A DNA stretch of 64,000 bases, taken from positions 1,608,501-1,672,500 of the forward strand of contig NZ_AP024620.1 in the NCBI RefSeq assembly GCF_023734095.1. The letters are read 5' to 3'. The position numbers were made by a program, and so were the translations under genes. Position 1 is the stretch's first letter. The number at the start of each line of letters is the position of its first letter. Below, piece after piece: positions 1 through 64,000 of this stretch. Below the pieces are notes generated by a model. The model ran no database searches. It saw only the letters and a list, made by a program, of their open reading frames with translations, and was not told the origin of the DNA. This DNA comes from Moorella sp. Hama-1. GTDB taxonomy: Bacteria; Bacillota; DSM-521; Neomoorellales; Neomoorellaceae.

Positions 1-997
1 TGGCCTGGAGTTTGGCTGCCGCAGCCCCGGAATCAATGCTCTCAGTCGCCAGGGCCAGGGCCTGCCCCAGGTCGCCGGCAGCCCCGGCGGCCAGGAGGGC
101 AAAGGCGGCGTTAATTAGAACGACGTCCCGGGCCGGACCCCGGGTACCGTTAAGGACGGCACGGGCAATGGCGGCATTATCGGCTGCCGTTCCCCCCACC
201 AGGTCAGCAAGGGCGGCCCGGGGCAGGCCGGCATCTGCGGGTTCAAAGGTATAAGTCCTGATACTGCCGTTATCCAGGCAGGTTATTTTGCTGGGGCCGG
301 TGGTGGTTATCTCGTCCAGGCCGTCACTGCCGTGGACCACGTAAGCCCGGCGGCTACCCAGGCGCCCCAGGACGGCGGCTACAGTTTCGGTTAAAGCCGG
401 GTCGTACACCCCTACCAGCTGGCAGGGGGCACCGGCCGGGTTGGTCAGGGGACCCAGGAGATTGAAGGCTGTCCGGATGCCGATTTCGCGTCGCGGTCCG
501 GCGGCGTATTTCATAGCCCCATGGAAAACGGGGGCAAAAAGGAAGGCCATCCCTACTTCATCCAGGCAGCGAGCAACTGTATCCGCAGGCAGGTCGACCT
601 TGATGCCCAGGGCCTCCAGCATATCAGCGCTACCGCAGCGGCTGGAAACGGAACGATTACCGTGTTTGGCCACGGCCACTCCGGCCCCGGCGACGACGAA
701 GGCAGCGGTAGTGGAGATGTTGAAGGTCTGGCGGCCATCACCGCCGGTACCGCAGGTATCGACGAATACCTGGTGGCCGGTGGTGATACTGGCGGCGTGG
801 CGGCGCATGCTGCGGGCAAAACCGGTAATCTCGTCAACCGTTTCCCCTTTGAGGCGCAGGGCGGTGAGGAAGGCGGCAATCTGGGCCGGGGTGGCCTGGC
901 CGGTCATAATGATATCCATGGCTTCCCCGGCTTCGGCTTCGCTCAGGTGCTGGCCGGCTACTACTTTGCTAATCTGACCTTTTAACACTCGGCTCAT
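1..997 (-). CDS. trpD: Anthranilate phosphoribosyltransferase, C-terminus cut by window edge
   Basis: Transfers the phosphoribosyl group of PRPP to anthranilate, the second committed step of tryptophan synthesis. The reverse-strand frame from ATG at 997 is open to base 1, about 332 codons. The family is about 340 residues, so only roughly ten residues are missing. Visible motifs are the PRPP-binding loop DTCGTGGDG near residue 80, KHGNRSVSS, and GPLTNPAGA. A GGGGAG ribosome binding site precedes the ATG. It is the third gene of a trpE-trpG-trpD run, 22 bases after trpG. The start and identity are clear from the sequence. Confidence 0.95.
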   Translation of the reverse strand, partial: MSRVLKGQISKVVAGQHLSEAEAGEAMDIIMTGQATPAQIAAFLTALRLKGETVDEITGFARSMRRHAASITTGHQVFVDTCGTGGDGRQTFNISTTAAFVVAGAGVAVAKHGNRSVSSRCGSADMLEALGIKVDLPADTVARCLDEVGMAFLFAPVFHGAMKYAAGPRREIGIRTAFNLLGPLTNPAGAPCQLVGVYDPALTETVAAVLGRLGSRRAYVVHGSDGLDEITTTGPSKITCLDNGSIRTYTFEPADAGLPRAALADLVGGTAADNAAIARAVLNGTRGPARDVVLINAAFALLAAGAAGDLGQALALATESIDSGAAAAKLQA

Positions 998-1019
998 CTC
1001 CCCTCTTATTTTGTGAAGT

Positions 1020-1592
1020 CTAATGGGCATAACTTACCAGAAAGTTTTTCAGGAGTTGTTTTCCCGCCGTCGTCAGGATAGACTCGGGGTGAAATTGGAC
1101 GCCTTCTACGGGCAGCTGGCGATGGCGCAGGCCCATGAGCTCCCCGGTTTCGCTCCGGGCGGTCACCTCCAGGCAGGGAGGCAGGGTGGCCTCGTCAACG
1201 ATTAAAGAATGGTAGCGGGTGGCAGTAAAGGGATTAGGGAGGTTTTGATAAATAGTTTTACCATCATGGGTAATGGAGGAGGTCTTGCCGTGCATTAACC
1301 TTCCGGCCCGGACTACCCGCCCGCCGAAGACCTGGGCAATGCTCTGATGGCCCAGGCAAACCCCCAGGATGGGGATTTGGCCGCTGAAGGCGGTTATGGC
1401 CGCCAGGGAGATGCCGGCTTCATCAGGGGTGCAGGGACCGGGGGACAGGACCAGGTAATCGGGCTCCAGGTCGGCAATCCCCTCCAGGGTTATGGCGTCG
1501 TTCCGCCGCACCGTCACCTCCTGGCCCAGTTCCAGAAAGTACTGTACCAGGTTGTAGGTAAAGGAATCGTAGTTGTCAATCATTAGCAGCAC
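1020..1592 (-). CDS. trpG: Anthranilate/aminodeoxychorismate synthase glutamine amidotransferase subunit
   Basis: Class I glutamine amidotransferase of 190 residues that supplies ammonia to TrpE for anthranilate synthesis. The nucleophilic cysteine is in GVCLGHQS near residue 80, and the His/Glu of the triad are in GVQFHPES near residue 170. The N-terminal [14 protein letters not shown] is typical of TrpG/PabA. It overlaps the end of trpE by 17 bases, implying translational coupling. In many Firmicutes this subunit also serves PabB in folate synthesis; sequence alone cannot exclude that dual role. Confidence 0.95.
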
Positions 1593-3087
1593 GAGGAGCC
1601 ACCTCCGGGTCCCTTAATACTTGTAACAGGGCTCTGGCTTTGTTCAGGGTCTCTTCGTACTCGGCCTCCGGATCGGAGTCGGCGACAATGCCTGCTCCGG
1701 CCTGGATAAAGGCCCGGTCCCGGTTAAAGGCGATGGTGCGGATGGTTATACAGGTATCCAGGTTGCCGTGAAGGCCCAGGTAACCGACAGCCCCGGCATA
1801 GGGCCCCCGGGCAGTAGGTTCCAGTTCAGCGATAATTTCCATGGCCCGTACCTTGGGGGCTCCCGTTACTGTGCCGGCCGGAAAACAGGCCTTCAGGGCA
1901 TCCAGGGCCTCCCTACCGGCGTCCAGCCGGGCGGTAATATGGGAAACCAGATGCATGACATGGGAGTAGTATTCCACCACCATTTGCCGGGGTACCTGAA
2001 GGCTGCCCGGCGCAGCCACCCGGCCGACGTCGTTACGGCCCAGGTCCAGGAGCATCAGGTGTTCGGCGCGTTCCTTTTCACTGGCCAGGAGTTCCGCGGC
2101 CTGGGATCGGTCCGCAGCGGCGGTATGACCCCGGGGCCTGGTACCGGCAATGGGCCGGTAATCAATGACCCCCTTTTCCACCCGGACCAGCATTTCCGGC
2201 GAAGCGCCCACCAGCTGTACCTCCGGGAAATTCAGGTAGAACATATAGGGAGAAGGGTTCAGGGCCCGCAGGCGGCGGTATACGGCCAGGGGATCGCCCC
2301 TGAAGGGCAGGCTCAACCGCTGGGAGAGTACCACCTGGAAGATATCCCCGGCGGCAATATACTCTTTGGCCCGCGTAACCATCCTGATAAAATCTTCCCG
2401 GCTGACGGTGGCCTGCCAGGGAATCCTTTCCGGTACCGGTGACCTGCCCGCCGGTGGATAGCCGTCATGGCAGCCGGTTAAGGGTCTTTCCAGTAAGGGC
2501 CGCTCTAAATCCGCCAGGATCTGCCGGACCCTGGCCACCGCCTCTTCGTAGCCATCGCGGGCATCCTTACCGCCCCGTCCCAGGCAGGTAATCCTTACCG
2601 TCCGCAAAACATGGTCGTAAACCAGGTAGCAGCGGTTCAAGATTAAGTGGGTGTCAGGCAGCTGTAGATCATTGACTGGTCCCCCCGGTAAAGCCTCCAG
2701 TTCGCGCACCAGATCGTAACCCAGATAGCCCACCAGGCCACCCTGAAAACGAGGGCCGTCGCCAGGGGGCAGCGCCAGGCGGCCTGTTAAACTATTCAAG
2801 GCCGCCAGGGGTTTTTCCTCCAGCATCCTGGTAACGCCGGCCGAGGTTAAATAGGCCCTGCCCTCCCTGGCGGTAAAGGTCAGCAGGGGATCAAAGCCAA
2901 TAAGGGAGTAGCGGCCCAGGTTTTCTCCACCCTCGACACTCTCCAGCAAGAAACTATCGCAGGGGCCGCTAAATTTTAAGTAAAGGGATATGGGAGTTTC
3001 CGTATCGGCCAGGATTTCCGTCCAGACAGGTACGTAGGGGGCTTTCCGGGCCAGGGCCAGGTAGGTCTCCCAGTCGGGATGGAACAC
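1576..3087 (-). CDS. trpE: Anthranilate synthase component I
   Basis: Converts chorismate to anthranilate using ammonia from TrpG. The chorismate-binding C-terminal half carries [16 protein letters not shown] and [11 protein letters not shown], and the end has the expected [12 protein letters not shown] motif. The N-terminal LLES segment, part of the tryptophan feedback site in this family, is present. An in-frame ATG exists at 3177, but it has no clear ribosome binding site. GTG at 3087 has GGAGGG seven bases upstream and gives [12 protein letters not shown], a normal TrpE N-terminus, so I chose 3087 (503 residues). Confidence 0.93.
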
Positions 3088-3181
3088 TGTTAATCCCTCC
3101 CCGAAGGCAAAATAAAAACCAGCGCTAAGTAAGCCCTGGTCAGGTTTAACTATTCCCTGCTCAAACTCCAGGCTCATCTCA

Positions 3182-3200
3182 AACTCAACTCAACTCAACT
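3182..3200. repeat. Short AACTC pentamer tandem repeat
   Basis: Three full AACTC units plus a partial fourth lie in the probable trpE leader, between a candidate promoter and the GTG start. It may be simple microsatellite slippage. No leader-peptide tryptophan codon run or T-box was recognised around it. Confidence 0.7.
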
Positions 3201-3231
3201 ATTCTTCACTTATTCAGTTGTTGTTAAAAGG

Positions 3232-3258
3232 ATAACATATAGGTCCGGGTACTGTCAA
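3232..3258 (-). promoter_or_regulatory. Candidate promoter upstream of trpE
   Basis: On the minus strand a perfect TTGACA (3258-3253) is followed after 15 bases by TGTTAT (3237-3232). The -10 match and spacing are suboptimal, so this is tentative. It would give trpE a leader of about 140 bases separate from aroH. Confidence 0.35.
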
Positions 3259-3274
3259 TAAATATTTGGAGGTC

Positions 3275-3658
3275 TTAAGTCAAATCTGGACGTAATTGTG
3301 CTGCCCGGCCTAAGTAAATATGAATCGGTTCCCGATCACTGTAGGCATGGATTAAAACCCGGACAATTCCCGGCTGGCTTCCCGGTACCGTTATCTCCGT
3401 GGCACACATCAAGGCTATATCCACCCAGCCCAGACGACGGGCGGCTTCGGCTGGAAAAGCCGCGTTGAGGTCCGGGGTCACAGTAAAAAAGGCGCTGATA
3501 ATATCCTCCAACACCAGTTTATTGCGCGCCACTATCTCCCGCAGCAACCCTTCGGTGGCGGCGATAATCGCCGGGGCCGTGTTTTCCGGTACGTCTACGG
3601 CACCGCGCAGGCCCCGGACCCTCTTTTCCAGTCTATCCTTATCCCTTTGTTCCGTCAT
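3275..3658 (-). CDS. aroH: Chorismate mutase, monofunctional AroH type
   Basis: Rearranges chorismate to prephenate, the branch toward phenylalanine and tyrosine. The 127-residue protein has the AroH-class signature: RGLRGAV near the N-terminus (catalytic Arg), CATEITVPG (Glu), an arginine in VRVLIHAY, and a C-terminal HIYLGRAAQLRPDL (Tyr). ATG at 3658 has GGAGGG upstream. The N-terminal 14 residues before RGLRG are longer than in B. subtilis AroH, but no closer start codon exists. It lies just upstream of trpE, so both chorismate-consuming branches sit together. Confidence 0.93.
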   Translation of the reverse strand: MTEQRDKDRLEKRVRGLRGAVDVPENTAPAIIAATEGLLREIVARNKLVLEDIISAFFTVTPDLNAAFPAEAARRLGWVDIALMCATEITVPGSQPGIVRVLIHAYSDREPIHIYLGRAAQLRPDLT

Positions 3659-3771
3659 AGTAACCCTCCTACCGTACTACGGTAACAGCCTTTAATCCCG
3701 CTGCTGATAGATAATATTACCCAACCGGGGGCTGGAAACCGCGTTCATAATATCCCTATCGGTCATGTTTT

Positions 3772-4182
3772 TCACACAGCCCGGTGCCCCAGGCCGATGC
3801 CTACTTCATCCAGGTGGAGCAGGCCGATGCCGAAGAAGATGGCTACACTCAGGTGATCCTGCCAGCGGGCGATGCCAATCTTGCCCCCCACATTCAGGCC
3901 GATGGCCTTGGGCATCATCTGGGACAGGGCTTCCCGGGTCGCCCCGGCGATGGCTCCCTCTTCGAGATGGGTCTCTTTGATAACCCCTTCCCGCTTGGCC
4001 GCCACCACAGCCCGTTCAACAATCCTCTGCACGGAATTGATAAATTCCCCGCCGTAATCCACTGCCGCCGTGGCTATACCGCCGGCGGCATACTCCTTTT
4101 TCAGCCGGGCTTCTTCCTCCCGGCTTTCCGAGAGGGCCATCTTAATGGCTACTGCCGCCACTTTTTTGCTGCCATACTCCAT
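3772..4182 (-). CDS. HutP-like RNA-binding antiterminator family protein
   Basis: A 136-residue protein resembling HutP of B. subtilis, an RNA-binding protein that needs histidine and a metal ion to antiterminate the hut operon. The best match is the C-terminal half: MMPKAIGLNVGGKIGIA, SVAIFFGIGLLHLDEVG and the closing GIGLGHRAV. The helix that in HutP holds metal-ligand His73 and His77 reads EEGAIAGATREAL here, with glycine at both positions; the last histidine is kept. This comparison uses the B. subtilis sequence from memory. No hut gene is nearby. I chose ATG 4182, preceded by GGTGG, over a GTG at 4194. Effector and RNA target are unknown. Confidence 0.8.
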   Translation of the reverse strand: MEYGSKKVAAVAIKMALSESREEEARLKKEYAAGGIATAAVDYGGEFINSVQRIVERAVVAAKREGVIKETHLEEGAIAGATREALSQMMPKAIGLNVGGKIGIARWQDHLSVAIFFGIGLLHLDEVGIGLGHRAV

Positions 4183-4348
4183 AAATGCCACCACCTATTT
4201 TTACCTGCACCGATTATATTACATCCAGGCCAGTCCCGCAAGAAGCATTACGGAATAGCAAACCGTTATTTTTAAAAGCCCTGTAACCATCACACAAAAA
4301 TGCCGGCCTATTTAAACCGAGAGTATTGTATACCAGGCCAAGGCTCTT

Positions 4349-4377
4349 TTGACAGTCTGATTGCCGGCTGCTAACAT
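4349..4377 (+). promoter_or_regulatory. SigA-type promoter of the c-di-AMP-controlled potassium operon
   Basis: TTGACA at 4349-4354, a 17-base spacer and TAACAT at 4372-4377 place transcription start near 4384, just before the riboswitch aptamer. It points away from the divergent hutP-like gene. Confidence 0.7.
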
Positions 4378-4404
4378 TAACGCGAAATGCCTGTAAGACA
4401 TGAG

Positions 4405-4592
4405 AAGGCCGAATCCCGCAAATAATAGGGAACGGGGGAACCACCACAGGGGTGAATCCCTGCCCTCAGTCTACTTTATTGCTCTAGGTAATTCAGGGTA
4501 CTGGCGAGTAACGGAGCTGGCAGACTGGGGATGGGGTAGGGCTTGCTCCGGCCCGAACCCGGCAGCTAACCTCGCAGGCTGGAAGGGAGAGG
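4405..4592 (+). ncRNA. c-di-AMP riboswitch (ydaO-yuaA class)
   Basis: The conserved blocks of the ydaO-yuaA aptamer appear in order: AACGGGGGAACC, GGGGTGAATCC, then GGGTAGGGC, GGCCCGAACCCGGCAGCTAA and CCTCGCAGGCTGGAAGGG. A variable arm lies between the halves. Known members bind cyclic di-AMP and switch off potassium importers and osmolyte genes when the nucleotide is abundant. A rho-independent terminator follows within 25 bases, so control is probably by transcription termination. Confidence 0.95.
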
Positions 4593-4615
4593 AATTCATG
4601 GTGTTATTTTTGATG

Positions 4616-4655
4616 AAAACCAGCGGGGGGCCATAAGGGGGCGGCTGGTTTTTTC
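4616..4655 (+). terminator. Terminator of the c-di-AMP riboswitch
   Basis: AAACCAGC (4617-4624) pairs with GCTGGTTT (4644-4651), then a T-run and T-rich tail. It sits between the aptamer and the permease start and is the likely expression platform. Confidence 0.85.
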
Positions 4656-4702
4656 TATTCCTTTTTATCCTGGTTTTGTCTTTTGACTGGAGGAGGGTTG
4701 CA

Positions 4703-6271
4703 TTGTTGGCTGCGGCGACAGAAAAGTTAGAGTTACGCCGGGAGGTCACCGTCTGGGGCTCCTATATGTGGGGTTACGCCGATGTCGGTGCCGATATCTA
4801 CGCCGCCCTGGGCCTGGTCATGCTCTGGGCTAAAGGGGCTACCGGCCTGGCCTTCGCCCTGGCCGGGCTGGTGTATATTATGATCGGGCTGGCCTATACC
4901 GAACTGGCCGCTACCTACCCCGTGGCCGGCGGGGGGCAATTCTTTACCCTGCGCGGGCTGGGCGATTTCTGGGGCTTTGTGGCCGGATCGGCCTTATTAC
5001 TGGACTATACCATCGATATTGCCCTCTTTGCTACTGCTTCCGCCGGCTATATCAACTTCTTTTTGCCTTATCTATTTGGCATCAATGTTGATTCCCTGGC
5101 TATTAGCATCGGGCCCCTGCACCACGTCAACCTGGTCTGGATGGCCGAAGCCCTGGTCCTGGTAATCTTTCTTATCGCCCTCAATATCCGGGGGATGCGG
5201 GAATCCTCATTGCTCAACGAAATCCTGGGAGCCATTGATATCCTGACGGAATCGACCATTATTGTCTTTGGCTTCCTTTTTGCCTGGCGGCCGGAACTCC
5301 TGGCCCACCAGTGGCTCACCCAGTTCCCCACTTTTAAAGAATTTGCCTACGGTTCCTCCCTGGCCATCATCTCCTTCGTCGGCCTGGAATCCATTTCCCA
5401 GGCGGCCCAAGAAACCAAACGGCCGGCAACGGTTGTGCCCCGGACCTCTGTCGGCCTGATCTTCACCGTATTTATCTTTGCTACTGCTTTTTCCACCATG
5501 AGCCTGGGGGTCCTGCCCTGGCAGGATATTGCTGAGGCCGTCGGCGACCCGGTGGCTACCCTGGCCCATGCCATCCCCTTTATTGGCATTATTGCCGGCC
5601 CCTTTGCCGCCCTACTCGGGGCCACCATCCTGCTGATCTCGGCCAACTCCGGCGTCATGAGTGCCTCACGGCTTACCTTCGCCATGAGCCAGTTTCACTT
5701 TATCAGCGACTGGTTCAATGCCGTCCACCCGCGTTTCCGGACCCCTTACCGGACCATCCTGGTCTTTTCCGGCATCGGCGTCCTGCAGATTGTCCTTTCT
5801 TTCCTGACGCCCAACGCCATGGATACCCTGGGTAATATGTATGCCTTTGGTGCTACCACCGGCTATATCCTGGTCTTTATCGCGTTAATCAAGTTGCGTT
5901 TCACCGACCCCTATGCGCCCCGGCCCTATAAAGTGCCCTTAAACATCAAAATCAACTACCGCGGCCGGACGGTGGAGTTCCCCCTTCTGGGGGTTATCGG
6001 TACCCTGGGAATAAGCACCATTCTCTTTGAAGTCATCCTGACCCATGCCATCGGCCGTATCGCCGGCCCGGCCTGGATCCTCCTCTGTTTTATTTATTAT
6101 TTCTATTATCGTCGCAAGCATGGCTTCCCTGTCTTCGGTAATATACCCCGGGATTGGGAAAGCCAGCAACTGAAAGTCCTGGAGGCAGCCGAGGAGTACG
6201 ACCTCCTGGAGGAGTACAAACAGGCCCTGGCCGAAAGGGACCGCAGGGAGGCTGTCGCCCATGGCAGCTAA
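4703..6271 (+). CDS. APC-superfamily permease, probable KimA-like potassium importer
   Basis: A membrane transporter of about 522 residues with roughly twelve hydrophobic segments and APC-superfamily features: GADIYAALGL in the first segment, LDYTIDIALF, and FVGLESISQAAQET. The short cytosolic C-terminus is charged. By family alone it could be an amino acid permease. The c-di-AMP riboswitch and the downstream UspA and TrkA genes favour potassium uptake, as for YdaO/KimA, the founding gene of this riboswitch class. It is shorter than B. subtilis KimA (about 600), whose cytosolic domain may here be supplied by separate genes. I chose TTG at 4703 because GGAGGAGGG lies just upstream; another TTG follows at 4706. 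Confidence 0.8.
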   Translation: MLAAATEKLELRREVTVWGSYMWGYADVGADIYAALGLVMLWAKGATGLAFALAGLVYIMIGLAYTELAATYPVAGGGQFFTLRGLGDFWGFVAGSALLLDYTIDIALFATASAGYINFFLPYLFGINVDSLAISIGPLHHVNLVWMAEALVLVIFLIALNIRGMRESSLLNEILGAIDILTESTIIVFGFLFAWRPELLAHQWLTQFPTFKEFAYGSSLAIISFVGLESISQAAQETKRPATVVPRTSVGLIFTVFIFATAFSTMSLGVLPWQDIAEAVGDPVATLAHAIPFIGIIAGPFAALLGATILLISANSGVMSASRLTFAMSQFHFISDWFNAVHPRFRTPYRTILVFSGIGVLQIVLSFLTPNAMDTLGNMYAFGATTGYILVFIALIKLRFTDPYAPRPYKVPLNIKINYRGRTVEFPLLGVIGTLGISTILFEVILTHAIGRIAGPAWILLCFIYYFYYRRKHGFPVFGNIPRDWESQQLKVLEAAEEYDLLEEYKQALAERDRREAVAHGS

Positions 6272-6497
6272 AAGAAGCAGCCGGAAGGATTGCCAATCCC
6301 TCACCTGGCGTGATTACTACCAGATGGTGACCACCCTGGCCATGCTGTTCCTGGGACCGACCATCTGGGTCCGGGCCCTGGCCCATCCCAGCCCCATGGC
6401 CTGGGTAGTCGGCGCCGGTTTCCTGGGCCTCGGGATTTACCGCGCCCTGGCCTTCATCCGTTATTTCACCCGGCGCCACAAGGAGGTCCGCGCATGA
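6261..6497 (+). CDS. Small membrane protein of the potassium transport operon
   Basis: 78 residues with a basic N-terminus, two hydrophobic segments (about residues 22-40 and 46-65) and a basic tail. I do not recognise the family. It overlaps the permease by 11 bases and the next gene by 4, so it is translated as part of the operon. A small accessory subunit of the transporter is a reasonable inference, not shown by sequence. Confidence 0.7.
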   Translation: MAAKRSSRKDCQSLTWRDYYQMVTTLAMLFLGPTIWVRALAHPSPMAWVVGAGFLGLGIYRALAFIRYFTRRHKEVRA

Positions 6498-7048
6498 CGG
6501 CGATTCATACCCATCCCCTGGGTATTTTTCTGGCCCTGGTTTTTATCGTCAGTATGGGACGCCTTTTCTGGTGGATGCTGCATGTACCGCCGGCCGTTCC
6601 CTATGAAGTCGCCCATGTCACCAGGACTATCCAGGCCGTAAAACGGATCCTGGTTCCGGTGGTAGACAGCGATTATGCCCGCAGGGCCATTGAACTGGCC
6701 TGCCGTCTGGGGGCCGAGCAAAAGGCCGAGATTTTCCTGCTGGCTGTCCTGGAGGTCCCCCTGACCTCGCCCCTGGGCATAGCCCTGCCGGAAACAGAGG
6801 CTCGCTTAAACGAAGTCCTGAAGAAGGCTGCGGAAATCGTCAGCTATCATAACCTGCCCAGCAGGACCAGGATTATCCGGGCGCGGACAGCCGGTACCGG
6901 CATCCTTCAGGCCGCAGCCGAGGAAGAGGTGCAGTTGATCGTTATTGGCGTCCGGCCAAAACGCCAAATCGGTGGCCTGGGAAGCACTTCGGAATGGCTG
7001 TTGCGCCGGGCCACCTGCGAATTATTGATTGACCGGCAACCTGCATAG
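6494..7048 (+). CDS. Membrane-anchored universal stress protein (UspA domain)
   Basis: 184 residues: one hydrophobic segment near residues 8-28, then a UspA domain beginning KRILVPVVDSDYARRAIELA and ending VIGVRPKRQIGG...GSTSEWLLRRATCELLI. UspA domains are nucleotide-binding and often regulate transporters. KimA-type importers and some APC permeases carry a UspA-like cytosolic domain; here it is tethered by its own membrane helix. ATG overlaps the previous stop (ATGA), typical of coupling. Confidence 0.85.
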   Translation: MTAIHTHPLGIFLALVFIVSMGRLFWWMLHVPPAVPYEVAHVTRTIQAVKRILVPVVDSDYARRAIELACRLGAEQKAEIFLLAVLEVPLTSPLGIALPETEARLNEVLKKAAEIVSYHNLPSRTRIIRARTAGTGILQAAAEEEVQLIVIGVRPKRQIGGLGSTSEWLLRRATCELLIDRQPA

Positions 7049-7060
7049 GGGGGTATTATT

Positions 7061-7465
7061 ATGCGTGTTATAATCATCGGCTGCAGCCGGCTGGGGGCCA
7101 GCCTGGCCGTCCAGTTGGCTGCTGCCGGCCATGAGGTTAGCATCATTGATGCCAAAAGCGAGGCCCTGGAACGCCTGCCCCACGATTTCCCCGGCCAGGT
7201 CTATCAAGGGGTAGGTATTGATCTGGAACTCCTGACCCGAGTGGGGGCGGATAATGCCGATGTTCTCATCGCCGTTACCGATCGGGACAGCGCCAACCTG
7301 GTTTCAGCCCAGGTAGCCCGGGAAAAATTTCATATTCCCCGGGTCATTGCCCGGGTCTATGATCCCAAGGCTGCCAGTGCTTACCGGGCCATGGGGTTGG
7401 ATATCTTCTGTCCGACTACCCTGGGTATTGATTATGTCATGGCTCAACTGGGGGGTGCAAAATAA
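7061..7465 (+). CDS. TrkA-N (RCK) domain protein, potassium channel regulator
   Basis: 134 residues forming a single Rossmann RCK-N domain. The N-terminal GCSRLGASLAVQLAAAGHEV is a nucleotide-binding glycine-rich loop, with an acidic residue at the end of strand two (SIIDAK). It lacks the RCK-C domain present in the next gene, which overlaps it by one base. RCK proteins gate Trk/Ktr potassium uptake in response to NAD(H), ATP/ADP or c-di-AMP. The pair probably forms a heteromeric regulator of the upstream permease. Confidence 0.9.
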   Translation: MRVIIIGCSRLGASLAVQLAAAGHEVSIIDAKSEALERLPHDFPGQVYQGVGIDLELLTRVGADNADVLIAVTDRDSANLVSAQVAREKFHIPRVIARVYDPKAASAYRAMGLDIFCPTTLGIDYVMAQLGGAK

Positions 7466-8127
7466 TGTATGTTATAGTAGCCGGTGGTGGTAAGATCGGC
7501 TTTAACCTTACCAAAACCCTCCTGGACGGTGGTCAGGAAGTCCTGCTAATCGAGAAGGACCCGCGCAAATCTCGCTGGCTGGAGGACCGCCTGGGCCAGG
7601 TAGTTCTCCGGGGCGATGCCACCGAGGTGGCTACCCTGGAAGCAGCCGGGGCCAAACGGGCCGACGTAGTGGCCGCCGTAACCGGTTTTGATGAAGATAA
7701 TATCATGATCTGCCGGCTCGCCCAGAAGGTCTTCGGGGTCAACCGGGTCATCGGCCGGGTTAATAACCCCCAGAATGAAGACGCTTTTCGCCTGCTGGGC
7801 ATCAATAATATCATCAACAGCACCCTGCTTATTTATCGCCTGGTATTACAGGAAGTGGATGCTTGCGGCCTTATTCCCCTCCTGACTTTAAAGGGCGGCG
7901 AAGTAGAGTTTCTCGAAACCGTCCTGACCCCGGAATCCCCGGCCGCCCATGTGGCCGTCAAGGATCTCGTCCTGCCGGAACAGTGCCTGCTAATGGCTAT
8001 CCTGCGCCAGGAGGACCTGATCTTCCCCCGTGGCGATGTCGTTTTGTTACCCGGGGACCAGGTCATCGCTGCCGCCAGGGCGGAAGAGGTGGAAGCCCTG
8101 CGCGTGGCTCTCCTGGGAAGTGCCTAG
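7465..8127 (+). CDS. trkA: TrkA family potassium uptake regulatory protein (RCK-N plus RCK-C)
   Basis: 220 residues. RCK-N starts with MYVIVAGGGKIGFNLTKTL and includes GDATEVATLEAAGAKRADVV; RCK-C spans about residues 135-220 and ends with a typical PGDQVIAAARAEEVEAL. RCK-C domains bind c-di-AMP in some Firmicutes, which would add protein-level control to the RNA-level control upstream. No TrkH/KtrB subunit follows; a terminator does, so the APC permease is the likely partner. Confidence 0.92.
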   Translation: MYVIVAGGGKIGFNLTKTLLDGGQEVLLIEKDPRKSRWLEDRLGQVVLRGDATEVATLEAAGAKRADVVAAVTGFDEDNIMICRLAQKVFGVNRVIGRVNNPQNEDAFRLLGINNIINSTLLIYRLVLQEVDACGLIPLLTLKGGEVEFLETVLTPESPAAHVAVKDLVLPEQCLLMAILRQEDLIFPRGDVVLLPGDQVIAAARAEEVEALRVALLGSA

Positions 8128-8144
8128 AGAGTCCATAAATATTT

Positions 8145-8177
8145 AAGGGAAGGGGCGTTGGCCTCTTCCCTTTTTAA
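8145..8177 (+). terminator. Rho-independent terminator of the potassium operon
   Basis: AAGGGAAG (8145-8152) pairs with CTTCCCTT (8165-8172), followed by TTTTTAA. The remaining bases to 8303, between convergent operons, hold a weaker CCCCAGC/GCTGGGG inverted repeat and no gene that I can see. Confidence 0.85.
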
Positions 8178-8303
8178 TTCGCCGTAGCGGTCGCGTTCTC
8201 CCTACGAACCCCAGCATTCTACTCGACAAAATACTGGTCTAGGCTGGGGCTGGAGACTGGATCCCCAACCCCTAAAAGCCGTAGTTTATTCCCGTTGCCA
8301 CCA

Positions 8304-10352
8304 TTAGATAAACATGGCGGCCAGGACCAGGGTAATGGTGCTGATAAGCTTTACTAGGACGTGCAGGGATGGCCCGGCAGTGTCTTTAAAGGGATCGCCC
8401 ACGGTGTCACCGACTACACCGGCTTTATGGGCTTCAGAACCCTTACCGCCGTAATTGCCCAGTTCGATGTACTTCTTGGCATTATCCCAGGCTCCGCCGC
8501 CGTTGTTGAGGAACAGGGCCATTATTACCCCGGTGATGGTACCGACCATTAAGAAGGCCGCCGCGGCTTCCGCTTTTAAAACCAGCCCGACTATAATGGG
8601 GGTAACGACCGCAATGATGCCGGGAAGGATCATTTCCTTCAGGGCGCCGCGAGTAACAATATCCACACAGGTGCCGTATTCCGGTTTAGCAGTACCCTCC
8701 ATGATGCCTGGGATCTCCTTGAACTGGCGCCTGACCTCCAGGATGACATACTGGGCGGCATTGCTCACCGCCCTGATGGCGGTGGAACTAAAGAGGAAGA
8801 CCATCATGGCGGCAATAAAGGCGCCGACAAAGACCTCCGGTTTACCGATATCCACCGGGAAGTTACCCTTGATGTTCAGGGCCAGCTTGACCTCGTCGAT
8901 GTAGGCCGAGAATAGCAGGAAGGTGGCCAGGGCGGCACTGCCGATGGCATACCCCTTGGTCAGGGCTTTGGTGGTATTGCCCGAGGCGTCCAGGCGATCC
9001 GTGCGCTGGCGCACCTCTTCCGGCGCCCCGGACATCTCAACAATACCGCCGGCGTTATCAGTAATGGGGCCGTAGGTATCCATGGCCAGGATGTAGGCTG
9101 CCGTGCTGAGCATGCCCATGGTCGCTACCGCCGTACCGTAGAGACCGCCGCCGGGCAGGCCGCTCTGTTGCCCCAGCCAGTAAGCGCCGAGGATGGCCAG
9201 GGAGATAAAGACAACCGGCAGGGCTGTGCTTTCAAAACCAACGGCCACACCGGAAATTATATTGGTGGCCGGCCCGGTTAAGGAGGCGCGGGCAATCTCC
9301 TTGACCGGCCGGTAACTATAGGAAGTGTAGTACTGGGTGATAAGGACAAAGATAAAACTGAGGACAATACCGATGAGGGCGGCACCGTAGAAGTAAAGGA
9401 AATTAACGCCCGGGCCGCTCAGCATGGCATGACTGATGGGGTATAAAAAGATCATCGCCACAATGCTGGTCACGATGTAGCCCCGGTTTAAAGCAGCCAT
9501 GGGATCCTGGTTTTCCTCGGCATGCACAAAAAACATCCCGATTATGGAGGCAATAATTCCTGCCGCCCGGGCGACCAGGGGGAAGATAATACCATTGATG
9601 CCGAAAACCGGGAACAGGGCGATGCCCAGGATCATGGCGCCGATATTTTCGGCCGCTGTCGATTCAAAGAGGTCGGCGCCACGGCCGGCGCAATCGCCGA
9701 CATTATCACCAACCAGGTCGGCCACCACGGCCGGGTTGCGCGGGTCGTCTTCCGGGATACCAGCTTCCACTTTGCCTACCAGGTCGGCACCGACGTCGGC
9801 GGCCTTGGTATAAATACCGCCACCCAGCTGGGCAAAAAGGGCGACAAAACTGGCGCCAAAACCGAAGCCGACAATACTTAAGGGCGCCCGGGTGGGATTG
9901 GCTGCGCCGCCAAAGGCGTAAAACAGGATGGTTACGCCCAGGAGGGAGAGGGCCGTAACCGCCAGGCCGGTGACCGCCCCGCCGCGGAAGGCTACGGTCA
10001 GGGCACTGTTCATGCTTTTTCGTGCCCCTGCCGCTACCCGGAGGTTAGCGTTTACCGCTACATACATGCCAATATAGCCAGACAGGGCCGAGGCAAAGGC
10101 ACCAGTAATGAAAGCTATAGCTGTATGGTACTGGCGGGTGAGGAGGGCCAGTAGTACGGCCACGATGATGGCCAGACCGGCAATGGTACGATACTGGCGG
10201 TTCAGGAAGGCCATAGCCCCTTCCCGGATAGCGGCGGCAATACTTTGCATCTCTTTAGGTCCAGTGTCTTCTTTAAGAACACTGGAGGTCATATAAATGG
10301 CAACAAGCACGCCCAGAATTCCGCCTACTGGAATAATTGGAAACAGCTCCAT
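8304..10352 (-). CDS. hppA: Membrane-bound ion-pumping pyrophosphatase
   Basis: 682 residues and about sixteen membrane segments. It couples hydrolysis of pyrophosphate to outward pumping of H+ or Na+. Catalytic motifs are [11 protein letters not shown] and EDDPRN, then [16 protein letters not shown]. The potassium-dependence motif reads GNTTKALT: lysine rather than alanine at the key position, with the accompanying threonine, which in this family marks potassium-independent enzymes, usually H+ pumps. This is prediction from family rules. The gene stands alone between ilvC and the potassium operon. Fluoride inhibits such enzymes, but no fluoride riboswitch is found here. Confidence 0.95.
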
Positions 10353-10509
10353 CTCGCTTATCCCCTCATTTCCTGTGAATTGATCTCTGAGAGTGTCGCG
10401 ACCGCTGACGTTTGGCGGCTACGGCCGGTAGAAAAATTCAGTATCTACACCCGGCCAGTATATAATTTTACCCCTTTTCCTGGTCTATCAACCCTCTTTA
10501 CTTATGTAT

Positions 10510-10541
10510 TTCAAGGCCCCGGGGCACCTCGGGGCCTTTTG
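10510..10541 (-). terminator. Terminator-like hairpin downstream of ilvC
   Basis: AAGGCCCCG (10513-10521) pairs with CGGGGCCTT (10530-10538) just beyond the ilvC stop. The T-run is better on the plus strand (TTTTGC), so it may act in both directions. Confidence 0.6.
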
Positions 10542-10559
10542 CACGGCTTCCCGGTTGAA

Positions 10560-11615
<1,056 letters not shown>

Positions 11616-11674
11616 TTATTCGCAACTGATGCGGAAATTCCTGCCTGGTCCACAAAAATCCTACCCTTTTTGTA

Positions 11675-12202
11675 CTAGTATTCGATTCCTTGCCGCGCTT
11701 TTATCCCCTTTTCGTAGGGGTGCTTTACCTGGCGCATCTCAGTGACCAGGTCGGCGGCAGCGATAACCCCGGCCGGGGCATTGCGGCCGGTAAGGACGAC
11801 TTCCACCTGCGGCGGTCGCTCCTGCAGGAAACCCAGAACCTCTTCTTCCTTGAGGAGGCCAAAAAAGAGAGCGTTATTTATCTCGTCCAGGATGAGGATA
11901 TCTACCGTGCCGCTAAGCATAGCCTCCCTGGCGCAGGCCAGGGCCGCCGCTGCCTGATCGTAATCCTCCGGCCGGGCGCCGCCCCGGTGAATAAAGCCTT
12001 TGCGACCGAAGGTTTTAACCTCGATCTCTGGCGCCAGGCGCCGGAAAGAGCGGTGTTCGCCATAGTCGGGGGTCTTCATAAATTGAATGATGAGTACTTT
12101 GAGGCCATGGCCCGCTGCCCGCAGGGCCAGGCCAAAGGCTGCTGTGCTCTTACCCTTGGCCTCACCGGTGTAGACCTGGACCAATCCCTGTTCTAAACCC
12201 AT
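11675..12202 (-). CDS. cobO: Cob(I)alamin adenosyltransferase, CobO/BtuR type
   Basis: About 175 residues. Transfers the adenosyl group of ATP to cob(I)alamin/corrinoids. The P-loop GEAKGKST is near the N-terminus, and VDILILDEINNAL is the Walker-B-like segment. An upstream in-frame ATG at 12232 exists, but GGGAGGG lies seven bases before ATG 12202, which gives the usual short N-terminus MGLEQGLVQVYTGE. Corrinoids are central to acetogenic metabolism, which fits the inferred host. Single gene, no cobalamin riboswitch seen. Confidence 0.93.
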   Translation of the reverse strand: MGLEQGLVQVYTGEAKGKSTAAFGLALRAAGHGLKVLIIQFMKTPDYGEHRSFRRLAPEIEVKTFGRKGFIHRGGARPEDYDQAAAALACAREAMLSGTVDILILDEINNALFFGLLKEEEVLGFLQERPPQVEVVLTGRNAPAGVIAAADLVTEMRQVKHPYEKGIKARQGIEY

Positions 12203-12332
12203 TACTTTCCCTCCCGAGTCATTTATCTCCATTCTACCATGTTAAGGACCTCCTGGCGAGGTGAACATATCCCCTGCTTCCACCTATATTTCTGGCAAGA
12301 GCAGCGGACCCCGTGGTGGGCTCCCGTTGAGA

Positions 12333-13052
12333 CTATTTTAATCCTACCAGGCGGTAGAGGCCTTCAACCTCGGCCGGGGTCAGGTGGCGGTAAGTACCAG
12401 GTTTTAAGCCTGCCAGGGTCAGAAAAGCCAGACGGGTACGCCGTAGGTGCAAAACGGGGTGGCCAACCGCCGCCAGCATGCGCCGCACCTCCCGGTTGCG
12501 GCCTTCCCTGATAGTAAGCTCCAGCAGGGCTTCGCTTTTCCCGGCCCGGCGTAAATGCACCCGGGCTGGGGCTGTAGGGCCGTCTTCCAGGTTGACACCG
12601 CGGCCTAAATGGGCGATAGTATTAGCATCGGGCAGGCCCCGGACCAGGGCCAGGTAGGTTTTGTTCACCCCGTAACGGGGGTGGGTCAGGCGCAGGGTGA
12701 GTTCACCATCGTTGGTCAGCAACAATAAACCCTCGGTGGCATAATCCAGGCGGCCGACGGGATATAATCTAGCGGGAATATCCCGCACCAGGTCGGTAAC
12801 CTTGGGCCGGCCGCGGGGGTCGGCGGCGGTCGTTACATAACCGGCCGGCTTATAGAGCAGGACGTAGTATTTCTTCTCCGTCAATCCTACCGGCCGGCCG
12901 TCGACAGCCACCCTGTCCTTCCCGGGCTCTACCTGGACGCCCATGGCTGTTATCACCTGGCCGTTAACCCGCACCCGCCCGGCCCGGATTAGCTCCTCGG
13001 CCCGGCGCCGGGAAGCCACCCCGGCCAGGGCCAGGTATTTCTGCAAACGCAT
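12333..13052 (-). CDS. rluB: 23S rRNA/16S rRNA pseudouridine synthase, RluB/RsuA family
   Basis: About 239 residues: an S4 RNA-binding domain (MRLQKYLALAGVASRRRAEE onward), then the RsuA-type catalytic domain with GRLDYATEGLLLLTNDG, whose aspartate is the nucleophile. GGAGG is placed correctly for ATG 13052; an upstream start at 13109 would add a 19-residue extension with no support. In related bacteria the gene commonly follows spmA/spmB, but here ogt and a PAP2 gene on the opposite strand lie between them. Confidence 0.92.
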   Translation of the reverse strand: MRLQKYLALAGVASRRRAEELIRAGRVRVNGQVITAMGVQVEPGKDRVAVDGRPVGLTEKKYYVLLYKPAGYVTTAADPRGRPKVTDLVRDIPARLYPVGRLDYATEGLLLLTNDGELTLRLTHPRYGVNKTYLALVRGLPDANTIAHLGRGVNLEDGPTAPARVHLRRAGKSEALLELTIREGRNREVRRMLAAVGHPVLHLRRTRLAFLTLAGLKPGTYRHLTPAEVEGLYRLVGLK

Positions 13053-13129
13053 TGTTGCCTCCAGCTTTACTTCGCAAGGACTCTCATGCAGGGGTTTGTT
13101 ACCTACCATTTTAACGGGAGGCCCGAAAA

Positions 13130-13732
13130 TTGTCCAGGAAGTGCTGTTTTTTACTGCTGGCCTTTTTTATGGCCCTGGTTTTTCTCCTATTAGCTGCCGC
13201 CATCAAACAACCTGGAATCCAGCACCTGGATGAACAGGCCCTCAAGTGGCTCATGGTTTACCGCAACCCGGCAGCTACTATCTTTTTCAAAGGGATCACC
13301 TTTTTTGGCACCTCCATCTTCTTTTTCCCGGCAACCGCCATCCTGGGGATAACCCTAATCCTGGGACGAGATTTCCAGGGTTTCGCCGCCCTGCTCATTA
13401 CCATGAACGGCGCCTGGGCCCTGATGGAAGGGCTAAAGGCCCTTTACCAGCGGCCCCGCCCCACCCTGGGTCCCCTGGAACAGGTCTCCGGCTTTAGCTT
13501 CCCCAGCGGCCATGCCCTGATGGGGACGGTCTTCTTCGGCCTGCTGGCCCTGATGCTACTAAAAAAAATATTCCCCCGCCGGTGGCCTTCAGTCGTCCGG
13601 GGTACCATCGTTTTCCTGTTGTTGCTGGGCCTGAGCCGCCTATACCTGGGGGTCCACTATCCTACCGACATCCTGGCCGGCTATGCCGCCGGCCTGGCCG
13701 TCCTTTCCCTGTGCCGCCTCTGGTGGCCGTAA
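13130..13732 (+). CDS. PAP2-family membrane phosphatase
   Basis: 200 residues with about six membrane segments and the three PAP2 phosphatase motifs: KALYQRPRP near residue 103, PSGHALM near 124, and SRLYLGVHYPTDILAG near 170. The family includes undecaprenyl-diphosphate and lipid phosphatases; which substrate applies cannot be said. TTG start at 13130 has GGGAGG eight to nine bases upstream. Divergent from rluB, and 23 bases before ogt, so the two plus-strand genes are probably cotranscribed. Confidence 0.9.
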   Translation: MSRKCCFLLLAFFMALVFLLLAAAIKQPGIQHLDEQALKWLMVYRNPAATIFFKGITFFGTSIFFFPATAILGITLILGRDFQGFAALLITMNGAWALMEGLKALYQRPRPTLGPLEQVSGFSFPSGHALMGTVFFGLLALMLLKKIFPRRWPSVVRGTIVFLLLLGLSRLYLGVHYPTDILAGYAAGLAVLSLCRLWWP

Positions 13733-13755
13733 TATATGGAGGAGGAAAATTTACG

Positions 13756-14316
13756 ATGCCTTCGCTCCAGCTCACCATCAGTCAATATAATTCCCCGGTA
13801 GGCGTCCTGACAATCGTCACCAGTCCCTCCGGCATCTGCCGGCTGGCCTTTGCCAGCGAAGATAGCATAGCTACCCGGGCCTACTTGGCAAAGGTATTCC
13901 CTGGGTCAACCTTGACCAGCAACCCCGGGAACAACCTCGTCCAGGAAGCCTGCACCCAGCTGGATGCATACTTTGCCGGCCGGCGCCGGGCCTTTGACCT
14001 GCTCCTGGATCTCCACGGTACCCCCTTCCAGAAAGCAGTCTGGGCGGCCCTGCAGGGAATCCCCTATGGAACTACCTGTACCTACAGTGATCTGGCCAGA
14101 GCCATTGGCCGGCCCCAGGCGGTCCGGGCCACCGGTCAGGCCATCGGCAAAAACCCGGTGGGAATTATTATCCCCTGTCACCGGGTTATCGGCAAAGGCG
14201 GCCGGCTGGTGGGTTTCGGCGGCGGCCTGGCAGTCAAGGAACGGCTTCTGGCGTTAGAACATAATAATCACGAGAATCTAACTAAAAAGCAAATGGCAGA
14301 TAACTACCGCCGCTAG
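13756..14316 (+). CDS. ogt: Methylated-DNA--[protein]-cysteine S-methyltransferase
   Basis: 186 residues. Repairs O6-alkylguanine by transferring the alkyl group to its own cysteine in the IIIPCHRVIGK motif near residue 140. The helix-turn-helix segment IPYGTTCTYSDLARAIGRP and the N-terminal ribonuclease-like domain are both present. ATG 13756 has GGAGGAGG upstream. Its last 39 bases overlap the end of spmB on the opposite strand, so the two transcripts converge. Confidence 0.93.
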   Translation: MPSLQLTISQYNSPVGVLTIVTSPSGICRLAFASEDSIATRAYLAKVFPGSTLTSNPGNNLVQEACTQLDAYFAGRRRAFDLLLDLHGTPFQKAVWAALQGIPYGTTCTYSDLARAIGRPQAVRATGQAIGKNPVGIIIPCHRVIGKGGRLVGFGGGLAVKERLLALEHNNHENLTKKQMADNYRR

Positions 14317-14811
14317 CAGGCTGGAGATATCGGCAATCAGCCCCAGGGCCAGGGCGTAACGGTAGCGCCGTACCCCTACGGAACCAAAGTAAACGGTCAA
14401 AACATAGAAAGTTGTGTCGGTAGTCCCCTGCATAACTGAGGCCAGGAGGCCGATAAAGGAATCCGGGCCATAATTGCCAATCAACTCGGCTGCTATCCCT
14501 AGGGCACCGCCGCCGGACAGGGGCCGCATGAGCGCCAGGGGCAGGACTTCCCCAGGGATGCCCGCCAGGTGCAGGAAGGGGTTTAAGGCCCGGGCAAAGA
14601 GGTCCATGGCCCCGGAGGCCCGGAAAACGCTGATGGCCACCAGCATCCCTACCAGGAAGGGTATGATTTTGATGGCCACCTTAAAGCCGTCCTCGGCCCC
14701 GGCAGCGAAGGCTTCATAAACCGGCACCCCGCGCAGGTAGCCATAAAGGGGGATTAAAAAGAGAAGCACAGGAATGGCCCAGCGGGAGACGGTAATGAAA
14801 GCATCTGTCAT
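14278..14811 (-). CDS. spmB: Spore maturation protein B
   Basis: About 177 residues, a nucleoside-recognition (Gate-domain) membrane protein. With SpmA it affects spore core dehydration. Typical segments are PFLVGMLVAISVFRASGAMD and MRPLSGGGALGI, then MQGTTDTTFYVLTVYFGSVG. ATG 14811, with GGGGGTGATG upstream, is preferred over an ATG at 14859 inside spmA. It starts 4 bases after the spmA stop. Confidence 0.95.
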   Translation of the reverse strand: MTDAFITVSRWAIPVLLFLIPLYGYLRGVPVYEAFAAGAEDGFKVAIKIIPFLVGMLVAISVFRASGAMDLFARALNPFLHLAGIPGEVLPLALMRPLSGGGALGIAAELIGNYGPDSFIGLLASVMQGTTDTTFYVLTVYFGSVGVRRYRYALALGLIADISSLLAAVVICHLLFS

Positions 14812-14815
14812 GCCA

Positions 14816-15406
14816 TCACCCCCCGTGCCCGCCATAGACACGGCGGAAGAGGCGATCAAACACCACGGCCATGACCATACTGAAGCCGGTGGCCAGGATC
14901 GTGGGAGCGACGATGATGGTCGGATCGGTGGAATTGGCCGCCGCCCGGATGCCGATAATGGTCGCCGGGATCAGGGTTAGGCAGCCGGTATTTAAGCCCA
15001 GAAAGGTGCACATGGCGGGGGTGGCTTCATCAGGGCGGGGATTCAGGGTTTGGAGCTCCTGCATGGCTTTAAGACCAAAGGGGGTGGCGGCATTACCCAG
15101 GCCCAGGATGTTGGCACTCATATTCATGATAATGGAGCCAATGGCGGGGTGGTCCCGGGGTATCTCGGGAAAAAGGTAGCGGGTAAAGGGGCGCAGAAGG
15201 CGCGCCAGGAGGGCCACCAGCCCGGCGTCCTCGGCAATCTTTAACAACCCCAACCACATGGCCATGAGGCCGATTAGCTCAAAGGCCAAGGTGACCGCCG
15301 TCTGGGCCGCCTCCAGGGAGGCTTCGGTGACGATCTCGATGTGGCCATTGATACCGGCCACCACGATACCTGCCAGGAGCATTAATAACCAGATGAGATT
15401 GACCAC
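14816..15406 (-). CDS. spmA: Spore maturation protein A
   Basis: 196 residues, several membrane segments. Family landmarks are MWLGLLKIAEDAGL, IIMNMSANILGLGNAATPFG and LNTGCLTLIPATIIGIRAA. Paired with spmB in a sporulation operon. In many related genomes dacB, a spore peptidoglycan carboxypeptidase, precedes this pair. Here 141 bases without a convincing gene separate spmA from ytfJ. Confidence 0.95.
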   Translation of the reverse strand: MVNLIWLLMLLAGIVVAGINGHIEIVTEASLEAAQTAVTLAFELIGLMAMWLGLLKIAEDAGLVALLARLLRPFTRYLFPEIPRDHPAIGSIIMNMSANILGLGNAATPFGLKAMQELQTLNPRPDEATPAMCTFLGLNTGCLTLIPATIIGIRAAANSTDPTIIVAPTILATGFSMVMAVVFDRLFRRVYGGHGG

Positions 15407-15547
15407 CGATTACCCCTCCATAAATTACCTCGCTTAGTAAGATTTATGAAGGGGTTAACCTTAATAGAACCGCAGTCAGGGCAGATTGCTGCAGACCGCT
15501 CCTAGCAACCCCAGCGCCCACCACGAAGGCTTGAAAATCTGTTCAGT

Positions 15548-16015
15548 TCATTCCTCCATCTCCTGGGGACGGAGAACCATTTTGGTCCGCACCGTGGCCG
15601 GGGTACCATTGCCGTTACCCTTCTGGGCCTTGCCTCTACCCAGGAGTTCCTGAATCCTCTCCAATACCTGGGGGGCGACATCAATAATCCGGTCGACTAC
15701 GGCGTTGCCATCAACAGGTAACAGGCGTACCTGCTCCTTACCGACCACGAGAAAGCCAACCGGCTGGACAGAAACGCCGGCGCCGCTACCGCCGCCAAAG
15801 GGGAGTCCTTCCTTACTCCCCCCGCCACCCTCGGCGCTATCGGGTTCATACTCTGAGCCGCCGGCAGCGAAACCAGCCGTCACCCGGGATACAGGAACAA
15901 TTACCTGGCCGTCCGGGGTTTCAATGGGATCCCCTACTACCGTATTGACATCAACCATATCCTTGATGCTTTCCATAGCCGTCTTCATCAGGGCTTCGAT
16001 GGGATGTTCGGGCAT
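15548..16015 (-). CDS. ytfJ: GerW/YtfJ family sporulation protein
   Basis: 155 residues matching the YtfJ (GerW) family, needed for normal spore germination in Bacillus. Landmarks are MPEHPIEALMKTAMESIKDM at the N-terminus, TVVGDPI, and VSRVTAGFAAGGSE. A glycine-rich stretch and a PVGFLVV strand near the middle complete it. Its start lies inside the end of the upstream DUF2953 gene (65-base overlap). Confidence 0.9.
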   Translation of the reverse strand: MPEHPIEALMKTAMESIKDMVDVNTVVGDPIETPDGQVIVPVSRVTAGFAAGGSEYEPDSAEGGGGSKEGLPFGGGSGAGVSVQPVGFLVVGKEQVRLLPVDGNAVVDRIIDVAPQVLERIQELLGRGKAQKGNGNGTPATVRTKMVLRPQEMEE

Positions 16016-16703
16016 TTTCTTTTGCTCCCCTCGCCTGCCGGATTGTTCCGAGGAGTAACCATAAAGAACGTAAACTAACGCTTATAATATGGCCCAAGCG
16101 AAAGGTTAGTATGCAGTTAAAATCCCCCATCAGGGCCGGAGCCGCAAACCGGGGGGTAACCTGCAGTTCTGGTTTTGAAAAATCCAGGCACGACCGGCGG
16201 CGGAGATTCTGGTACAGGCAGGCCAGCAAGGACCAGGCGCTGCCATAGACCAGGGCCGTGGTGGCCGGCTCCCCCGTCCCCACGGTCAGGTATACCCGCA
16301 GGCGCTGGCAGGTGGTCCGGGCGAAAAAGCGACGCCAGATAAGGTTCAGCCGCCGCAGGAAACCCAGCCACTGGGCCAAACGTCCCCTGGCGATAAAGCC
16401 CAGGGCCCGGCCTAGAGCCCCCAGTTCATTTCCAGGATGGCGAACCTCCAGCTCCCCCCCGGCCAGGGTTCCTTCCCCACCGGCCTGGAGCAGGGTTTCC
16501 AGGTGGAAAGGGGGCCATTCCGGCAACCAGTTACGAATCGAAGGGTTCTCTACTTCCCACAGGCCCCAGTCGCCGGGGAGGCTGAACTCCAGCCACAGGC
16601 TGTCATTATGATCCAGGCGACGGTAAGCCACCTCCAACCGCACCGGTACCAGGAGCAGGATTAGTCCCCCCGCCAGCAGACCGGCCAGCCAGGCCCAGAG
16701 CAA
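15951..16703 (-). CDS. DUF2953 domain-containing membrane-anchored protein
   Basis: About 250 residues: one N-terminal hydrophobic segment (LAGLLAGGLILLLVPVRLEV), then a beta-rich and a basic region as in DUF2953 proteins, which typically lie between scpB and ytfJ in sporulating Firmicutes. Function unknown. I chose TTG 16703, preceded by GGGGGTGATGG, rather than the longer frame from 16850 that would overlap scpB. The last 20 codons overlap ytfJ and may not be conserved. Confidence 0.8.
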   Translation of the reverse strand: MLWAWLAGLLAGGLILLLVPVRLEVAYRRLDHNDSLWLEFSLPGDWGLWEVENPSIRNWLPEWPPFHLETLLQAGGEGTLAGGELEVRHPGNELGALGRALGFIARGRLAQWLGFLRRLNLIWRRFFARTTCQRLRVYLTVGTGEPATTALVYGSAWSLLACLYQNLRRRSCLDFSKPELQVTPRFAAPALMGDFNCILTFRLGHIISVSLRSLWLLLGTIRQARGAKENARTSHRSPDEDGYGKHQGYG

Positions 16704-16767
16704 GCCATCACCCCCTCGGGGAGAAGTTTGTAAGTATTCTTCCACCGGGGGTGCATTTATACTACCA

Positions 16768-17364
16768 CTACTTCTCTTTATCTCTCCGGGGCGGCGTAAC
16801 CGGGCCGCCGGGCGTCCCGGTATCCCGGTCACCCTCTTGACCTGCGGCAACCTCTTCCAGGGGCGGCAGCTCCTGGAGGTCCTGCAGGCCGAAAAACTCC
16901 AGAAATTTGGGAGTAGTGCCGTACAAAACAGGTCGTCCCGGGGCGTCTTTACGGCCTACCTCCTGGACCAGGCCGCGGCTGAGGAGGGTGTTTAAAACGC
17001 CATCTACCTTAACTCCCCGGATATACTCCATTTCCCCCCTGGTTACCGGCTGGCGGTAGGCAATAATGGCCAGGGTTTCCAGGGCCGCCCGGGATAAAGC
17101 CGGCAGCTCTGGGCGCAGGAGGGTTTCCACGTAAGGGGCATATTCGGGCCGGGTACACATCTGGTAGCCGCCCGCCACGGGACGGACCTGCAGGCCCCGG
17201 CCCTCTTGCTCATAAAGCTCGCGTAACTCTGCCGCCAGCTCGTCGACGTCGGCGGGACTGACGCCCAGGCACGAGGCCAGGGTCGCCGTAGTTAATGGCC
17301 CGCCAGCTACAAAAAGCAGGCACTCCAGGGCGGCCCGCAGGTTGTCACTAAATAATAGGGGCAA
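16768..17364 (-). CDS. scpB: Segregation and condensation protein B
   Basis: 198 residues with two winged-helix domains (about 1-80 and 90-160). ALSRAALETLAIIAYRQPVTR and IRGVKVDGVLNTLLSRGL are hallmark ScpB stretches, and the tail is acidic/proline-rich. Acts with ScpA and SMC in chromosome condensation. Six bases after scpA. Confidence 0.96.
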   Translation of the reverse strand: MPLLFSDNLRAALECLLFVAGGPLTTATLASCLGVSPADVDELAAELRELYEQEGRGLQVRPVAGGYQMCTRPEYAPYVETLLRPELPALSRAALETLAIIAYRQPVTRGEMEYIRGVKVDGVLNTLLSRGLVQEVGRKDAPGRPVLYGTTPKFLEFFGLQDLQELPPLEEVAAGQEGDRDTGTPGGPVTPPRRDKEK

Positions 17365-17370
17365 TGGGAA

Positions 17371-18120
17371 TCACCTTGCTGCCTTAAGGGGCAGTAATTG
17401 GACCTCAATATTACCGAAATTAACCTTCTGTTCCAGGGCTATCCGTCCCCGGCGAGCCAGTTCCAGCAGGGCCAGGAAGGTCAATGCTACTTCCAGGCGG
17501 GTCGGCCGGTCACTCAAGAGGCCTTCCAGGCTGAGGGATTTTTCCTGGTGCAGGCGGCGCCAGATATGACGCACCTGGCCGGCCAGGGTAAAAGCCGGGC
17601 GGGGTATGACCCGGGGCTCGTCTACTTCCCTGTTCTGCCCCTTCCTGGCCAGGATGCGACCCAGGGCCCGGGCCAGGTCCAGGGGGGTAACACCCTCCAG
17701 GGGGTTAACACCGGCCATGGTCCGGGCCACAGCCTCCTGATCCCTGGGCCGGGTAAAGATCAGGGCCCCGGCGGCGGCCAGTTCACCCAGGTGTTCGGCC
17801 GCCCCTTTATAACAGCGGTAAGTCAACAGGCGCTCGGCCAGGGCCCGGGCCGATTCCTCAGTATCCTCCTCTTCCGGCTCGTCCTCAGCCGGGCGTTGCA
17901 GCAGCAACCTGGCCTTCAGGGCCAGGAGTTCCGCCCCCAGGACCAGAAACTCGCTGGCCCATTCCAGATCCAGTTCTTCGACCTCGCCCAGATACTCCAG
18001 GTACTGGGCCGTAACCTCTGCTACCGGGATGGCCTGGACGTCGATTTCCTGCTTTTCGATCAGGGTGAGGAGGAGGTCCAGGGGGCCCTGAAAGACATCC
18101 AGGCGTACGTTACCCAGCAT
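17371..18120 (-). CDS. scpA: Segregation and condensation protein A
   Basis: About 249 residues, the kleisin subunit of the SMC-ScpAB condensin. The N-terminal FQGPLDLLLTLIEKQEIDVQ is diagnostic; the C-terminal winged helix ends near ARRGRIALEQKVNFGNIEV. ATG 18120 has GGGAGG upstream and gives a normal N-terminus; the longer frame to 18183 adds 21 residues without a ribosome binding site. Confidence 0.95.
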   Translation of the reverse strand: MLGNVRLDVFQGPLDLLLTLIEKQEIDVQAIPVAEVTAQYLEYLGEVEELDLEWASEFLVLGAELLALKARLLLQRPAEDEPEEEDTEESARALAERLLTYRCYKGAAEHLGELAAAGALIFTRPRDQEAVARTMAGVNPLEGVTPLDLARALGRILARKGQNREVDEPRVIPRPAFTLAGQVRHIWRRLHQEKSLSLEGLLSDRPTRLEVALTFLALLELARRGRIALEQKVNFGNIEVQLLPLKAAR

Positions 18121-18179
18121 CCGCCCCCTCCCTGAAGGATTTACTCCCCCCGACCTCATGGATCGCCCATGGCCAGCGC

Positions 18180-18809
18180 TCACACGAAGGCCAGGCCGCT
18201 GGCAGTAATAATTAAATTAAGGACCAGGTTGACCAGGGGGCCCAGGATATGACCAATTATCCCGGTAGCTATCAGGAGCAATAAAATCAGGGTACCGTAA
18301 CTCTCCAGCCGGTAAACAGCCGCTGCTCCTTCCGGGGGCAGGATGCCGGCCAGGACCCGGGAGCCGTCCAGGGGCGGTACGGGAATCAGGTTGAAAACGG
18401 CCAGGACCACGTTATAACCCACCAGCAGGTTTAAAAAGGTCTGCAGCCATAAGCCGCCCAGATTCATCCGTAGCAAGATATTCAGGAGCACGGCGGCCAG
18501 ATAGCCCAGGACCAGGTTCATTACGGGGCCGGCCAGGCCCACCAGCATCATCCCTTTACGCCGGTCCATTTGAAAATAAAAGGGATTGATTTGCACCGGT
18601 TTGGCCCAGCCAAAGCCGGCTACGATGAGCAACAGGGTTCCCAGGATATCCAGGTGGGCCAGGGGGTTCAAGGTTAAGCGGCCCTGATTTCTGGCCGTCG
18701 GGTCACCCAGGAAATAGGCTGCCTTCCCGTGGGCGTATTCATGAAAGGTCAGGGCGATAAGGATGGCTGGAATTCCCAGAAGTAACTGGGTCAAGTTTTG
18801 TAGGTGCAT
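18180..18809 (-). CDS. Site-2 protease family membrane metalloprotease (M50)
   Basis: About 209 residues with five or six membrane segments. The zinc-binding HEYAHG motif is near residue 22 and the second site, NLIPVPPLDGSRVL, near residue 155. This short form without a PDZ domain resembles YwhC-type proteases located upstream of scpA in many Firmicutes. Substrate unknown. ATG 18809 has GGAG upstream and lies inside the end of the upstream nucleotidyltransferase gene (71-base overlap). Confidence 0.9.
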   Translation of the reverse strand: MHLQNLTQLLLGIPAILIALTFHEYAHGKAAYFLGDPTARNQGRLTLNPLAHLDILGTLLLIVAGFGWAKPVQINPFYFQMDRRKGMMLVGLAGPVMNLVLGYLAAVLLNILLRMNLGGLWLQTFLNLLVGYNVVLAVFNLIPVPPLDGSRVLAGILPPEGAAAVYRLESYGTLILLLLIATGIIGHILGPLVNLVLNLIITASGLAFV

Positions 18810-19893
18810 GGCCGTCTCCTTTCCCGCCGGGTAAAGCCCAGCCTGGTAACTGGCTCGCGCCCGCCTGGGCCAGAGCAAAAATCAGCGCCTCCGGGGCCGG
18901 GCGCGGCCCGGCCAGCAGTTCTCCCGGAGGTAGACCAGGTGCCGGTCCAAAACAATACTCCTGTTGTAGAACCCTGGCGGCGTTAATTACCCGGCGCCGC
19001 TTGCGGCCCCACTTCAATTCCTCCAAAACCTCTTCCAGGGCTGCCGGGCTTAATTTAGCCGTGGCCGTTAAAAAGTAAACCAGCATGGCGTCGGGAGGGT
19101 GCAGGCCCAGCCACTGCCACTGGCGCAGGAGCTTTTCCGTCCGGTAACCAGCCGCCATATCGGGGGGGGCCTCTCCGCCGGGCAGGCCCCGCCAGCCCAG
19201 GCTGAGGAGGGCTTCCCAGGCCGCAACCGGCCGCGGTTCCTTGAGGAGCAGGATAAACTCCTGCCAGAATCGCCGGGGCGCCACCTGGTCCAGGTAACCG
19301 GCAGCCAGGGCTTCCCGGGCCAATTCCCTGGTGTTACCCGCCAGCTGGAAGTGTAACCTAGTTGCCAGGCGTACACCCCGCAAAAGGCGGGTAGGATCGT
19401 CCCGGAAACTCGCCGGGTGGAGTACCCTTATTGCCCCGGCCTCCAGGTCAGCCCGGCCGTTAAAGGGGTCCAGGATCTCCCCTGGATCCCGGGCCGTTAA
19501 AGCTAAGGCCAGGGCATTGATGCTAAAATCGCGCCGGGCCAGATCCTCGGCAATGGTAGCCGGTTCAACCTCCGGCAGGGCCCCGGGGTGGGGGTAGTAC
19601 TCCCGCCTGGCAGTGGCTACGTCTACCTTTTCCCCGGCCCAGTAAATGCTGGCCGTTAGGAAGCGTTCATGGTAGGCCAGGCGGCCTCCCAGCTGGCGGG
19701 CAAGTTCCCGGGCAAAGGGAAGCCCCTGTCCCTCCACTACCAGGTCCAGGTCGACATCGGGCCGCCCCAGCAAGAGATCCCGGGTCGTACCCCCCACCAT
19801 AAAGACCCGCTGGCCTTTCAGGTAGGCGATTTTCCTGGCCCTGGTCAGGATGTGGAGCTGCCGCTGGTTAAAGAGTTTCCGGTAGGGAATCAT
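18739..19893 (-). CDS. CCA tRNA nucleotidyltransferase / poly(A) polymerase family protein
   Basis: 384 residues. The head domain has the nucleotidyltransferase signature VGGTTRDLLLGRPDVDLDLV with its DxD metal-binding pair, then DLARRDFSINALAL and LDPFNGRADLEAGAIRVLHP, followed by the RNA-binding region with FRDDPTRLLRGVRLA. It adds CCA or A residues to RNA 3' ends; sequence does not settle which. No HD domain is seen. It ends in a low-complexity tail overlapping the protease gene and follows lysA by 12 bases. Confidence 0.88.
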   Translation of the reverse strand: MIPYRKLFNQRQLHILTRARKIAYLKGQRVFMVGGTTRDLLLGRPDVDLDLVVEGQGLPFARELARQLGGRLAYHERFLTASIYWAGEKVDVATARREYYPHPGALPEVEPATIAEDLARRDFSINALALALTARDPGEILDPFNGRADLEAGAIRVLHPASFRDDPTRLLRGVRLATRLHFQLAGNTRELAREALAAGYLDQVAPRRFWQEFILLLKEPRPVAAWEALLSLGWRGLPGGEAPPDMAAGYRTEKLLRQWQWLGLHPPDAMLVYFLTATAKLSPAALEEVLEELKWGRKRRRVINAARVLQQEYCFGPAPGLPPGELLAGPRPAPEALIFALAQAGASQLPGWALPGGKGDGHAPTKLDPVTSGNSSHPYRPDLS

Positions 19894-19905
19894 GGTCGTC
19901 CAGGT

Positions 19906-21228
19906 CTAACAGGTACGAACCAGGCGGGCCGGGAGTACGTCATTACGGATCAGGTCACTATAGTCTTCTCGCTTTAAAATAAGGTCGGCATTACCGTCCC
20001 GGACCAGCACACCTGCCGGCCGGCCCAGGCGGTTGTAGTTACTGGCCATGGTGTAGCCGTAGGCCCCGGTACAGGAAATCAGCAGGATATCGCCGCCCTC
20101 TACCCGGGGTAGTTCTGTGTCCCAAATGAGCATGTCGCCGGATTCGCAGCACTTGCCGGTAATGGCTACCTTCTCAACAGGCGGGAGATTGGCCTTGTTG
20201 GCTAGAATCGTCTCGTATTTCGCCCCATAGAGGGCCGGGCGGATGTTATCAGCCATGCCGCCATCCACGGCCACATACTTGCGGACACCGGGGATCTCTT
20301 TTATACTTCCCACAGTGTAGGCCGTGCTGCCCGCCGGCCCGACAATGGCCCGGCCCGGTTCCACCAGCACCCGCGGTTGGGGCAGATTCAGGCGCCGGGC
20401 CTCCGCCTCCACCCTGGTCAGGATGGTTTCCGCCCAGGCGCTAACCGGCCGGGGCTCATCGCCGGCAGTATAGTATATGCCGAAACCGCCGCCCAGATCC
20501 AGCTCGGCGGTCACCAGGCCGGTGGCCTCTTTAACGGCGGCGGCCAGTTCCATCATTACCGTCGCCGCCTCACTGTAAGGCTCCAGTTCAAAGATCTGGG
20601 AACCGATATGGCAGTGCAGGCCCTTAAACTCAATACCCGGCAATTCCCCGGCCCTCCTGGCTGCCGCCAGGGCCTGGCCGTTGGGCAGGGTAAAACCAAA
20701 CTTGGAATCTATCTGACCAGTGCGGATGTACTCATGGGTGTGGGCCTCAATCCCGGGGGTAACCCTGAGGATTACCCTGGCCACCTGGCCCCGCTCCACG
20801 CTTAACCGGCTCAACAGCTCCAGCTCGGAAAAGTTATCGACCATGAACCGGCCCACCCCGGCCGCCAGGGCCTGGCAGAGCTCGGCGTAACTCTTGTTAT
20901 TGCCGTGGAAGTAGATGCGGTCCACGGGGAAGCCGGCCGCCAGGGCGGTATATAGTTCGCCACCGGAGACAACATCCAGCCCCAGGCCTTCGCTGGCAAT
21001 GATGCGGCACATGGCCGTTGTTAGAAAGGCCTTGCCGGCATAGATGACCTCCGCCCGGCCGCTGCCGGCGTTAAAGGCCTGGTAAAACCGGCGGCAGTTA
21101 TCCCGGATACAGTCTTCATCAAAAATATAAAGGGGGGTGCCAAAGTCGCGGGCCAGCTGGACGACTTCACAACCGCCGATGACCAGCCGGCCGCGTTCAT
21201 TTATTACCATCGTTCCCTGCAGGTGCAT
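19906..21228 (-). CDS. lysA: Diaminopimelate decarboxylase
   Basis: 440 residues, PLP-dependent fold-type III enzyme converting meso-diaminopimelate to lysine. The PLP lysine is in VIYAGKAFLT near residue 65; HCHIGSQI, GGGFGIYY and EPGRAIVGPAG bind phosphate and substrate. The C-terminal CCESGDML and GAYGYTMASNYN are also diagnostic. A later ATG (seventh codon) is an equally possible start because AGGGAA lies before it. Upstream is a terminator-like hairpin, so lysA probably heads a transcript running into the nucleotidyltransferase gene. Confidence 0.96.
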   Translation of the reverse strand: MHLQGTMVINERGRLVIGGCEVVQLARDFGTPLYIFDEDCIRDNCRRFYQAFNAGSGRAEVIYAGKAFLTTAMCRIIASEGLGLDVVSGGELYTALAAGFPVDRIYFHGNNKSYAELCQALAAGVGRFMVDNFSELELLSRLSVERGQVARVILRVTPGIEAHTHEYIRTGQIDSKFGFTLPNGQALAAARRAGELPGIEFKGLHCHIGSQIFELEPYSEAATVMMELAAAVKEATGLVTAELDLGGGFGIYYTAGDEPRPVSAWAETILTRVEAEARRLNLPQPRVLVEPGRAIVGPAGSTAYTVGSIKEIPGVRKYVAVDGGMADNIRPALYGAKYETILANKANLPPVEKVAITGKCCESGDMLIWDTELPRVEGGDILLISCTGAYGYTMASNYNRLGRPAGVLVRDGNADLILKREDYSDLIRNDVLPARLVRTC

Positions 21229-21301
21229 TTAATTGCCGGTTGCTCCTTTCACCAAATATACCTCCATTTTAACCGAGGCGGCGGCTCCTGTCTAGAAAAT
21301 T

Positions 21302-21331
21302 TAAGGGAACCGCTTCCGGTTCCCTTAAAAA
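21302..21331 (-). terminator. Terminator after the glycosyltransferase gene
   Basis: Twelve-base arms TTAAGGGAACCG and CGGTTCCCTTAA around a CTTC loop form a very stable hairpin between the glycosyltransferase stop and lysA. The minus-strand tail is ATTTTC; the A-run on the other side would give T-run function in the opposite sense. Confidence 0.75.
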
Positions 21332-21346
21332 ATACGCATTATGGGG

Positions 21347-22537
21347 TTAACTCGCCCGGGGCAAGGCCAACAACCGGTTATATACCTCCAGGGTATTGCG
21401 GGCCATAACGGGGGTGGTGAAGTTCTCTTCTACCAGCCGGCGTCCGTCCTGGCCCATGGTCCTGGCCACCTCCGGATTACGGAGAAGGAAAGTGGTATAG
21501 CGGGCGAGTTCCTCATGATCCCCCATAGAAACCAGAAAGCCGTTATAGCCGGGACGAATGATCTCCGGCATACCACCGGCGCGGCTGACGATGATAGGCC
21601 TGGCCGTGGCCATGGCTTCCAGCATGACCAAACCGAAGGGTTCCTGGAAGGCCGAGGGGTAAAGGCAGACCTCGGCTCCCTGATAGACAGCCGGCATCTC
21701 CTGCCAGGGGAAGAAACGGATGAAGACATTCTCCTCCAGGCCCAGGCTGGCGATAAGATCCTGCAGAAAGGCTACTTCCGCCGGTTGTTTCTGGCCCCAG
21801 TCGACGGTATTGGTCGTACCGGCCAGTACCAGAAGCACGTCGGGGATCTCCCGGCGGATGAGATCCAGGGCGCGAATACTGACATCACAGCCTTTGGCCC
21901 GGCTCATCCGGGCCGGGTGGAAGATCACCCGGCGGCCCCGCCATTCTGGATAAGAATTATAGATAGCCTGCATATCTACCCGTGAAGGCGGTCGGAAGGT
22001 AGAGGTATCCGTGCCGTGGTAAACTACCGTTACCCGTTCTGGCGGATAACCGCTGATTATCAGTTCCTGGCGTATGTAGTGGCTGACGGCGATCACCTGA
22101 TTCCAGCCCTCGGCCAGGGTATTCATCTTATCCCAGAGTTCATCTTCCCAGACATTATGGGCGGTAAGAACCAGGGGCCAGCCGTGGCGACGGCAGATCT
22201 CTTGCAGGGCGGTAGCATGGACGAAGCTAAAATAATGGAAATTGTGGGCGTGGACAATATCCGGCCTTACTTCAAGGAGAAAGTCTTCCAGGAGTTCCTT
22301 GATCTCCCCGGCCCGGTCCTCAAGGGCTGCCGGGTTAAGGGAATTGAGATCCATTAAGGGTGAACGCTTGATGACTACCCCCTGCCAGCTTTCTTGCAGG
22401 GGAGTACCTGGGGCGGTGGCCGTGAGGAGGCTTACCTGGTGCCCCTGGCAGACCAGGTAAGGGCACAGGAGGGCCAGATGGGATTCCACTCCCCCGATAA
22501 TCGGCGGGAAAGCCCAGTGTAACATGGCAACGCGCAT
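21347..22537 (-). CDS. Glycosyltransferase family 4 (GT-B fold)
   Basis: 396 residues. The N-terminal domain begins MRVAMLHWAFPPIIGGVESH, and the C-terminal domain has the acceptor/donor motif EPFGLVMLEAMATARPII characteristic of GT4 retaining enzymes. Unlike most, it is followed upstream by a glycogen-debranching-type glycosidase and lies back-to-back with otsAB, so a role in glucan or compatible-solute chemistry is possible; the sugar donor cannot be assigned. Confidence 0.9.
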   Translation of the reverse strand: MRVAMLHWAFPPIIGGVESHLALLCPYLVCQGHQVSLLTATAPGTPLQESWQGVVIKRSPLMDLNSLNPAALEDRAGEIKELLEDFLLEVRPDIVHAHNFHYFSFVHATALQEICRRHGWPLVLTAHNVWEDELWDKMNTLAEGWNQVIAVSHYIRQELIISGYPPERVTVVYHGTDTSTFRPPSRVDMQAIYNSYPEWRGRRVIFHPARMSRAKGCDVSIRALDLIRREIPDVLLVLAGTTNTVDWGQKQPAEVAFLQDLIASLGLEENVFIRFFPWQEMPAVYQGAEVCLYPSAFQEPFGLVMLEAMATARPIIVSRAGGMPEIIRPGYNGFLVSMGDHEELARYTTFLLRNPEVARTMGQDGRRLVEENFTTPVMARNTLEVYNRLLALPRAS

Positions 22538-22636
22538 ATTACTTCGCCTCCTAAATTTTATTTTTATAAGACACCATGTCTATTTTAGCTATAATTACCC
22601 GGGAAAGTCAAGAAAAGACAAACCAGGCAGGATTAT

Positions 22637-24799
22637 TTACGCTTCAATAATGACTTTGAGATCACCCTCTTTCTTGAGAACATTGGCCAGGACTCGCCCC
22701 TCCTTTTCCTCAAAGGCCAAGTCCAGGCGGCTGCCGGCCACGGCCAGGTTCCTGATCTCTATCCGGCTGGTCCCGGGAAGCAACAGGGGGCGGGAAATAA
22801 ACAGGCCGTGTTCCCCTAATTCCAGGCCCAGCAGGTGCTGCAAGAAACTGAAAAGGCTGCCTACGGCCCAGGCCTGGGGATCACAGGCTACCGGGTAACG
22901 TACCGGGCCGCTTAAACCCCTGCGGGTAAAACCACAAAAGAGCTCCGGCCAGCGTCGGTAATTAAAGTGAGGGCTGGCGGCAAAAAGGCCTGCGGCCAGG
23001 CGGGACAACTCCTCCAGGCACTGGTAACGGCGCAGGCCGGCGGCGATAATGGCGTTGTCATGGGGCCAGACCGAGCCATTATGATAGCTCATGGGGTTAT
23101 AGGCCTTCTCTCTTTTACTCATGGTACGGATACCCCAGCCGGAATAGAAATCTCCGGCCAGCAGGCGGCGGGCGACCCTCCGGGCCCGTTCCGGCGGGAG
23201 AATACCGGTAAAGAGGGCCTGCCCACCGTTAGAAACCAGGGTGGTCAGGGGCCTTTTCCGGCCATCGAGGGCAAAAATCAAGTACCCCTCATCTTCCAGC
23301 CAGAAATCCCGGTTAAACCGCTCCTGCAACTCCCTGGCCCGCCTCTTCAGATCGGCAGCGGTCAGTTCATCACCCAGGATGGCTAATAAATGAGCCGCTT
23401 CGTTGAGGGCCAGATAGTAGTAAGCCTGGACTTCTACCAGGGCCACGGGACCCTCGGCCAGGCGCCCCTCCCGGTCAACAACAGCATCCCAGGAATCCTT
23501 CCAGCCCTGGTTGGCCAGGCCGGCCGGGGACTCCCGCTGGTATTCCAGGTAGCCGTCGCCATCCAGATCGCCGTGATCCAGGCACCAGTGCAGGCAGTTG
23601 CGCAGGGGAATGGCCAATTCCCGTAATAAAGCGTCATCCCGGGTCCACCTGTAAGTCGCACCCAGGAGGATAATAAACCACAGGGTAGCATCTATAGAGC
23701 CGTAATAGGGACTATGGGGTACCTCCCGGCAGCTGGTCATCTCCCCCTGGCGTAGTTCATGGAGGATTTTTCCCGGCCTTTCCTCCCGCCACCTATCCAC
23801 CTTTTGGCCCTGGTAGCGAGCCAGGAAGCGTAGGGCCTGATGGGCCAGGGCCGGGTTTAAAATAAGGGCCTGCCAGGAGGCAATCAAAGAATCGCGGCCA
23901 AAGGGAGCGGTGTACCAGGGTATCCCGGCTGCTATGATCCTGCCTGTACCGGGATATTCAATTTGCAGGGCTTTGAGGTCGGTGACGGCCGTCTGGAACA
24001 TGGCGTTGATAAAGCTATTGTCGGTCCAGAACCGGGTCGACTCCCTTTGCCACTGGTGGTAAGCAGTCGCCTGTTCAATGGTAGCCGCCGAAAAAAGATC
24101 GCTGATCTTGTTCCCCGAAGGGATATTATCTGGAGCGGGTTCAATTTTTAAATGCAGGTAGAGCTTTTTTTGGGGCGGCAGGACCAGGGCAAAGGTGATT
24201 TCGGCCTGGCCAGGCCGGCCGGTGATGCTCGCCGGCGCCGGTTCAAAGGTAATTCCGGTGGTCCGGAGGAGGTTGTCCAGGCCCCGGTAAGCCAGGACCA
24301 GCCCCTGGCGTTGCACTTCCACCGGTAACAATTCACCCCGGCGGCGACGCTGGCTGCCCCGCACCTCAAATATATCCCGGAAATCAGCCGCCAGGTCAAA
24401 ACGGAGCAACAACTTTACCGGAAAGGGATTAAAGTTTATTAAGCGCAGGCGCTGAAAAAGGGCGTCCTTAATTAACCGTAACTGGCGGAAATGGATGGTC
24501 TGGGCCGGTATTACGGTACCATCGGGCAGATTAAAAACCGGGTTGGTTAATTCTATCTGGGCGAAGTGACTATCGCGGATGGAAGAAGAAAGAAATACCG
24601 GTCGCTGCCCGGCCACCTGCAACTCCAGGTGACTTAAGTAGCGGGTATCATTATAGTAGAGGCCCAGGCTGCCATTATCCCGATGGATAACTGAACCATC
24701 GGGCAGGGAAACTAGAAAAATCCCCCCTTCCTTCAGCACCTCGGTCGCAGGTTCAATAGCGCACGGGTTATTACGTAAATCTAGCTCTGTATCGAGCAT
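22637..24799 (-). CDS. Amylo-alpha-1,6-glucosidase / glycogen debranching-type glycosidase
   Basis: 720 residues. The N-terminal beta domain (glycogen debranching N-terminal type, about 20-240) has SLPDGSVIHRDNGSLGLYYN. The C-terminal (alpha/alpha)6 barrel carries PWYTAPFGRDSLI, SPYYGSIDATLWFI and SYHNGSVWPHDNAIIAAGL, typical of this glycoside hydrolase group. Proteins of this type often accompany trehalose or glucosylglycerate genes. The start ATG 24799 is preceded by GGGAGG. It is divergent from the c-di-AMP-controlled otsAB transcript. Confidence 0.88.
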   Translation of the reverse strand: MLDTELDLRNNPCAIEPATEVLKEGGIFLVSLPDGSVIHRDNGSLGLYYNDTRYLSHLELQVAGQRPVFLSSSIRDSHFAQIELTNPVFNLPDGTVIPAQTIHFRQLRLIKDALFQRLRLINFNPFPVKLLLRFDLAADFRDIFEVRGSQRRRRGELLPVEVQRQGLVLAYRGLDNLLRTTGITFEPAPASITGRPGQAEITFALVLPPQKKLYLHLKIEPAPDNIPSGNKISDLFSAATIEQATAYHQWQRESTRFWTDNSFINAMFQTAVTDLKALQIEYPGTGRIIAAGIPWYTAPFGRDSLIASWQALILNPALAHQALRFLARYQGQKVDRWREERPGKILHELRQGEMTSCREVPHSPYYGSIDATLWFIILLGATYRWTRDDALLRELAIPLRNCLHWCLDHGDLDGDGYLEYQRESPAGLANQGWKDSWDAVVDREGRLAEGPVALVEVQAYYYLALNEAAHLLAILGDELTAADLKRRARELQERFNRDFWLEDEGYLIFALDGRKRPLTTLVSNGGQALFTGILPPERARRVARRLLAGDFYSGWGIRTMSKREKAYNPMSYHNGSVWPHDNAIIAAGLRRYQCLEELSRLAAGLFAASPHFNYRRWPELFCGFTRRGLSGPVRYPVACDPQAWAVGSLFSFLQHLLGLELGEHGLFISRPLLLPGTSRIEIRNLAVAGSRLDLAFEEKEGRVLANVLKKEGDLKVIIEA

Positions 24800-24877
24800 A
24801 TACTACCTCCTCCCTTTATTAAAAAAGAATTCGGCAGGCAACCTGGGATTTCCTTCCTAGGAGAAATGGACTTAAAA

Positions 24878-24906
24878 TTTGCATTTCCATGGCCGCGTGG
24901 TATAAT
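24878..24906 (+). promoter_or_regulatory. Extended -10 promoter of the otsAB riboswitch transcript
   Basis: TGGTATAAT at 24898-24906 is a perfect -10 with an extended TGn; TTTGCA at 24878-24883 is a weak -35 at 17-base spacing. Start would be near 24913. Confidence 0.75.
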
Positions 24907-24927
24907 ATAAATTATAAATATCCTGGT

Positions 24928-25128
24928 ACGCTGAATTACGGCTTGGGCCGTAAACGGGGGAACCATTTCCGGGGTGAATCCCGGCCAGCAGCAGCTTTTA
25001 TTTTCCTTAAATCTTTGGGTGGATAGGCTGTCATTCAGGGATTGCCGGGGAAGGGAAGGGCTGGGCGCCGGGTAGGGCTAACTTCGGCCCGAATCCGTCA
25101 GCTAACTTCGTAAGCGTGGAAGGGAACT
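24928..25128 (+). ncRNA. c-di-AMP riboswitch (ydaO-yuaA class), second copy
   Basis: Same conserved blocks as the copy at 4.4 kb: AAACGGGGGAACC, CCGGGGTGAATCCCGG, GGGTAGGGCTAA, GGCCCGAATCCGTCAGCTAA and CTTCGTAAGCGTGGAAGGGA. The variable arm between the halves is unrelated to the first copy. It precedes trehalose biosynthesis genes, so osmolyte production and potassium uptake appear to answer to the same second messenger. Confidence 0.95.
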
Positions 25129-25168
25129 ACCGGTTAACCGGTATCGTGTTCCATGGCGTTCAAGCTAG

Positions 25169-25200
25169 CAACCCCGGGTAAAACCGGGGTTGTATTTGTT
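25169..25200 (+). terminator. Terminator of the second c-di-AMP riboswitch
   Basis: CAACCCCGG (25169-25177) pairs with CCGGGGTTG (25184-25192), followed by TATTTGTTTTATT. A second hairpin, TACCGG/CCGGTA, lies just upstream and may belong to the alternative structure. Confidence 0.85.
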
Positions 25201-25261
25201 TTATTACTTTTTACGAGGAGGGCAACAATCAGCTAAAACAAAAGTAAAGGGGGTAGATAAT

Positions 25262-26719
25262 ATGAGCAAAAAGCAGGCTGCCAAAATCGTTATGGTTTCC
25301 AACCGGGGTTCGTACAACCTGCAGGCGACCCCGGAGGGCATCAAACCCGTCCCGGCCATCAGCGGCCTGGTATCCGCTGTGGAACCATTCTTACGGGAAA
25401 AGGGTGGCGTCTGGGTAGCCTGGGGCGGGCGGGAAGCACCTCAGGAAAATAGCCAGGGTTTAAGGTTGGCGGTACCTATTGATAATGCGGCTTACACCTT
25501 TCACGAAGTACCCCTCACAGCGGGAGAAATAAACCTTTACTATCACGGTTTTACCAATAGCGCCCTCTGGCCCTTGTGCCATTACTTTTTAGAAAGATGT
25601 CATTATGACGCCAGGGAATGGTCAACTTACGCCCGGGTTAACGCTAAATTTGCCGGGGCGGTTTTGGAGGAGGCCGCGGTGGGTGATATCATCTGGGTCA
25701 ATGATTACCACCTGGCCCTGGTACCGGCCCACCTACGCCATTGTCAACCGCAGTTAAAACAATTCTTTTTCTGGCATATACCCTTCCCCCACCACGACCT
25801 GCTGGCCACCCTCCCCTGGGCGCCCCACATCCTGCGCGGCCTCCTGGGAACCGATGTCCTGGGTTTCCATCTCCAGGCCTATGTTGATAATTTTTTACAG
25901 GCAGCAGCCCGGTTGCTGGGGGCCCGGGTTGACTTTGAAGAAAATATTGTCTACTGGGAACAAAGACGCATCCATGTCGGTGCCTGGCCCATGGGGATCG
26001 ATTACCGGGCCTTCCAGCGACAGGCGGTCGAACCCTCTACCAGGGCCCGAGCCCAGGAATTAAGGGAACAAATCGGCGTTGAACGCCTGGCCCTGAGCGT
26101 GGAGCGTCTTGATTATACCAAGGGGATCCTGGAAAGGCTCCTGGCCTGGGAGCGTTTGCTGGAAGAGGCCCCGGAATGGCGTGGCCGGGTGGCCCTGGTA
26201 CAGATCGCCGTACCCAGCCGGACGGCTGTACCCGCCTACCGTCGTCTAAAGGAAGAGGTGGAAGCAGCCGTAGGCCGCATCAACGGGCGTTTCAGTGACG
26301 GTAGCTATCGCCCCGTCCATTACTTCTGGCTCGGCCTCCCCCGGCAGGAGTTGGTGGCCTACTACCTGGCGGCCGATGTCATGATGGTCACGCCCCTCAG
26401 GGATGGTTTAAACCTGGTAGCCAAAGAATATGTGGCCTCACGGTGTGACAATACCGGCGTGCTGGTATTGAGTCGTTTCGCCGGTGCCTCTCAGGAGCTT
26501 AAAGGTGCCGTCCTGGTCAACCCCTACGATATCGATGGTATGGCCATGATCTTTAATACGGCCCTGGGGATGGGCCGGGCGGAACAAGAAAAAAGGTTGC
26601 GCCTTTTACAAGAAAGGGTACGGCGCCATGATGTCCACTGGTGGATGAACTGTTTCCACCAAACCATGGCCGCTAAGAAAGGAGAAGCGGATGATGTCTC
26701 CGGGTCGGCTGGCAGCTAA
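25262..26719 (+). CDS. otsA: Trehalose-6-phosphate synthase family (GT20)
   Basis: 485 residues. Joins UDP-glucose (or another nucleotide sugar) to glucose-6-phosphate. Motifs: VSNRGSYNL at the N-terminus, [13 protein letters not shown], the donor-site [13 protein letters not shown], and [16 protein letters not shown]. The N-terminus differs from the usual VSNRLPV, so a related GT20 activity such as glucosylglycerol-phosphate synthase is not excluded; the adjoining otsB favours trehalose. ATG 25262 has GGGGG upstream and is chosen over an earlier TTG near 25190, which lies in the terminator. It is the first gene after the riboswitch. Confidence 0.9.
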
Positions 26720-27443
26720 AATCCGGGGCCACCGCGAAATCCTGCTCATGTGTGACTACGACGGTACCCTGGTTCCCCTGGCCCCCCGCCCGGAACTGGC
26801 CCGTCCCGGGGAAAACCTGCTGGAATTACTGCAGTATCTGCTACGCCGGCCGGGCCTGCACCTGGTTATAATTAGCGGCCGCTCCCTGGTCGACCTCCGC
26901 CACCTGTTGCCTGTACCGGGTCTCTGGCTGGCCGGCCACCACGGCACCCGGGTCTTGGATCCTGAGGGAGAAATTAGCGACCTCTCGCCATCAATTGCCG
27001 GGGATATTCCCTGGACAAAAATTTTTTCTCTGGCCCGGAAAATAGCAGCAGGGATTCCGGGCCTTTTGGTGGAAAATAAAGGTGAAAACCTGGCCCTGCA
27101 CTACCGGTTGGCCGCGCCGGGAGACGCCGCAGCCGTCCTGGAGGAGTTTCGCCGCGAAGTCAGGCCATATTTAAAATACGGCCTCGAATTTATCGCCGGG
27201 CATAAGGTCCTGGAGATTCGCCCCCGGGGAGCCCATAAAGGGGTGGCGATAAACTATTTCACCCGCCGCTGGCCCCGGGCTTTACCCCTTTACCTGGGGG
27301 ATGATCGTACCGATGAGGATGCCTTTAACGCCCTGCCAGCTAACGGCCTGGCCGTTGGGGTGGGTCCCCGTTTCTCCGGCCGAACCCGTTATTTCCTGGC
27401 TTCACCGGCAGAAGTCAGCCATTTTCTTTTTAACCTGGCATAA
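26691..27443 (+). CDS. otsB: Trehalose-6-phosphate phosphatase
   Basis: 250 residues, HAD superfamily. The catalytic DYDGTLVPL is near residue 22, IISGRSLVDLRHLL marks motif II, and GDDRTDEDAF near residue 203 is the metal-binding motif IV. It overlaps otsA by 29 bases, with GGAG six bases before ATG, so the two are coupled. Completes trehalose synthesis from OtsA product. Confidence 0.93.
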   Translation: MMSPGRLAAKIRGHREILLMCDYDGTLVPLAPRPELARPGENLLELLQYLLRRPGLHLVIISGRSLVDLRHLLPVPGLWLAGHHGTRVLDPEGEISDLSPSIAGDIPWTKIFSLARKIAAGIPGLLVENKGENLALHYRLAAPGDAAAVLEEFRREVRPYLKYGLEFIAGHKVLEIRPRGAHKGVAINYFTRRWPRALPLYLGDDRTDEDAFNALPANGLAVGVGPRFSGRTRYFLASPAEVSHFLFNLA

Positions 27444-27499
27444 ACCCATTTTAACCTCCTGGCAAAAACTAAGGAGCCCCTCATGGGGGCAAACTCCAC

Positions 27500-27608
27500 C
27501 AGCGAACGGGAGAAATGAGAGGCAAGGCTTTAATCTGAAACTGGCGCAGCCAGTTTCGACGAGCCTCCCACCTCTCACCTCCCACCTCACACATCTCATT
27601 TCGGAGGA
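27500..27608. repeat. Intergenic inverted-repeat element between otsB and galU
   Basis: The 226-base otsB-galU gap holds a perfect 9-base palindrome GAAACTGGC/GCCAGTTTC with a 3-base spacer at 27537-27557. It is nested in an outer imperfect pair, GAGAAATGAGAGG and TCTCATTTC, and bounded by CACCTC-rich direct repeats. No coding potential was seen. It may be a degenerate mobile or regulatory repeat. Confidence 0.5.
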
Positions 27609-27669
27609 GTAATATTTAGGGAGAGGCAACATAAAAATAAACGTGAACATACGAACGAGGTGATTATTT

Positions 27670-28578
27670 TTGGCCACCATCCAGAAAGCTATTATTCCTG
27701 CTGCCGGCTGGGGCACCCGCTTCCTGCCGGCTACTAAAGCCCAACCCAAGGAAATGCTACCCATCGTCGACAAACCGGCCATCCAGTTCATCGTTGAGGA
27801 AGCCGTTAATGCCGGGGTCGAAGACATCCTGATTATCACCGGCAAAAACAAGCGCGCCATTGAAGACCATTTTGACCGCTCCCTGGAGCTGGAGGACCTC
27901 CTGCGGGAAAAGGATAAAGGGGAACTCCTGGCCCTGGTGGAAAGAATCGCCGACCTGGCTGATATCCACTATATCCGCCAGAAGGAACAGCTGGGCCTGG
28001 GGCATGCCGTTTACTGTGCCCGTAAATTTATCGGCCAGGAGCCCTTCGCCGTCCTCCTGGGAGACGATATTATCGTCAATACCCCTTCCTGCCTGGAGCA
28101 GATGCTGGCCGTTTATGAAGAAGTAAAAGCCCCCATTGTCGCCGTCCAGGAGGTCCCCCGGGAAGAGGTCAACCGCTACGGGGTCATCGCTCCCCTGGAG
28201 GTTGACGGCCCCCTGATCCAGGTCAAAGACCTGGTGGAGAAACCACAGCCCGCTGAGGCGCCCTCCAACCTGGCCGTTATTGGCCGCTACCTCCTGGTGC
28301 CGGAAATCTTCCCCCTGTTGGAGGAAGTAAAACCAGGCGCCGGTGGAGAGATCCAGTTGACTGATGCCCTGCGCCTGCTGGCCAGCCAGGGCCGGGTCTA
28401 CGCCTACCGTTTCCAGGGTAAACGCTACGACATCGGTGACAAGCTGGGCTTCCTCCAGGCCACGGTAGAGTTTGCCCTGGCCCGGCCGGACCTGGCCGGC
28501 CCCTTCCGGGAGTACCTGGCCGGGATCATCTCTTCCGCCCTGGGCAACCTGCAGGTGGCCGCCACTAAGGAAGAATAA
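27670..28578 (+). CDS. galU: UTP--glucose-1-phosphate uridylyltransferase
   Basis: 302 residues. Makes UDP-glucose, the donor for trehalose synthesis and cell-surface glucans. The N-terminal nucleotide-binding [21 protein letters not shown] is intact, with [27 protein letters not shown] and [12 protein letters not shown] further on. The start is TTG at 27670, with GAGGTGA at the right distance. Positioned after otsAB, it probably supplies their substrate. Confidence 0.95.
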
Positions 28579-28661
28579 GCATATTTACCTGGCTCCATGC
28601 GTCGCGTATCAGGGGGTATCTAGGGAAAAATATTTGTCCAATCCCGTGGCCACTGCCTGAA

Positions 28662-28702
28662 AAAGAGCCCTCTCCTCTGATTGAAAGGAGCGGACTCTTT
28701 TA
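28662..28702. terminator. Bidirectional terminator between galU and the activator gene
   Basis: AAAAGAG ... CTCCT pairs with AGGAG ... CTCTTTT with only internal mismatches, leaving T-runs in both directions between convergent genes. Confidence 0.85.
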
Positions 28703-28710
28703 TGATTCTT

Positions 28711-29673
28711 TTAAACGGCCACGGCGTTACTCCACTTGCCGCAGCGGTCGCCCCAACGAGCCAGGACATTACCGCCTTCCCTCAATTCCACCACCTCGCA
28801 GTGGTTGGCGCAGCCCCGGCAATCGAAACCGCCGGTGCGGAATTCCCTGTCGGTAAGTTCAAAGCCCCGGAAAGTACTGGCTCCAGGGGCGGCTTCCCTG
28901 GCCAGGAGGGCGGCACCGAAGGCGCCCATGACGCCGTAGTGTTCCGGGACGATGACCTCCGTCCCCAGGGCGCGGCTGAAGGCCTGGCGCATGCCGGCAT
29001 TGGCCGCCACCCCGCCCTGGAAGACCACCGGCGGCAGGATCTCCTTCCCCTTGCCGACGTTATTCAGGTAGTTGCGTACCAGGGCCTCGCACAGGCCGGC
29101 AACGATGTCATCCAGGGGGTGGCCCTGCTGTTGTTTATGGATCATGTCGGATTCGGCAAAGACAGCACAGCGCCCGGCTATCCGCACCGGGTTCTGCGCC
29201 CCTAGGGCCAGGCGGCCGAAATTCTCGATGGGTATCCCCAGGCGGGCCGCCTGCTGGTCCAGGAAGGAACCGGTGCCGGCGGCGCAGACGGTATTCATGG
29301 CGAAGTCGATGACTACGCCCTGGCGCAGGATGATTATTTTAGAGTCCTGGCCACCGATCTCCAGCACCGTCTGCACGCCGGGCACCACCTGGCTGGCGGC
29401 CACGGCGTGGGCGGTGATTTCATTTTTGACCACATCGGCTCCCACCATGACGGCCGCCAGGCCGCGGCCGCTGCCGGTGGTGCCGACGCCGGCGACGGTG
29501 ATGTCCCGGCCCAGGGTATCCCTGATCTCCCGCAAGCCCTCCTGGATGGCCGGGATGGGCTGGCCGCGGGTCCGCAGGTAAACTGAGGCCAGCAGCTGGC
29601 CACTACCGGCGTCCAGGGCAATGACGTTGGTGCTGACGGAGCCAACGTCGAGGCCCAGGTAAATAGAGTTCAA
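28711..29673 (-). CDS. Acyl-CoA dehydratase activase, BcrAD/BadFG/HgdC family
   Basis: 320 residues, ASKHA-fold ATPase. Family members use ATP hydrolysis to deliver low-potential electrons to 2-hydroxyacyl-CoA dehydratases. Seen here: LGLDVGSVSTNV at the N-terminus, GTTGSGR, EIGGQDSKII and NTVCAAGTGSFLDQQA, the last containing a likely cluster ligand. The C-terminal CRGCANHC adds three cysteines not found in the simplest HgdC. It lies downstream of two COG3580/3581-type genes after a 336-base gap. The physiological substrate is unknown; many such genes in acetogens have no assigned partner. Confidence 0.88.
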   Translation of the reverse strand: MNSIYLGLDVGSVSTNVIALDAGSGQLLASVYLRTRGQPIPAIQEGLREIRDTLGRDITVAGVGTTGSGRGLAAVMVGADVVKNEITAHAVAASQVVPGVQTVLEIGGQDSKIIILRQGVVIDFAMNTVCAAGTGSFLDQQAARLGIPIENFGRLALGAQNPVRIAGRCAVFAESDMIHKQQQGHPLDDIVAGLCEALVRNYLNNVGKGKEILPPVVFQGGVAANAGMRQAFSRALGTEVIVPEHYGVMGAFGAALLAREAAPGASTFRGFELTDREFRTGGFDCRGCANHCEVVELREGGNVLARWGDRCGKWSNAVAV

Positions 29674-29743
29674 ATTGGATCATCTCCTTTTTCATCTGCT
29701 TAGTAATCCTATGAAGGTTCACGCCTCCACAACTGAGACGAGG

Positions 29744-29982
29744 GACTGGCGGGTACAGGCGGAAGGCGACTTGGTTCGAGGCGTTAGCAAACTTAGCGAA
29801 GCCGTAGCGAGGCAGCGGTGAACGGGATGGGGATCGTCACGTAACTTTAAGAAAGAAAAGTATCACTCCCCGTAATACTTGATCAAAGAGATAAAATCAA
29901 GCCACCCCTGCTGCCGAGCAAGACTGAGCGCAAAGTTTGCTAGCCGAGAACCACTGGAGCCTGGAGACTGTACCCGTCAGTC
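29744..29982. repeat. Long imperfect inverted repeat filling an intergenic gap
   Basis: Terminal arms 29744-29760 and 29966-29982 match at 15 of 17 bases when one is reverse-complemented. A second pair, with TAGCAAACTT at 29785-29794 and AAGTTTGCTA at 29933-29942, is set inward by nearly the same distance on both sides. Shorter matches continue toward the centre, where CTTGAT/ATCAAG pairs. The 336-base gap could thus fold as one long hairpin. No ORF is evident. It could be a MITE-like element or a structured leader. Confidence 0.7.
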
Positions 29983-30009
29983 CGTACAAGTGCTTGATTG
30001 GGTAAATTA

Positions 30010-31092
30010 TTAACCTGCCCGTATACCCTTCTGCCGGCGTAACATATCGACAAAGGCTTCCAGGCGGGTCTGCAGGCCGGCCTCGCCAGTCTGCTCGTCC
30101 AGGTAGAGGGTCATGACCGGGATCCCGGTAGCCTGCTGGACAGAAGGCATCACCGAATGGGCGACGATCTCCGGCATACAGGTCAGGGGAGCCAGCTGGA
30201 TGACCCCATCGCAGCCCTGCCGGGCGAAGGCGACTGTATCCCCCACCGATTCCCAGCCATGGCCGCCGACAAAGTGGTTGAGGTAAGGGGGAGCTGTTTT
30301 TTCCGGGTGATGGCCCGGCAGGGGCAAAAGGCCCTTAAAAAGGTTATCGTTGATCCAGCGGCTAAGAAAAAGACTCCTGACCACCTCTACCCCCAGGGCT
30401 CCCAGGCGCCTTTCTATATCCAGGTTGACCAGGGGTTCCAGGACAGTATAAATTTCACCGACGATGCCGATTCGCAGTAATGGCACCTTTTTTCGCCGGG
30501 GAATGGCCGCTAGCTCGGCTTTAATTTCTTTAACTGTCCTGTTAATCGTCCGGCGGCTATCGGCAGCGTCTAACCTCTGTACAGCCCGCCGGAAGATGGC
30601 GTCAGCCCGGCCGGGATGGTCCTCCCGGGGCCGCAGGCGCTGGACCTCCTGTTCCAGGGCATCAACGGCGCAGGCCTTCAGCCAGGCCAGGATTACCCCG
30701 TGGACGCCGTCCTGCCAGGGGCGGCGGTTCAAATATTTAATCTTCTCCCAGACTTCGCTAAAATGAACGTCCGGGGGCTCGAAGACAATCATCTCGTATT
30801 CGCTGCCCAGGTCCCGGAGAATCTCTCTCTGGACCTGGCTGTAGTAGCCGATACGGCAGGGCCCTACCCCGCCAGCCATGACGATGGTGTCGGCCCCCAG
30901 TTCTTTAGCCTCCAGGTAGTTGCCCAGGTTGACCTTCAGGGGCAGGCAGGCGGATTCCGGGGCCTGGCGGACGCCCAGTTCCAGGGTGCGGCGAGTACAG
31001 GGTGGTGGTACCACCACCTCCAGGCCAATACCCTCCAGGGCGGTCTTCAGGACCAGCCACAGGTGGCCCATGTGGGGAAAGGTTACCTTCAT
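30010..31092 (-). CDS. 2-hydroxyacyl-CoA dehydratase-related protein (COG3581-like)
   Basis: 360 residues. The N-terminus MKVTFPHMGHLWLVLKTALE, CLPLKVNLGNYLEA, GGVGPCRIGYYSQVQ and the late TCMPEIVAHSVMPSV with LYLDEQTGEAG are typical of the CoA-dehydratase-related (DUF2229 neighbourhood) family. Conserved cysteines in these segments probably bind an Fe-S cluster. In many anaerobes these domains are fused to an activase in one very long protein; here they are separate genes. Overlaps the upstream homologue by 4 bases. Confidence 0.82.
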   Translation of the reverse strand: MKVTFPHMGHLWLVLKTALEGIGLEVVVPPPCTRRTLELGVRQAPESACLPLKVNLGNYLEAKELGADTIVMAGGVGPCRIGYYSQVQREILRDLGSEYEMIVFEPPDVHFSEVWEKIKYLNRRPWQDGVHGVILAWLKACAVDALEQEVQRLRPREDHPGRADAIFRRAVQRLDAADSRRTINRTVKEIKAELAAIPRRKKVPLLRIGIVGEIYTVLEPLVNLDIERRLGALGVEVVRSLFLSRWINDNLFKGLLPLPGHHPEKTAPPYLNHFVGGHGWESVGDTVAFARQGCDGVIQLAPLTCMPEIVAHSVMPSVQQATGIPVMTLYLDEQTGEAGLQTRLEAFVDMLRRQKGIRAG

Positions 31093-32141
31093 GCGGAACG
31101 CCTCCGGATGAGCATATCCATAAAGGCCTCCAGACGGGTCGCCACCCCGGCCTCGCCGGTATGCTCGTCTAAGGTTAATAATAAAAAGGGCTTGCCCAGG
31201 CGGTGGGCATAACGCTCGGCTAGGTCACCGACCAGGGAGTCCGGACCGCAGCCAAAGGCTGTCAGGTGAATCAGACCGGCGATTTCTTCCTTTTCCATCA
31301 GGTGCAGGGCTGTACCCATAATCTTGCGGCCCAGGGTCCAGTACAGGCGTTTGGGTAACTGGCGGCAGGCCGCCTCCCCCAACGTGGGGTCGATATTCTC
31401 CGGCAGGACCACCCGTCCTCCCAGGCGGGCCACCTTACCGGGAATATCCATGCCCAGGTAACGGTCATAGAGAAGGTAGCTGTGACCGACGATGCCTATA
31501 GTCAGGGGCGCGCCGGTATTTGCTATTGGTCCTAAACCCTGGCCCAGGAGGCAGTCACAGGGGTTGCCGGCAACGGTAGCTCCCTGTTCTACATGACAGT
31601 CGCTGGGGATGTTGCTACCCCAGATCAGCCTTCCCTCCCTTTGCCATGCCAGCCATTCCCGGTACCTGGTCCCGGCTAACGCCGCGGCCTTCAAGGCCTC
31701 CCTGTTCCCGGCACCCAGGGCCCGGGCCGTAGCCCGGATGGCCGCCCGCAGGCCCTCTTCCGGCCGCCGGGCCAGGTCAACGGTAGGGTCAATAACCGGG
31801 GGGCAATCCTTAATTGCCGCCCGGAGCATATCGGGTAGGCCCATAAGTTTGGGACAGATAAAACTCTTCTGTTCAACGCTGACCAGACGGGGTACAAAGA
31901 GGGCTTCCACCCGGGGCGCCAGCCAGGCGGCGTGGCCATAATAGACCTTTACTGGCAGGCAGGCTTCGGCAACGGCCAGGCCGACTCCTAGATCTAAAAT
32001 TTCCTTTGAGGTCGGTGGGGAAACTACTACTTCCGCCCCAAGGTTTTCCAGGAAGGTCTCCCACCAGGGGGCGTAGTAATAATAAAAGAGGGCACGGGGC
32101 ACCCCCAGTCGCCAATGTTTAACCTTCACGCTCATCATCAT
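31089..32141 (-). CDS. 2-hydroxyacyl-CoA dehydratase-related protein (COG3580/DUF2229-like)
   Basis: 350 residues, a diverged paralogue of the next gene. Shared features are LGVPRALFYYYYAPWWETF, CLPVKVYYGHAAWLAPRV, FGCGPDSLVGDLAERYA and LTLDEHTGEAGVATRLEAF, with cysteines in the same segments. Its first 23 bases overlap the end of spoVAF, so it is transcribed with the spoVA operon. This links an uncharacterised redox-type protein pair to a sporulation operon; the function remains unknown. Confidence 0.82.
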   Translation of the reverse strand: MMMSVKVKHWRLGVPRALFYYYYAPWWETFLENLGAEVVVSPPTSKEILDLGVGLAVAEACLPVKVYYGHAAWLAPRVEALFVPRLVSVEQKSFICPKLMGLPDMLRAAIKDCPPVIDPTVDLARRPEEGLRAAIRATARALGAGNREALKAAALAGTRYREWLAWQREGRLIWGSNIPSDCHVEQGATVAGNPCDCLLGQGLGPIANTGAPLTIGIVGHSYLLYDRYLGMDIPGKVARLGGRVVLPENIDPTLGEAACRQLPKRLYWTLGRKIMGTALHLMEKEEIAGLIHLTAFGCGPDSLVGDLAERYAHRLGKPFLLLTLDEHTGEAGVATRLEAFMDMLIRRRSA

Positions 32142-33702
32142 CCTTTTTTTCTAGCTCGGGCCAGATGTATTTCTCCTTTTCCCTTTCTTCCTGGCCCTTA
32201 CGTTTCAAGGGTTTGCGAGCCGGCTCTGGATAGGGCTGCCGGTCCAGATCCAGGGGATGCAGGGCCTTTGACCGCAGCTTGATTAAAGGCACCGGCGGTC
32301 GGATCAGAACGTCCTTCAAGGCGCTGGCATTAAAGGGGATCAGGGGCCAGAGGTAGGGCAGGCCGAAGGACTTGGTAGTCATAAGCAACAAAAAGATCCC
32401 CAGGGTCACGGCCAGCAGACCCGGCAGGCGGAATAATCCTACACCGATAAGCAGGGCTACCCGCACCAGGGTATTGGCCATTCCCAGCTCGTAGCTTGGG
32501 GTGGCAAAGATGCCTACCGCGGCAACGGCCATATACAGGATAACCTCGGGATTAAAGAAACCAACGGCCACGGCGATCTGGCCGATTAAAACGGCAGCGA
32601 TCAAACCCAGGGCAGTGGCCAGGGAGGTCGGGGTGTGGATGGCTGCCAGGCGCATAAGGTCAATACCCAGCTCGGCAAAAAGGAACTGCCATACCAGGGG
32701 TATCTTCCCTAATTCCCTGGGCCCGATCCAGGCCAGGCCCGGCGGCAATAAATCGCGCTGCAGGGCGACCAGGAGCCACAGAGGGGGCAAGAAGACCGAA
32801 AGAAATACCCCGACAAAACGTACGGTACGTAAAAAAGTTCCAATAAGGGGCGCCTGGCGGAACTCCTCGGCGTGCTGCAGGTGGTGAAAAATTGTCGCTG
32901 GCAGGATCATGACGCTGGGGGAGGTATCCACCATGACCAGGACGTGCCCTTCAAAGAGATGGGAAGCGGCGACGTCCGGGCGCTCGGTATAGCGCACCCG
33001 GGGAAAGGGATTCCAGTAGCTGCCCGGCTCAATAAACTCCTCCAGGGATTTCTCCGCCATGGGCAGGCCGTCCATCTTAATGGCCTTAATGTGCTCTTTT
33101 ATGATGTCCACCAGGCGCGGGTTAGCAATATCCTGGATATAAACAACAGCCACATCAGTCTTGGAACGACTGCCCACCTGGAGGATCTCCGTCCGCAACT
33201 TGGGGTCACGTACCCGGCGACGCAGGAGGTTGACATTGAACAACAGGGTCTCAACGAAGTTGTCCCGGGAGCCACGTACCACCCGCTCCAGGTCGGATTC
33301 CTCCGGGCTGCGTATCGGGAAGCTCCGGGCATCGAGCTGGATCACCTTTTTAAAACCATCGATGAGGACGACAATGCCCCCGGACAAGATCTTGTCGACA
33401 ACCTTGTGCAGGTCGTCCAGGGCTTCCACTTGCAAGTAGCTCATATATTGGTTGAAGATCTTGTTATAAGCGTCGGGGGCCAGGTCCTCGCGTTTCAGTT
33501 TGGCCAGGGAGGTAAGGACATAGGTCAGGACATCCTCCCTGGCCATACCGTTAATATAAAAGATAGTGGCCCGGCGCCCGGCAATGGTAATATCGCGCCG
33601 GATGACGTCGAAGCTCTGGCCGACCCCCAGCTCCTTCATAATCCAATTGTTGTTGACATCCAAATCGGTATCGACCCGGACAATGTCGCCGGAAATAGTC
33701 AT
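32119..33702 (-). CDS. spoVAF: Stage V sporulation protein AF (GerA family)
   Basis: 527 residues, GerA/SpoVAF family: a soluble N-terminal half with GGIVVLIDGFKKVIQLDARS and ERVVRGSRDNFVETLLFNVN, then about five membrane segments and a strongly charged C-terminal tail. In the Bacillus spoVA operon SpoVAF assists dipicolinic acid movement during germination. Located downstream of spoVAEB with a 53-base gap. Confidence 0.92.
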   Translation of the reverse strand: MTISGDIVRVDTDLDVNNNWIMKELGVGQSFDVIRRDITIAGRRATIFYINGMAREDVLTYVLTSLAKLKREDLAPDAYNKIFNQYMSYLQVEALDDLHKVVDKILSGGIVVLIDGFKKVIQLDARSFPIRSPEESDLERVVRGSRDNFVETLLFNVNLLRRRVRDPKLRTEILQVGSRSKTDVAVVYIQDIANPRLVDIIKEHIKAIKMDGLPMAEKSLEEFIEPGSYWNPFPRVRYTERPDVAASHLFEGHVLVMVDTSPSVMILPATIFHHLQHAEEFRQAPLIGTFLRTVRFVGVFLSVFLPPLWLLVALQRDLLPPGLAWIGPRELGKIPLVWQFLFAELGIDLMRLAAIHTPTSLATALGLIAAVLIGQIAVAVGFFNPEVILYMAVAAVGIFATPSYELGMANTLVRVALLIGVGLFRLPGLLAVTLGIFLLLMTTKSFGLPYLWPLIPFNASALKDVLIRPPVPLIKLRSKALHPLDLDRQPYPEPARKPLKRKGQEEREKEKYIWPELEKKDDDEREG

Positions 33703-33755
33703 TTTTTCATCCCCTTAACCCTGGTAGAGAACTGGCCCTGGAAATGATCCCTGCT

Positions 33756-34112
33756 TTATCCCCGTGGGTTGAATAATACCGCCATAACATAGCCAAAAAC
33801 CACGGCCGCGGCGATACCCGCCGCGCCGGCCGTTACCCCGCCGCTGAAGGCGCCCAGCAAGCCTTTGGTCTGGACGGCTTCCAGGGTGCCCTGGGCCAGG
33901 CTGTGGCCGAAACCGCTGATGGGAATCGTCGCCCCGGCCCCCCCCAGCTTGACCAGGGGGCCATAGAACCCCAAAGCACTCAGGATGGCCCCGCCGGTGA
34001 CGAAACCGACCAGGATATGGGTCGGGGTCACCTTGTAGGGGGTCAGGTCCATAATGAGCTGCCCCACCAGGCAGATCAGGCCGCCGATGATAAAGGCCAT
34101 GATAATACTCAA
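33756..34112 (-). CDS. spoVAE: Stage V sporulation protein AE (SpoVAEB)
   Basis: 118 residues, membrane protein. GALICLVGQL-like N-terminus, LTPYKVTPTHILVGFV, and the segment GAGATIPISGFGHSLAQG are shared with SpoVAC/SpoVAEB. Part of the SpoVA channel for calcium-dipicolinate uptake in forming spores. Sits between spoVAD and spoVAF. Confidence 0.94.
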   Translation of the reverse strand: MSIIMAFIIGGLICLVGQLIMDLTPYKVTPTHILVGFVTGGAILSALGFYGPLVKLGGAGATIPISGFGHSLAQGTLEAVQTKGLLGAFSGGVTAGAAGIAAAVVFGYVMAVLFNPRG

Positions 34113-34140
34113 GGGACAGGTGCCTCCTCCGGATATACTT

Positions 34141-35169
34141 CTAGCCGAGTTTCTCGATCACAACGCCGTGACCAATACCGGGGATGGATTCCCCCTGCTG
34201 GGTGGCCGTGGTACTGAGGAGGGCCCCGGTGCCTACCCCCAGGATGCGCTTGTAACGGCCCTCATTTAGTTTGCCCATTAAATGCCCGGCAAAGACTACC
34301 GCCGAACAGGCGCAGCCGCTGCCGCCGGCATGGGTATCCTGGCGTTCAGGATCGTATATTAAAACGCCGCAGTCACTATAGTTTTGGGAGACATCATACT
34401 TCTGTTCACCCAGAAGTTTGGTAGCAATCTCATGGCCGACCCGGCCCAGATCGCCGGTAATAATCAGGTCATAATCAATGGGGTTGCGCCTGGTATCCTG
34501 GAAATGGCGGACAATGGTATCGACAGCCGCCGGGGCCATGGCCGAGCCCATATCATTGGGATCCTTAATGCCGACATCCAGGGCCCGGCCGATGGTGGCA
34601 TGGGTTATCCGGGGGCCGTTACCTACCGGGGCCAGCAGCACAGCTCCGGCCCCGGTAACCGTCCACTGGGCCGTCGGCGGCCGCTGTACCCCCTGCTCCG
34701 TGGGGAAACGATACTGGCGTTCGGCCGTATCATAATGGCTGCTGCAGGCAGCTACCACATGGTGAGCGAAGCCACCATCAATAAGGATGGCTGCCAGGGC
34801 CATACCTTCGTACATGGTGGAGCAGGCGCCATAAAGCCCCAGAAAGGGTATCCCTAGGGTCCGAGCGGCGTAATTGGCGGAAATAGTCTGGTTGAGGAGG
34901 TCACCGGCCAGAAGGAAGTCAATATCCTGGGGTTTGAGCTGGGCCTTGGCAATGACCATTTTGACGGCCTCTTCCAGCATCTTGCGTTCGGCCTTTTCCC
35001 AGGTCTCCTCACCGAAGTAAGTGTCATCAATGACCATATCAAAGGAATCCCCCAGGGGGCCTTCACCCTCCTTGGGACCGACAACCGACGCCGTGGCCAC
35101 AATCACCGGGGGATTGGCAAACTGCAGGGTATGTTGACCTACCCTTTTGGGTGCCGTCACAGGCTCCAC
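34141..35169 (-). CDS. spoVAD: Stage V sporulation protein AD
   Basis: 342 residues with a thiolase-like fold: AGDLLNQTISANYAARTL, GACSTMYEGMALAAI and the C-terminal GGSGCACSAVVFAGHLM. SpoVAD binds dipicolinic acid. Five bases separate spoVAC and spoVAD. Ends upstream of spoVAEB. Confidence 0.96.
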   Translation of the reverse strand: MEPVTAPKRVGQHTLQFANPPVIVATASVVGPKEGEGPLGDSFDMVIDDTYFGEETWEKAERKMLEEAVKMVIAKAQLKPQDIDFLLAGDLLNQTISANYAARTLGIPFLGLYGACSTMYEGMALAAILIDGGFAHHVVAACSSHYDTAERQYRFPTEQGVQRPPTAQWTVTGAGAVLLAPVGNGPRITHATIGRALDVGIKDPNDMGSAMAPAAVDTIVRHFQDTRRNPIDYDLIITGDLGRVGHEIATKLLGEQKYDVSQNYSDCGVLIYDPERQDTHAGGSGCACSAVVFAGHLMGKLNEGRYKRILGVGTGALLSTTATQQGESIPGIGHGVVIEKLG

Positions 35170-35173
35170 CTCG

Positions 35174-35689
35174 CTAATAGGACAGGAAGTAAGCTATCAG
35201 ACCGATTAAAACTGAAACAACAAAACCATAAACCAGCACCGGGCCGGCAATGGTAAACATCCGGGCGGCGACGCCAAAGACAAAGCCTTCCCGCTTAAAC
35301 TCCATGGCCGGGGCGACGATGGAGTTGGCAAAACCGGTGATGGGAATAATGGAACCTGCCCCGGCAATCTTACCGATCTCGTCATAAACCCCCAGACCGG
35401 TCAAGAAGGCCCCGAGAAAGACCATTAAGATCACCGTCGCCGCAGCGGCATCCCTGGTGTTCAAACCAGCGTTAGTAAAGGCCAGAGTGAAAATTTGGGC
35501 CAGGGCCGAGATAACTCCTCCCACCCAGAAGGCGTTCAGAGCGTTGACCAGAACATTATGCCTGGGCTTGACACTATCGGCCAGCCGCTGGTAAGCCTGC
35601 TGGTCATAGGTTTGCTTTTGCTGCATCACCTGTTCTGCCAGGGTCAGGGGTTTCTTCGGCGGCCCCGGCTGCTTGGTGCTGTCAGCCAT
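35174..35689 (-). CDS. spoVAC: Stage V sporulation protein AC
   Basis: About 171 residues, membrane channel subunit of SpoVA. The N-terminal basic/proline-rich region is followed by VNALNAFWVGGVISALAQIF and GAGSIIPITGFANSIVAPAM. ATG 35689 is preceded by GAGGTGAGGG; an upstream GTG in the same frame lies within this ribosome binding site. First gene of the spoVA transcript; a sigma-G promoter is expected but I could not identify one with confidence. Confidence 0.95.
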   Translation of the reverse strand: MADSTKQPGPPKKPLTLAEQVMQQKQTYDQQAYQRLADSVKPRHNVLVNALNAFWVGGVISALAQIFTLAFTNAGLNTRDAAAATVILMVFLGAFLTGLGVYDEIGKIAGAGSIIPITGFANSIVAPAMEFKREGFVFGVAARMFTIAGPVLVYGFVVSVLIGLIAYFLSY

Positions 35690-35752
35690 TACCCTCACCT
35701 CGTTTTTAGCGCTCTGCTATATTATCGACCGCTGCCAGGCCTGTTTATACGT

Positions 35753-35803
35753 AAAAAGCCAGATCCTGGTTTGGTTTTCCAGGACTGGCTTTTCTTGAAT
35801 AGT
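35753..35803 (-). terminator. Terminator between the DUF711 gene and spoVAC
   Basis: AAAAGCCAG and CTGGCTTTT with an inner CCTGG/CCAGG pair form a long stem with T-runs in both directions. It ends the ACT/PFL transcript before the spoVA operon. Confidence 0.85.
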
Positions 35804-35826
35804 TTTTGCTGGTATAAATGATTCGC

Positions 35827-37200
35827 TTAGTTCCCCAGGGACTGTAGCGGCGCCGGGATGCGGCCGCCGCGGCGGATCATGGCCGCCGGGCTGAAAGAGT
35901 TAACCTCCATGACCGGTGCCCGGCCCAGGAGACCGCCGAACTCCACCATTTCCCCGGGCTTTTTCCCGGGCACGGGAATCACCCGTACGGCGGTAGTCTT
36001 ATTATTAATCATGCCGATGGCCGCCTCGTCGGCGATGATGGCGGCGATGACTTCCGCCGGGGTATCGCCGGGGATGGCGAACATATCCAATCCAACGGAA
36101 CAGACGGCAGTCATGGCTTCCAGCTTGGCCAGGTTTAAAGCACCGGCCGCCACAGCCCGGATCATGCCGTTGTCCTCGCTCACCGGGATAAAGGCGCCAC
36201 TCAAGCCCCCTACATAGGATGAAGCCATGGCACCACCCTTTTTGACGGCATCATTGAGCAGGGCCAGGGCGGCCGTAGTACCGTGGGTGCCGCAGCGCTC
36301 CAGACCCATGGTCTCCAGGATCTCGGCCACGCTATCGCCCTGGGCATTGGTGGGAGCCAGGGAGAGGTCGACGATGCCGAAGGGCACCCCCAGGCGGGCC
36401 GAAACCTCCCGGCCCACCAGTTCCCCCATGCGGGTTATTTTAAAGGCCGTATTTTTAATAATCGTCGCCAGCTGGCCCAGGTCAGCCTCTGGATACTGGC
36501 GCAGGGCCGCCAGGACGGCCCCCGGACCGCTGATGCCGACATTGACGACGACCTCTGGTTCACCGGGGCCGTGAAAAGCGCCGGCCATAAAGGGGTTATC
36601 CTCGGGGGCATTGCAGAAAGTTACCAGCTTGGCGCAGCCCAGGCCGCCCTGTTCAGCCGTCAGGCGGGCCGTTTCCTTAATCAGGTGACCGAGCTCGCCG
36701 ATGGCGTCCATATTCATCCCGGCTCTGGTTGTGGCCACATTAATGGAAGCGCAGACTCGTTCAGTGGTGGCCAGGGCCCGGGGCAGGGAGTTAAAAAGGG
36801 CCCGGTCGCCCCGGGTAAAACCCTTATGTACCAGGGCGCTGAAGCCACCGATGAAATTAACACCCACCGCCGCTGCCGCCTCGTCCAGGGTCCGGGCCAG
36901 GGGTGTTAAATCCTCCTCCCGGCAAGGTTCGCCAACCTGGGCCATGGGAGTGACGGCAATACGCTTGTTAACAATGGGTATACCATAGGTGGCAGCTACC
37001 TTTTCACTTACGGCCACCAGGTTCGCCGCCAGCCGGGTAATTTTATCGTAGACCCGGCGGCAGGTTTCCTCCAGGTTATCCGTAGCGCAGTCCCGCAGGC
37101 TGATCCCCAGGGTAACGGTACGGATGTCCAGGTTTTCTACCTGGATCATGCGGATGGTCTCGAGGATTTCTTCTGGTGTAAAGGAGAACAGACTCGGCAT
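35827..37200 (-). CDS. PFL family protein (DUF711, UPF0210)
   Basis: 457 residues. Contains the family stretches [35 protein letters not shown] and [18 protein letters not shown], with a C-terminal [19 protein letters not shown]. Named for structural relation to pyruvate formate-lyase-type folds; enzymatic activity is not established. Conserved partner is the small ACT-domain gene just upstream, as in many Firmicutes and archaea. Confidence 0.93.
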
Positions 37201-37300
37201 ATGTTTTTCCTCCGCAGATACTTAACCCATTACGAGCAGAGTGTTCGGGGCAGGGTGACCCCCTCCAGGTGGGAATTACACCCCGGTACTTGTACTCTAC

Positions 37301-37582
37301 CTAGATGCGATGCATAAATTTAAAAACGTCGGCTCGCTGGATGGTTACCTGGACCCCCAGGCTCTCACCTCTGGCCCGTAACTGCTCCTGGAGGGTAGAA
37401 AAAGTAAGGGTATTTCCCCGCAGGTCCACAATCATAATCATGGTGAAAAACTCCTGGAGAATAGTCTGGCTGATATCCAGGATATTGACCCCGGCTTCAG
37501 CCAGGACGCCAGTAATGCCGGCCAGGATTCCCACCCGGTCACGACCCAGGACGGTAATAATGGCCCGTTCATCGCTCATCAT
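37301..37582 (-). CDS. ACT domain-containing protein (UPF0237)
   Basis: 93 residues forming a single ACT domain: RAIITVLGRDRVGILAGITG and VLAEAGVNILDISQTI. ACT domains bind small ligands such as amino acids. Two adjacent ATG codons at 37582 and 37579 are both possible starts. Paired with DUF711; the 100-base gap between them has a small GC-rich hairpin. Confidence 0.93.
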   Translation of the reverse strand: MMSDERAIITVLGRDRVGILAGITGVLAEAGVNILDISQTILQEFFTMIMIVDLRGNTLTFSTLQEQLRARGESLGVQVTIQRADVFKFMHRI

Positions 37583-37594
37583 GCCTCTTCACCT

Positions 37595-38284
37595 TTATCC
37601 TTTCTGTTCCTTTTGAATTTCTGCCAGGACCATCTCCACCTCAGCGGCATCGACTGCCAGCCAGCCCCGGGTTAAGCGCGCCAAGCCACGGAAGAAATCC
37701 GTCCGGGCGGCCCGCTGGATATCGGCCGTCAGGGCCGGTACCCACTGCTCCAGATGTTCCTGTAAAAAGCGTCTCTGCCCTGCCAGGAGCTCTTCGACGT
37801 CCCTACTGCCCTGGACCCTGGTGGCCGCCTCCCGGCAGAGCCAGGCTATGAACTCCAGCTCCAGGCCCAGGTGATCGTCCGGTTCCTGGTTCTTTTTTTT
37901 GCTCTCCAGGCCAAAGGAACGATAGAACTCCCGCACGGCCAGGGTTTCCTCGCTAAAGAGGAGACGTTCTTTGGAGCGGTAGACGGATTCCCACGGTGGT
38001 GCCTCCAGATGACCCGGGCCGACGAAGAGGCGATTATAGTCTTCCTGGAGTTCCTGGTGATAGGCCTCCAGGTCTTCCCGGTGGGCCGCCAGTTCGGCCT
38101 GCATCTGCCGGCAGCCTGCAGTCAAGTCCTCATTCTGGCTGTCGGCGGCCAGTTCTGCTAGAAACTGCTCCCCGGCCAGGGCGTCCAGCATCTCCTGGTT
38201 GGGTCCTTCCTGGTATACCCTGGCCAGGAAGCTGTAAACCAGTTCCCTGCCCTGGAGCCATTCGCTGAGTAATTGCTTTTCCAT
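37595..38284 (-). CDS. TorD/DmsD-family molybdoenzyme maturation chaperone
   Basis: About 229 residues, all-helical. The family signature EPDDHLGLELEFIAWL is near residue 130, preceded by LEAPPWESVYRS. Such chaperones bind the Tat signal of a molybdopterin oxidoreductase and help cofactor insertion. ATG 38284 has GAGGAGG upstream. Located downstream of the PucR-type regulator at the edge of the oxidoreductase block, so the dmsA-like proteins are the probable clients. Confidence 0.9.
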   Translation of the reverse strand: MEKQLLSEWLQGRELVYSFLARVYQEGPNQEMLDALAGEQFLAELAADSQNEDLTAGCRQMQAELAAHREDLEAYHQELQEDYNRLFVGPGHLEAPPWESVYRSKERLLFSEETLAVREFYRSFGLESKKKNQEPDDHLGLELEFIAWLCREAATRVQGSRDVEELLAGQRRFLQEHLEQWVPALTADIQRAARTDFFRGLARLTRGWLAVDAAEVEMVLAEIQKEQKG

Positions 38285-38311
38285 AAATAGCCTCCTCATT
38301 CTAGTTTTTCT

Positions 38312-39511
38312 TTATATCCCCAGGATCACCTTCACCTGGAGGGCGGTGTAGAGGTTGACCAGGACGTCCAGGCGGTGCAGGTCCTGGCCCAGGAGTTCTT
38401 CGATCTTTTTCAGGCGGTAGCGCAGGGTGTTGACGTAGATGAACATATCTTCAGCCGCCCGGTTGTGATCGCCGGAGGCATAGAGGAAGGAAGTTAAGGT
38501 TGCCAGGAGATCGGTATTATGCTCGCGATCATACTTCGCGATCAAACCCAGGGTTTCCTCGTAATAATCCTCCAATTCCTGCTCTCCCTGGTTAAAAATT
38601 AGGCGCAAGACCCCGAGTTCGTCGAAAAAGGACAGGGTGCCCCGCCGATGCATGAGGTAGCTGATCTCCAGGGCGACCTTGGCTTCCTGGTAGGCCCGGT
38701 AGAGATCGGCTACATTTTCGTAAAAGCGCCCGACCCCGACGGAAAAGGTATGGCCCTGCAGATGCAGGGCAGTAACCTTTTGCAGGGATTTCACCACCTC
38801 GGCGATTTTACTTTTATTGACCCCGACCTCGGGTGCTTGCACCGGCACCAAAATAATCAGCTGGTCACTACGATCGGCTACAATGACCCGGGGAGCCTGT
38901 TGCTTGATATTATACTGCATTAACTGGCGCCAGCGCTCCCAGAGGCTTTCGTTCTTTTCCCCATCCAGGGCGAAAACCATAAGTAAATGGGGCAGGGTAA
39001 AATCCCATCCCCACAAGCGCCCCCTGTTGACCATGGCTTCCCGGTTTGGTAGATTATTATAGAGGATATCCTGGATAAACTCATTGCGGTAACGCCTTTC
39101 GGTTTCTTGAGCCAGACGCGTCCGGGACATCTCGATCATAGCGGCCAGGTTGGCTGCCTGCAAGGGTTCGCGGTAATCCTGCCAATCATCACCTGTTCCT
39201 AAGAGGAAGAGGTAGCCATAGCGGGCAACCTCCCCTACGGGTACCATGAGGAAGGGAGTTCCTGCTTCGTCGACTAACTGCCCGGGATAGAATTCACCCT
39301 GCGCAGGTTCCCGGGGTGGTTCTACCGGCAGGTAATCCCCCAGGTTTAAGGGCTGCCTACCCGGGGGTACCTGGACGGCCAGGATACGCAGGGTCAGGTC
39401 GCAGATTACCGCCGGCCGGCCGGTAATTTCTACTAAAAGGTGCAGCAGGGGCCTTAAGCCCTTACCAGCGGCAGCTAACTCCATAAAATGGCGCCAATAT
39501 TGTGGTTCCAT
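38312..39511 (-). CDS. PucR/CdaR-type transcriptional regulator
   Basis: 399 residues: an N-terminal sensory region, a GGDEF-like middle (VGVGRFYENVADLYRAYQEA), and the C-terminal PucR helix-turn-helix, AAEDMFIYVNTLRYRLKKIE. Members activate catabolic genes in response to small metabolites. Its position next to torD and the oxidoreductase genes makes it their likely regulator, though the ligand is unknown. Confidence 0.88.
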   Translation of the reverse strand: MEPQYWRHFMELAAAGKGLRPLLHLLVEITGRPAVICDLTLRILAVQVPPGRQPLNLGDYLPVEPPREPAQGEFYPGQLVDEAGTPFLMVPVGEVARYGYLFLLGTGDDWQDYREPLQAANLAAMIEMSRTRLAQETERRYRNEFIQDILYNNLPNREAMVNRGRLWGWDFTLPHLLMVFALDGEKNESLWERWRQLMQYNIKQQAPRVIVADRSDQLIILVPVQAPEVGVNKSKIAEVVKSLQKVTALHLQGHTFSVGVGRFYENVADLYRAYQEAKVALEISYLMHRRGTLSFFDELGVLRLIFNQGEQELEDYYEETLGLIAKYDREHNTDLLATLTSFLYASGDHNRAAEDMFIYVNTLRYRLKKIEELLGQDLHRLDVLVNLYTALQVKVILGI

Positions 39512-39568
39512 ACAAAAATCACCACTAATTTTTGTATCAAGCTACAAAGGTTAAGTTCTCAATCTCCG

Positions 39569-39600
39569 GCGACCTGGCCTAGAAATTGATGCCAGGTCGC
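39569..39600. repeat. Perfect 10-base inverted repeat upstream of the PucR-type gene
   Basis: GCGACCTGGC (39569-39578) and GCCAGGTCGC (39591-39600) form a strong hairpin in the gap between the Fe-S gene and the regulator. No T-run follows on the minus strand, while TATTTATTTC follows on the plus strand. Could be a terminator acting on antisense transcripts or an operator. Confidence 0.6.
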
Positions 39601-39647
39601 TATTTATTTCGCCAGAGCCCCATAAATGGGAGCGTTTATCCACTCCC

Positions 39648-40196
39648 TCAGCCGGCAATAAGAAACCTTTCTCCTGTTGTTGCAGTCTTCAGCCTCAAGG
39701 TAGGCCGGGTGAGGTTAACATCAGCCAGTCCCGGTACCCATTTTTCCCCCGACTCTTTTCCTTCCTCCAACTGTAAAACCTGCAGGGCTTTGACCGGGCA
39801 GGCCTCAACGCAGGCCGGGGCCAGCCCGTTATCTAGTCTCTCCACACAGAGGTCGCATTTTTCGACTTTACCGGTAGCCAGGTTGTAGCGGGGCGCCCCG
39901 AAGGGGCAGGCCCGTACACAGCGATTGCAGCCGCTGCACCGCCCGCTGTTATGCAGGACAATGCCATCCCGGCGTTTTTTATAGGTCCCCTCGGGGCAAA
40001 CCCGGAAACACTCGGGGTTCTCGCAGTGGTTGCAGGCCAGGGAAAGGTAGTATTCCTGCCACTGGCCCTTTACCTGGCCGCCAAAGTCCTGTGCCCGCCG
40101 CAGGGGAAAGCTGAGACCCTTCCAGTTCTGGCAGGCCCGCTCGCAAGCCCGGCAACCGATACAACGATTCAAATCCAGGAAAAAGCCCAACTGCAT
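39648..40196 (-). CDS. DmsB-like 4Fe-4S electron-transfer subunit
   Basis: 182 residues with four ferredoxin-type cysteine groups (CIGCRACERAC, CNHCENPECFRVC, CSGCNRCVRAC, CDLCVERL...CVEAC), giving four predicted [4Fe-4S] clusters. Lies downstream of the broken oxidoreductase gene and would have been its electron-transfer partner. Confidence 0.92.
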   Translation of the reverse strand: MQLGFFLDLNRCIGCRACERACQNWKGLSFPLRRAQDFGGQVKGQWQEYYLSLACNHCENPECFRVCPEGTYKKRRDGIVLHNSGRCSGCNRCVRACPFGAPRYNLATGKVEKCDLCVERLDNGLAPACVEACPVKALQVLQLEEGKESGEKWVPGLADVNLTRPTLRLKTATTGERFLIAG

Positions 40197-40271
40197 CCTT
40201 TAAACCCCCTCTGAATAATCCTCCCGGCTCGCCACTGGGAGTGGCACCCCCAAAAATGATTCCACCATTTT

Positions 40272-42308
40272 TCACTGTAATGGCGCTATATTTACAAAGG
40301 TGTCGTAATAGGCCACCCCGGGACCGCCACTGCTCACACTACCCATGTCAGTTGCCAGGGGCGGGGTGAGGCTGTTGAGCGCCTGTTCCCCGGGCAGGGG
40401 CCGCTGGTGGCAGAGGATAGTCTGAGGCGGCACCAGTTCGCTGATGGCCACCGGTATTACTACTTCGCCCCACTCGTTATAGAGGCGGATCTGGCTGCCA
40501 TTGTCCAGGCCCTTTTCGCTGGCCAGCCGGGGATGAACCAGGGCCAGAGCCTCCGGGACATCTTCCAGGTTGTAAAACTGGGAGTTTAAACCGGCACTGG
40601 TATGGGGCGTCAGCAGGCGATAAGGGTAGGCCTCGGAGCCTGCCGCCGCCGGCTGGTAAATCGGCAAGGCTGGTAAACCGGCGGCCGCCGCCTGTCGGGA
40701 GTAAATTTCATAACGCCCGGAGGGGGTAGCAAAGCGCCCCTCGGCCCAGGGGTTGACGGCAGCTTTAATTTCCCTGGGGCCGTCCAGGAGGTCGCGGTAG
40801 TCCCTGATCCCCAGCAGGCGGTAAACCCCGGGGTTAAAAACCGCCGCCAGCCATTCTTCCTCGGTAAGGTTGCAGGGAAAAGGGCAACTCCCCGGAGCAA
40901 TCTTATTTAAAGCCGCTGCCAGGCCGCTTACCATCTGGATATCCGAGCGGCACTCCCCCCGGGGCGAAACGGCCGGTTCATTAATGCCGATCCAGCGGTG
41001 CCAGTAGCTGGGGACAACGTCCCAGCTCTCGAAAAGGGTCGTTGCCGGCAGGAAGACATCGGCCACTCGCGTCGTCTCCGTTAGAAACTGGCCGCTAACA
41101 ACCACTAGTTCCAACCCGGTCAGGGCCCGCTGCAGCTCATCCGTGGCGGCGTTTTGCCCCAGGGGGTTGGCGTTGGCCAGCAAGGCCATCTTGACAGGAG
41201 GTGCTGTTGCCTCCTTTAGACCTCGGGCCAGATCGTGGACGGGTATGGTCCTCCCCCTGCCCTCAGGTGCCATCCACATAGGCCAGGAGGTGGTAAAAAG
41301 TTCGCTGGCCACCGGGCTGGCGTAATAGACGCCGCCTCCCTCCCGGCCCAGGTTCCCGGTCATGGCCGCCAGGGCGTTAATGGCCCGGATATTCTGGCCG
41401 CCGTTGGTATGGCGTTGCAGGCCCATGCCAATCCAGATGGCCGCCGGGTCGTTACTTGCATACTCCTCCGCCAGGCGCGCCATCAGGTTCCGGGGAACAC
41501 CTGCGGCTGCAGCCAGCTCGTCGGGATCCAGCCCGGCCAGGTATTCCTGCTACTCCGGCCAGCCCTGGACGTGGTTTTCCAGGTAGTGCCGGTCGCTGAG
41601 ACCCCTTTGCCAGAGGTGACGGGCCATACCTGCAGCCAGGGCGCCATCGCTGCCCGGTTTAATCTGGATATAGAGGTCGGCACGGGCCGCTGTAGCTGTG
41701 AAGACGGGATCAATGACCGCCAGGCGGGCTCCCCTTTCCCGCGCCTGGTTGATATACTCCATCTGGTGCATAGCCGTCCAGGCCGGGTTGGCCCCCCAGA
41801 GCAGGAGGTAATTTGCCCTGGCCATGGCTGCTGGATCCGGGTGATTGAAGCTGCCATAACCATAGGCCATGGCATCCAGCCCGGCGCTCCAGCATAAGGA
41901 TCCCGCTGTAGTCGTCACTTCCCCCAGGCTCCGGGCCAGCCAGCTCCAGGCCTGGTGCAGGAGGCCGATATTCCCCGAGTTGCTGTAAAAGTAGACGGGT
42001 AAAAAGGAGCCGTACCTTTGCGCCAGATCCAGCATTTTTCCGGCTATCAGGCCCAGGGCCTCGTCCCAGCTTAGCCGGCGCCAGCGGCCGGAACCCCGGG
42101 GTTCCTGGCGCAGAGGATAGAGCACCCGGTCCGGGTGGTTAAAGATATCCAGGTAACTATAACCAAAACGGCAGAGGTGCCCCCGGCTGTAACCATGGGC
42201 CGGATCACCGGCCAGCTCCTTAATCTTACCTTTATCCACCAGGGTGATGAGACCGCAGGTGTTGTAACAATTACGGGGGCAGGTATGACGGCAAAAACGC
42301 GGTGCCAT
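40272..42308 (-). pseudogene. Molybdopterin oxidoreductase catalytic subunit interrupted by an in-frame TAG
   Basis: The minus-strand reading frame runs from 42308 to 40272 without length change, but codon 253 is TAG (bases 41550-41552), and the protein family continues directly after it. The N-terminal part has the Fe-S cysteines (CRHTCPRNCYNTC) and a probable Mo-binding loop AGSLCWSAG, in which cysteine rather than serine may ligate Mo. The second part has GMGLQRHTNGGQNIRAINAL and a C-terminal dinucleotide-binding domain. No Tat signal is visible. TAG is not selenocysteine, and no pyrrolysine genes are visible in this window. It is a nonsense mutation, a recoding site or a sequencing error. 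Confidence 0.82.
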
Positions 42309-43438
42309 TAAGCCCCACCCCCGCCGCTTACCGATCCGGCCAGGTTATGGTTGAATAAACAGCGCAGGCATTCTGTCGCTGTGGTGCTCGCCTGGAAAGT
42401 TTCCCCACAACCAGCACAGTGGTGCTCTACCGCTGTGGCCAGGGTGATGGTAGAGGCTTTTACTATAGCCTCCAGGGTTAGATCCGCCCCTCGTACCAGG
42501 CTGTGCTGGGGGCACACCGCCAGGCACAGGTCGCAGTGGTTGCAGCGGGCCGGGGTATACTTTAATTCTCCTCCATCTAATTCCAGGGCCCCGGTAGGGC
42601 AGAGACGGCTACAGATATTGCAGAGGTAACAGGGACCGGCCAATTCCAGGGAAGCCAGGTGCAAGGTGGCCCCGGCCGGGTAACCGCCTTCCGGCCTGGC
42701 TTCCTGCAAGGCCTGCCGCAGGATAAGGCTGCGCCTCTGGCTAACTAATGGCGTGGCCCTGGCCGGGGGGGGATCCACCCCCGGTATTCTAATTCCCCGG
42801 ATCAGGGAACGGAAAAATTCCCGCCGGCCCATGGCTGCCGGCACCGTTGCCTTCCCGCCTGCCGGGCTCCCGGACGTTGCCGGGGCTACAGTTGCCCTTT
42901 GCACCAGGCGGTCTGCCGGCAGGTTCATGGCAGCCAGGGCCTTTTGCGCCCGCTCAAAGGATGCTCGGAAAACCCCAGCCCCTTTTTTACCCCAGGGACA
43001 GGCGGCGCACTCTTCCTGCTGATAAAGGAAAACCACCTTCCCCCTGACGGCCAGGGCAATCATAACCTCCGGGGCCACGGCCCCCAGGCAGGCGGCCAGA
43101 ATCCAGTTATCCTTGCGCTTTTCTTCCCGGCTCCGGTTACAGGCAAAGACCGCCTGACCGGCAGCGGCGATGGCCTCCCGGCCCCGGGCCAGGAAAAAGG
43201 AGTGGGTGCGCTCCGGATCCTCCAGGGCCCCGGCCGGGCAGGCCACGGCGCAGAGGCCGCAACGCTGGCAGTCGGTTAGGCCGGGACGGCCCGTACCCAG
43301 ATCAATACCATTGACCGGGCAGACCTCCTGGCAGTTACTACACTTGACCCAGGGCGACTTGCCCCTGATACAGGCCTCGGCCTCCAGGCGTACCTGGCCC
43401 AGGCCGGAAAGGCCTGCAGCAATAGTCTCGAGATCCAC
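42308..43438 (-). CDS. Multi-cluster 4Fe-4S ferredoxin-type protein
   Basis: 376 residues with several ferredoxin motifs: CSNCQEVC and CQRCGLCAVACPAGAL near the N-terminus, a CAACPWG segment, CYLCNICSRLCP and CNHCDLCLAVCPQHSL near residue 290, and a final C-x2-C...C-x2-C group (CAGCGETF...CLRC) resembling a zinc or rubredoxin site. Stop and next ATG share one base. It resembles accessory Fe-S proteins encoded with molybdopterin oxidoreductases; the start GTG has GGGGG upstream. Only 28 bases separate it from the dmsC-1 terminator. Confidence 0.85.
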   Translation of the reverse strand: MDLETIAAGLSGLGQVRLEAEACIRGKSPWVKCSNCQEVCPVNGIDLGTGRPGLTDCQRCGLCAVACPAGALEDPERTHSFFLARGREAIAAAGQAVFACNRSREEKRKDNWILAACLGAVAPEVMIALAVRGKVVFLYQQEECAACPWGKKGAGVFRASFERAQKALAAMNLPADRLVQRATVAPATSGSPAGGKATVPAAMGRREFFRSLIRGIRIPGVDPPPARATPLVSQRRSLILRQALQEARPEGGYPAGATLHLASLELAGPCYLCNICSRLCPTGALELDGGELKYTPARCNHCDLCLAVCPQHSLVRGADLTLEAIVKASTITLATAVEHHCAGCGETFQASTTATECLRCLFNHNLAGSVSGGGGA

Positions 43439-43465
43439 AGATTCCCCACCCCCGTTTCGCCTGAA

Positions 43466-43491
43466 AAAGCGGGCTGGTCAGCCCGCTTTAA
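43466..43491 (-). terminator. Terminator of the dmsABC-1 operon
   Basis: AAAGCGGGCT and AGCCCGCTTT form a ten-base stem with a GGTC loop, followed on the minus strand by a T-run. It ends 28 bases before the next start codon, so it may also act as an attenuator for the Fe-S gene downstream. Confidence 0.85.
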
Positions 43492-43561
43492 CTAAAATCC
43501 TCACTTATATTATCGTACTTTTACCGGGCGCGGTCAAGCCGGGGGGAAGTAAATACCTGTT

Positions 43562-44413
43562 TCAGAACTGGCCGACCATGGTATTGACGCCGGTGGCGTA
43601 GAAGAGGTAGCGGCTGGCCAGTTCGGCGACGACCAGGAGCACCAGGGCGCCGTAGAGCCACTGGCCCGTAAGGGCTGTGCCTTTACCGCTATAGGCCCGT
43701 AAGGCCAGGAAGGTAAAGACGAGGCCGCCGATTACCGCCAGGGCCTGGCTTAAGACCAGCACCGGCGCCGCTCCCAGGAGCAGCTCCGCCGTCGCCCGGG
43801 CCGCCGCCGGCCCGGCTCCCAGGGAGACCAGGTAGGGCGGTAGGCTGACCACCTGCAGGGCGATACCAATAACCGCCAGGATGGTCGTTGTTTTCAGCAT
43901 CTGCTCCTGGCCTTCCCGCTGCGCCCGGTAGTTCAGGACGGCGTACAGGATGGCCCCCAGTACCAGGGCCGTGCTGTAGAAGGCGATATGGGTGTAGGCC
44001 GTCTCCCAGGCCGGCAGGATGGTGTGGACGTAGATGTTGGCCATGCTGATGAGGGCTATTACCCCGCAGAGACCGGCTACCCAGCCCAGGGCAGCCTTGC
44101 TTCCTTCACTTACCTGGGTCCGCACCTCGACATAGTAGCTAACCAGCCACAATACGAAGAACCCGGCGGAGAAGAAGATCTCCCGGCTGAGCCACGAGGT
44201 CTTCAGGTTCATGATGGCCCGCGGTGCTCCTAAGGGGCTCCCCAGGTGGCCCAGGGAGATGAGCATGCTGGCCGCCATGAGGATGCCCACCCACAGGAGA
44301 ACCGGTTTTATTCCTTCCCGCTGTTTTGTGTTCAGGGCCTGGGCGACGATCATTAGGCCGACGCTCATCTGGGCCAGTAACGTAAAGAGAACCAGGGCCC
44401 ATTCCTTGCCCAT
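43562..44413 (-). CDS. dmsC: DmsC-like membrane anchor subunit, copy 1
   Basis: 283 residues, about eight membrane helices, DmsC/NrfD-like anchor that passes quinol electrons to the Fe-S subunit. Begins MGKEWALVLFTLLAQMSVGL, with SLGHLGSPLGAPRAIMNL as a family landmark. Identical to the copy at 49541-50392 except in the last thirty residues (LLVVAELASRY versus LLILAEFTSRY, and NTMVGQF versus NIMVGQF). Confidence 0.93.
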   Translation of the reverse strand: MGKEWALVLFTLLAQMSVGLMIVAQALNTKQREGIKPVLLWVGILMAASMLISLGHLGSPLGAPRAIMNLKTSWLSREIFFSAGFFVLWLVSYYVEVRTQVSEGSKAALGWVAGLCGVIALISMANIYVHTILPAWETAYTHIAFYSTALVLGAILYAVLNYRAQREGQEQMLKTTTILAVIGIALQVVSLPPYLVSLGAGPAAARATAELLLGAAPVLVLSQALAVIGGLVFTFLALRAYSGKGTALTGQWLYGALVLLVVAELASRYLFYATGVNTMVGQF

Positions 44414-44431
44414 TAGCTTCTCCTCCCTTTC

Positions 44432-45019
44432 CTATTTCCCCAGGGCTGCATCCCGGTGGGGTGTAATTAATAGCGATGGTTTGGTAAGGTTGGGGTCAGG
44501 CAGGCCTTTAATCTGGTCAGTGCCGCCGTTTTTCTTTTTTAATTCGTCCAGGGGGCCGAAGTCCAGGACCCGCATGGGACAGGCCGCTACACAGGCCGGC
44601 GGTTCCCCTTGAGCCAGCAGGTCGCGGCAGAAGTCGCACTTGCCTACCTTGCCTGTTTTCGGGTTATACTGGGGCGCCCCGTAGGGGCAGCTCCACATGC
44701 AATAACGGCAACCGATGCATTTATTCTGGTCGACGAAGACGACGCCGTCCCCGGGCCGCTTCTGCATGGCCCCGGTGGGACAGTTCTTAACGCAAGGCGG
44801 ATCCTGGCAGTGGTTGCAGCTCAAAGAGATCCAGTAGGCGTAAACATCGGCCTTGACGGCGTTGTTACCTACCTCAGTGTAACCGCCCCCGGCTATCTCA
44901 TGGACCCGCCGGAAGAGCTGCCCTACCTCCAGGTCGTTTTTATCCTTGCAGGCGATCTGACAGGTAAAGCAGCCGATACAGCGGTCTTGCTGTACGTGAA
45001 AGCCTAGCTGTCCGGCCAT
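44432..45019 (-). CDS. dmsB: DmsB-like Fe-S electron-transfer subunit, copy 1
   Basis: 195 residues. Four cysteine groups (CIGCFTCQIAC, CNHCQDPPCVKNC, CIGCRYCMWSC, CDFC...CVAAC) predict four [4Fe-4S] clusters. GGAGGTG precedes ATG 45019; a GTG three codons earlier is in the ribosome binding site. The protein sequence is identical to the copy at 50411-50998. It starts 12 bases after the dmsA stop. Confidence 0.95.
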   Translation of the reverse strand: MAGQLGFHVQQDRCIGCFTCQIACKDKNDLEVGQLFRRVHEIAGGGYTEVGNNAVKADVYAYWISLSCNHCQDPPCVKNCPTGAMQKRPGDGVVFVDQNKCIGCRYCMWSCPYGAPQYNPKTGKVGKCDFCRDLLAQGEPPACVAACPMRVLDFGPLDELKKKNGGTDQIKGLPDPNLTKPSLLITPHRDAALGK

Positions 45020-45031
45020 TGCTACCACCTC

Positions 45032-47452
45032 CTATGCTTTCTCCACCTGGACTTGATTCGTATTCTGGGCATTGCCGAAGGCGAGGGGGTTAACCCGGTG
45101 CGAGGTGATGGTATTGATACAGCCCCTGCGGTCTATTCCCTTAGTATCGGGTGTAAACCAGCCGCCCTGGGGAATATCTATCACCCCGGGCATAAGCCGC
45201 GGTGTTACCCGGCAGGGCATGATGATTTCGCCGCGGTCGTTAAAAATGCGTACCATGTCACCATCTTTGATCCCCCTTGCCCCGGCATCCAAGGGGTTTA
45301 AAAAGGCCACCTGGGGCGCTGCTTCCTCCAGCCAGGAAACGTTGTCGAAAGTAGAATGGACGCGATGTTTGTAATGATGGCCGATGGCCTGCAGTGGATA
45401 TTTTTTTCCTTCCTGGCTCCAGGGGCTTTCCCATTCCTCGATATATTTGGAGACAGCCGGAATTTCTTTAGGATTACCTTTATCATACATCCGCGGGTCG
45501 AAAATCTGAATCTTACCGGAAGGTGTCCCCAGGGGATGCTTTTCCGGATCCCGATAAAAATCCTCGAACCCTATGCCAGAACCCTCTTTGTCAGGGGGGA
45601 GCTTAAAAATACCCATTTTCTTAAAAGCATTGTAATCAGGAAACTCGGGTAGCTTTTGCCTGGCGGTTGCTACCATATCCTTTAGCCAGTCTTCTTCCTT
45701 TTTATCTTCGGTAAATTCCCTTTCCAGGCCCAGGCGCCGGGCCAGTTCAGTACAAATGTCCAGCATATGGCGGCATTCATACATCGGCTCAATAACTTTA
45801 TTCAAAAAGATGGCGTAGGCGCTACCGGCAATATGGGATGTCGTTGAAGTAGTGACGTCATTACGCTCGAAATGGTGGGTGTCGGGCAACAAAATATCAG
45901 CATACCTGGCACTGGGGGTCATAAAAAGATCATGGACCACGATAAACTCTACTTTACTTGGGTCGCGGAGAATTTCATGGGTCCGCTTAATATTGGCATG
46001 CTGGTTGATTAACGCATTGCCAGCGTAATTCCAGATAAATTTAATATTACTCGGCAGGCGTTCCACTCCCACTACCCCATCCTGGGGTCCCATTTCTGTC
46101 CCCCGGATTATGGCATCGGTAAAAGTGTAGAAGGAGATCGTAGCTTTAACCGGGTTGTTGCCTGTGGGGTAAATACCCATAGGCACCGGAGGGCTGATCA
46201 TATCGAGTCCTGGGCCGCTACCTGGTTTACCGCCATTACCGGTCATGGCGGCCAGCACCGGGATGCCCCGCACAATTTGTTCCCCGTAAGCCCTTCTTTG
46301 CATGCCCCAACCCTGCAATATCGTCATCGGTTTTATCCGGGCCATTTCCCGCGCTAGCTGGCGGATCCGGTTGGCCGGAATACGGGTAATCGGTTCAGCC
46401 CATTCCGGTGTTTTGGGCTGGCCATCCTGTTTCCCCAGAATATAGTTCTTATAACACTCCTGTGGTGGATAACCCGGCGGCATATGCTCTTCATCAAAGC
46501 CGACGGTATAACGGTTGAGAAATTCCTGGTCGTAAAGTCCCTCTCTGATCAGAACGTAAGCAATAGCCGACACCAGGGCCATATCCGTACCAGGTCGTAT
46601 GTGAATCCATTCATCGGCCAAACTACCAACGGTATCGCTGTAACGTGGATCAATAACAATAATTTTAGCGCCTGCCTTTTTGGCCTGCTGTAAATACCAG
46701 GCGCCCCCGGCACCAGCCAGCTTTGTTTCGACAGGATTATGCCCCCAGAGTACAATTAAACGGGCATGACGCAGGTCTTTAGGGCTATTGCCTCCCAGGG
46801 CACCAAACATCATAGGGACGACATAATAATACTGGGCAGCACTATAGTTACCGTAATAATTCAAATAGCCTCCAAACAAGTTTAAAAGGCGCTGTAGCGG
46901 CCCTCCATAGGTGGGATATTCGGCATAACAATTATACAGGGTGGCGCCAATGGTACCGGAGGCATAGACATAATAAAAGGCTTCATTGCCATACCGCGCC
47001 TTTATTTCTTTCATTTTTGCAGCAATGGTATCCAGGGCTTCGTCCCAGGAGATGCGTTCAAATTTACCTTCACCCCGCTCACCCACCCGTTTCATGGGGT
47101 ATTTAAGCCGATCCGGGTGATACAAACGCTTTAGCTGGGATCTCCCCCTCTGGCACGCCCGTACCTGGGGTACTTCAAAGGTATCCGGCCCCGCATCATC
47201 GGTACTCAGACGGGTAATTACCCCCTCCCTGACATGGGCTTTTAATAAACAGCGGCCGCCACAATTATGAATACAACTGGTGGGGACAACAAGTTCTTCC
47301 CCGGCTGAACCCCCTCTAAGACTGGTGACTGGTTTACCATCATCAACTCCGCCAGTTCGGCTACACCCCGTCAAGGCAAGACTCCCCCCGGCGATAGCGC
47401 TCCATTTCAAGAAGGTGCGCCGGCTCAACCGGGGATTTAATGATGTGCTCAT
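45032..47452 (-). CDS. dmsA: DmsA-like molybdopterin oxidoreductase catalytic subunit, copy 1
   Basis: 806 residues. A Tat signal (SRRTFLKWSAIAGGSLALTGC) ends in a lipobox-like cysteine, so the protein is exported and perhaps lipid-anchored. Fe-S cysteines lie in CIHNCGGRCLL. The Mo ligand is probably serine in YYGNYSAAQYYY, as in DMSO reductases. Family motifs VLWGHNPVETK, GWGMQRRAYGEQIVRG and the C-terminal molydopterin dinucleotide domain are present. The DNA is visibly more AT-rich than its neighbours, suggesting separate ancestry. Substrate (DMSO, TMAO, another N- or S-oxide, or other) cannot be assigned. Confidence 0.92.
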   Translation of the reverse strand: MSTSLNPRLSRRTFLKWSAIAGGSLALTGCSRTGGVDDGKPVTSLRGGSAGEELVVPTSCIHNCGGRCLLKAHVREGVITRLSTDDAGPDTFEVPQVRACQRGRSQLKRLYHPDRLKYPMKRVGERGEGKFERISWDEALDTIAAKMKEIKARYGNEAFYYVYASGTIGATLYNCYAEYPTYGGPLQRLLNLFGGYLNYYGNYSAAQYYYVVPMMFGALGGNSPKDLRHARLIVLWGHNPVETKLAGAGGAWYLQQAKKAGAKIIVIDPRYSDTVGSLADEWIHIRPGTDMALVSAIAYVLIREGLYDQEFLNRYTVGFDEEHMPPGYPPQECYKNYILGKQDGQPKTPEWAEPITRIPANRIRQLAREMARIKPMTILQGWGMQRRAYGEQIVRGIPVLAAMTGNGGKPGSGPGLDMISPPVPMGIYPTGNNPVKATISFYTFTDAIIRGTEMGPQDGVVGVERLPSNIKFIWNYAGNALINQHANIKRTHEILRDPSKVEFIVVHDLFMTPSARYADILLPDTHHFERNDVTTSTTSHIAGSAYAIFLNKVIEPMYECRHMLDICTELARRLGLEREFTEDKKEEDWLKDMVATARQKLPEFPDYNAFKKMGIFKLPPDKEGSGIGFEDFYRDPEKHPLGTPSGKIQIFDPRMYDKGNPKEIPAVSKYIEEWESPWSQEGKKYPLQAIGHHYKHRVHSTFDNVSWLEEAAPQVAFLNPLDAGARGIKDGDMVRIFNDRGEIIMPCRVTPRLMPGVIDIPQGGWFTPDTKGIDRRGCINTITSHRVNPLAFGNAQNTNQVQVEKA

Positions 47453-47554
47453 AGCCTTTCACCTCACCTTTCTTTTCAGGTTTTGTTTGGGCTAATTATT
47501 TCCCTGACTTCGCGCCGATGCATGACGACGCCTTCCCCTGATAATAACTCCTGT

Positions 47555-47566
47555 GTTAACGTTCAC
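47555..47566 (-). promoter_or_regulatory. Shared operator-like motif upstream of dmsA-1
   Basis: On the coding strand it reads GTGAACGTTAAC, which fits the palindrome GTnAACGTTnAC. It lies about 105 bases before the dmsA-1 start. Equivalent motifs precede the other two dmsA-like genes. Confidence 0.6.
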
Positions 47567-47751
47567 TTGGACAAAGAACAATTCCATATCCCGGCCCCCT
47601 TTCCTTTAGCCCTGAGGCCAAACTCCGGGATCTGTTTTTGTTGTCAATTACAAATGCTTTACAGATGCCTTTCCTTTTTAACCCGGCAAAAAACTGTTGA
47701 GTATCAATTGAACTAGCGCTGGGAACATCCACACCCCTGAAGGAAATAACA

Positions 47752-47796
47752 AGGGCGCGGTTGCGGTCAGCTTTATGCCGGCCACGACCGCGCCCT
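47752..47796 (-). terminator. Terminator of the radical SAM gene
   Basis: AGGGCGCGG (47752-47760) pairs with CCGCGCCCT (47788-47796), with an inner GCGGTC/GACCGC alternative and a minus-strand TTGTTATTT tail. The 516-base gap 47453-47968 otherwise holds the dmsA-1 promoter region and operator motif, and no gene. Confidence 0.7.
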
Positions 47797-47968
47797 ATAC
47801 TTCGTTAATGCCACGGTGTTCCTTGGACTGCCAATGATATCTGGTTACTATTTCATCTTGCGCCCATTACTTCCCTTGGGATCTCAATCCCAACCTGCCA
47901 CCCACGATTTTGTTGAACTCGACAAGACAACATCCTGGTTTTCGCTAAATTCATCATAACCGTTAGTC

Positions 47969-49294
47969 CTAAAGGTCTTCTTCCAGATTAAACATCCCCG
48001 GCCGGGTCAAATCAACCTTCAACTCCCGCAGGTAGGCGCCATCGTCGCGGTCTTCCATGACGCTGGTGGAAATGCCCACCTCAATTCCCAGTCCGGCCAG
48101 GTCCTTGACTTTACTGACGTGAAACTCCAGGTAATGGTATTGCTTATTGTAGGTATAACCTTCGTAGCCAATTTTTTTAAAGGCCTGCAGCACCCGGGGG
48201 ATGTCGTCGCTAAAGACATTGGCCGACTTATAAAAGAAATCCCGGGGGGAGAAATAGAGGGTGGCGGCTACCGGCCGGCCGTTGTTCTGCCGGTAAATCT
48301 GGGCGGTGTTTTTGTTCTCCAGGGAGCAATAATGCGCCCCCAGTTTCAGACCTTTGTCCAGGGCGAAGGCCATCAGGTCCAGGCACTCCCCTTCACTGCC
48401 GGACATCGGCAGGCCGCCGCCGTACCAGTAGTTATAAAGAATCCGGTAGGGGGGATTCTTGATCTTATACCCCTGCTCATTATAAGCGGCAACGTTATTA
48501 AAGGGAAAGCAAAATTCCAGAAGATTGATGCCGAAAATATCCAGGCAATCCAGTTCCATCAGGATTTCCTTCATGGGTTCCAGGGTGCCGGGCAGAACAG
48601 GCATCTCGACCATGACCCGGGGGATATATTCCCTGGCCAGGGCGATATGCTCATAGATTCTCCGCCGGACTTCCTCCTGGTCGTGGAGCCGGAGGCTGAA
48701 GCGGATCTCGTCTAGCCCGGCCTGTTGCAGCTGCGCCAGCATCTCTTTACCGGCTAGGTCGCCGGCAGTATAGAGCCTGGTATCTACACCCGGAAATCTC
48801 TCCCTGGCAGCGCGCAAAAAGGCCAATGCCTCCTCCGGGTGGAGGAGGGGTTCTCCTCCTGTCAGGGCTACATATTCGAGTTTCTGGCCGCTTCTCTGCA
48901 GCTCTGCCAATTCTGCCAGGCAATCCCGGTGATATTGGGTGTAGTACTCATAACCTTCCTGATTGGGGTTAAAGCAGAAGAAACAGCGGCGGGGGCACTG
49001 CAGGGAAATGAAAAAGGTCATACTCCCCTCCCCCTGCCGGCAGGCCAGGCAGGCCGGAGAAATGCGGTTTATATAGATACTCCTGGCATCGTTACGGCTA
49101 ATGGCACCCCGCCGGGTTAAAACCGCCATCTTCTGCTGGATTTCCTCCCGGCCCTCCTTTTCCGCGACAGCGATACCAGTGTCCTTTACCTGCCGCATAA
49201 AGTCAGCGTATATCCGGACATACATGCCGGCGTACCTGGCCAGGGCGCGGTTCTTAATGTTCGCCAGGGTCTCCTGGTTAATATCTATAATCAC
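47969..49294 (-). CDS. Radical SAM protein of unknown function
   Basis: About 441 residues. The cluster motif is CPRRCFFC (CX3CX2C), followed by the SAM-binding LTGGEPLLHPEE. Cysteines in ACLACRQG just upstream of the radical SAM motif are an additional pair. The C-terminal part has no family I recognise. It lies between two dms operons in the same orientation and is flanked by its own terminator. GTG 49294 with GGAGGGGG upstream is preferred to ATG 49321. It might modify or activate a neighbour, but the sequence does not show this. Confidence 0.82.
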   Translation of the reverse strand: MIIDINQETLANIKNRALARYAGMYVRIYADFMRQVKDTGIAVAEKEGREEIQQKMAVLTRRGAISRNDARSIYINRISPACLACRQGEGSMTFFISLQCPRRCFFCFNPNQEGYEYYTQYHRDCLAELAELQRSGQKLEYVALTGGEPLLHPEEALAFLRAARERFPGVDTRLYTAGDLAGKEMLAQLQQAGLDEIRFSLRLHDQEEVRRRIYEHIALAREYIPRVMVEMPVLPGTLEPMKEILMELDCLDIFGINLLEFCFPFNNVAAYNEQGYKIKNPPYRILYNYWYGGGLPMSGSEGECLDLMAFALDKGLKLGAHYCSLENKNTAQIYRQNNGRPVAATLYFSPRDFFYKSANVFSDDIPRVLQAFKKIGYEGYTYNKQYHYLEFHVSKVKDLAGLGIEVGISTSVMEDRDDGAYLRELKVDLTRPGMFNLEEDL

Positions 49295-49408
49295 GCCAGC
49301 ACCCCCTCCTGAAACGGTCATGATTTATCCCAAACTATCCAACTTCAACCTTGCCAGTCTGGGCCCGTACCTGCCTCGTTTATCATCACTAACATAGCTG
49401 TCAAAATA

Positions 49409-49441
49409 AATACCCGGCAAGGTTCCCTGCCAGGTATGTTT
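49409..49441 (-). terminator. Terminator of the dmsABC-2 operon
   Basis: ATACCCGGCA pairs with TGCCAGGTAT, leaving one mismatch; the minus-strand tail is TTATTTTG. It separates dmsC-2 from the radical SAM gene. Confidence 0.8.
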
Positions 49442-49540
49442 TATTAAAGTTTAGTGAGCTTGTACGGATCATATTCGTTACACCTATATTATCGTACTTT
49501 CCTTACCAATGGTCAAGCCGGGGGGAAGTAAATACCTGTT

Positions 49541-50392
49541 TCAGAACTGGCCGACCATGATGTTGACGCCGGTGGCGTAGAAGAGGTAGCGGCTGGTGAA
49601 TTCGGCCAGGATGAGGAGTACCAGGGCGCCGTAGAGCCACTGGCCCGTAAGGGCTGTGCCTTTACCGCTATAGGCCCGTAAGGCCAGGAAGGTAAAGACG
49701 AGGCCGCCGATTACCGCCAGGGCCTGGCTTAAGACCAGCACCGGCGCCGCTCCCAGGAGCAGCTCCGCCGTCGCCCGGGCCGCCGCCGGCCCGGCTCCCA
49801 GGGAGACCAGGTAGGGCGGTAGGCTGACCACCTGCAGGGCGATACCAATAACCGCCAGGATGGTCGTTGTTTTCAGCATCTGCTCCTGGCCTTCCCGCTG
49901 CGCCCGGTAGTTCAGGACGGCGTACAGGATGGCCCCCAGTACCAGGGCCGTGCTGTAGAAGGCGATATGGGTGTAGGCCGTCTCCCAGGCCGGCAGGATG
50001 GTGTGGACGTAGATGTTGGCCATGCTGATGAGGGCTATTACCCCGCAGAGACCGGCTACCCAGCCCAGGGCAGCCTTGCTTCCTTCACTTACCTGGGTCC
50101 GCACCTCGACATAGTAGCTAACCAGCCACAATACGAAGAACCCGGCGGAGAAGAAGATCTCCCGGCTGAGCCACGAGGTCTTCAGGTTCATGATGGCCCG
50201 CGGTGCTCCTAAGGGGCTCCCCAGGTGGCCCAGGGAGATGAGCATGCTGGCCGCCATGAGGATGCCCACCCACAGGAGAACCGGTTTTATTCCTTCCCGC
50301 TGTTTTGTGTTCAGGGCCTGGGCGACGATCATTAGGCCGACGCTCATCTGGGCCAGTAACGTAAAGAGAACCAGGGCCCATTCCTTGCCCAT
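49541..50392 (-). CDS. dmsC: DmsC-like membrane anchor subunit, copy 2
   Basis: 283 residues. Nearly identical to dmsC copy 1, differing only near the C-terminus. Membrane anchor and quinol-oxidising subunit in this family. Being the same protein, it may be interchangeable with copy 1. Confidence 0.93.
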   Translation of the reverse strand: MGKEWALVLFTLLAQMSVGLMIVAQALNTKQREGIKPVLLWVGILMAASMLISLGHLGSPLGAPRAIMNLKTSWLSREIFFSAGFFVLWLVSYYVEVRTQVSEGSKAALGWVAGLCGVIALISMANIYVHTILPAWETAYTHIAFYSTALVLGAILYAVLNYRAQREGQEQMLKTTTILAVIGIALQVVSLPPYLVSLGAGPAAARATAELLLGAAPVLVLSQALAVIGGLVFTFLALRAYSGKGTALTGQWLYGALVLLILAEFTSRYLFYATGVNIMVGQF

Positions 50393-50410
50393 TAGCTTCT
50401 CCTCCCTTTC

Positions 50411-50998
50411 CTATTTCCCCAGGGCTGCATCCCGGTGGGGTGTAATTAATAGCGATGGTTTGGTAAGGTTGGGGTCAGGCAGGCCTTTAATCTGGTCAGT
50501 GCCGCCGTTTTTCTTTTTTAATTCGTCCAGGGGGCCGAAGTCCAGGACCCGCATGGGACAGGCCGCTACACAGGCCGGCGGTTCCCCTTGAGCCAGCAGG
50601 TCGCGGCAGAAGTCGCACTTGCCTACCTTGCCTGTTTTCGGGTTATACTGGGGCGCCCCGTAGGGGCAGCTCCACATGCAATAACGGCAACCGATGCATT
50701 TATTCTGGTCGACGAAGACGACGCCGTCCCCGGGCCGCTTCTGCATGGCCCCGGTGGGACAGTTCTTAACGCAAGGCGGATCCTGGCAGTGGTTGCAGCT
50801 CAAAGAGATCCAGTAGGCGTAAACATCGGCCTTGACGGCGTTGTTACCTACCTCAGTGTAACCGCCCCCGGCTATCTCATGGACCCGCCGGAAGAGCTGC
50901 CCTACCTCCAGGTCGTTTTTATCCTTGCAGGCGATCTGGCAGGTAAAGCAGCCGATACAGCGGTCTTGCTGTACGTGAAAGCCTAGCTGTCCGGCCAT
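50411..50998 (-). CDS. dmsB: DmsB-like Fe-S electron-transfer subunit, copy 2
   Basis: 195 residues, protein identical to copy 1; one synonymous nucleotide difference was found in the whole gene. Four [4Fe-4S] cluster motifs. GGAGG precedes ATG 50998, in a 5' flank unlike that of copy 1. A 70-base spacer with a strong hairpin separates it from dmsA-2. Confidence 0.95.
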   Translation of the reverse strand: MAGQLGFHVQQDRCIGCFTCQIACKDKNDLEVGQLFRRVHEIAGGGYTEVGNNAVKADVYAYWISLSCNHCQDPPCVKNCPTGAMQKRPGDGVVFVDQNKCIGCRYCMWSCPYGAPQYNPKTGKVGKCDFCRDLLAQGEPPACVAACPMRVLDFGPLDELKKKNGGTDQIKGLPDPNLTKPSLLITPHRDAALGK

Positions 50999-51030
50999 GG
51001 TTTCTCCTCCGTTCCGCTATTTTTTCCTAT

Positions 51031-51055
51031 CCGGCCCGGGTACCGCCCGGGCCGG
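51031..51055 (-). terminator. GC-rich hairpin between dmsA-2 and dmsB-2
   Basis: CCGGCCCGGG (51031-51040) and CCCGGGCCGG (51046-51055) form a ten-base, all-GC stem with a five-base loop. The minus-strand tail is ATAGGAAAAAATAG, not T-rich, so it is more likely an mRNA stabiliser or partial terminator than a full stop. Confidence 0.6.
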
Positions 51056-51068
51056 TTATCTTGCCCGG

Positions 51069-53468
51069 CTAAGCCCTGGCGACCTGCACCAGGTTGGTGT
51101 GCTGGGGATTACCATGGGCCAGGGGTGTGGGATGGTACTTGGTCAGGATATTGATGCTCCCACGCTGATCAACACCTTTAGCATCCGGCGTCCACCAGGC
51201 GCCCTGGGGTATGGCCACCACCCCGGGCATAATCCGCGGTGTCACCTTTACCGGGATGACCAGTTCACCCCGGTCGTTAAATACCCGAGCTTGATCACCA
51301 TCTTTAAGGCCACGCTCAGCGGCATCCCGGGGATTAATCCACATCTCCTGCCGGGCTGCTTCTTCCATCCAGGGCACGTTGTCAAAGGTCGAGTGGACCC
51401 GGCGTTTATAATGGGGGCCGATGCACTGTAAAGGATATTTCGCCCGCAGGGGATCCTCCGGTCCCTCCCAGGCCGGGATATACTTGGGAATGGCCGGGAT
51501 TTCCTTCGGATTATTCATGGCCCACAGGGCCGGGGAAAAAATCTCGATTTTCCCAGAAGGTGTCTTAAAGGGATTATTAGCCGGGTCTTTAATCTGTTTT
51601 TCGTAAGCCACAATAGGGTCACGGGGTGCTACTTTATAGATACCTTTACGCCGAAACTCCTCAAAGCCAGGGAAGTTGGGATCCTTTTGCTGGGCAACCT
51701 TGACGGCTTCCCGCAGCCAGTCCTGCTCACTCTTACCCTCGGTGTACTGGTCACCGAAGCCCAGGCGTTTGGCCAGTTCGCTGCAAACGTCATAAAGGCT
51801 ACGGCACTCATACATGGGGTCAACAACCTTCTGGTGATAAATGGCATAGCCGATACCGGAGGCGAAAGTGACAATATCTTCCCGTTCGAAGTGAGTAACG
51901 TCCGGAAGTAGGATATCAGCGAATTTAGCGCTGGGAGTCATAAAGACATCATGGACCAGGATAAACTCGCATTTTTTCTCGTCGGCCAGGATTTTGGCGG
52001 TTTTATTAATGTCCGAATGCTGGTTTAAAAGGGTATTGCCGCCGTAGTTCCAGACCATCTTGATATCCGTTGGTAGTTTAGCGACACCCTTGACCCCGTC
52101 AGCAGCCGTCATCTCGTGACCGCGTTCAATGGCTTCCGGCCAGATAAAACAGGGAATAGTTGCTTTGACCGGATTTTGCCCGGCCGGCATCCAACCGACC
52201 ACCACCCCGTGACCGCCGTTACGGAGACCGGGTCCGCCGCCACGGATACCGATATTTCCGGTCATGGCTGCCAAGACCGGCAGGCCCCGCACCGGTTGTT
52301 CACCATAGGCATGACGCTGCCAGCCAAAGCCCTGCATCAGGCAACAGGGTTTAATACCGGCAATCTGGCGGGCGAGTTTGATAATGGTATCCTGGGGCAC
52401 ACCGGTGATGGCTTCCGCCCATTCCGGTGTCTTGGGGGTTTTATCGTCACCCTGGCCCAGGACATAGCTCTTGTAGGAGTTGCCGGGTGGGATGCCAGGA
52501 GGCATATGCTCTTCATCGAAGCCCAGACAATATTTGTCTAGGAAGGCCTGGTCATGGAGGTTTTCATTAATCATCACATAGGCCAGGGCGTCAATGAGGG
52601 CATTGTCCGTTGTCGGTCTGATGGGGATCCACTCGTCGGCCAGGGTCACGGCCGTATCGGTATAACGGGGGTCGACGACTATTACCCGCGCGCCCTTTTC
52701 TTTGGCCAGGCGCAGGTAATAATGGCCGTTAGCCCCGCCCAGGCGCGTTTCACCGGGGTTATCGGCAAAGAGAACAATCAGTTTCGAGTTTAAAAGGTCA
52801 TCGGGGCTGTTCCCCTCTACAGCACCAAAGGTATAGGGGGCAGCATAGCTGAAACAGGCCGAGCTATAGGTGTTGTAATACCCCAGGTAGCCGCCGAACA
52901 TATTGAGGAAACGCGGCAAGGCACCACCAAAAGCCGGCGTAATCCAGGACTGGCTCACCTGGCCATAAACACCGGTGGCGTAGTTAATATAAATCGCTTC
53001 GTTGCCGTAAGTGCCCTTGATCCGCTGGAGTTCTTTAGCTATGGTATCCAGGGCTTCATCCCAGGTAATCCTTGCGAATTTACCTTCGCCCCGCTTACCG
53101 ACCCGTTTCATGGGGTACTTTAACCGGTCGGGATGGTAGAGACGTTTTCGTTGGGAACGGCCCCGCAGGCAGGCCCGGGCCTGGGGGAAGTCGGGGTTAT
53201 CGTTGCCTTCTTGATCAGGGGTAAACCAGGTTACCACCCCTTCTTTAACATGGGCATACAGGGGACAGCGGCCGCCGCAGTTATGCACGCAACTGGTGGG
53301 GACAATGGTTTCCCCGGCCCCGGCAGTTCCCCCTCCTGGTACGGCCCCGGCCTTTTTATCCCAGGACAGAGTCGCCAGGGCCGCCGCGCCGCCGGCGGTA
53401 GCTGCACTGAGAGCCAAAAACTTGCGCCGGGAAATGGGCTTGAGCCACAGCTTGGTATCCTCAGCCAT
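51069..53468 (-). CDS. dmsA: DmsA-like molybdopterin oxidoreductase catalytic subunit, copy 2
   Basis: 799 residues. Tat signal ISRRKFLALSAATAGG; Fe-S cysteines in CVHNCGGRCPLY; probable Mo-ligand serine in YYNTYSSACFSY; LFADNPGETRLGG, GFGWQRHAYGEQPVRG and the C-terminal dinucleotide domain follow. Clearly homologous to, but well diverged from, dmsA-1, although their dmsB/dmsC partners are the same. It lacks a lipobox cysteine after the Tat region, so it should be a soluble exported protein held by DmsC. Substrate unknown. Confidence 0.93.
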   Translation of the reverse strand: MAEDTKLWLKPISRRKFLALSAATAGGAAALATLSWDKKAGAVPGGGTAGAGETIVPTSCVHNCGGRCPLYAHVKEGVVTWFTPDQEGNDNPDFPQARACLRGRSQRKRLYHPDRLKYPMKRVGKRGEGKFARITWDEALDTIAKELQRIKGTYGNEAIYINYATGVYGQVSQSWITPAFGGALPRFLNMFGGYLGYYNTYSSACFSYAAPYTFGAVEGNSPDDLLNSKLIVLFADNPGETRLGGANGHYYLRLAKEKGARVIVVDPRYTDTAVTLADEWIPIRPTTDNALIDALAYVMINENLHDQAFLDKYCLGFDEEHMPPGIPPGNSYKSYVLGQGDDKTPKTPEWAEAITGVPQDTIIKLARQIAGIKPCCLMQGFGWQRHAYGEQPVRGLPVLAAMTGNIGIRGGGPGLRNGGHGVVVGWMPAGQNPVKATIPCFIWPEAIERGHEMTAADGVKGVAKLPTDIKMVWNYGGNTLLNQHSDINKTAKILADEKKCEFILVHDVFMTPSAKFADILLPDVTHFEREDIVTFASGIGYAIYHQKVVDPMYECRSLYDVCSELAKRLGFGDQYTEGKSEQDWLREAVKVAQQKDPNFPGFEEFRRKGIYKVAPRDPIVAYEKQIKDPANNPFKTPSGKIEIFSPALWAMNNPKEIPAIPKYIPAWEGPEDPLRAKYPLQCIGPHYKRRVHSTFDNVPWMEEAARQEMWINPRDAAERGLKDGDQARVFNDRGELVIPVKVTPRIMPGVVAIPQGAWWTPDAKGVDQRGSINILTKYHPTPLAHGNPQHTNLVQVARA

Positions 53469-53494
53469 ACTTCCTCTCCTCTCCTTCGGACTGG

Positions 53495-53506
53495 GTTAAC
53501 ATTCAC
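53495..53506 (-). promoter_or_regulatory. Shared operator-like motif upstream of dmsA-2
   Basis: Reads GTGAATGTTAAC on the coding strand, one base from the GTnAACGTTnAC palindrome. It is 27-38 bases before the dmsA-2 start, close enough to overlap a promoter or leader. Confidence 0.6.
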
Positions 53507-53641
53507 ATTTGGTTCCTTAACCTATCTGTCTAACCTGTTACTATTTTACCTTGTGCCTTCGACATCCCTTTGGTCATGACGTCAACTTGCAGTCCCGACT
53601 TTTGTTTGGTTGAACAAGGTAACCATCCGCAACCGTAGTAC

Positions 53642-54190
53642 TTATTTTTTTGCCTCGGCAGCCGCCTTAATGGTGAGGGCGGGATGGGTAATGCGGGAAT
53701 CCGGCAGACCCTGAATATCTGCCGTGCCGCCGTATTTTTGCCGCAGCTCCTCAATATCGCCGAAATCCAGGGCGCGCATCATACAAGCAGCGACGCAGGC
53801 CGGTTTTTCTCCTTTATCGATTAAGTCGGCGCACAGGTTGCATTTACCCACTTTACCTTCGGATTCAATATACTGGGGTGCGCCGTAGGGGCAGGACCAG
53901 ACACAGTAGCGGCAACCGATGCACTTATCATGGTCCTGCATGACAATACCGTCTTCCCGCTTGTGCAGGGCACCGGTGGGGCAGTTTTTAACGCAGGGCG
54001 CCTGGGCGCAGTGGTTACATCCCAGGGAGATGTGGTAAAACCATGGGTGGGGGAATTTCCCGCCCTCCAGGGTATAGACCCGGCGGTAAAGGGCCCCCAC
54101 CTCCAGGCTGTTCTTATCCTTGCAAGCGATCTGGCAGGTCTTGCAGCCGATGCAGGCTGTCATGTCGTAATAAAAACCCAGCTGGGACAT
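53642..54190 (-). CDS. dmsB: DmsB-like Fe-S electron-transfer subunit, copy 3
   Basis: About 182 residues with four [4Fe-4S] groups (CIGCKTCQIAC, CNHCAQAPCVKNC, CIGCRYCVWSC, CNLC...CVAAC). Similar to but not identical with copies 1 and 2. ATG 54190 with GGAGGTGGG upstream replaces a longer frame overlapping the catalytic gene. No dmsC follows; it may share the anchor of the other operons. Confidence 0.93.
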   Translation of the reverse strand: MSQLGFYYDMTACIGCKTCQIACKDKNSLEVGALYRRVYTLEGGKFPHPWFYHISLGCNHCAQAPCVKNCPTGALHKREDGIVMQDHDKCIGCRYCVWSCPYGAPQYIESEGKVGKCNLCADLIDKGEKPACVAACMMRALDFGDIEELRQKYGGTADIQGLPDSRITHPALTIKAAAEAKK

Positions 54191-54201
54191 AAGCCCACCT
54201 C

Positions 54202-56775
54202 CTAAAAAACGATGCGCAGGGGCCATTTGTCGTCGGGCGGCAGGGGTGCCCCGGTCCATTTGGCCACCTGGACGTTGCAGGAATTCCATCCCGAGATCCC
54301 CTGGCCGGTGGGGATGGCGCCACAGAGAATATTGTCAGCGCCTGCTTTGTCAGTACCAGTTTTCACATCCATTTCGACCCAGGCACCGTGGGGTAAGGCA
54401 ATTACCCCGGGTCTAATTCGTTCCGTTAGATGCACCGGCCGCAGGCTCTTACCGTGGCGACTGGTTATTAGGATTGTATCCCCATCCTTTATCTCCCTCG
54501 CGTCTGCATCGACAGGATTCATAAGCACGTGGTCCAGGAAGGCCTCACGTAACCAGGGGATGTTATCGAAAACCGAATGGGAACGCCGCAGATAATGGGG
54601 CGTAACCATCTGCAGGGGATAATCGCCCTTCACCTTTTTCCCCCAATCGTTGAAGGTATCCTCATAACCCTCCCGGGGCGGATTGTAAGTGGGAATGGGC
54701 TTGATTTCCGTCCAGCCTTTATCCCTTACCATTTTGGCCAAGGCCTGGGAGTAGATCTCCAGTTTACCGGTGGCGGTTTTTACCGGGTGGGCCTGGGGAT
54801 CCCGGCGGAAGTCCTGGAGGTAGATAAAGCCCAGCTTATCGCCCGGTTTCCGGGGCACCTGGTAAATCCCCTTCTCTTTGAATTCCTGTAAAGTAATCCG
54901 GCCATGCTGGGGCTCGCCCTGGACGCCCATGGCCGCGATATCTGCGGCCGTAATGGTCAGCAGCTTTTCGAAACCAGAACCGTCCTCTTTTATGACCTGC
55001 GCCCCGGCCAGCTGGTTAAAGAGTTGCTGTTTTGGAGAAATAGGATAGGCTTTAGCAGGATCAATACCCAGCCGCTTGGCCAGCTCGATGGCGATCCACT
55101 GGTCATCCCGGGCTTCGAAGAGGGGTTCAGTTATTTTGGTGTAATAGATTAAGATTTCCCGGTTTCCGGTCAGGAGTCCTCCTTCCCGTTCCCATTCGGT
55201 GGTGACCGGCAGCACCACGTCAGCATAACGGGAGTTGGTGGTTAAGAACTGGGAATGGGAAACGACAAACTCCACCTTGCGGTGGGCCGCGATCCCCTTG
55301 GTCATTCCATCCCGGGTCTGCAGGGTGGCACCGCCGCCGTGGTAGACCATCTGGATGTTGATATCACGGGCATCGTTATAGGCGGCGGTATACTTGCCCT
55401 GGAGAACGGCGTCCCATATCTCGCTATCGTTGATGTTGTCCGTGACGGGGTTCTTGATACTGGGTAGGCCGTTTTTACCGGGGGTCACCAGGGGCGGCCC
55501 GCCGTTGCTGGCACTCTGGTGGCAGCTAACCCCCGTCATGCGACCTGGCTGGCCGATATGACCCGTCATGCAGCCAAAGGTCATGAACATCTGCGGCCAG
55601 GAGTCGCTGTTGTGGACCCGGGCCGGAGCCCAACCGGTAAGAAGGGCCACCCTTTTAGTCGTAGCTATCTCCCGGGCCAGTTCGCGGATTTTATGGGGTT
55701 CAACGCCGCAGATGGCCGCCGCCCATTCGGGTGTCTTGGGAACGCCATCGTAAGTCCCCAGGACGTAGTCCTTAAAGTTCTCCTTCGGGTCGGCCCCCGG
55801 CGGCATATGGTCGGCGTCGAAACCCACGGTGCAGCGGTTCAAGAAATCCCAGTCAATTAACGGGTTGGTTGCCGGGTCGTCTTCTTTAATCAGGGTATAG
55901 GCCATGCCCAGGAGCATGACGTGATCCGTATTCGGCCGGATGGGGATCCACTCATCCCCTAGGACCCGGGCGGAATCCGTATAAATGGGATCGATAATTA
56001 TAAATTTAGCCCCCGCTTTTTTCGCCTGCAGGTAGTTATAGGGCGGCGTCCCCAGGCTACTCCAGCCCGGATTGGCCCCCCAGAGGACGATCAGTTGGGA
56101 GTTACGCAAATCAAAGCGGTCGTTATGGCTGAACTTAAAATAGCCGTCGGCCAGGCCGATAATGTCCCCACCATAACGCCAGGAACCCCAGGAGGTCGTA
56201 CCCCAGTGGGAGACGTAGCCACCATAGAGGGCCAGGATATTACTCATCTCATTGCCACCACCGACAAAGATGGCCCGGTTACCATACTTTTCCTTGATAC
56301 GTTTAATCTCGCCGGCAACGATATCCAAGGCTTCGTCCCAGGAGATACGCACCCACTCGTCCTGGCCCCGCAATTCCTTCTGGCCACCGCCGGGAGCCCA
56401 GTGCTTGCGCTTCATGGGGTATTTCAAGCGGTCGGCAGCAAAGACTTGTTTGCGCTGGGAACGACCCCGGGCGCACCCCCGCTGCTGGGGGAAATCGGGG
56501 CTATCGGGGTGGGTATCGTCGGTCTTTTGGCGCACCACCACCCCGTCGACGACATAGGCTTTATTCAGGCAACGGCCGCCGCAGTTATGCCAGCAGGCGG
56601 CGGTTAGCCACTGGCCCTCCTTCGCTGCCAGTTCGGCTGCCTGTGTCTTGGAGACTTGCGTTAGCCCGTTGCTGCAGCCGGCCAGGGTAAGGGCCGCGGA
56701 AGCAACGGCCGTAGATTTTAAGAAAGCCCGGCGATTCATTTTGTATTCCAGGGCTTTGTCGATAATACTACTCAT
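54202..56775 (-). CDS. dmsA: DmsA-like molybdopterin oxidoreductase catalytic subunit, copy 3
   Basis: 857 residues, the largest of the three. Tat signal NRRAFLKSTAVASAALTLAGC with a lipobox cysteine; Fe-S cysteines in CWHNCGGRC; probable Mo-ligand serine in WGTTSWGSWRY. GANPGWSS, TGWAPARVHNSDSWPQM and the C-terminal dinucleotide domain complete the family pattern. The Mo-site sequence differs most from the other two, so its substrate is likely different. Confidence 0.92.
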   Translation of the reverse strand: MSSIIDKALEYKMNRRAFLKSTAVASAALTLAGCSNGLTQVSKTQAAELAAKEGQWLTAACWHNCGGRCLNKAYVVDGVVVRQKTDDTHPDSPDFPQQRGCARGRSQRKQVFAADRLKYPMKRKHWAPGGGQKELRGQDEWVRISWDEALDIVAGEIKRIKEKYGNRAIFVGGGNEMSNILALYGGYVSHWGTTSWGSWRYGGDIIGLADGYFKFSHNDRFDLRNSQLIVLWGANPGWSSLGTPPYNYLQAKKAGAKFIIIDPIYTDSARVLGDEWIPIRPNTDHVMLLGMAYTLIKEDDPATNPLIDWDFLNRCTVGFDADHMPPGADPKENFKDYVLGTYDGVPKTPEWAAAICGVEPHKIRELAREIATTKRVALLTGWAPARVHNSDSWPQMFMTFGCMTGHIGQPGRMTGVSCHQSASNGGPPLVTPGKNGLPSIKNPVTDNINDSEIWDAVLQGKYTAAYNDARDINIQMVYHGGGATLQTRDGMTKGIAAHRKVEFVVSHSQFLTTNSRYADVVLPVTTEWEREGGLLTGNREILIYYTKITEPLFEARDDQWIAIELAKRLGIDPAKAYPISPKQQLFNQLAGAQVIKEDGSGFEKLLTITAADIAAMGVQGEPQHGRITLQEFKEKGIYQVPRKPGDKLGFIYLQDFRRDPQAHPVKTATGKLEIYSQALAKMVRDKGWTEIKPIPTYNPPREGYEDTFNDWGKKVKGDYPLQMVTPHYLRRSHSVFDNIPWLREAFLDHVLMNPVDADAREIKDGDTILITSRHGKSLRPVHLTERIRPGVIALPHGAWVEMDVKTGTDKAGADNILCGAIPTGQGISGWNSCNVQVAKWTGAPLPPDDKWPLRIVF

Positions 56776-56939
56776 GCTCCCTCACACCTCCGCAAAACTT
56801 TTACATGGGTTATCCCGGGGATTAACCAGCGGCTGCAATAGTTCTGTTATAACCCAACGGTCGCCTTGCCAGCCGGTGAAAATGCCCGGCCAGAATCACC
56901 GCCGACTCCAACGCTGTTTCAACCCGCTTTCACGACTGT

Positions 56940-56951
56940 GCTAACGTTCAC
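56940..56951 (-). promoter_or_regulatory. Shared operator-like motif upstream of dmsA-3
   Basis: Reads GTGAACGTTAGC on the coding strand, one base from GTnAACGTTnAC. It is about 165 bases upstream of the dmsA-3 start, within the 519-base gap 56776-57294 between divergent dmsA-3 and cotJA. The rest of that gap shows no gene that I can support. Confidence 0.6.
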
Positions 56952-57294
56952 ATCATGAGTTTCAACAAGCCTGCAGGTCTTCCCTTTGTCATCCCCATCA
57001 AACCTTACCCCTGCCTTTTGGAGCTATAAACAAAACGTCTCTCTATGATCATTTGTCGCCCCTGGCCAGGGCCAATTTACCAGACCCAAGGCAAACGAAT
57101 GCCAGACTGTCTTTTTTGTGGTGATAGCAGAGGGTCTATAGGCCGACTTTACATGGATATAGTTAACAGAGATCCTGGTTTCTGGTAACCATTCCTCCGG
57201 CAGCCAGCATATTATAAATTAGCCATTTTTCCATGGTTATCACCCCGGAGGCGTGCCAATAAAGGAGAGAAGAATAATTGAGAGGAGGCTTATT

Positions 57295-57501
57295 ATGGCT
57301 ACCGAACAACAGGGTAAGCGCAGTATTACCGTCCGTCCCGGCGATGATCAGGTAGACAAACAATCCTTTTCTTACCGCCTGGCCCGGGCCTACGTGCCCT
57401 GGCAGCGTTTTACAAACCGCTGGGAGCCAATGGAGGGTCTGACCAGGGGGACAATTTTCCCCGAACTCTTTATGCCCTACCAGCCCCGGCGCACACCTTA
57501 A
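57295..57501 (+). CDS. cotJA: Spore coat associated protein CotJA
   Basis: About 68 residues. FSYRLARAYVPWQRFTNRW and GLTRGTIFPELFMPY are characteristic of CotJA. ATG 57295 has GAGGAGG upstream. First gene of the cotJABC operon; sigma-E control is known in Bacillus, but I found no convincing sigma-E promoter here. Confidence 0.9.
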   Translation: MATEQQGKRSITVRPGDDQVDKQSFSYRLARAYVPWQRFTNRWEPMEGLTRGTIFPELFMPYQPRRTP

Positions 57502-57525
57502 AACAAACCGGCGGAGGGAGAAAAC

Positions 57526-57783
57526 ATGGATGCCCAGCGTTTGAATATGCTCCGGAATATCATGGCCCTGGAGTTTACCTGCGTGGATTTTAATCTTTAT
57601 CTTGATACCCATCCGGATGATTACCGCGCCCTGGCCGAATATAATGCCACCAGCGAGGCCCTGGCAGTGGCGAAAAAGGAATATGAAGCCCTCTATGGCC
57701 CCCTGACTAATTATGGCCACTCGTCCAGCCCCAGGGCCTGGCGCTGGATCGAGGAACCCTGGCCCTGGGAAACGATTTTTTAG
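57526..57783 (+). CDS. cotJB: Spore coat protein CotJB
   Basis: 85 residues. MLRNIMALEFTCVDFNLYLD and HPDDYRALAEYNATSEALAVAK, with a WPWE C-terminus, match CotJB. GGAGGGAG precedes ATG. Located between cotJA and cotJC with short spacers. Confidence 0.93.
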   Translation: MDAQRLNMLRNIMALEFTCVDFNLYLDTHPDDYRALAEYNATSEALAVAKKEYEALYGPLTNYGHSSSPRAWRWIEEPWPWETIF

Positions 57784-57797
57784 GTGGAGGGATTTTA

Positions 57798-58370
57798 ATG
57801 TGGATTTATGAAAAAAAGCTGGAGTACCCGGTGCGCGTCGGCGGCCCTAATCCCCGTTTGGCCAAAGAGATAATAACTCAATACGGCGGGCCCGATGGGG
57901 AATTGGCAGCCTCCCTGCGCTACCTCACCCAGCGCTACACCATGCCCATCCCCCAGGCCAAGGGGGTGCTGACGGACATTGGCACCGAAGAGCTGGCCCA
58001 TATGGAGATTGTCGCCACCCTGGTGTATAACCTGATAAAGGACACCTCTATTGACGAAATAAAAAAGGCGGGCCTGGACGACTACTACGCCGACCACGAT
58101 CGCGCCCTCTACTTCGTCAACGCCGCCGGTGCTCCCTGGACGGCCAGCTACATCCAGTCCAAGGGCGACCCCATCACCGACCTGTACGAAGACATGGCTG
58201 CCGAGGAAAAGGCCCGTTCCACCTACGAGTACCTGATCAACCTCTCTGATGACCCCGACGTTTCCAATGCCTTGAAGTGGTTACGGGAAAGGGAAGTCGT
58301 CCATTTCCAGCGCTTCGGCGAGACCCTGAACCTGGTGCATGAGTATCTGGACAGGAAAAAGTTCTACTAA
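57798..58370 (+). CDS. cotJC: Manganese-catalase-like spore coat protein CotJC
   Basis: 190 residues, ferritin-like di-manganese catalase fold. Likely metal ligands are in ELAASLRYLTQRY, GTEELAHMEIV, EDMAAEEKARSTYEYL and REREVVHFQRFGE, which contain the expected Glu/His pairs. It helps protect or build the inner spore coat. GGAGG precedes ATG 57798. Confidence 0.95.
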   Translation: MWIYEKKLEYPVRVGGPNPRLAKEIITQYGGPDGELAASLRYLTQRYTMPIPQAKGVLTDIGTEELAHMEIVATLVYNLIKDTSIDEIKKAGLDDYYADHDRALYFVNAAGAPWTASYIQSKGDPITDLYEDMAAEEKARSTYEYLINLSDDPDVSNALKWLREREVVHFQRFGETLNLVHEYLDRKKFY

Positions 58371-58375
58371 AGCTA

Positions 58376-58398
58376 AAGCCCCGGTAAGGGGCTGCTTT
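58376..58398 (+). terminator. Terminator of cotJABC
   Basis: AGCCCC and GGGGCT form a short GC stem followed by GCTTTC just after cotJC. The T-run is short. Confidence 0.6.
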
Positions 58399-58507
58399 CA
58401 TATTAAATTAGCCGATATATTACCTTGATTTAGCTATTTTCCGCAGGGATTTCCTCAGCTTATCGAGTCTGCGCATGGGGGCTGGCAGCCGGTGGAAGAT
58501 TAAAAGC

Positions 58508-58915
58508 ATGACACTGCGATTTTTCCTTTACGGTCTTTTAGGGTGGGGCGTAGAAATCCTCTGGACCGGCCTGGGTGCCCTTTTACACGGCAACCTGCTG
58601 CTACGTGGCAGCACATCCCTCTGGATGCTGCCCATCTACGGCCTGGCCGTGTTCCTGGAACCCCTGCACGATAAAATCCGCCCCTGGCCGTGGGCGATCC
58701 GGGGAATACTATGGATCGGCGTAATCTGGGCCCTGGAGTTTTGCAGCGGCGCTGTTTTAAGACTCCTCCTGGGGTTATCTCCCTGGGACTACGGCCGCAC
58801 TATTTATTCCTTTTACGGCTTAATCCGGGTCGACTACGCCCCGGCCTGGTTCTGCCTCGGTTTTCTCTTCGAACGGTGTCATGATTGGCTACGCCAGATT
58901 TTACCCGGGAATTAA
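58508..58915 (+). CDS. CmpB/ABC-transporter-permease-type IV family membrane protein
   Basis: About 135 residues with four hydrophobic segments. It begins MTLRFFLYGLLGWGVEILWTG and has WMLPIYGLAVFLEPLHD, ILWIGVIWALEFCSGAVLR and YGLIRVDYAPAWF, a pattern of the PF06541-type putative permease family. Function unknown. I chose ATG 58508 (GGTGGAAG upstream) over ATG 58475. Monocistronic as far as can be seen. Confidence 0.75.
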   Translation: MTLRFFLYGLLGWGVEILWTGLGALLHGNLLLRGSTSLWMLPIYGLAVFLEPLHDKIRPWPWAIRGILWIGVIWALEFCSGAVLRLLLGLSPWDYGRTIYSFYGLIRVDYAPAWFCLGFLFERCHDWLRQILPGN

Positions 58916-59084
58916 AGTGTACCTCTGCGTCAGAAGTACCGGCTAGCCCTTTGGTAGGTAAAAAGAACCATCGCGCCGGCAGGAAATGGCCTCCCCGCGG
59001 CGAATAATATAATATTGTAGTTCCAGGCAACAACAAATTGTTAGACCAAATCAGCCAGACTACGACTTAATAAAACTTAATATT

Positions 59085-59178
59085 TACCCCCGGGGTGCCC
59101 GTGCGGGCTGAGAAGTGCCGGATAGCACTAACCCTTGGAACCTGATCTGGGTCATACCAGCGTAGGAAAGCGGGGATA
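59085..59178 (+). ncRNA. TPP riboswitch (THI element)
   Basis: The conserved blocks CGGGGTGCCC, GGCTGAGA, ACCCTTGGAACCTGATCTGG and GTAGGAAAGCGG occur in order, as in thiamine pyrophosphate riboswitches. It precedes thiC and a terminator, so binding of TPP would stop transcription. Confidence 0.97.
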
Positions 59179-59188
59179 GAGGTTTTTT

Positions 59189-59221
59189 AAAGATCACCTG
59201 CTTGCCGGGTGATCTTTTATT
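59189..59221 (+). terminator. Terminator of the TPP riboswitch
   Basis: AAAGATCACC pairs with GGGTGATCTTT, followed by a T-run. It lies about 100 bases before the thiC start. Confidence 0.9.
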
Positions 59222-59316
59222 TTACAAAATGCCTGCTCATGATAGCAGTAGTAAAGGGTTAAATACTGTAAGAGACGCTATCCAGGGGCAGGGATTATTT
59301 CAAAGGAGGTTAAGAA

Positions 59317-60615
59317 ATGACGCAACTGGAAGCAGCCCAGGTGGGACAGGTAACCCGGGCCATGGAACAGGTGGCTGCCAAAGAAGGGGTAAAGGTAGAA
59401 GATTTGATGGCCGAAGTAGCCGCCGGCCGGGTGGTGATCCCGGCCAACACCAATCACCGTAACCTTCAACCCTGTGGTATTGGTAAGGGGTTAAAAACGA
59501 AGGTTAACGCCAACCTGGGAACTTCTACGGCTTATCCCGACCTGGAGCCGGAGCTAGCTAAACTCCGGATGGCCCTGGAGGCCGGGGCTGATGCCGTCAT
59601 GGATTTGAGTACCGGCGGCGATATTAACGACTGCCGGCGCCAGGTCCTCGCCCAGGCCCCGGTTGCCGTCGGCACCGTCCCTATTTACCAGGCCACAGTG
59701 GAGGCCCAGGAGCGCTATGGTGCCCTGGTAAAGATGACCGCCGATGATCTTTTCGAAGTGATCGAGGAACAGGCCGCCGACGGCGTCGACTTTATTACCG
59801 TGCACTGCGGCGTCACCCTGGAGGTAGTCGACCGCCTGCGCCGGGAAGGCCGCTTGACGGACATCGTCAGCCGGGGGGGTTCCTTTTTAACGGGCTGGAT
59901 GCTGCATAACGAACAAGAGAACCCCCTCTACGCCCAGTATGATCGCCTGCTGGCGATCGCCCACCGCTATGACGTCACCCTGAGCCTGGGGGATGGTCTG
60001 CGGCCCGGCTGCCTGGCCGACGCCACCGACCGGGCCCAGATCCAGGAACTCATTATCCTGGGTGAACTGGTGGATCGGGCCCGGGAAGCCGGGGTCCAGG
60101 CCATGGTGGAAGGCCCCGGCCATGTACCTTTGCACCAAGTCCAGGCCAATATCCTCCTGGAAAAAAGGCTCTGCCACGAGGCGCCCTTCTACGTCCTGGG
60201 CCCCCTGGTTACCGATGTCGCCCCAGGATACGATCACATTACCGCCGCTATTGGCGGTGCCCTGGCGGCCACAGCCGGGGCCGACTTTATCTGCTACGTC
60301 ACCCCGGCCGAACACCTGGGCCTCCCCACTTTGAGCGACGTCCGGGAAGGTGTCATGGCCGCCCGCATTGCCGCCCACGCAGCCGACCTGGCGAAAGGAT
60401 TGCCGGGCGCCTGGGAGTGGGACCGGGAAATGGCTCGGGCACGCAAGGCCCTGGACTGGCAACGTCAACTAGAACTGGCCCTGGATCCCGAAAAGGCCCG
60501 CCAGTATCGCCGGAATCGCAATGAGGCTGCTGCCGTTGCCTGTTCCATGTGCGGTGACTTCTGTGCCATGCGCCTGGTTGGGAAATACCTGGGGAAACCG
60601 GTAGATGAATGCTAG
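59317..60615 (+). CDS. thiC: Phosphomethylpyrimidine synthase
   Basis: 432 residues, short (anaerobe-type) ThiC. Radical SAM enzyme converting aminoimidazole ribotide to the thiamine pyrimidine. Motifs [40 protein letters not shown] and [15 protein letters not shown] are intact. The C-terminal cluster motif is [10 protein letters not shown]2CX3C rather than the CX2CX4C of long-form enzymes. GGAGG precedes ATG 59317. Controlled by the TPP riboswitch upstream. Confidence 0.97.
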
Positions 60616-60658
60616 ATAGCCGGTCCTCCCTTGTCGCCAGATGATGGTAATACTCGAT

Positions 60659-60710
60659 CCCCGTGCCGGCGATGCTCACTTTGATGTTGTCGCCGGCGTG
60701 GGGTGTTTAT
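60659..60710 (+). terminator. Hairpin terminator after thiC
   Basis: CCCCGTGCCGGCGA pairs with TCGCCGGCGTGGGG as a 14-base RNA stem with two G-U pairs, followed by TGTTTAT. A smaller AT-rich hairpin follows. It lies between convergent thiC and the HEAT-repeat gene. Confidence 0.75.
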
Positions 60711-60754
60711 ATTGGGTAATATAAATCCCGATATTTAACTCGACTGTTGATATT

Positions 60755-61191
60755 TTAGGTTACACTACCGTCTCGGCTTTTGTCCAACGCTTTTTCAACG
60801 GCCAGGCGGACAATGATATTGGGATGGTTTAAATAGGAAGATAAAAATCCCCTGGCCTTCTTGGCATTAATTTTCATGAGGGCCATGGCCGCGTTTGCCT
60901 GGATATAAGGATCACGAGTACCTTTTTAAAAACCTCCTGCAACGCTGGCACAGCGGCTTCTGCTTCGGGGCCTAACATTCCCAATATCGTAATTGCCCGG
61001 AGAACCGTTTCCCGATCCCGGTGTTCCAAGGCCCAGATTAACTTATCCAGGTAAGCCTCGTTTCGGCTTTCATCCAAAAAAGCTCCACATTCCTGACACT
61101 TGGTGACGGCAATGCTATTAGGTGCGTAACATCGTGGACAAAATTTATTGATAACCAATCCCTCCTTGCCCCTTTTATCACCAGCTAACAT
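60755..61191 (-). pseudogene. Zinc-ribbon/HEAT-repeat protein with a -1 frameshift
   Basis: The first frame (from 61191) encodes a zinc ribbon (CPRCYAPN...CQECGAF) and a HEAT-like repeat ending VPALQEVF, then stops at 60874 after a run of unrelated residues. In the -1 frame the HEAT pattern continues immediately (TRDPYIQANAAMALMKINAK, HPNIIVRLAVEKALD) to a stop at 60755. The shift falls at TTTTTAAAAAGG around 60921-60932. This is a mutation, a sequencing error, or programmed slippage. It follows DUF190 by 57 bases on the same strand. Confidence 0.8.
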
Positions 61192-61248
61192 GGCCGGGCA
61201 CCTGTTCCAGGTATTCTTTTCCGTGCCTCGGGGCGTTAGGTATTTTAT

Positions 61249-61608
61249 CTATTCAAGGTTGGGTTTGCTGGTGTTTTTAGCGCCTTCATCCCGCCAAATA
61301 ATCTCTACATCAGACACCGTTATCAGCCCCTGGGTTACCATCGTTTGCATCTGGGGCAAGACAGTAGCAATTTTGTCGGCTTGATCAACTGCCTCGACAA
61401 TCACAGGCAGGTCGTAAGAAAGCTCTATCAGCCGGGCCGAATAAATACTACGGCGTTTACCGTAGCCTTCGATACCCCGGATAACCGTAACCCCTGCTAA
61501 ACCGGCCTCCTTTAATTTTAACACCAGAGCATGGTAGAGGGTCTTTCCTTGCCACTTAACACCTTCTCCCACGTAAATTGTTAGAAGTTTGGCAGGTATG
61601 CTGTTCAT
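61249..61608 (-). CDS. DUF190 domain-containing protein
   Basis: 119 residues. Family landmarks: LLTIYVGEGVKWQGKTLYHALV, GLAGVTVIRGIEGYG, and LSYDLPVIVEAVDQADKI. DUF190 proteins are PII-like ferredoxin-fold proteins often encoded beside CrcB/Fluc fluoride channels. Here no crcB is visible, but a fluoride riboswitch-like RNA lies directly upstream. GGAGGGGG precedes ATG. First gene of the minus-strand arm of the fluoride locus. Confidence 0.9.
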   Translation of the reverse strand: MNSIPAKLLTIYVGEGVKWQGKTLYHALVLKLKEAGLAGVTVIRGIEGYGKRRSIYSARLIELSYDLPVIVEAVDQADKIATVLPQMQTMVTQGLITVSDVEIIWRDEGAKNTSKPNLE

Positions 61609-61727
61609 AAAGATCCCCCTCCAACCTTATTTATTTTTCCAAATAAAAAATACTTGAGCTAATAAGGGTTACCCGTAAAGACACTCGGTTATTCGTAAAG
61701 CTGGCATGGATATCTCCGGGAAGAAAA

Positions 61728-61812
61728 CAAAAACTCCTGTCCTTTACAGACAGGAGTCATCAGCGCTTAAGGCGCATTTTCGAGGTCCTCGGGGCCGACT
61801 CCTTGGCCCTAA
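61728..61812 (-). ncRNA. Variant fluoride riboswitch with terminator, upstream of DUF190
   Basis: On the minus strand GGGCC-AAGGAGTC-GGCCC forms the first hairpin, whose loop GGAGTC is complementary to GACTCC in the conserved 3' element CTGATGACTCC. A second stem GCGC/GCGC lies between, preceded by AAAA. The plus-strand aptamer 61973-62030 has the same layout. Deviations are loop base two (A, normally U) and an extra small hairpin CGAG-GAC-CTCG. The 3' strand ACTCCTGTC then pairs with GACAGGAGT before a T-run, a terminator that would compete with the aptamer. Confidence 0.75.
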
Positions 61813-61816
61813 CTTA

Positions 61817-61845
61817 ACTATATATTTTTTATTATTAAATGTCAA
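61817..61845 (-). promoter_or_regulatory. Promoter of the DUF190 arm
   Basis: On the minus strand TTGACA (61845-61840) is followed after 17 bases by TATAGT (61822-61817). Start would fall at or just before the first base of the riboswitch aptamer. Confidence 0.85.
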
Positions 61846-61878
61846 TTTCTTTGCTATATAATTTTAGACCATTTCCCC

Positions 61879-61907
61879 TTGACATACTAAAGGCTGGGCT
61901 GTTAAAT
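61879..61907 (+). promoter_or_regulatory. Promoter of the dynamin-like/eno arm
   Basis: TTGACA at 61879-61884, a 17-base spacer and TTAAAT at 61902-61907. It gives a leader of about 190 bases that carries the fluoride aptamer. The promoter is back-to-back with that of DUF190, only about 35 bases apart. Confidence 0.75.
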
Positions 61908-61972
61908 TTATATACGAACGGGAAGTATATCTGTACTACTTTGTTTCATGGGCATAGAGAAAAGCTGGCCGC

Positions 61973-62099
61973 AAACGGTGATGGAGTTCACCGGAAAACC
62001 ACCCGCAAGGGTTGATGACTCCTACCAAGGAGCAATTCCTGGTAGGAGAATGTGCAATTGTCCCAACTCCTACCAGGTAGAATCTGGAGGAGTTTTTTT
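61973..62099 (+). ncRNA. Fluoride riboswitch (crcB motif) with expression platform
   Basis: CGGTG-ATGGAGTT-CACCG is the first hairpin; its loop GGAGT pairs with ACTCC in the conserved GATGACTCCTACC. AAAACC and the ACCC/GGGT stem lie between them, as in known fluoride aptamers. CTCCTACCA occurs twice (62019-62027 and 62067-62075), and its complement TGGTAGGAG once between them (62040-62048). Without fluoride the first copy can pair with the complement, leaving the terminator (AACTCC...GGAGTT then seven T) to form. If fluoride holds the first copy in the aptamer, the complement can pair with the second copy and break the terminator. The 3' arm includes the GGAGGAG ribosome binding site. Confidence 0.95.
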
Positions 62100-63902
62100 A
62101 TGAGCCAGGTAAGAGAAGAATGGCAAGTAAAGGCAGTTCCCAAGGTCACAAAAGATCTACCTCTCCTTTTCCGGCAAACCCTGGAAGGTCTAAATAGCTT
62201 GGGGCCAGACTTTGCTAACGAGAGGCAAAAGATCAAGGCCTTACAAGAGCGACTTGTAAACGAACGCTTTCACCTTGCCGTTCTCGGGCAGTTCAAGCGC
62301 GGTAAAAGTACCTTTATAAACGCTCTTCTGGGCGATGAAGTGTTACCCACGGCCATCCTCCCCCTGACTGCCGTTCCCACCTTTCTTCTCTGGGGTCCCG
62401 AGGCCCGTGTACGCGTTCTCCGCCAGGAAAGCCTTCAAAAAGAAGAATTTACAGGGCAGGACAATAGGGCTTTAACTGCTTTTCTGGCGCAATTCGTTAC
62501 TGAAGCAGGGAATCCCAAAAATCATAAAAAGGTATCCCAGGTTGAAGTCTTCTACCCCTCCCCCCTTCTTCTTAAAGGAGTAGTCTTAATCGATACTCCC
62601 GGCATCGGTTCCACTTTCCGGCATAACACTGAAGCCACCCTTAACTTCCTGCCCCAATGTGACGCTGCTTTATTTCTCGTTTCGGCAGATCCGCCGATCA
62701 CCGAGGTAGAAGTGGAATTTCTGAAAGCGGTCCGTTCCAGGGTTACTCACCTTTTCTTTATTTTAAATAAGATAGACTATCTTAATAAGGAAGAAATAGC
62801 ATCTCTCTTAACCTTCATTAAAAATGTTTTGCGGGAGCAAGTTGGTATAGAAGGAGCCCCTCCCATCTTCTGCGTATCGGCCCGTCTGGGACTTGAGGCT
62901 CGCAAAACAAATGATACCACCCTCTGGAATCATAGCGGCCTGGAAGAAGTCTGGCGTTATCTTGTTGATTTTCTTGCTCGCGATAAAAACAACGCCCTGC
63001 AGGCAGCCCTGGCTAAAAAAGCCACCGATATAATTGCCGACATTATAATGCGCTTGCACCTTACCATTCGTTCCTTGGAGATGCCCCTGGCTGAACTGGA
63101 TGACCGCCTGCAAATATTTGAGAAAAAAATTCAGGAGGCTGAGCAGCAACGAGTCTTGCTGGGAGATCTCCTGGCCGGCGACCGGAAACGAATGGTGGCG
63201 TTTCTGGAAGAACAAGCTGAAACCTTACGTCAGAAGGCCCGGACTCACCTGCAAGGAATTGTCGAGGACCGTCTAGCCGGAATGGGGAACAGGTTTAATG
63301 ACAATACAATCCAGGAAACCCTGGCCAAGGTCATCCCTGATTTTTTTGAACATGAGCTCGGTGAAATGGCGCGTATTTTTGACCAGCGGGTTACCGAAAC
63401 GATGCGCCCCTACCAACAACGTGTCGATGAACTGATTGAGGCGGTGCGGAAAACAGCGGCCGAGCTTTTTGACGTTCCTTATCATGCTCCCAGTAGTTCC
63501 GGCGCTTTTGAGATGAAACGCCAGCCGTATTGGGTAACCCACAAGTGGGATTCCAGTTTTAGCCTTCTCCCGGAAGGTATATTTACCAGGCTTTTGCCAG
63601 CAGGAATACGCCGGGCAAAGATGATAAAACAATTGGGGCAACAAATTGAAGCATTAGTTTTGAACAACGTGGAAAACTTACGTTGGGCTACTTTGCAGAA
63701 TCTTGATCAAGCCTTCCGGCGTTTCGGATCCAGCCTCGATGAGCGTCTCCAAGCAACCGTCTTGGCTACCCAGGGAGCCATTCAGGCGGCCCGGTCGAAA
63801 CGCCAGGAGCAGAACCAAAACACGGTTCAAGGGATTAGCAGGTTCCGTTCCATCACCAAGGAATTCCAGGAGATCCAGGCCAAATTCAAGGCATTATATT
63901 AA
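62100..63902 (+). CDS. Bacterial dynamin-like GTPase, first gene of a fluoride-riboswitch operon
   Basis: 600 residues. GTPase motifs: P-loop GQFKRGKST at 63-71, switch threonine near 84-90, DTPG at 165-168 and NKID at 223-226, matching the dynamin superfamily. The rest is mostly helical and charged with probable coiled coil; no clear transmembrane segment was seen. Such proteins remodel membranes, but the function here is unknown. ATG 62100 follows GGAGGAG directly and the terminator T-run; a TTG frame from 62052 lies in the riboswitch and is not used. Enolase starts 21 bases downstream, implying one fluoride-regulated operon. The gene is more AT-rich than the window average. Confidence 0.92.
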   Translation: MSQVREEWQVKAVPKVTKDLPLLFRQTLEGLNSLGPDFANERQKIKALQERLVNERFHLAVLGQFKRGKSTFINALLGDEVLPTAILPLTAVPTFLLWGPEARVRVLRQESLQKEEFTGQDNRALTAFLAQFVTEAGNPKNHKKVSQVEVFYPSPLLLKGVVLIDTPGIGSTFRHNTEATLNFLPQCDAALFLVSADPPITEVEVEFLKAVRSRVTHLFFILNKIDYLNKEEIASLLTFIKNVLREQVGIEGAPPIFCVSARLGLEARKTNDTTLWNHSGLEEVWRYLVDFLARDKNNALQAALAKKATDIIADIIMRLHLTIRSLEMPLAELDDRLQIFEKKIQEAEQQRVLLGDLLAGDRKRMVAFLEEQAETLRQKARTHLQGIVEDRLAGMGNRFNDNTIQETLAKVIPDFFEHELGEMARIFDQRVTETMRPYQQRVDELIEAVRKTAAELFDVPYHAPSSSGAFEMKRQPYWVTHKWDSSFSLLPEGIFTRLLPAGIRRAKMIKQLGQQIEALVLNNVENLRWATLQNLDQAFRRFGSSLDERLQATVLATQGAIQAARSKRQEQNQNTVQGISRFRSITKEFQEIQAKFKALY

Positions 63903-63923
63903 CTATAAGAAAGGGGACTATGT

Positions 63924-64000
63924 ATGAAAGGTAAAATCGTATCTATTCGCTCATTGGAAGTCCTAGACTCCCGCGGCAACCCTACACTTCGGGTTTATGT
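63924..64000 (+). CDS. eno: Enolase, N-terminus only (cut by window edge)
   Basis: The visible 25 residues, MKGKIVSIRSLEVLDSRGNP onward, are the conserved enolase N-terminus. Enolase interconverts 2-phosphoglycerate and phosphoenolpyruvate and is inhibited by fluoride together with phosphate and Mg2+. Fluoride riboswitches are known to precede eno in some bacteria. ATG 63924 has AAGGGGA upstream. An out-of-frame ATG at 63920 stops within five codons. Confidence 0.95.
   Translation, partial: MKGKIVSIRSLEVLDSRGNPTLRVY

Follow-up and report, generated by a model that had tools for sequence, protein, structure and literature searches.

The locus described here lies in a 64,000-nucleotide stretch of the genome of Moorella sp. 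Hama-1, referred to below as the window. A five-gene operon was confirmed at positions 4349–8177 of the window, and its genes overlap or nearly touch one another. The features of the region are the following:

4349–4377, + strand: promoter-like site, TTGACA-17-TAACAT, with TG before the second hexamer (extended −10); consensus match 10/12
4397–4596, + strand: c-di-AMP riboswitch aptamer RF00379; Rfam, 83.5 bits, E 6e-18
4616–4655, + strand: intrinsic-terminator-like hairpin AAAACCAGC...GGCTGGTTTTTT and T run between the aptamer and the permease gene; sequence, fold
4703–6271, + strand: APC-fold permease P0001, 522 aa, predicted K+ importer; AA_permease_2 7e-38
6261–6497, + strand: 78-aa protein P0002 with two transmembrane (TM) segments and a WRDYYQ motif; hydropathy; 11-nt overlap with the permease gene
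6494–7048, + strand: membrane-anchored Usp P0003, 184 aa; Pfam Usp PF00582 6.3e-21; 4-nt overlap with the P0002 gene
7061–7465, + strand: RCK_N-only protein P0004, 134 aa, like Thermotoga maritima TM1088A; TrkA_N 5.6e-24
7465–8127, + strand: RCK_N and RCK_C protein P0005, 220 aa, like TM1088B; TrkA_N 9.1e-29, TrkA_C 3.4e-13
8145–8172, + strand: operon-end terminator, 12-pair stem followed by a T run; consensus scan, fold

The permease gene starts with TTG and has GGAGG upstream. Two promoter-like sites were found against 2.4 expected by shuffling, which is not significant alone; the site at 4349–4377 is a plausible operon promoter. The first-pass annotation of this DNA had described a c-di-AMP riboswitch operon that encodes a permease lacking the long cytosolic domain of KimA, a UspA domain on its own helix, a small two-helix protein, and separate RCK_N-only and full RCK proteins. 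These descriptions are borne out by the aptamer followed by five close genes, by the permease model discussed below, by hydropathy, which gives two TM segments in P0002 and one N-terminal TM region in P0003, and by the Pfam domains, with TrkA_N alone in P0004 and TrkA_N plus TrkA_C in P0005. For P0002, no Pfam family was found above the cut-off. The ATP motif of Usp proteins is GX2GX9G(S/T). Reading by eye for this motif suggests that its first part is not retained in the Usp and that the GS is partly retained.

The aptamer scores 83.5 bits, well over the Rfam gathering score of 38, and the model is covered from position 1 to 134, which is its full length. It is followed by a hairpin region, 4597–4665, that folds at −17.4 kcal/mol. 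The hairpin at 4616–4655 is absent from the terminator consensus scan because its loop is longer than 8. Judging from its sequence, this hairpin is likely to be the expression platform of an OFF switch. High c-di-AMP is described to shut ktrAB and kimA through the riboswitch in Bacillus subtilis (cited passages of PMC5573677), and a c-di-AMP riboswitch is described to terminate kdp transcription in B. thuringiensis (cited passages of PMC6488665). By analogy, the hairpin in the window would fit the OFF logic of these two systems. The genome to which the window belongs contains one diadenylate cyclase gene.

The aptamer precedes the permease gene in five of the seven Moorellia-type loci examined (L029–L032 and L034). 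Among 61 other distinct loci (L040 duplicates L047), seven have it beside the permease gene, namely L044–L048, L082 and L094, and all seven have the RCK pair. The loci combining aptamer and permease carry the titles Nitrospirae, Zixibacteria, Methylomirabilota, Terriglobia and Bacillota. A hairpin after the aptamer was not found for L044 and L048 in the terminator check and is poor for several other loci. Since only 7 of 61 loci carry the aptamer, c-di-AMP control does not extend to the permease family as a whole. The RCK_C signature for c-di-AMP, (I/L)(I/L)X2DX1RX5N(I/L)(I/L), as quoted in part of PMC10117811, was found in none of 24 full RCK proteins and is absent from P0005 when searched as a strict regular expression without a positive control. 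This result suggests that the RNA, rather than the RCK protein, is the probable target of c-di-AMP. The Usp domain of KdpD is a c-di-AMP receptor according to the cited part of PMC6488665, and it is a matter of speculation, based on this likeness, that the Usp of the operon could be one too.

The nearest solved relative of the permease is the CAT-type transporter GkApcT (phmmer, 4.6e-19); the match to KimA reaches 7e-4. A search of the window's genome with PF02705 (KUP) gave no match. The AlphaFold2 model of the permease, built from an alignment of 51 rows, has a pLDDT of 88.4. Among its best fold matches are GkApcT (6f34, Z 39.3) and KimA (Z 37.9 for 8b71, 37.4 and 35.0). The TM part of the model ends at about residue 475 of 522, and the remaining 45 or so residues are mostly helical; the permease thus has no KimA-type cytosolic domain. 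In a tree of 55 rows, 29 other APCs lie on one side of a branch with support 95/92, 12 KimA-like rows, which include an identical pair, form a separate branch (100/100), and 13 members of the permease family, taken without F_L034, form a third branch (88/92); several branches of the tree are long. By its sequence, the permease falls within the APC superfamily, in a lineage of its own; it belongs neither to KimA/Kup nor to Trk/Ktr.

The residues of the K+ site and of proton coupling in KimA are D36, Y43, T121, T230, Y377 and E233, and D117 is located in the tunnel (cited parts of PMC6994465 and PMC10284832). The D36A/N, Y43A and E233A/Q exchanges are reported to abolish uptake, and Y377A to weaken it greatly (cited part of PMC6994465). 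The counterparts in Kup of the essential acids D36 and E233 are D23 and E229, and that of the TM3 acid D117 is E116. All 57 rows of the permease family carry D27, D105, E229 and Y380, and D101, D31 and Y33 are found in 56, 55 and 54 of the 57, respectively; these rows include the near-duplicates L042, L043 and L076 of G008, G019 and G006. The row L029 of alignment A5 crosses a frame break, and its tail, which is not real protein, was kept in the profile. Alignments with MAFFT and hhalign pair E229 of the permease with E233 of KimA, D101 with D117, D105 with T121, and Y380 with Y377. The column of Y380 contains Tyr in all 12 KimA-like rows versus 1 of 29 other APCs. Asp is found in none of these 29 APCs in the columns of D27 and D31, and the D31 column contains Gly in 24 of them. 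The TM1 motif of the family is GADIY where amino-acid APCs have G(S/T)GIF. The KimA positions T121, T230 and S125 are changed in the permease to D105, V226 and Phe, respectively.

The equivalence of TM1 is the weak point of the comparison with the KimA site, and the alignments disagree on whether D27 corresponds to D36. When Kup is included, MAFFT places D27 on the Asp of the Kup motif GDIGTSPLY and aligns YADVGADIY with YGDIGTSPLY. MAFFT without Kup does not place D27 on D36 of KimA, global hhalign is ambiguous there, and local hhalign against the KimA-like rows begins past TM1, which is thus not covered. In two of three KimA entries, the structural alignment begins at an offset of 9, so that D27 would fall on D36 provided that TM1 is ungapped; in the third entry the offset is 11. 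When the family was compared by hhalign with a single Kup sequence, no match resulted (probability 0.3).

The best PDB match of P0005 is TM1088B (1.7e-29), and P0004 matches TrkA chains and TM1088A (1.4e-21). TM1088A and TM1088B assemble into an octameric ring, which partners the TrkH protein TM1089 (cited part of PMC4380455). The counterparts of P0004 and P0005 are fused as TrkA_N-TrkA_N-TrkA_C in three loci, L062, L082 and L094. The TM1088A/B matches together with these fusions suggest that the two RCK genes are best read as encoding one two-subunit TrkA. The view of two RCKs as independent regulators is weakened by the three fusions.

All five genes occur in identical order in G005, G006, G008, G009, G017, G018 and G019. 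The genome G187, from a further family of the phylum, has the first four genes, and the sequence covering its locus ends after the RCK_N gene. The gene set is present in eight Moorellia-type genomes, including that of the window, and also in many other phyla. Among 41 relatives, the window's genome included, the Usp has a match of any strength in 12 and a close one in eight. A close permease was found in 7 of 398 genomes of the phylum. A scan of one genome per species led to 64 permease loci, the titles of which include Bacillota, Nitrospirae, Zixibacteria, Methylomirabilota, Chloroflexi, Deltaproteobacteria, Myxococcales, Armatimonadetes, Terriglobia, WOR-3 and others; where these titles come from metagenome-assembled genomes (MAGs), binning errors are possible.

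The composition of the neighbourhood was assessed in 46 loci that contain a full permease and extend 2 kb or more downstream, excluding the duplicates L042, L043 and L076. The Usp is present in 39 of the 46, as counted with a family-specific profile that misses other Usps such as that of L101, found by Pfam. The small protein is present in 30, a number that includes weak matches, with E values reaching 0.01, located in long stop-to-stop frames. Any RCK is found in 26 and both RCK modules in 23 of these loci. The same profiles detected neither Usp nor RCK within about 5 kb at 15 KimA-like loci and 20 other APC loci of the phylum; L144, which is the window protein itself, was excluded from the APC controls. 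The recurrence of the set shows that the association of these genes is not due to chance, and the neighbourhood survey proposed with the first-pass annotation thus finds the genes conserved together. The arrangement varies: the RCK_N gene lies upstream of the permease gene in L088–L090, and the RCK genes are divergent in L095 and L096. Some loci have the permease and Usp without RCK (for example, L063, L074 and L093), and others have the permease without either (for example, L068, L070, L072 and L081). As about half of the loci are without the RCK pair, the permease can exist without RCK, and the pair is not obligatory.

The distribution of TrkH bears on the partner of the RCK pair. PF02386 (TrkH/KtrB), which as a positive control matches B. 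subtilis with its KtrB and KtrD, was found in 9 of 31 genomes with the RCK pair; these comprise all seven genomes that are at least 90% complete and 2 of 23 MAGs. SecY was detected in 21 of the 23 MAGs, the completeness of which is not stated, and 19 of those 21 are without TrkH. This suggests that the RCK pair probably serves the linked permease there. One TrkH-less MAG, L065, consists mostly of a single contig of 2.1 Mb. No TrkH was found near the permease by tblastn in the 64 loci. The single TrkH of the window's genome lies next to an RCK of its own. Genomes with the RCK pair also contain other TrkA_N genes; many of them lie in long frames, which is suggestive of channels with an RCK of their own.

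These data lead us to consider it moderately probable that the operon encodes a c-di-AMP-repressed K+ importer, with a TrkA-type ring and a detached Usp controlling the permease. The potassium role of the permease is backed indirectly by the functional residues of KimA and by the RCK pair in TrkH-less genomes. The points that speak against this reading of the operon are the CAT-like sequence, the changes at T121 and T230 of KimA, the inconsistent alignment of TM1, the lack of RCK at about half of the loci, and the presence of TrkH in 7 of 7 near-complete genomes.

The gene order, the aptamer and terminators, the conservation of the set, the RCK fusions, the retained residues and the lack of TrkH in many carriers are direct observations. 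From them we infer the K+ substrate, its H+ coupling, the contact between ring and permease, the direction of switching and what the Usp and the small protein do, as follows. The permease, with its APC/LeuT fold, would import K+, probably together with H+, through a KimA-like site formed by D27 and Y33 in TM1, D101 and D105 in TM3, E229 in TM6, and Y380 in TM10. P0004 and P0005 would assemble into a two-subunit TrkA-type ring that binds a nucleotide and controls the permease instead of a TrkH channel. The Usp would be a separate subunit standing in for the cytosolic Usp/PPAT-like domain that is part of the KimA chain itself, and the two-helix protein may help to keep the complex together. At high c-di-AMP the riboswitch would terminate the transcript, and the operon would be made when both K+ and c-di-AMP are low.

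Other explanations of the operon were weighed against this model. The permease could transport a cationic amino acid or another organic osmolyte, with the riboswitch and the RCK ring coupling its synthesis and activity to osmotic conditions and K+ status. Such a role accords with the Arg-binding CAT homologue GkApcT as the best match in both sequence and structure, and c-di-AMP riboswitches are reported before K+ and amino acid transporter genes (cited part of PMC10117811, citing Nelson 2013). We nevertheless regard it as unlikely, because acids stand in place of the TM1 Gly motif, which in APCs receives the amino acid (D31 in 55 of 57 rows versus Gly in 24 of 29), the KimA-type Tyr at 380 is invariant, RCK genes occur at none of the 20 other APC loci, and the tree keeps the family out of the 29 amino-acid-type APCs (95/92). 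Transport of another small cation, such as Na+, NH4+ or a polyamine, by a module for general osmotic or pH balance is distinctly improbable in our view. The conserved extra acids D31 and D105, absent from KimA, would make the site more negative and suit such a substrate, but the K+ Tyr and the proton Glu of KimA are both retained, and a c-di-AMP riboswitch with RCK proteins is typical of K+ transport.

It is also very improbable that the RCK pair gates a TrkH encoded elsewhere and is only co-regulated with a permease for osmolytes or ions. The two-subunit TrkA of T. maritima does have TrkH as its partner, and one TrkH is present in the window's genome, as in the 7 of 7 genomes of at least 90% completeness. 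Assigning the pair to the genome's TrkH is, however, weakened by the RCK adjacent to that TrkH and by the TrkH-less MAGs (19 of 21 with SecY, including L065), and TrkH is near none of the 64 loci. The remaining reading, a known KimA with its domains merely split off, was set aside and retains hardly any probability. Fold, functional residues and riboswitch class are all shared with KimA, but the tree, which largely refutes this reading, places the permease outside the KimA branch (100/100 for its 12 rows), the KimA match is just 7e-4, and Usp or RCK is found at 0 of 15 KimA-like loci. The idea of the first-pass annotation is largely borne out, but its "KimA-type importer" is supported indirectly, through the conserved functional residues, and fails for the sequence family; of its "two RCK proteins", the Trk-type nature stands, and the two are better read as subunits of one TrkA.

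More tentatively, and with slightly less than even confidence, we propose that the c-di-AMP-repressed importer represents a widespread unnamed class, consisting of an alternating-access LeuT-fold permease apart from KimA/Kup with a TrkA-type RCK ring and a membrane-anchored Usp, which would replace TrkH in several phyla. RCK rings gate channels, TrkH/KtrB and K+/H+ antiporters. If the proposal is true, one RCK module serves two unrelated architectures of K+ uptake, lineages where TrkH was not found have a route for K+ uptake, and proteins annotated as amino acid permeases can be K+ importers recognisable by a few residues and their neighbours. No description of the APC–Usp–RCK gene set was found in the titles and abstract beginnings of the open-licence papers that matched our literature searches.

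The operon shares parts with several known systems. KimA (YdaO), the KUP family K+/H+ symporter of B. subtilis, resembles the window system in its APC/LeuT fold, in the conserved functional residues of TM3, TM6 and TM10, in its c-di-AMP riboswitch and in a Usp/PPAT-like cytosolic partner domain, which is a separate protein in the window. It differs in its sequence family; the window permease has no fused cytosolic domain and is linked to an RCK pair. TM1088A and TM1088B of T. maritima are likewise encoded by adjacent genes for RCK_N-only and RCK_N/RCK_C subunits; their partner is TrkH TM1089, while the neighbour in the window is an APC permease, with no linked TrkH. In Streptomyces, Vnz_27465 is KimA-like and Vnz_27460 is an RCK_C protein, and the consecutive tags suggest that an RCK gene adjoins a KimA-type permease gene there; unlike the window permease, Vnz_27465 is a true KimA homologue (39%), and a single RCK_C protein is named in the cited part of the source (PMC10117811). 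KtrAB/KtrCD and TrkAH also have RCK regulators, and ktrAB of B. subtilis has a c-di-AMP riboswitch (cited part of PMC5573677), but their membrane subunit comes from an unrelated family. GkApcT (6f34/5oqt) is the closest solved protein in sequence (4.6e-19) and fold (Z 39.3); the window permease differs from it by the TM1 acids and the KimA-type Tyr in TM10, and the 20 APC controls are without Usp or RCK partners. The mycobacterial genes ceoB–ceoC presumably adjoin Rv2690c, which would combine two TrkA-type genes with an APC permease in a divergent arrangement like that of L095 and L096.

A second c-di-AMP aptamer was found in the window, upstream of a gene encoding a glycosyltransferase of family 20 of the trehalose-phosphate-synthase type. 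A trehalose-phosphatase gene is also located behind this aptamer. The window contains the following riboswitch features:

24919-27443, c-di-AMP aptamer (82.7 bits) with downstream genes of families PF00982 (glycosyltransferase) and PF02358 (phosphatase)
59081-59188, TPP riboswitch, over the gathering score
61968-62031, fluoride riboswitch, over the gathering score

Since the aptamer precedes both trehalose-type genes, the arrangement suggests that osmolyte synthesis is under c-di-AMP control. Locus L068 (6944-11044) likewise hints at an osmotic setting: there a permease of the family of the predicted potassium importer, unaccompanied by Usp or RCK genes, has another PF00982 gene of the trehalose-phosphate-synthase type nearby.

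The permease gene is interrupted in L030 and its near-duplicate L076 (genome G006): residues about 67-190 are absent and an internal stop is present. The remaining four operon genes appear intact. The interrupted gene is either a pseudogene or an assembly error. In genome G009, the RCK gene (L029:4612-5270) shows a frame change around residue 154-190. An orphan RCK_N+RCK_C gene (G000:C1:2183001-2183351) has two tRNA genes close by, and no potassium transporter was seen beside it within the short locus L002. At both L070 and L081, opposite-strand genes downstream of the permease resemble 2-oxoacid:ferredoxin oxidoreductase genes, as identified by eye.

Follow-up and report, generated by a model that had tools for sequence, protein, structure and literature searches.

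The fluoride riboswitches that precede crcB in Thermotoga petrophila and Bacillus cereus are the closest described relatives of the RNAs considered here, with which they have in common a P1 helix with an 8-nt loop, a P2 helix, a pseudoknot between that loop and the 3′ strand, a conserved UGAUG segment, the long-range pairs A6-U38 and A40-U48, and a terminator platform that uses the pseudoknot strand. In the usual fluoride ON design the terminator shares a strand with the aptamer, GACUCCU in the minus leader described below. U7 belongs to the residues that hold a Mg2+ ion through their phosphate; in the 2012 structure of Ren et al. it is reportedly the phosphate of residue 7, not its base, that is used. 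Both long-range pairs, with the linchpin, and the essential U41 are reported to be critical in fluoride aptamers (PMC11586693, PMC8752731, PMC11077080).

Near one end of the window, by which we mean the whole 64,000-nucleotide stretch of Moorella sp. Hama-1 DNA that was analysed, two RNAs of this type diverge from neighboring promoters. Very probably they are two divergently oriented riboswitches that fluoride turns ON, one for a DUF190 gene and the other for a dynamin-like GTPase and a second enolase (Table 1).

Two opposed matches to the fluoride riboswitch model

Infernal scoring of both strands against the Rfam model RF01734 (Fluoride), for which the curators set a gathering cut-off of 34 bits, gives 55.6 bits for the plus strand and 32.9 bits for the minus strand. 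The minus-strand match (61817-61744) is therefore 1.1 bits below the gathering score, with E-values of 1.5e-6 in this stretch and 3.5e-7 in the genome; the latter speaks against a score no better than random. Its minus-strand ortholog in M. stamsii reaches 34.6 bits, above the cut-off. The copy scores 93.2 bits against model R1, of which it is itself a member. Over ten aligned copies 95% of the pair cells are kept, and the six pseudoknot pairs from 8-47 to 13-42 are invariant. Identity as a fluoride aptamer follows from the covariance-model score together with orthology and a neighborhood that includes crcB, antiporter, UspA and mutS-like genes, and on this evidence the minus-strand RNA is a member of the fluoride riboswitch family. 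The sequence-only reading had proposed two fluoride-riboswitch-like RNAs in opposite directions, a proposal that both RF01734 matches support; the pair is conserved, and the M. stamsii copy exceeds the cut-off.

Table 1. Predicted features of the two leaders, their genes and the further RF01734-like copies. Unprefixed coordinates are window positions; locus L009 crosses the window edge.
Feature	Coordinates	Strand	Evidence or remark
Zinc-ribbon/HEAT-like small protein gene	60874..61191	-	Weak HEAT_2, below cut-off
DUF190 (PF02641, COG1993) gene	61249..61608	-	E 2e-35; 121.4 bits against a Pfam gathering score of 23.4
Intrinsic terminator, 11 bp, then U5GU4	61732..61758	-	-17.0 kcal/mol
Variant fluoride riboswitch aptamer	61744..61817	-	RF01734, 32.9 bits
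-10 box TATAGT	61817..61822	-	Conserved; transcript start expected at about the first P1 base
DUF190 leader promoter, -35 box (TTGACA)	61840..61845	-	Aligned across three species, also in L048
Promoter of the plus leader, TTGACA-18-TAAATT (or TTGACA-17-TTAAAT)	61879..61908	+	Aligned in three species, also in L048
Canonical fluoride riboswitch aptamer (U7)	61968..62031	+	RF01734, 55.6 bits
Four-arm expression platform A/B/C/D	62019..62093	+	Arms found in L046, L047, L048
Dynamin-like GTPase gene	62100..63902	+	PF00350, E 1.6e-28
Second enolase gene, start only, runs beyond the window	63924..64000 (L009 3924-5201)	+	Starts about 20 bases past the stop codon of the GTPase gene
RF01734-like copy, post-enolase, with terminator	L009 5240-5321	+	About 1.2 kb beyond the window end
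RF01734-like copy before MFS transporter	L009 10343-10268	-	Genome scan
RF01734-like copy before antiporter-UspA pair	L009 12169-12111	-	Genome scan
Sixth RF01734 copy	526.6 kb		Before crcB1-crcB2-DUF190 operon (526.6-528.7 kb)

The minus-strand leader and DUF190

For the minus strand the earlier reading had described a TTGACA-17-TATAGT promoter right before the RNA, a terminator sharing its 3′ strand, an A for U in the loop, an extra hairpin and a DUF190 gene behind the RNA, all of which were recovered at the coordinates given there. The promoter spans 61845-61817 and the aptamer starts directly after it. The parts of the aptamer are P1 (GGCC/GGCC), the loop AAGGAGUC, P2 (GCGC/GCGC) and UGAUGACUCCU, with the extra hairpin (CGAG-GAC-CUCG, 61791-61781) inserted in J1/2, where P1 is joined to P2. 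In Thermotoga petrophila numbering the loop reads A6 A7 G8 G9 A10 G11 U12 C13, the substitution being U7 to A; the 3′ strand is intact (U38 G39 A40 U41 G42 A43 C44 U45 C46 C47 U48), A6, U38, A40, U41 and U48 are all kept, and every pseudoknot pair from 8-47 to 13-42 is Watson-Crick. The pseudoknot strand GACUCC (61758-61753) doubles as the 5′ strand of the terminator (61758-61732), which uses GACUCCUGUC, so that the expression platform would compete with the pseudoknot strand. A fixed promoter scan gave two sites against 3.4 expected in shuffles and by itself is no better than chance.

The next gene on the minus strand (61608-61249) encodes the DUF190 protein. The family had been described as a frequent neighbor of fluoride channels, and of the nine Moorella genomes that have crcB, seven do carry DUF190 next to it; in G069 a putative DUF190-like frame comes after crcB. 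A literature search found no paper tying DUF190 to fluoride. The zinc-ribbon/HEAT-like gene probably lies downstream in the DUF190 transcript, and a 51% identical homolog is located downstream of a related switch in G017 (L053 1487-1894), making this small protein a candidate new fluoride-linked gene. The G017 homolog is accompanied by a 309-aa gene.

The plus-strand leader and a second enolase

On the plus strand the aptamer leads into four arms: A (CUCCUACC) at 62019, B (GGUAGGAG) at 62041, C (CUCCUACC) at 62067 and D (GGAGGAG) at 62086. Arm D is also the Shine-Dalgarno sequence, and the C:D hairpin (62066-62093) is followed by a run of seven U. The folding energies of B:C and C:D are nearly equal (-13.5 and -14.7 kcal/mol). 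With arm A blocked, a simple two-state thermodynamic fold still favored C:D over B:C and did not reproduce an antiterminator, so the switching choice on this strand would have to be kinetic.

The second enolase is 63% identical to the housekeeping enolase of the same genome (G000:C1:274125) and probably shares a transcript with the dynamin-like GTPase, governed by the plus-strand switch. The other Moorella genomes searched have no second enolase and a single enolase each, that of G004 being split in two pieces on one contig. Enolase is a classic fluoride target, and induction of a spare copy by fluoride is plausible. Elsewhere among bacteria, too, genes for dynamin-family GTPases come directly 3′ of fluoride riboswitches (L100, L101, L158). 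The distribution of the dynamin-like GTPase suggests that it is a recurrent member of the fluoride regulon.

A predicted fluoride island across the window edge

A whole-genome scan found six RF01734 matches with E < 0.001, five of them within about 10.5 kb in an island that crosses the window edge (L009) and holds the divergent pair and three more RF01734-like copies. The compact fluoride regulon proposed earlier would be larger than first described, with five such RNAs and a spare enolase. Genes beside the further copies encode a Na+/H+ antiporter, UspA, MFS and MutS-like proteins; crcB, DUF190, UspA, antiporter, MFS and MutS-like neighbors are typical of fluoride islands and so support the assignment as fluoride switches. 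The post-enolase copy has no clear intact gene after it on the same strand, which would suit either a relic or a 3′ element. A7 is common to the DUF190, MFS and post-enolase copies, and a clear J1/2 hairpin is present in the first two. In contrast to the usual crcB-DUF190 neighborhood, the DUF190 gene of the window lies 1.1 Mb from crcB, and the genome has a second operon, crcB1-crcB2-DUF190, with its own switch-like RNA. Moorella is an acetogen genus, and the arrangement points to a compact fluoride response, with as many as five riboswitch-like copies within some 10.5 kb and with predicted control by fluoride of a dynamin-like GTPase, DUF190 and a spare enolase.

The window contains other riboswitch matches as well. 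Two c-di-AMP (ydaO/yuaA) riboswitches at most 21 kb apart are found on the plus strand at 4397-4596 and 24919-25131 (83.5 and 82.7 bits, above the cut-off), and a plus-strand TPP riboswitch (59081-59188) is directly upstream of thiC (59317-60615).

Conservation of the divergent pair

The divergent pair is present with both promoters in 4 of 11 Moorella species (G000, the genome described here, G001, G007, which is M. stamsii, and G008); the sampled relatives are not independent of one another phylogenetically. An alignment of three species contains the aptamer, the terminator and both promoters, and the fourth also carries them, which argues for more than chance. The gene order shared by G007 and G008 starts with crcB1-crcB2 and the switch belonging to them, followed by a facing DUF190, the switch pair, a dynamin-like gene, two MutS-like genes and MFS, so that M. 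stamsii and one other relative (L046, L048) have crcB in the same island; in G007 a UspA-antiporter follows MFS, and the dynamin-like match covers the first 103 residues only. The window copy and that of M. stamsii, both with an intact DUF190, retain every pair of P1, P2 and the pseudoknot; the minus copy of G008 has one broken P2 pair.

Loss and decay are seen in G001, G002 and G006. G001 has neither crcB nor DUF190 anywhere in the genome, and in its orphan minus aptamer (L047) U38 has become C, as expected under relaxed selection. G002 retains a DUF190 gene and promoter without the aptamer, and G006 has a partial copy. A functional switch linked to DUF190 is consistent with such gains, losses and decay. 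Just past the orphan aptamer of G001, the locus (L047 1-3760) has apparent transposition genes, as read from its sequence.

Variation at position 7

Position 7 of the minus copy is A, so the copy departs from the U7 of the canonical aptamer, and the sequence-only reading had accordingly been cautious about this variant. A pattern scan for non-U7 aptamers in 84,980 species genomes gave 96 DNA stretches. Among the 80 loci listed there are 81 pattern matches, most of which form P1; they come mainly from Acidobacteriota, and also from Proteobacteria, Desulfobacterota, Halanaerobiales, Nitrospira and Moorella. In 18 of 20 tested loci the pattern match falls within an RF01734 match that exceeds the gathering score, the exceptions being L118 and L098, and L098 has at least two other RF01734 matches despite its uncovered pattern match. 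Aptamers with A7 or G7 thus score above the Rfam cut-off, those with A7 also in other phyla, and A7 as an oddity of Moorella alone is ruled out by their occurrence in several phyla. Non-U7 aptamers precede genes for CrcB (L136, L174), Na+/H+ antiporters (L152), MFS (L149, L151), dynamin-like GTPases (L100, L101, L158) and a membrane subunit of the hydrogenase/complex-I type (L105). The congeneric G069 and G107 (L253, L252) have 48-base aptamers before orthologous crcB genes that are identical apart from U7 in one and A7 in the other. Scores above the cut-off elsewhere, positions before crcB and this single-base pair together indicate that A7 stays within the family.

A base other than U stands at position 7 in 81 of 183 distinct aptamers, mostly from the search that selected for non-U7; among the 92 distinct aptamers not chosen by the pattern (a Bacillota sample), U7 is found in 85 and another base in seven, six of them from Moorella. 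In practice, across the sequences compared, U7 is not defining for the fluoride riboswitch family, and the earlier caution was needless as far as membership is concerned, A7 aptamers being common in other phyla and occurring before crcB.

Positions 7 and 49 may vary together: in the 183 distinct aptamers U7 occurs with A49 in 77 of 102 and non-U7 with non-A49 in 76 of 81, the non-U7 set having been picked by pattern. In 40 non-redundant aptamers the association has a p of only 0.02, and at least one other position is more strongly associated with position 7 than 49 is, which weakens true 7-49 base-pair covariation to a suggestion only. The combination U7-G49 occurs in G017 and G069. One may speculate that aptamers with A7 or G7 and G49 arose through a U7-G49 intermediate and form a separate subtype that differs in fluoride threshold or in the kinetics of switching, and that the pair combines a canonical sensor with this subtype so that DUF190 and GTPase/enolase respond at different fluoride levels, but we consider this doubtful. 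Since a residue in the fluoride-binding pocket differs among natural aptamers, ready-made variants for structure-function tests are at hand. Within 5 kb, locus L103 from Candidatus Sulfotelmatobacter carries five fluoride riboswitches, of which some have G7.

Alternative explanations

The minus RNA could be a derivative that has lost fluoride sensing or changed its ligand, owing to A7 and the J1/2 hairpin insert. U7 is indeed the majority base, and the three A7 copies of this genome are all below the Rfam cut-off. However, residue 7 reportedly contributes its phosphate rather than its base (Ren et al. 2012), A7 aptamers elsewhere exceed the cut-off and precede crcB, the congeneric aptamers before orthologous crcB differ at position 7 only, and J1/2 inserts are also seen in other matches such as L113 and L244; we regard such a derivative as unlikely. 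A degenerate relic whose terminator alone matters, giving low constitutive expression of DUF190, is likewise unlikely. Relics do occur, in the form of the orphan U38C copy of G001, the partial copy in G006 and the copy behind the second enolase in this genome, and the DUF190 of G002 has no aptamer, but the helices and pseudoknot are kept where DUF190 is intact (in the window and M. stamsii, with the one broken P2 pair in G008) and the loss of U38 falls in a genome without DUF190.

Chance resemblance, in which an ordinary terminator hairpin after another hairpin fits the model by accident, would account for a minus-strand score below the gathering cut-off and for a promoter scan no better than shuffles. 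It is nevertheless rejected as having a negligible probability, because the element is conserved and has an ortholog above the cut-off; the genome E-value, the conservation of the pair in four species and the paralogous copies before other fluoride-type genes stand against it too.

A model for the two switches

The preferred reading, a divergent pair of fluoride-responsive ON switches, builds on sequence-based observations of presence, covariance-model match, conservation, terminators and gene order; fluoride binding, the direction of switching, the extent of the operons and the B:C antiterminator we infer. Each leader would have a separate promoter of the sigma-A type, with about 33 bp between the two -35 boxes. 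When fluoride is absent, the GACUCCU strand of the minus leader would pair into the terminator hairpin and DUF190 would be off. With fluoride, three Mg2+ ions and the fluoride would lock the loop AAGGAGUC to GACUCC and form the A40-U48 pair, blocking the terminator so that RNA polymerase reads into DUF190 and probably also the zinc-ribbon/HEAT gene. The J1/2 insert could alter affinity.

On the plus strand, the OFF state would consist of A:B plus C:D, the C:D terminator also hiding the Shine-Dalgarno sequence. In the ON state fluoride would hold arm A in the aptamer, leaving B to pair with C, which would block C:D and turn on the GTPase and second enolase. B:C can form before D is transcribed, which would make the choice a kinetic one.

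Comparison with known systems

Relative to the known crcB riboswitches, the minus copy differs in A7, G49 and the 4-bp J1/2 hairpin insert, and its C13-G42 pair is Watson-Crick whereas Bacillus cereus has a wobble there. The plus copy has a canonical aptamer but a four-arm platform, with a terminator that also covers the Shine-Dalgarno sequence. Among the matches listed for 398 genomes of the phylum there is no other divergent pair, and weak matches may have been missed. Candidatus Formimonas warabiya (L098) and Acidobacteriota (L103, L133) do have divergent pairs. As in Moorella, these consist of two opposed RF01734-type aptamers, about 95-230 bases apart, but they control other genes, e.g. 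DUF6062. The likeness of L103 and L133 to the Moorella pair is confined to the aptamers, whereas the minus aptamer and terminator of L098 are very like the Moorella variant. As judged from these loci, the divergent arrangement is uncommon but recurrent, and the Moorella pair is a neat example of an already known kind, whose unusual second sensor is by its sequence a member of the RF01734 family.

Follow-up and report, generated by a model that had tools for sequence, protein, structure and literature searches.

A fluoride riboswitch precedes a dynamin-like GTPase gene in Moorella, a pairing that recurs across bacterial families

We analysed a 64,000-nucleotide stretch of the Moorella sp. Hama-1 genome (G000:C1:1608501-1672500), called the window below, at the end of which a fluoride aptamer is followed by a dynamin-like GTPase gene and the start of an enolase gene. 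The features on the forward strand are:

61879..61908, + strand: promoter-like TTGACA-18-TAAATT with TG before the -10, upstream of the aptamer (2 found against 2.1 expected by chance; a lead only)
61968..62031, + strand: fluoride riboswitch aptamer (RF01734), full-length cmscan match at 55.6 bits
62019..62048, + strand: first hairpin, aptamer 3' strand with UGGUAGGAG, predicted by minimum-free-energy (MFE) folding; needs an open pseudoknot
62038..62077, + strand: candidate antiterminator or anti-sequestor of 11 bp, CCUGGUAGGAG (62038-62048) with CUCCUACCAGG (62067-62077), inferred from folds of transcripts ending at 62078-62089
62065..62099, + strand: second hairpin, AACUCCUACCAGG..CUGGAGGAGUU plus a T7 run, ending at the ATG; predicted terminator that would bury the Shine-Dalgarno site (MFE fold)
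62086..62092, + strand: Shine-Dalgarno site GGAGGAG, within the second hairpin (unpaired probability 0.002 in the free fold)
62100..63902, + strand: dynamin-like GTPase, 600 aa, with GQFKRGKST, DTPG and NKID motifs and a tip loop at about 457-500; PF00350 (Dynamin_N), E 1.6e-28
63924..64000, + strand, continuing to genome position C1:1673701: start of eno, the second, fluoride-locus enolase (complete 425-aa gene at L007:3424-4701)

The fluoride aptamer of the original prediction proved real, with its start at 61968 and not, as had been proposed, five bases later at 61973. The covariance-model match covers model positions 1-64 (E 1.1e-12), and its 55.6 bits compare with a gathering score of 34. 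Both pseudoknot strands (GGAGU at 61983-61987 with ACUCC at 62018-62022), the core U7 and the 3' UGAUGACUCCUAC are present. The reading frame behind the aptamer is open from 62052 to 63902. We rejected GTG 62052 as the start, since it falls within the expression platform, in favour of ATG 62100, which has the GGAGGAG site and an ATGAGC start conserved among Moorella orthologues. The Dynamin_N match from this ATG agrees with the earlier assignment of a dynamin-like GTPase directly after the aptamer.

The GTPase stop codon ends at 63902 and the eno ATG lies at 63924, leaving the 21-base gap first noted. This eno is one of two in the genome. Both are full enolases, and the fluoride-locus copy is closer to the enolase of an Omnitrophota riboswitch operon with the same gene order (81% identical) than to the housekeeping enolase at C1:274125 (63%). 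A second enolase at a fluoride locus was also observed in G138, G164 and G310; G004 and G009 have one enolase. Enolase is a known associate of fluoride riboswitches, and enzyme replacement under fluoride is a known theme (PMC11139923). The second enolase fits such replacement and would restore capacity lost to Mg-fluoride inhibition. The suggestion that enolase is under fluoride control is supported and sharpened, since the gene is a dedicated second copy and not the housekeeping one.

To describe how the leader might switch, we compared its folds with those of related leaders. The expression-platform hairpins (62019-62048 and 62065-62099) overlap the aptamer 3' strand. In G017, G260 and L011 the counterpart of the first hairpin runs straight into a T run, and this pairing of the aptamer 3' strand with a T-run-ending strand (G260, G017) is the usual ON-switch terminator. 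The second hairpin is kept in three Moorella relatives and G019, and the ACUCCUACCA strand occurs twice in the Moorella copies and G019. When the transcript was stopped before the Shine-Dalgarno arm and the pseudoknot strands were blocked, the 11-bp antiterminator had a probability above 0.99; it also formed at that length without the block, since its energy is near that of the first hairpin. For the complete leader with the block, the second hairpin (-41.8 kcal/mol) leads the antiterminator (-37.8 kcal/mol) by 4, and without the block the terminator leads by about 10 kcal/mol. We therefore rejected simple minimum-energy ON/OFF folding: the block alone leaves the terminator closed at equilibrium, and the antiterminator appears in truncated transcripts only. 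Since the second hairpin is favoured at equilibrium, an ON mechanism must be kinetic or need ligand energy outside the model. The folds make ON switching by fluoride plausible, and it is probably kinetic. Fluoride would close the pseudoknot of the aptamer and so free the UGGUAGGAG strand, which would capture the second hairpin's 5' arm during transcription of that hairpin; the terminator/Shine-Dalgarno hairpin would then fail, so that GTPase and enolase are made.

The surroundings of this unit form a fluoride island. We found six RF01734 matches in the genome, each leading a fluoride-type gene or a decayed one; three lie within 9 kb beyond the window end. Apart from the aptamer before the GTPase gene, these loci comprise:

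60874..61191, - strand: small zinc-ribbon plus HEAT protein, 105 aa (Pfam assignment on a family member; family in 6 fluoride loci)
61249..61608, - strand: DUF190 protein, 119 aa, PF02641 E 2e-35, PII-like fold match; a usual crcB companion
61744..61817, - strand: divergent variant aptamer (core U7 to A, extra J1/2 stem) with overlapping terminator, leading DUF190, 150 bases from the GTPase aptamer; RF01734 32.9 bits, E 1.2e-5, just below gathering
61817..61845, - strand: promoter-like TTGACA-17-TATAGT for the DUF190 unit, 11/12 matches
L007:4740-4821, + strand: aptamer leading a decayed DUF6062 gene, just after eno
L007:9768-9843, - strand: aptamer leading an MFS transporter, then two MutS domain-V ATPases
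L007:11611-11669, - strand: aptamer leading a CPA2 Na+/H+ exchanger and UspA
C1:526581 (L008): aptamer leading a crcB pair, then DUF190

The zinc-ribbon plus HEAT protein is probably part of the DUF190 unit, and DUF190 occurs in 13 fluoride loci. The original prediction saw no crcB or CLC-F gene beside the GTPase. This is true of the window for crcB but misleading for the locus, as DUF190 with its own aptamer adjoins, the regulon continues beyond the window and C1:526581 carries a crcB pair. A CLC gene was found only at C1:1941627 in this genome, and no riboswitch match lies near it. In Moorella sulfitireducens (L009 and G004:C12, which are one contig), crcB-crcB adjoins the same riboswitch-dynamin unit.

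Three of the aptamers (61744-61817 -, L007:9768-9843 - and L007:4740-4821 +) score below the Rfam gathering threshold. Position U7 is T in 67 of the 74 extracted aptamers and A in these three variants and four other Moorella copies. The variants also have an altered P1 closing pair with compensation and an extra stem in J1/2, and they still lead fluoride genes. A model derived from them (R1) gave nine strong matches in five Moorella-group genomes and one weaker match in G017; the nested RNAalifold structure for R1 disagrees with the pseudoknot fold, and the matches are read as sequence similarity.

Several further observations concern these loci and the window. The decayed DUF6062 gene (PF19538; L007:4870-5200 +) lies 1 kb beyond the window end behind its own riboswitch. 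DUF6062, a Cys-containing family, is intact in G009 (L078:9797-10624), is present in 14 of about 48 fluoride loci and looks like another unlisted fluoride-regulon gene. The MutS domain-V pair (L007:5149-8183 - and relatives) carries no other Pfam MutS domains, and its members occur together in 12 fluoride loci. Genes for membrane-type (proton-pumping) pyrophosphatases, recognised by eye from sequence, are present in five fluoride loci (L086, L088, L092, L097 and L103). The window also holds two c-di-AMP riboswitches (4397-4596 + and 24919-25131 +) and a TPP riboswitch (59081-59188 +) that leads a thiC-like gene (59317-60615).

Next, we determined how often dynamins and fluoride riboswitches are linked. 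RF01734 and Dynamin_N were searched in the same set of 299 genomes of the phylum. After merging two-headed genes we counted 82 Dynamin_N genes, of which 28 have a fluoride riboswitch no more than 7.2 kb away. If placement were random, about 0.2 would be expected to do so (binomial P about 5e-51, for genomes that are related and not independent). The 28 linked dynamins come from about 15 families; in 14 cases the dynamin is the first gene, on the same strand, with its Dynamin_N domain starting at most 270 bases past the aptamer. Four more Dynamin_N genes share a contig with a riboswitch at a distance of more than 500 kb, and the remainder share no contig with one. Viewed from the riboswitches, a dynamin is present in 27 of 129 loci, and it is therefore a common fluoride gene in the phylum. 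The companions of dynamin across loci are CrcB, DUF190, CPA2, Usp, MFS, the MutS-V pair and Eno.

The link also shows clade structure. A tree of the GTPase domain, whose deep forks are weak, accounts for the riboswitch label with 5 changes, where shuffled labels take 19.3, and riboswitch-linked dynamins gather mainly in one clade. Nine unlinked rows fall in the riboswitch-linked part of the tree, among them L083, which stands beside CPA2-Usp at a contig end, and five distant long-branch dynamins. The riboswitch-linked proteins L097-L100 form a second, smaller clade; they are about 560 aa long and have a strongly hydrophobic LLWFFFPMFIF tip.

Beyond the phylum, where a search of 14 Omnitrophota genomes returned one match, the Omnitrophota contig L010 has the order riboswitch, dynamin (50%), eno (81%), MFS, CPA2 and Usp, which includes the riboswitch-dynamin-eno order that the original prediction had marked for a survey. 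In two genomes of the Ignavibacteria group (Ignavibacteriota) the aptamer lies directly before the dynamin (L011, L141). We discarded the idea of a shared small partner gene, since those that follow the dynamin in L010 and L011 gave no significant similarity. Plasmid carriage was discarded too: three distant plasmid dynamins match at 30-35% along roughly one third of the protein, and none is a full-length relative. Among Moorella relatives, G001, G003, G005, G006 and G010 gave no GTPase hit and G002 a fragment; since several relatives have no intact copy, the GTPase is accessory. Fluoride control of the GTPase and enolase, as first proposed, is supported at the level of sequence by the recurrence of the link in about 15 families and two other phyla, and the GTPase almost certainly belongs to the fluoride regulon.

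We then asked what kind of protein the riboswitch leads. An AlphaFold2 model built from a 32-member alignment has a mean pLDDT of 82.9, and its best Foldseek match among solved structures is BDLP (E 7.1e-22), followed by IniA. VIA-align of the model gave mitofusin 1 (MFN1) at Z 29.8 over 340 residues and IniA at Z 24.5 over 518. The model has helical neck and trunk bundles with the N and C termini close together, and 518-540 of its residues align to IniA and BDLP; as modelled, the protein is a complete dynamin-type machine and more than a GTPase domain alone. In the family alignment, DTPG and both the K and the D of NKxD never vary, and P500 hardly does; it belongs to a short LLP loop located at the tip of the trunk. 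This loop occupies the place of the BDLP paddle and of the membrane-binding loop of IniA (PMC6715688). It is at the expected tip place in many family members, is mildly hydrophobic and in several is not the top segment; it is not a clear transmembrane paddle. By its position, the loop may bind membrane.

Taken together, we give a probability of about 0.6 to the reading that the locus is a fluoride-induced operon, a dynamin-like GTPase gene followed by a second enolase gene, within a fluoride-resistance island, and that the GTPase belongs to a membrane-remodelling clade. Fluoride crosses the membrane as HF, and the membrane gradient is needed for its export (PMC11139923); a membrane-tightening protein would therefore make sense. 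The GTPase would bind the cytoplasmic membrane via its tip loop, and GTP-driven assembly would remodel or seal it. The membrane would thereby remain tight and energised during the inward leak of HF, to the benefit of Fluc channels and antiporters that depend on its gradient. The action of the protein would resemble that of IniA or DynA, and the stress inducing it would be fluoride. We regard this membrane-maintenance role as having an even chance of being correct.

The main alternative, which is possible but doubtful, is that the GTPase serves as a scaffold or assembly partner that clusters or stabilises the transporters of the regulon (CPA2 antiporter, Fluc, MFS). Dynamin mostly adjoins CPA2-Usp or crcB-DUF190 (L068, L079, L083, L085, L087, L090, L091, L095, L086, L088), as this would predict; however, in L011, L089 and L071 it follows the riboswitch by itself, without any adjoining transporter, so that none of the transporters is its constant partner. 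A further reading, that fluoride acts on the GTPase itself, by trapping of the GDP-AlF4/BeF3 type or by Mg-F binding, and that the riboswitch raises the dose of the enzyme, is improbable. The same logic applies to the enolase of the operon (PMC11139923), dynamin crystal structures with GDP-AlF4 exist, and MutS-type ATPases share the regulon. Yet the gene is absent from many genomes, which argues against an essential activity needing compensation, and 22 Dynamin_N genes in riboswitch-bearing genomes are unlinked.

We also give little credence to the view that the gene is a passenger of a mobile fluoride island and encodes a general envelope-stress dynamin that contributes nothing specific to fluoride tolerance. 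Island genes are indeed shuffled and sometimes decayed (the DUF6062 remnant; dynamin fragments in G002 and G019), but dynamin is first behind the aptamer in those 14 cases while its neighbours differ, and the pairing spans the families and further phyla described above. An anti-phage dynamin of the Leo type was dismissed, as the PADLOC LeoA profile match (E 2.8e-22) reflects the general kinship of bacterial dynamins, whereas the locus has no LeoB/LeoC partner gene, eno is the next gene, the other neighbours are fluoride genes, and a single gene is under fluoride-riboswitch control.

To our knowledge, most bacterial dynamins have no known trigger or job. Here the riboswitch names the trigger of a dynamin clade, and its role is therefore directly testable by adding fluoride. 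As the pairing recurs in many unrelated bacteria, membrane remodelling has probably been overlooked in microbial fluoride survival. Whether this clade is a dedicated fluoride-tolerance machine, and membrane remodelling a standard arm of the fluoride response across several phyla, we consider evenly balanced. If so, the membrane itself would be a main site of fluoride/HF damage, and remodelling would stand as an added arm alongside export, pH control and enzyme replacement, of which the response has been thought to consist. The clade would also offer new candidate genes for organisms engineered for fluorinated compounds.

The literature that we searched gave no link between dynamin and the fluoride riboswitch; the 2012 primary survey, including its supplement, lay outside that search. 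The only co-mention of CrcB, fluoride and dynamin was an unrelated cancer study, which we set aside. The pairing and the clade appear undescribed so far, while the riboswitch and the protein superfamily are each known. Reviews list as fluoride-riboswitch genes Fluc/CrcB, CLC-F, Na+/H+ antiporters, enolase, pyrophosphatase, MutS, formate hydrogen lyase and others (PMC11139923, PMC2864571). The Moorella locus shares with this regulon the RF01734 aptamer and the enolase, antiporter, MutS and CrcB companions, and differs in the dynamin-like clade, DUF6062 and the zinc-ribbon HEAT protein, which these reviews do not name. Bacillus DynA, which gathers at sites of membrane damage (PMC8844932), and cyanobacterial BDLP, the top Foldseek match, likewise combine a GTPase with a helical neck and trunk. 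However, DynA joins two heads in one protein of about 1200 aa, with no gene of this type near a fluoride riboswitch in our sample, and BDLP has a hydrophobic paddle. Mycobacterial IniA is drug-induced and carries out membrane fission, and preserving membrane integrity is its proposed role (PMC6715688). It differs from the Moorella GTPase in sequence (about 18% identity) and in its inducer, which is cell-wall drugs and not a fluoride riboswitch, but resembles it in its fold over the 518 aligned residues, in its induction by stress, which is probable for the Moorella protein, and in a trunk-tip loop in place of a transmembrane paddle.
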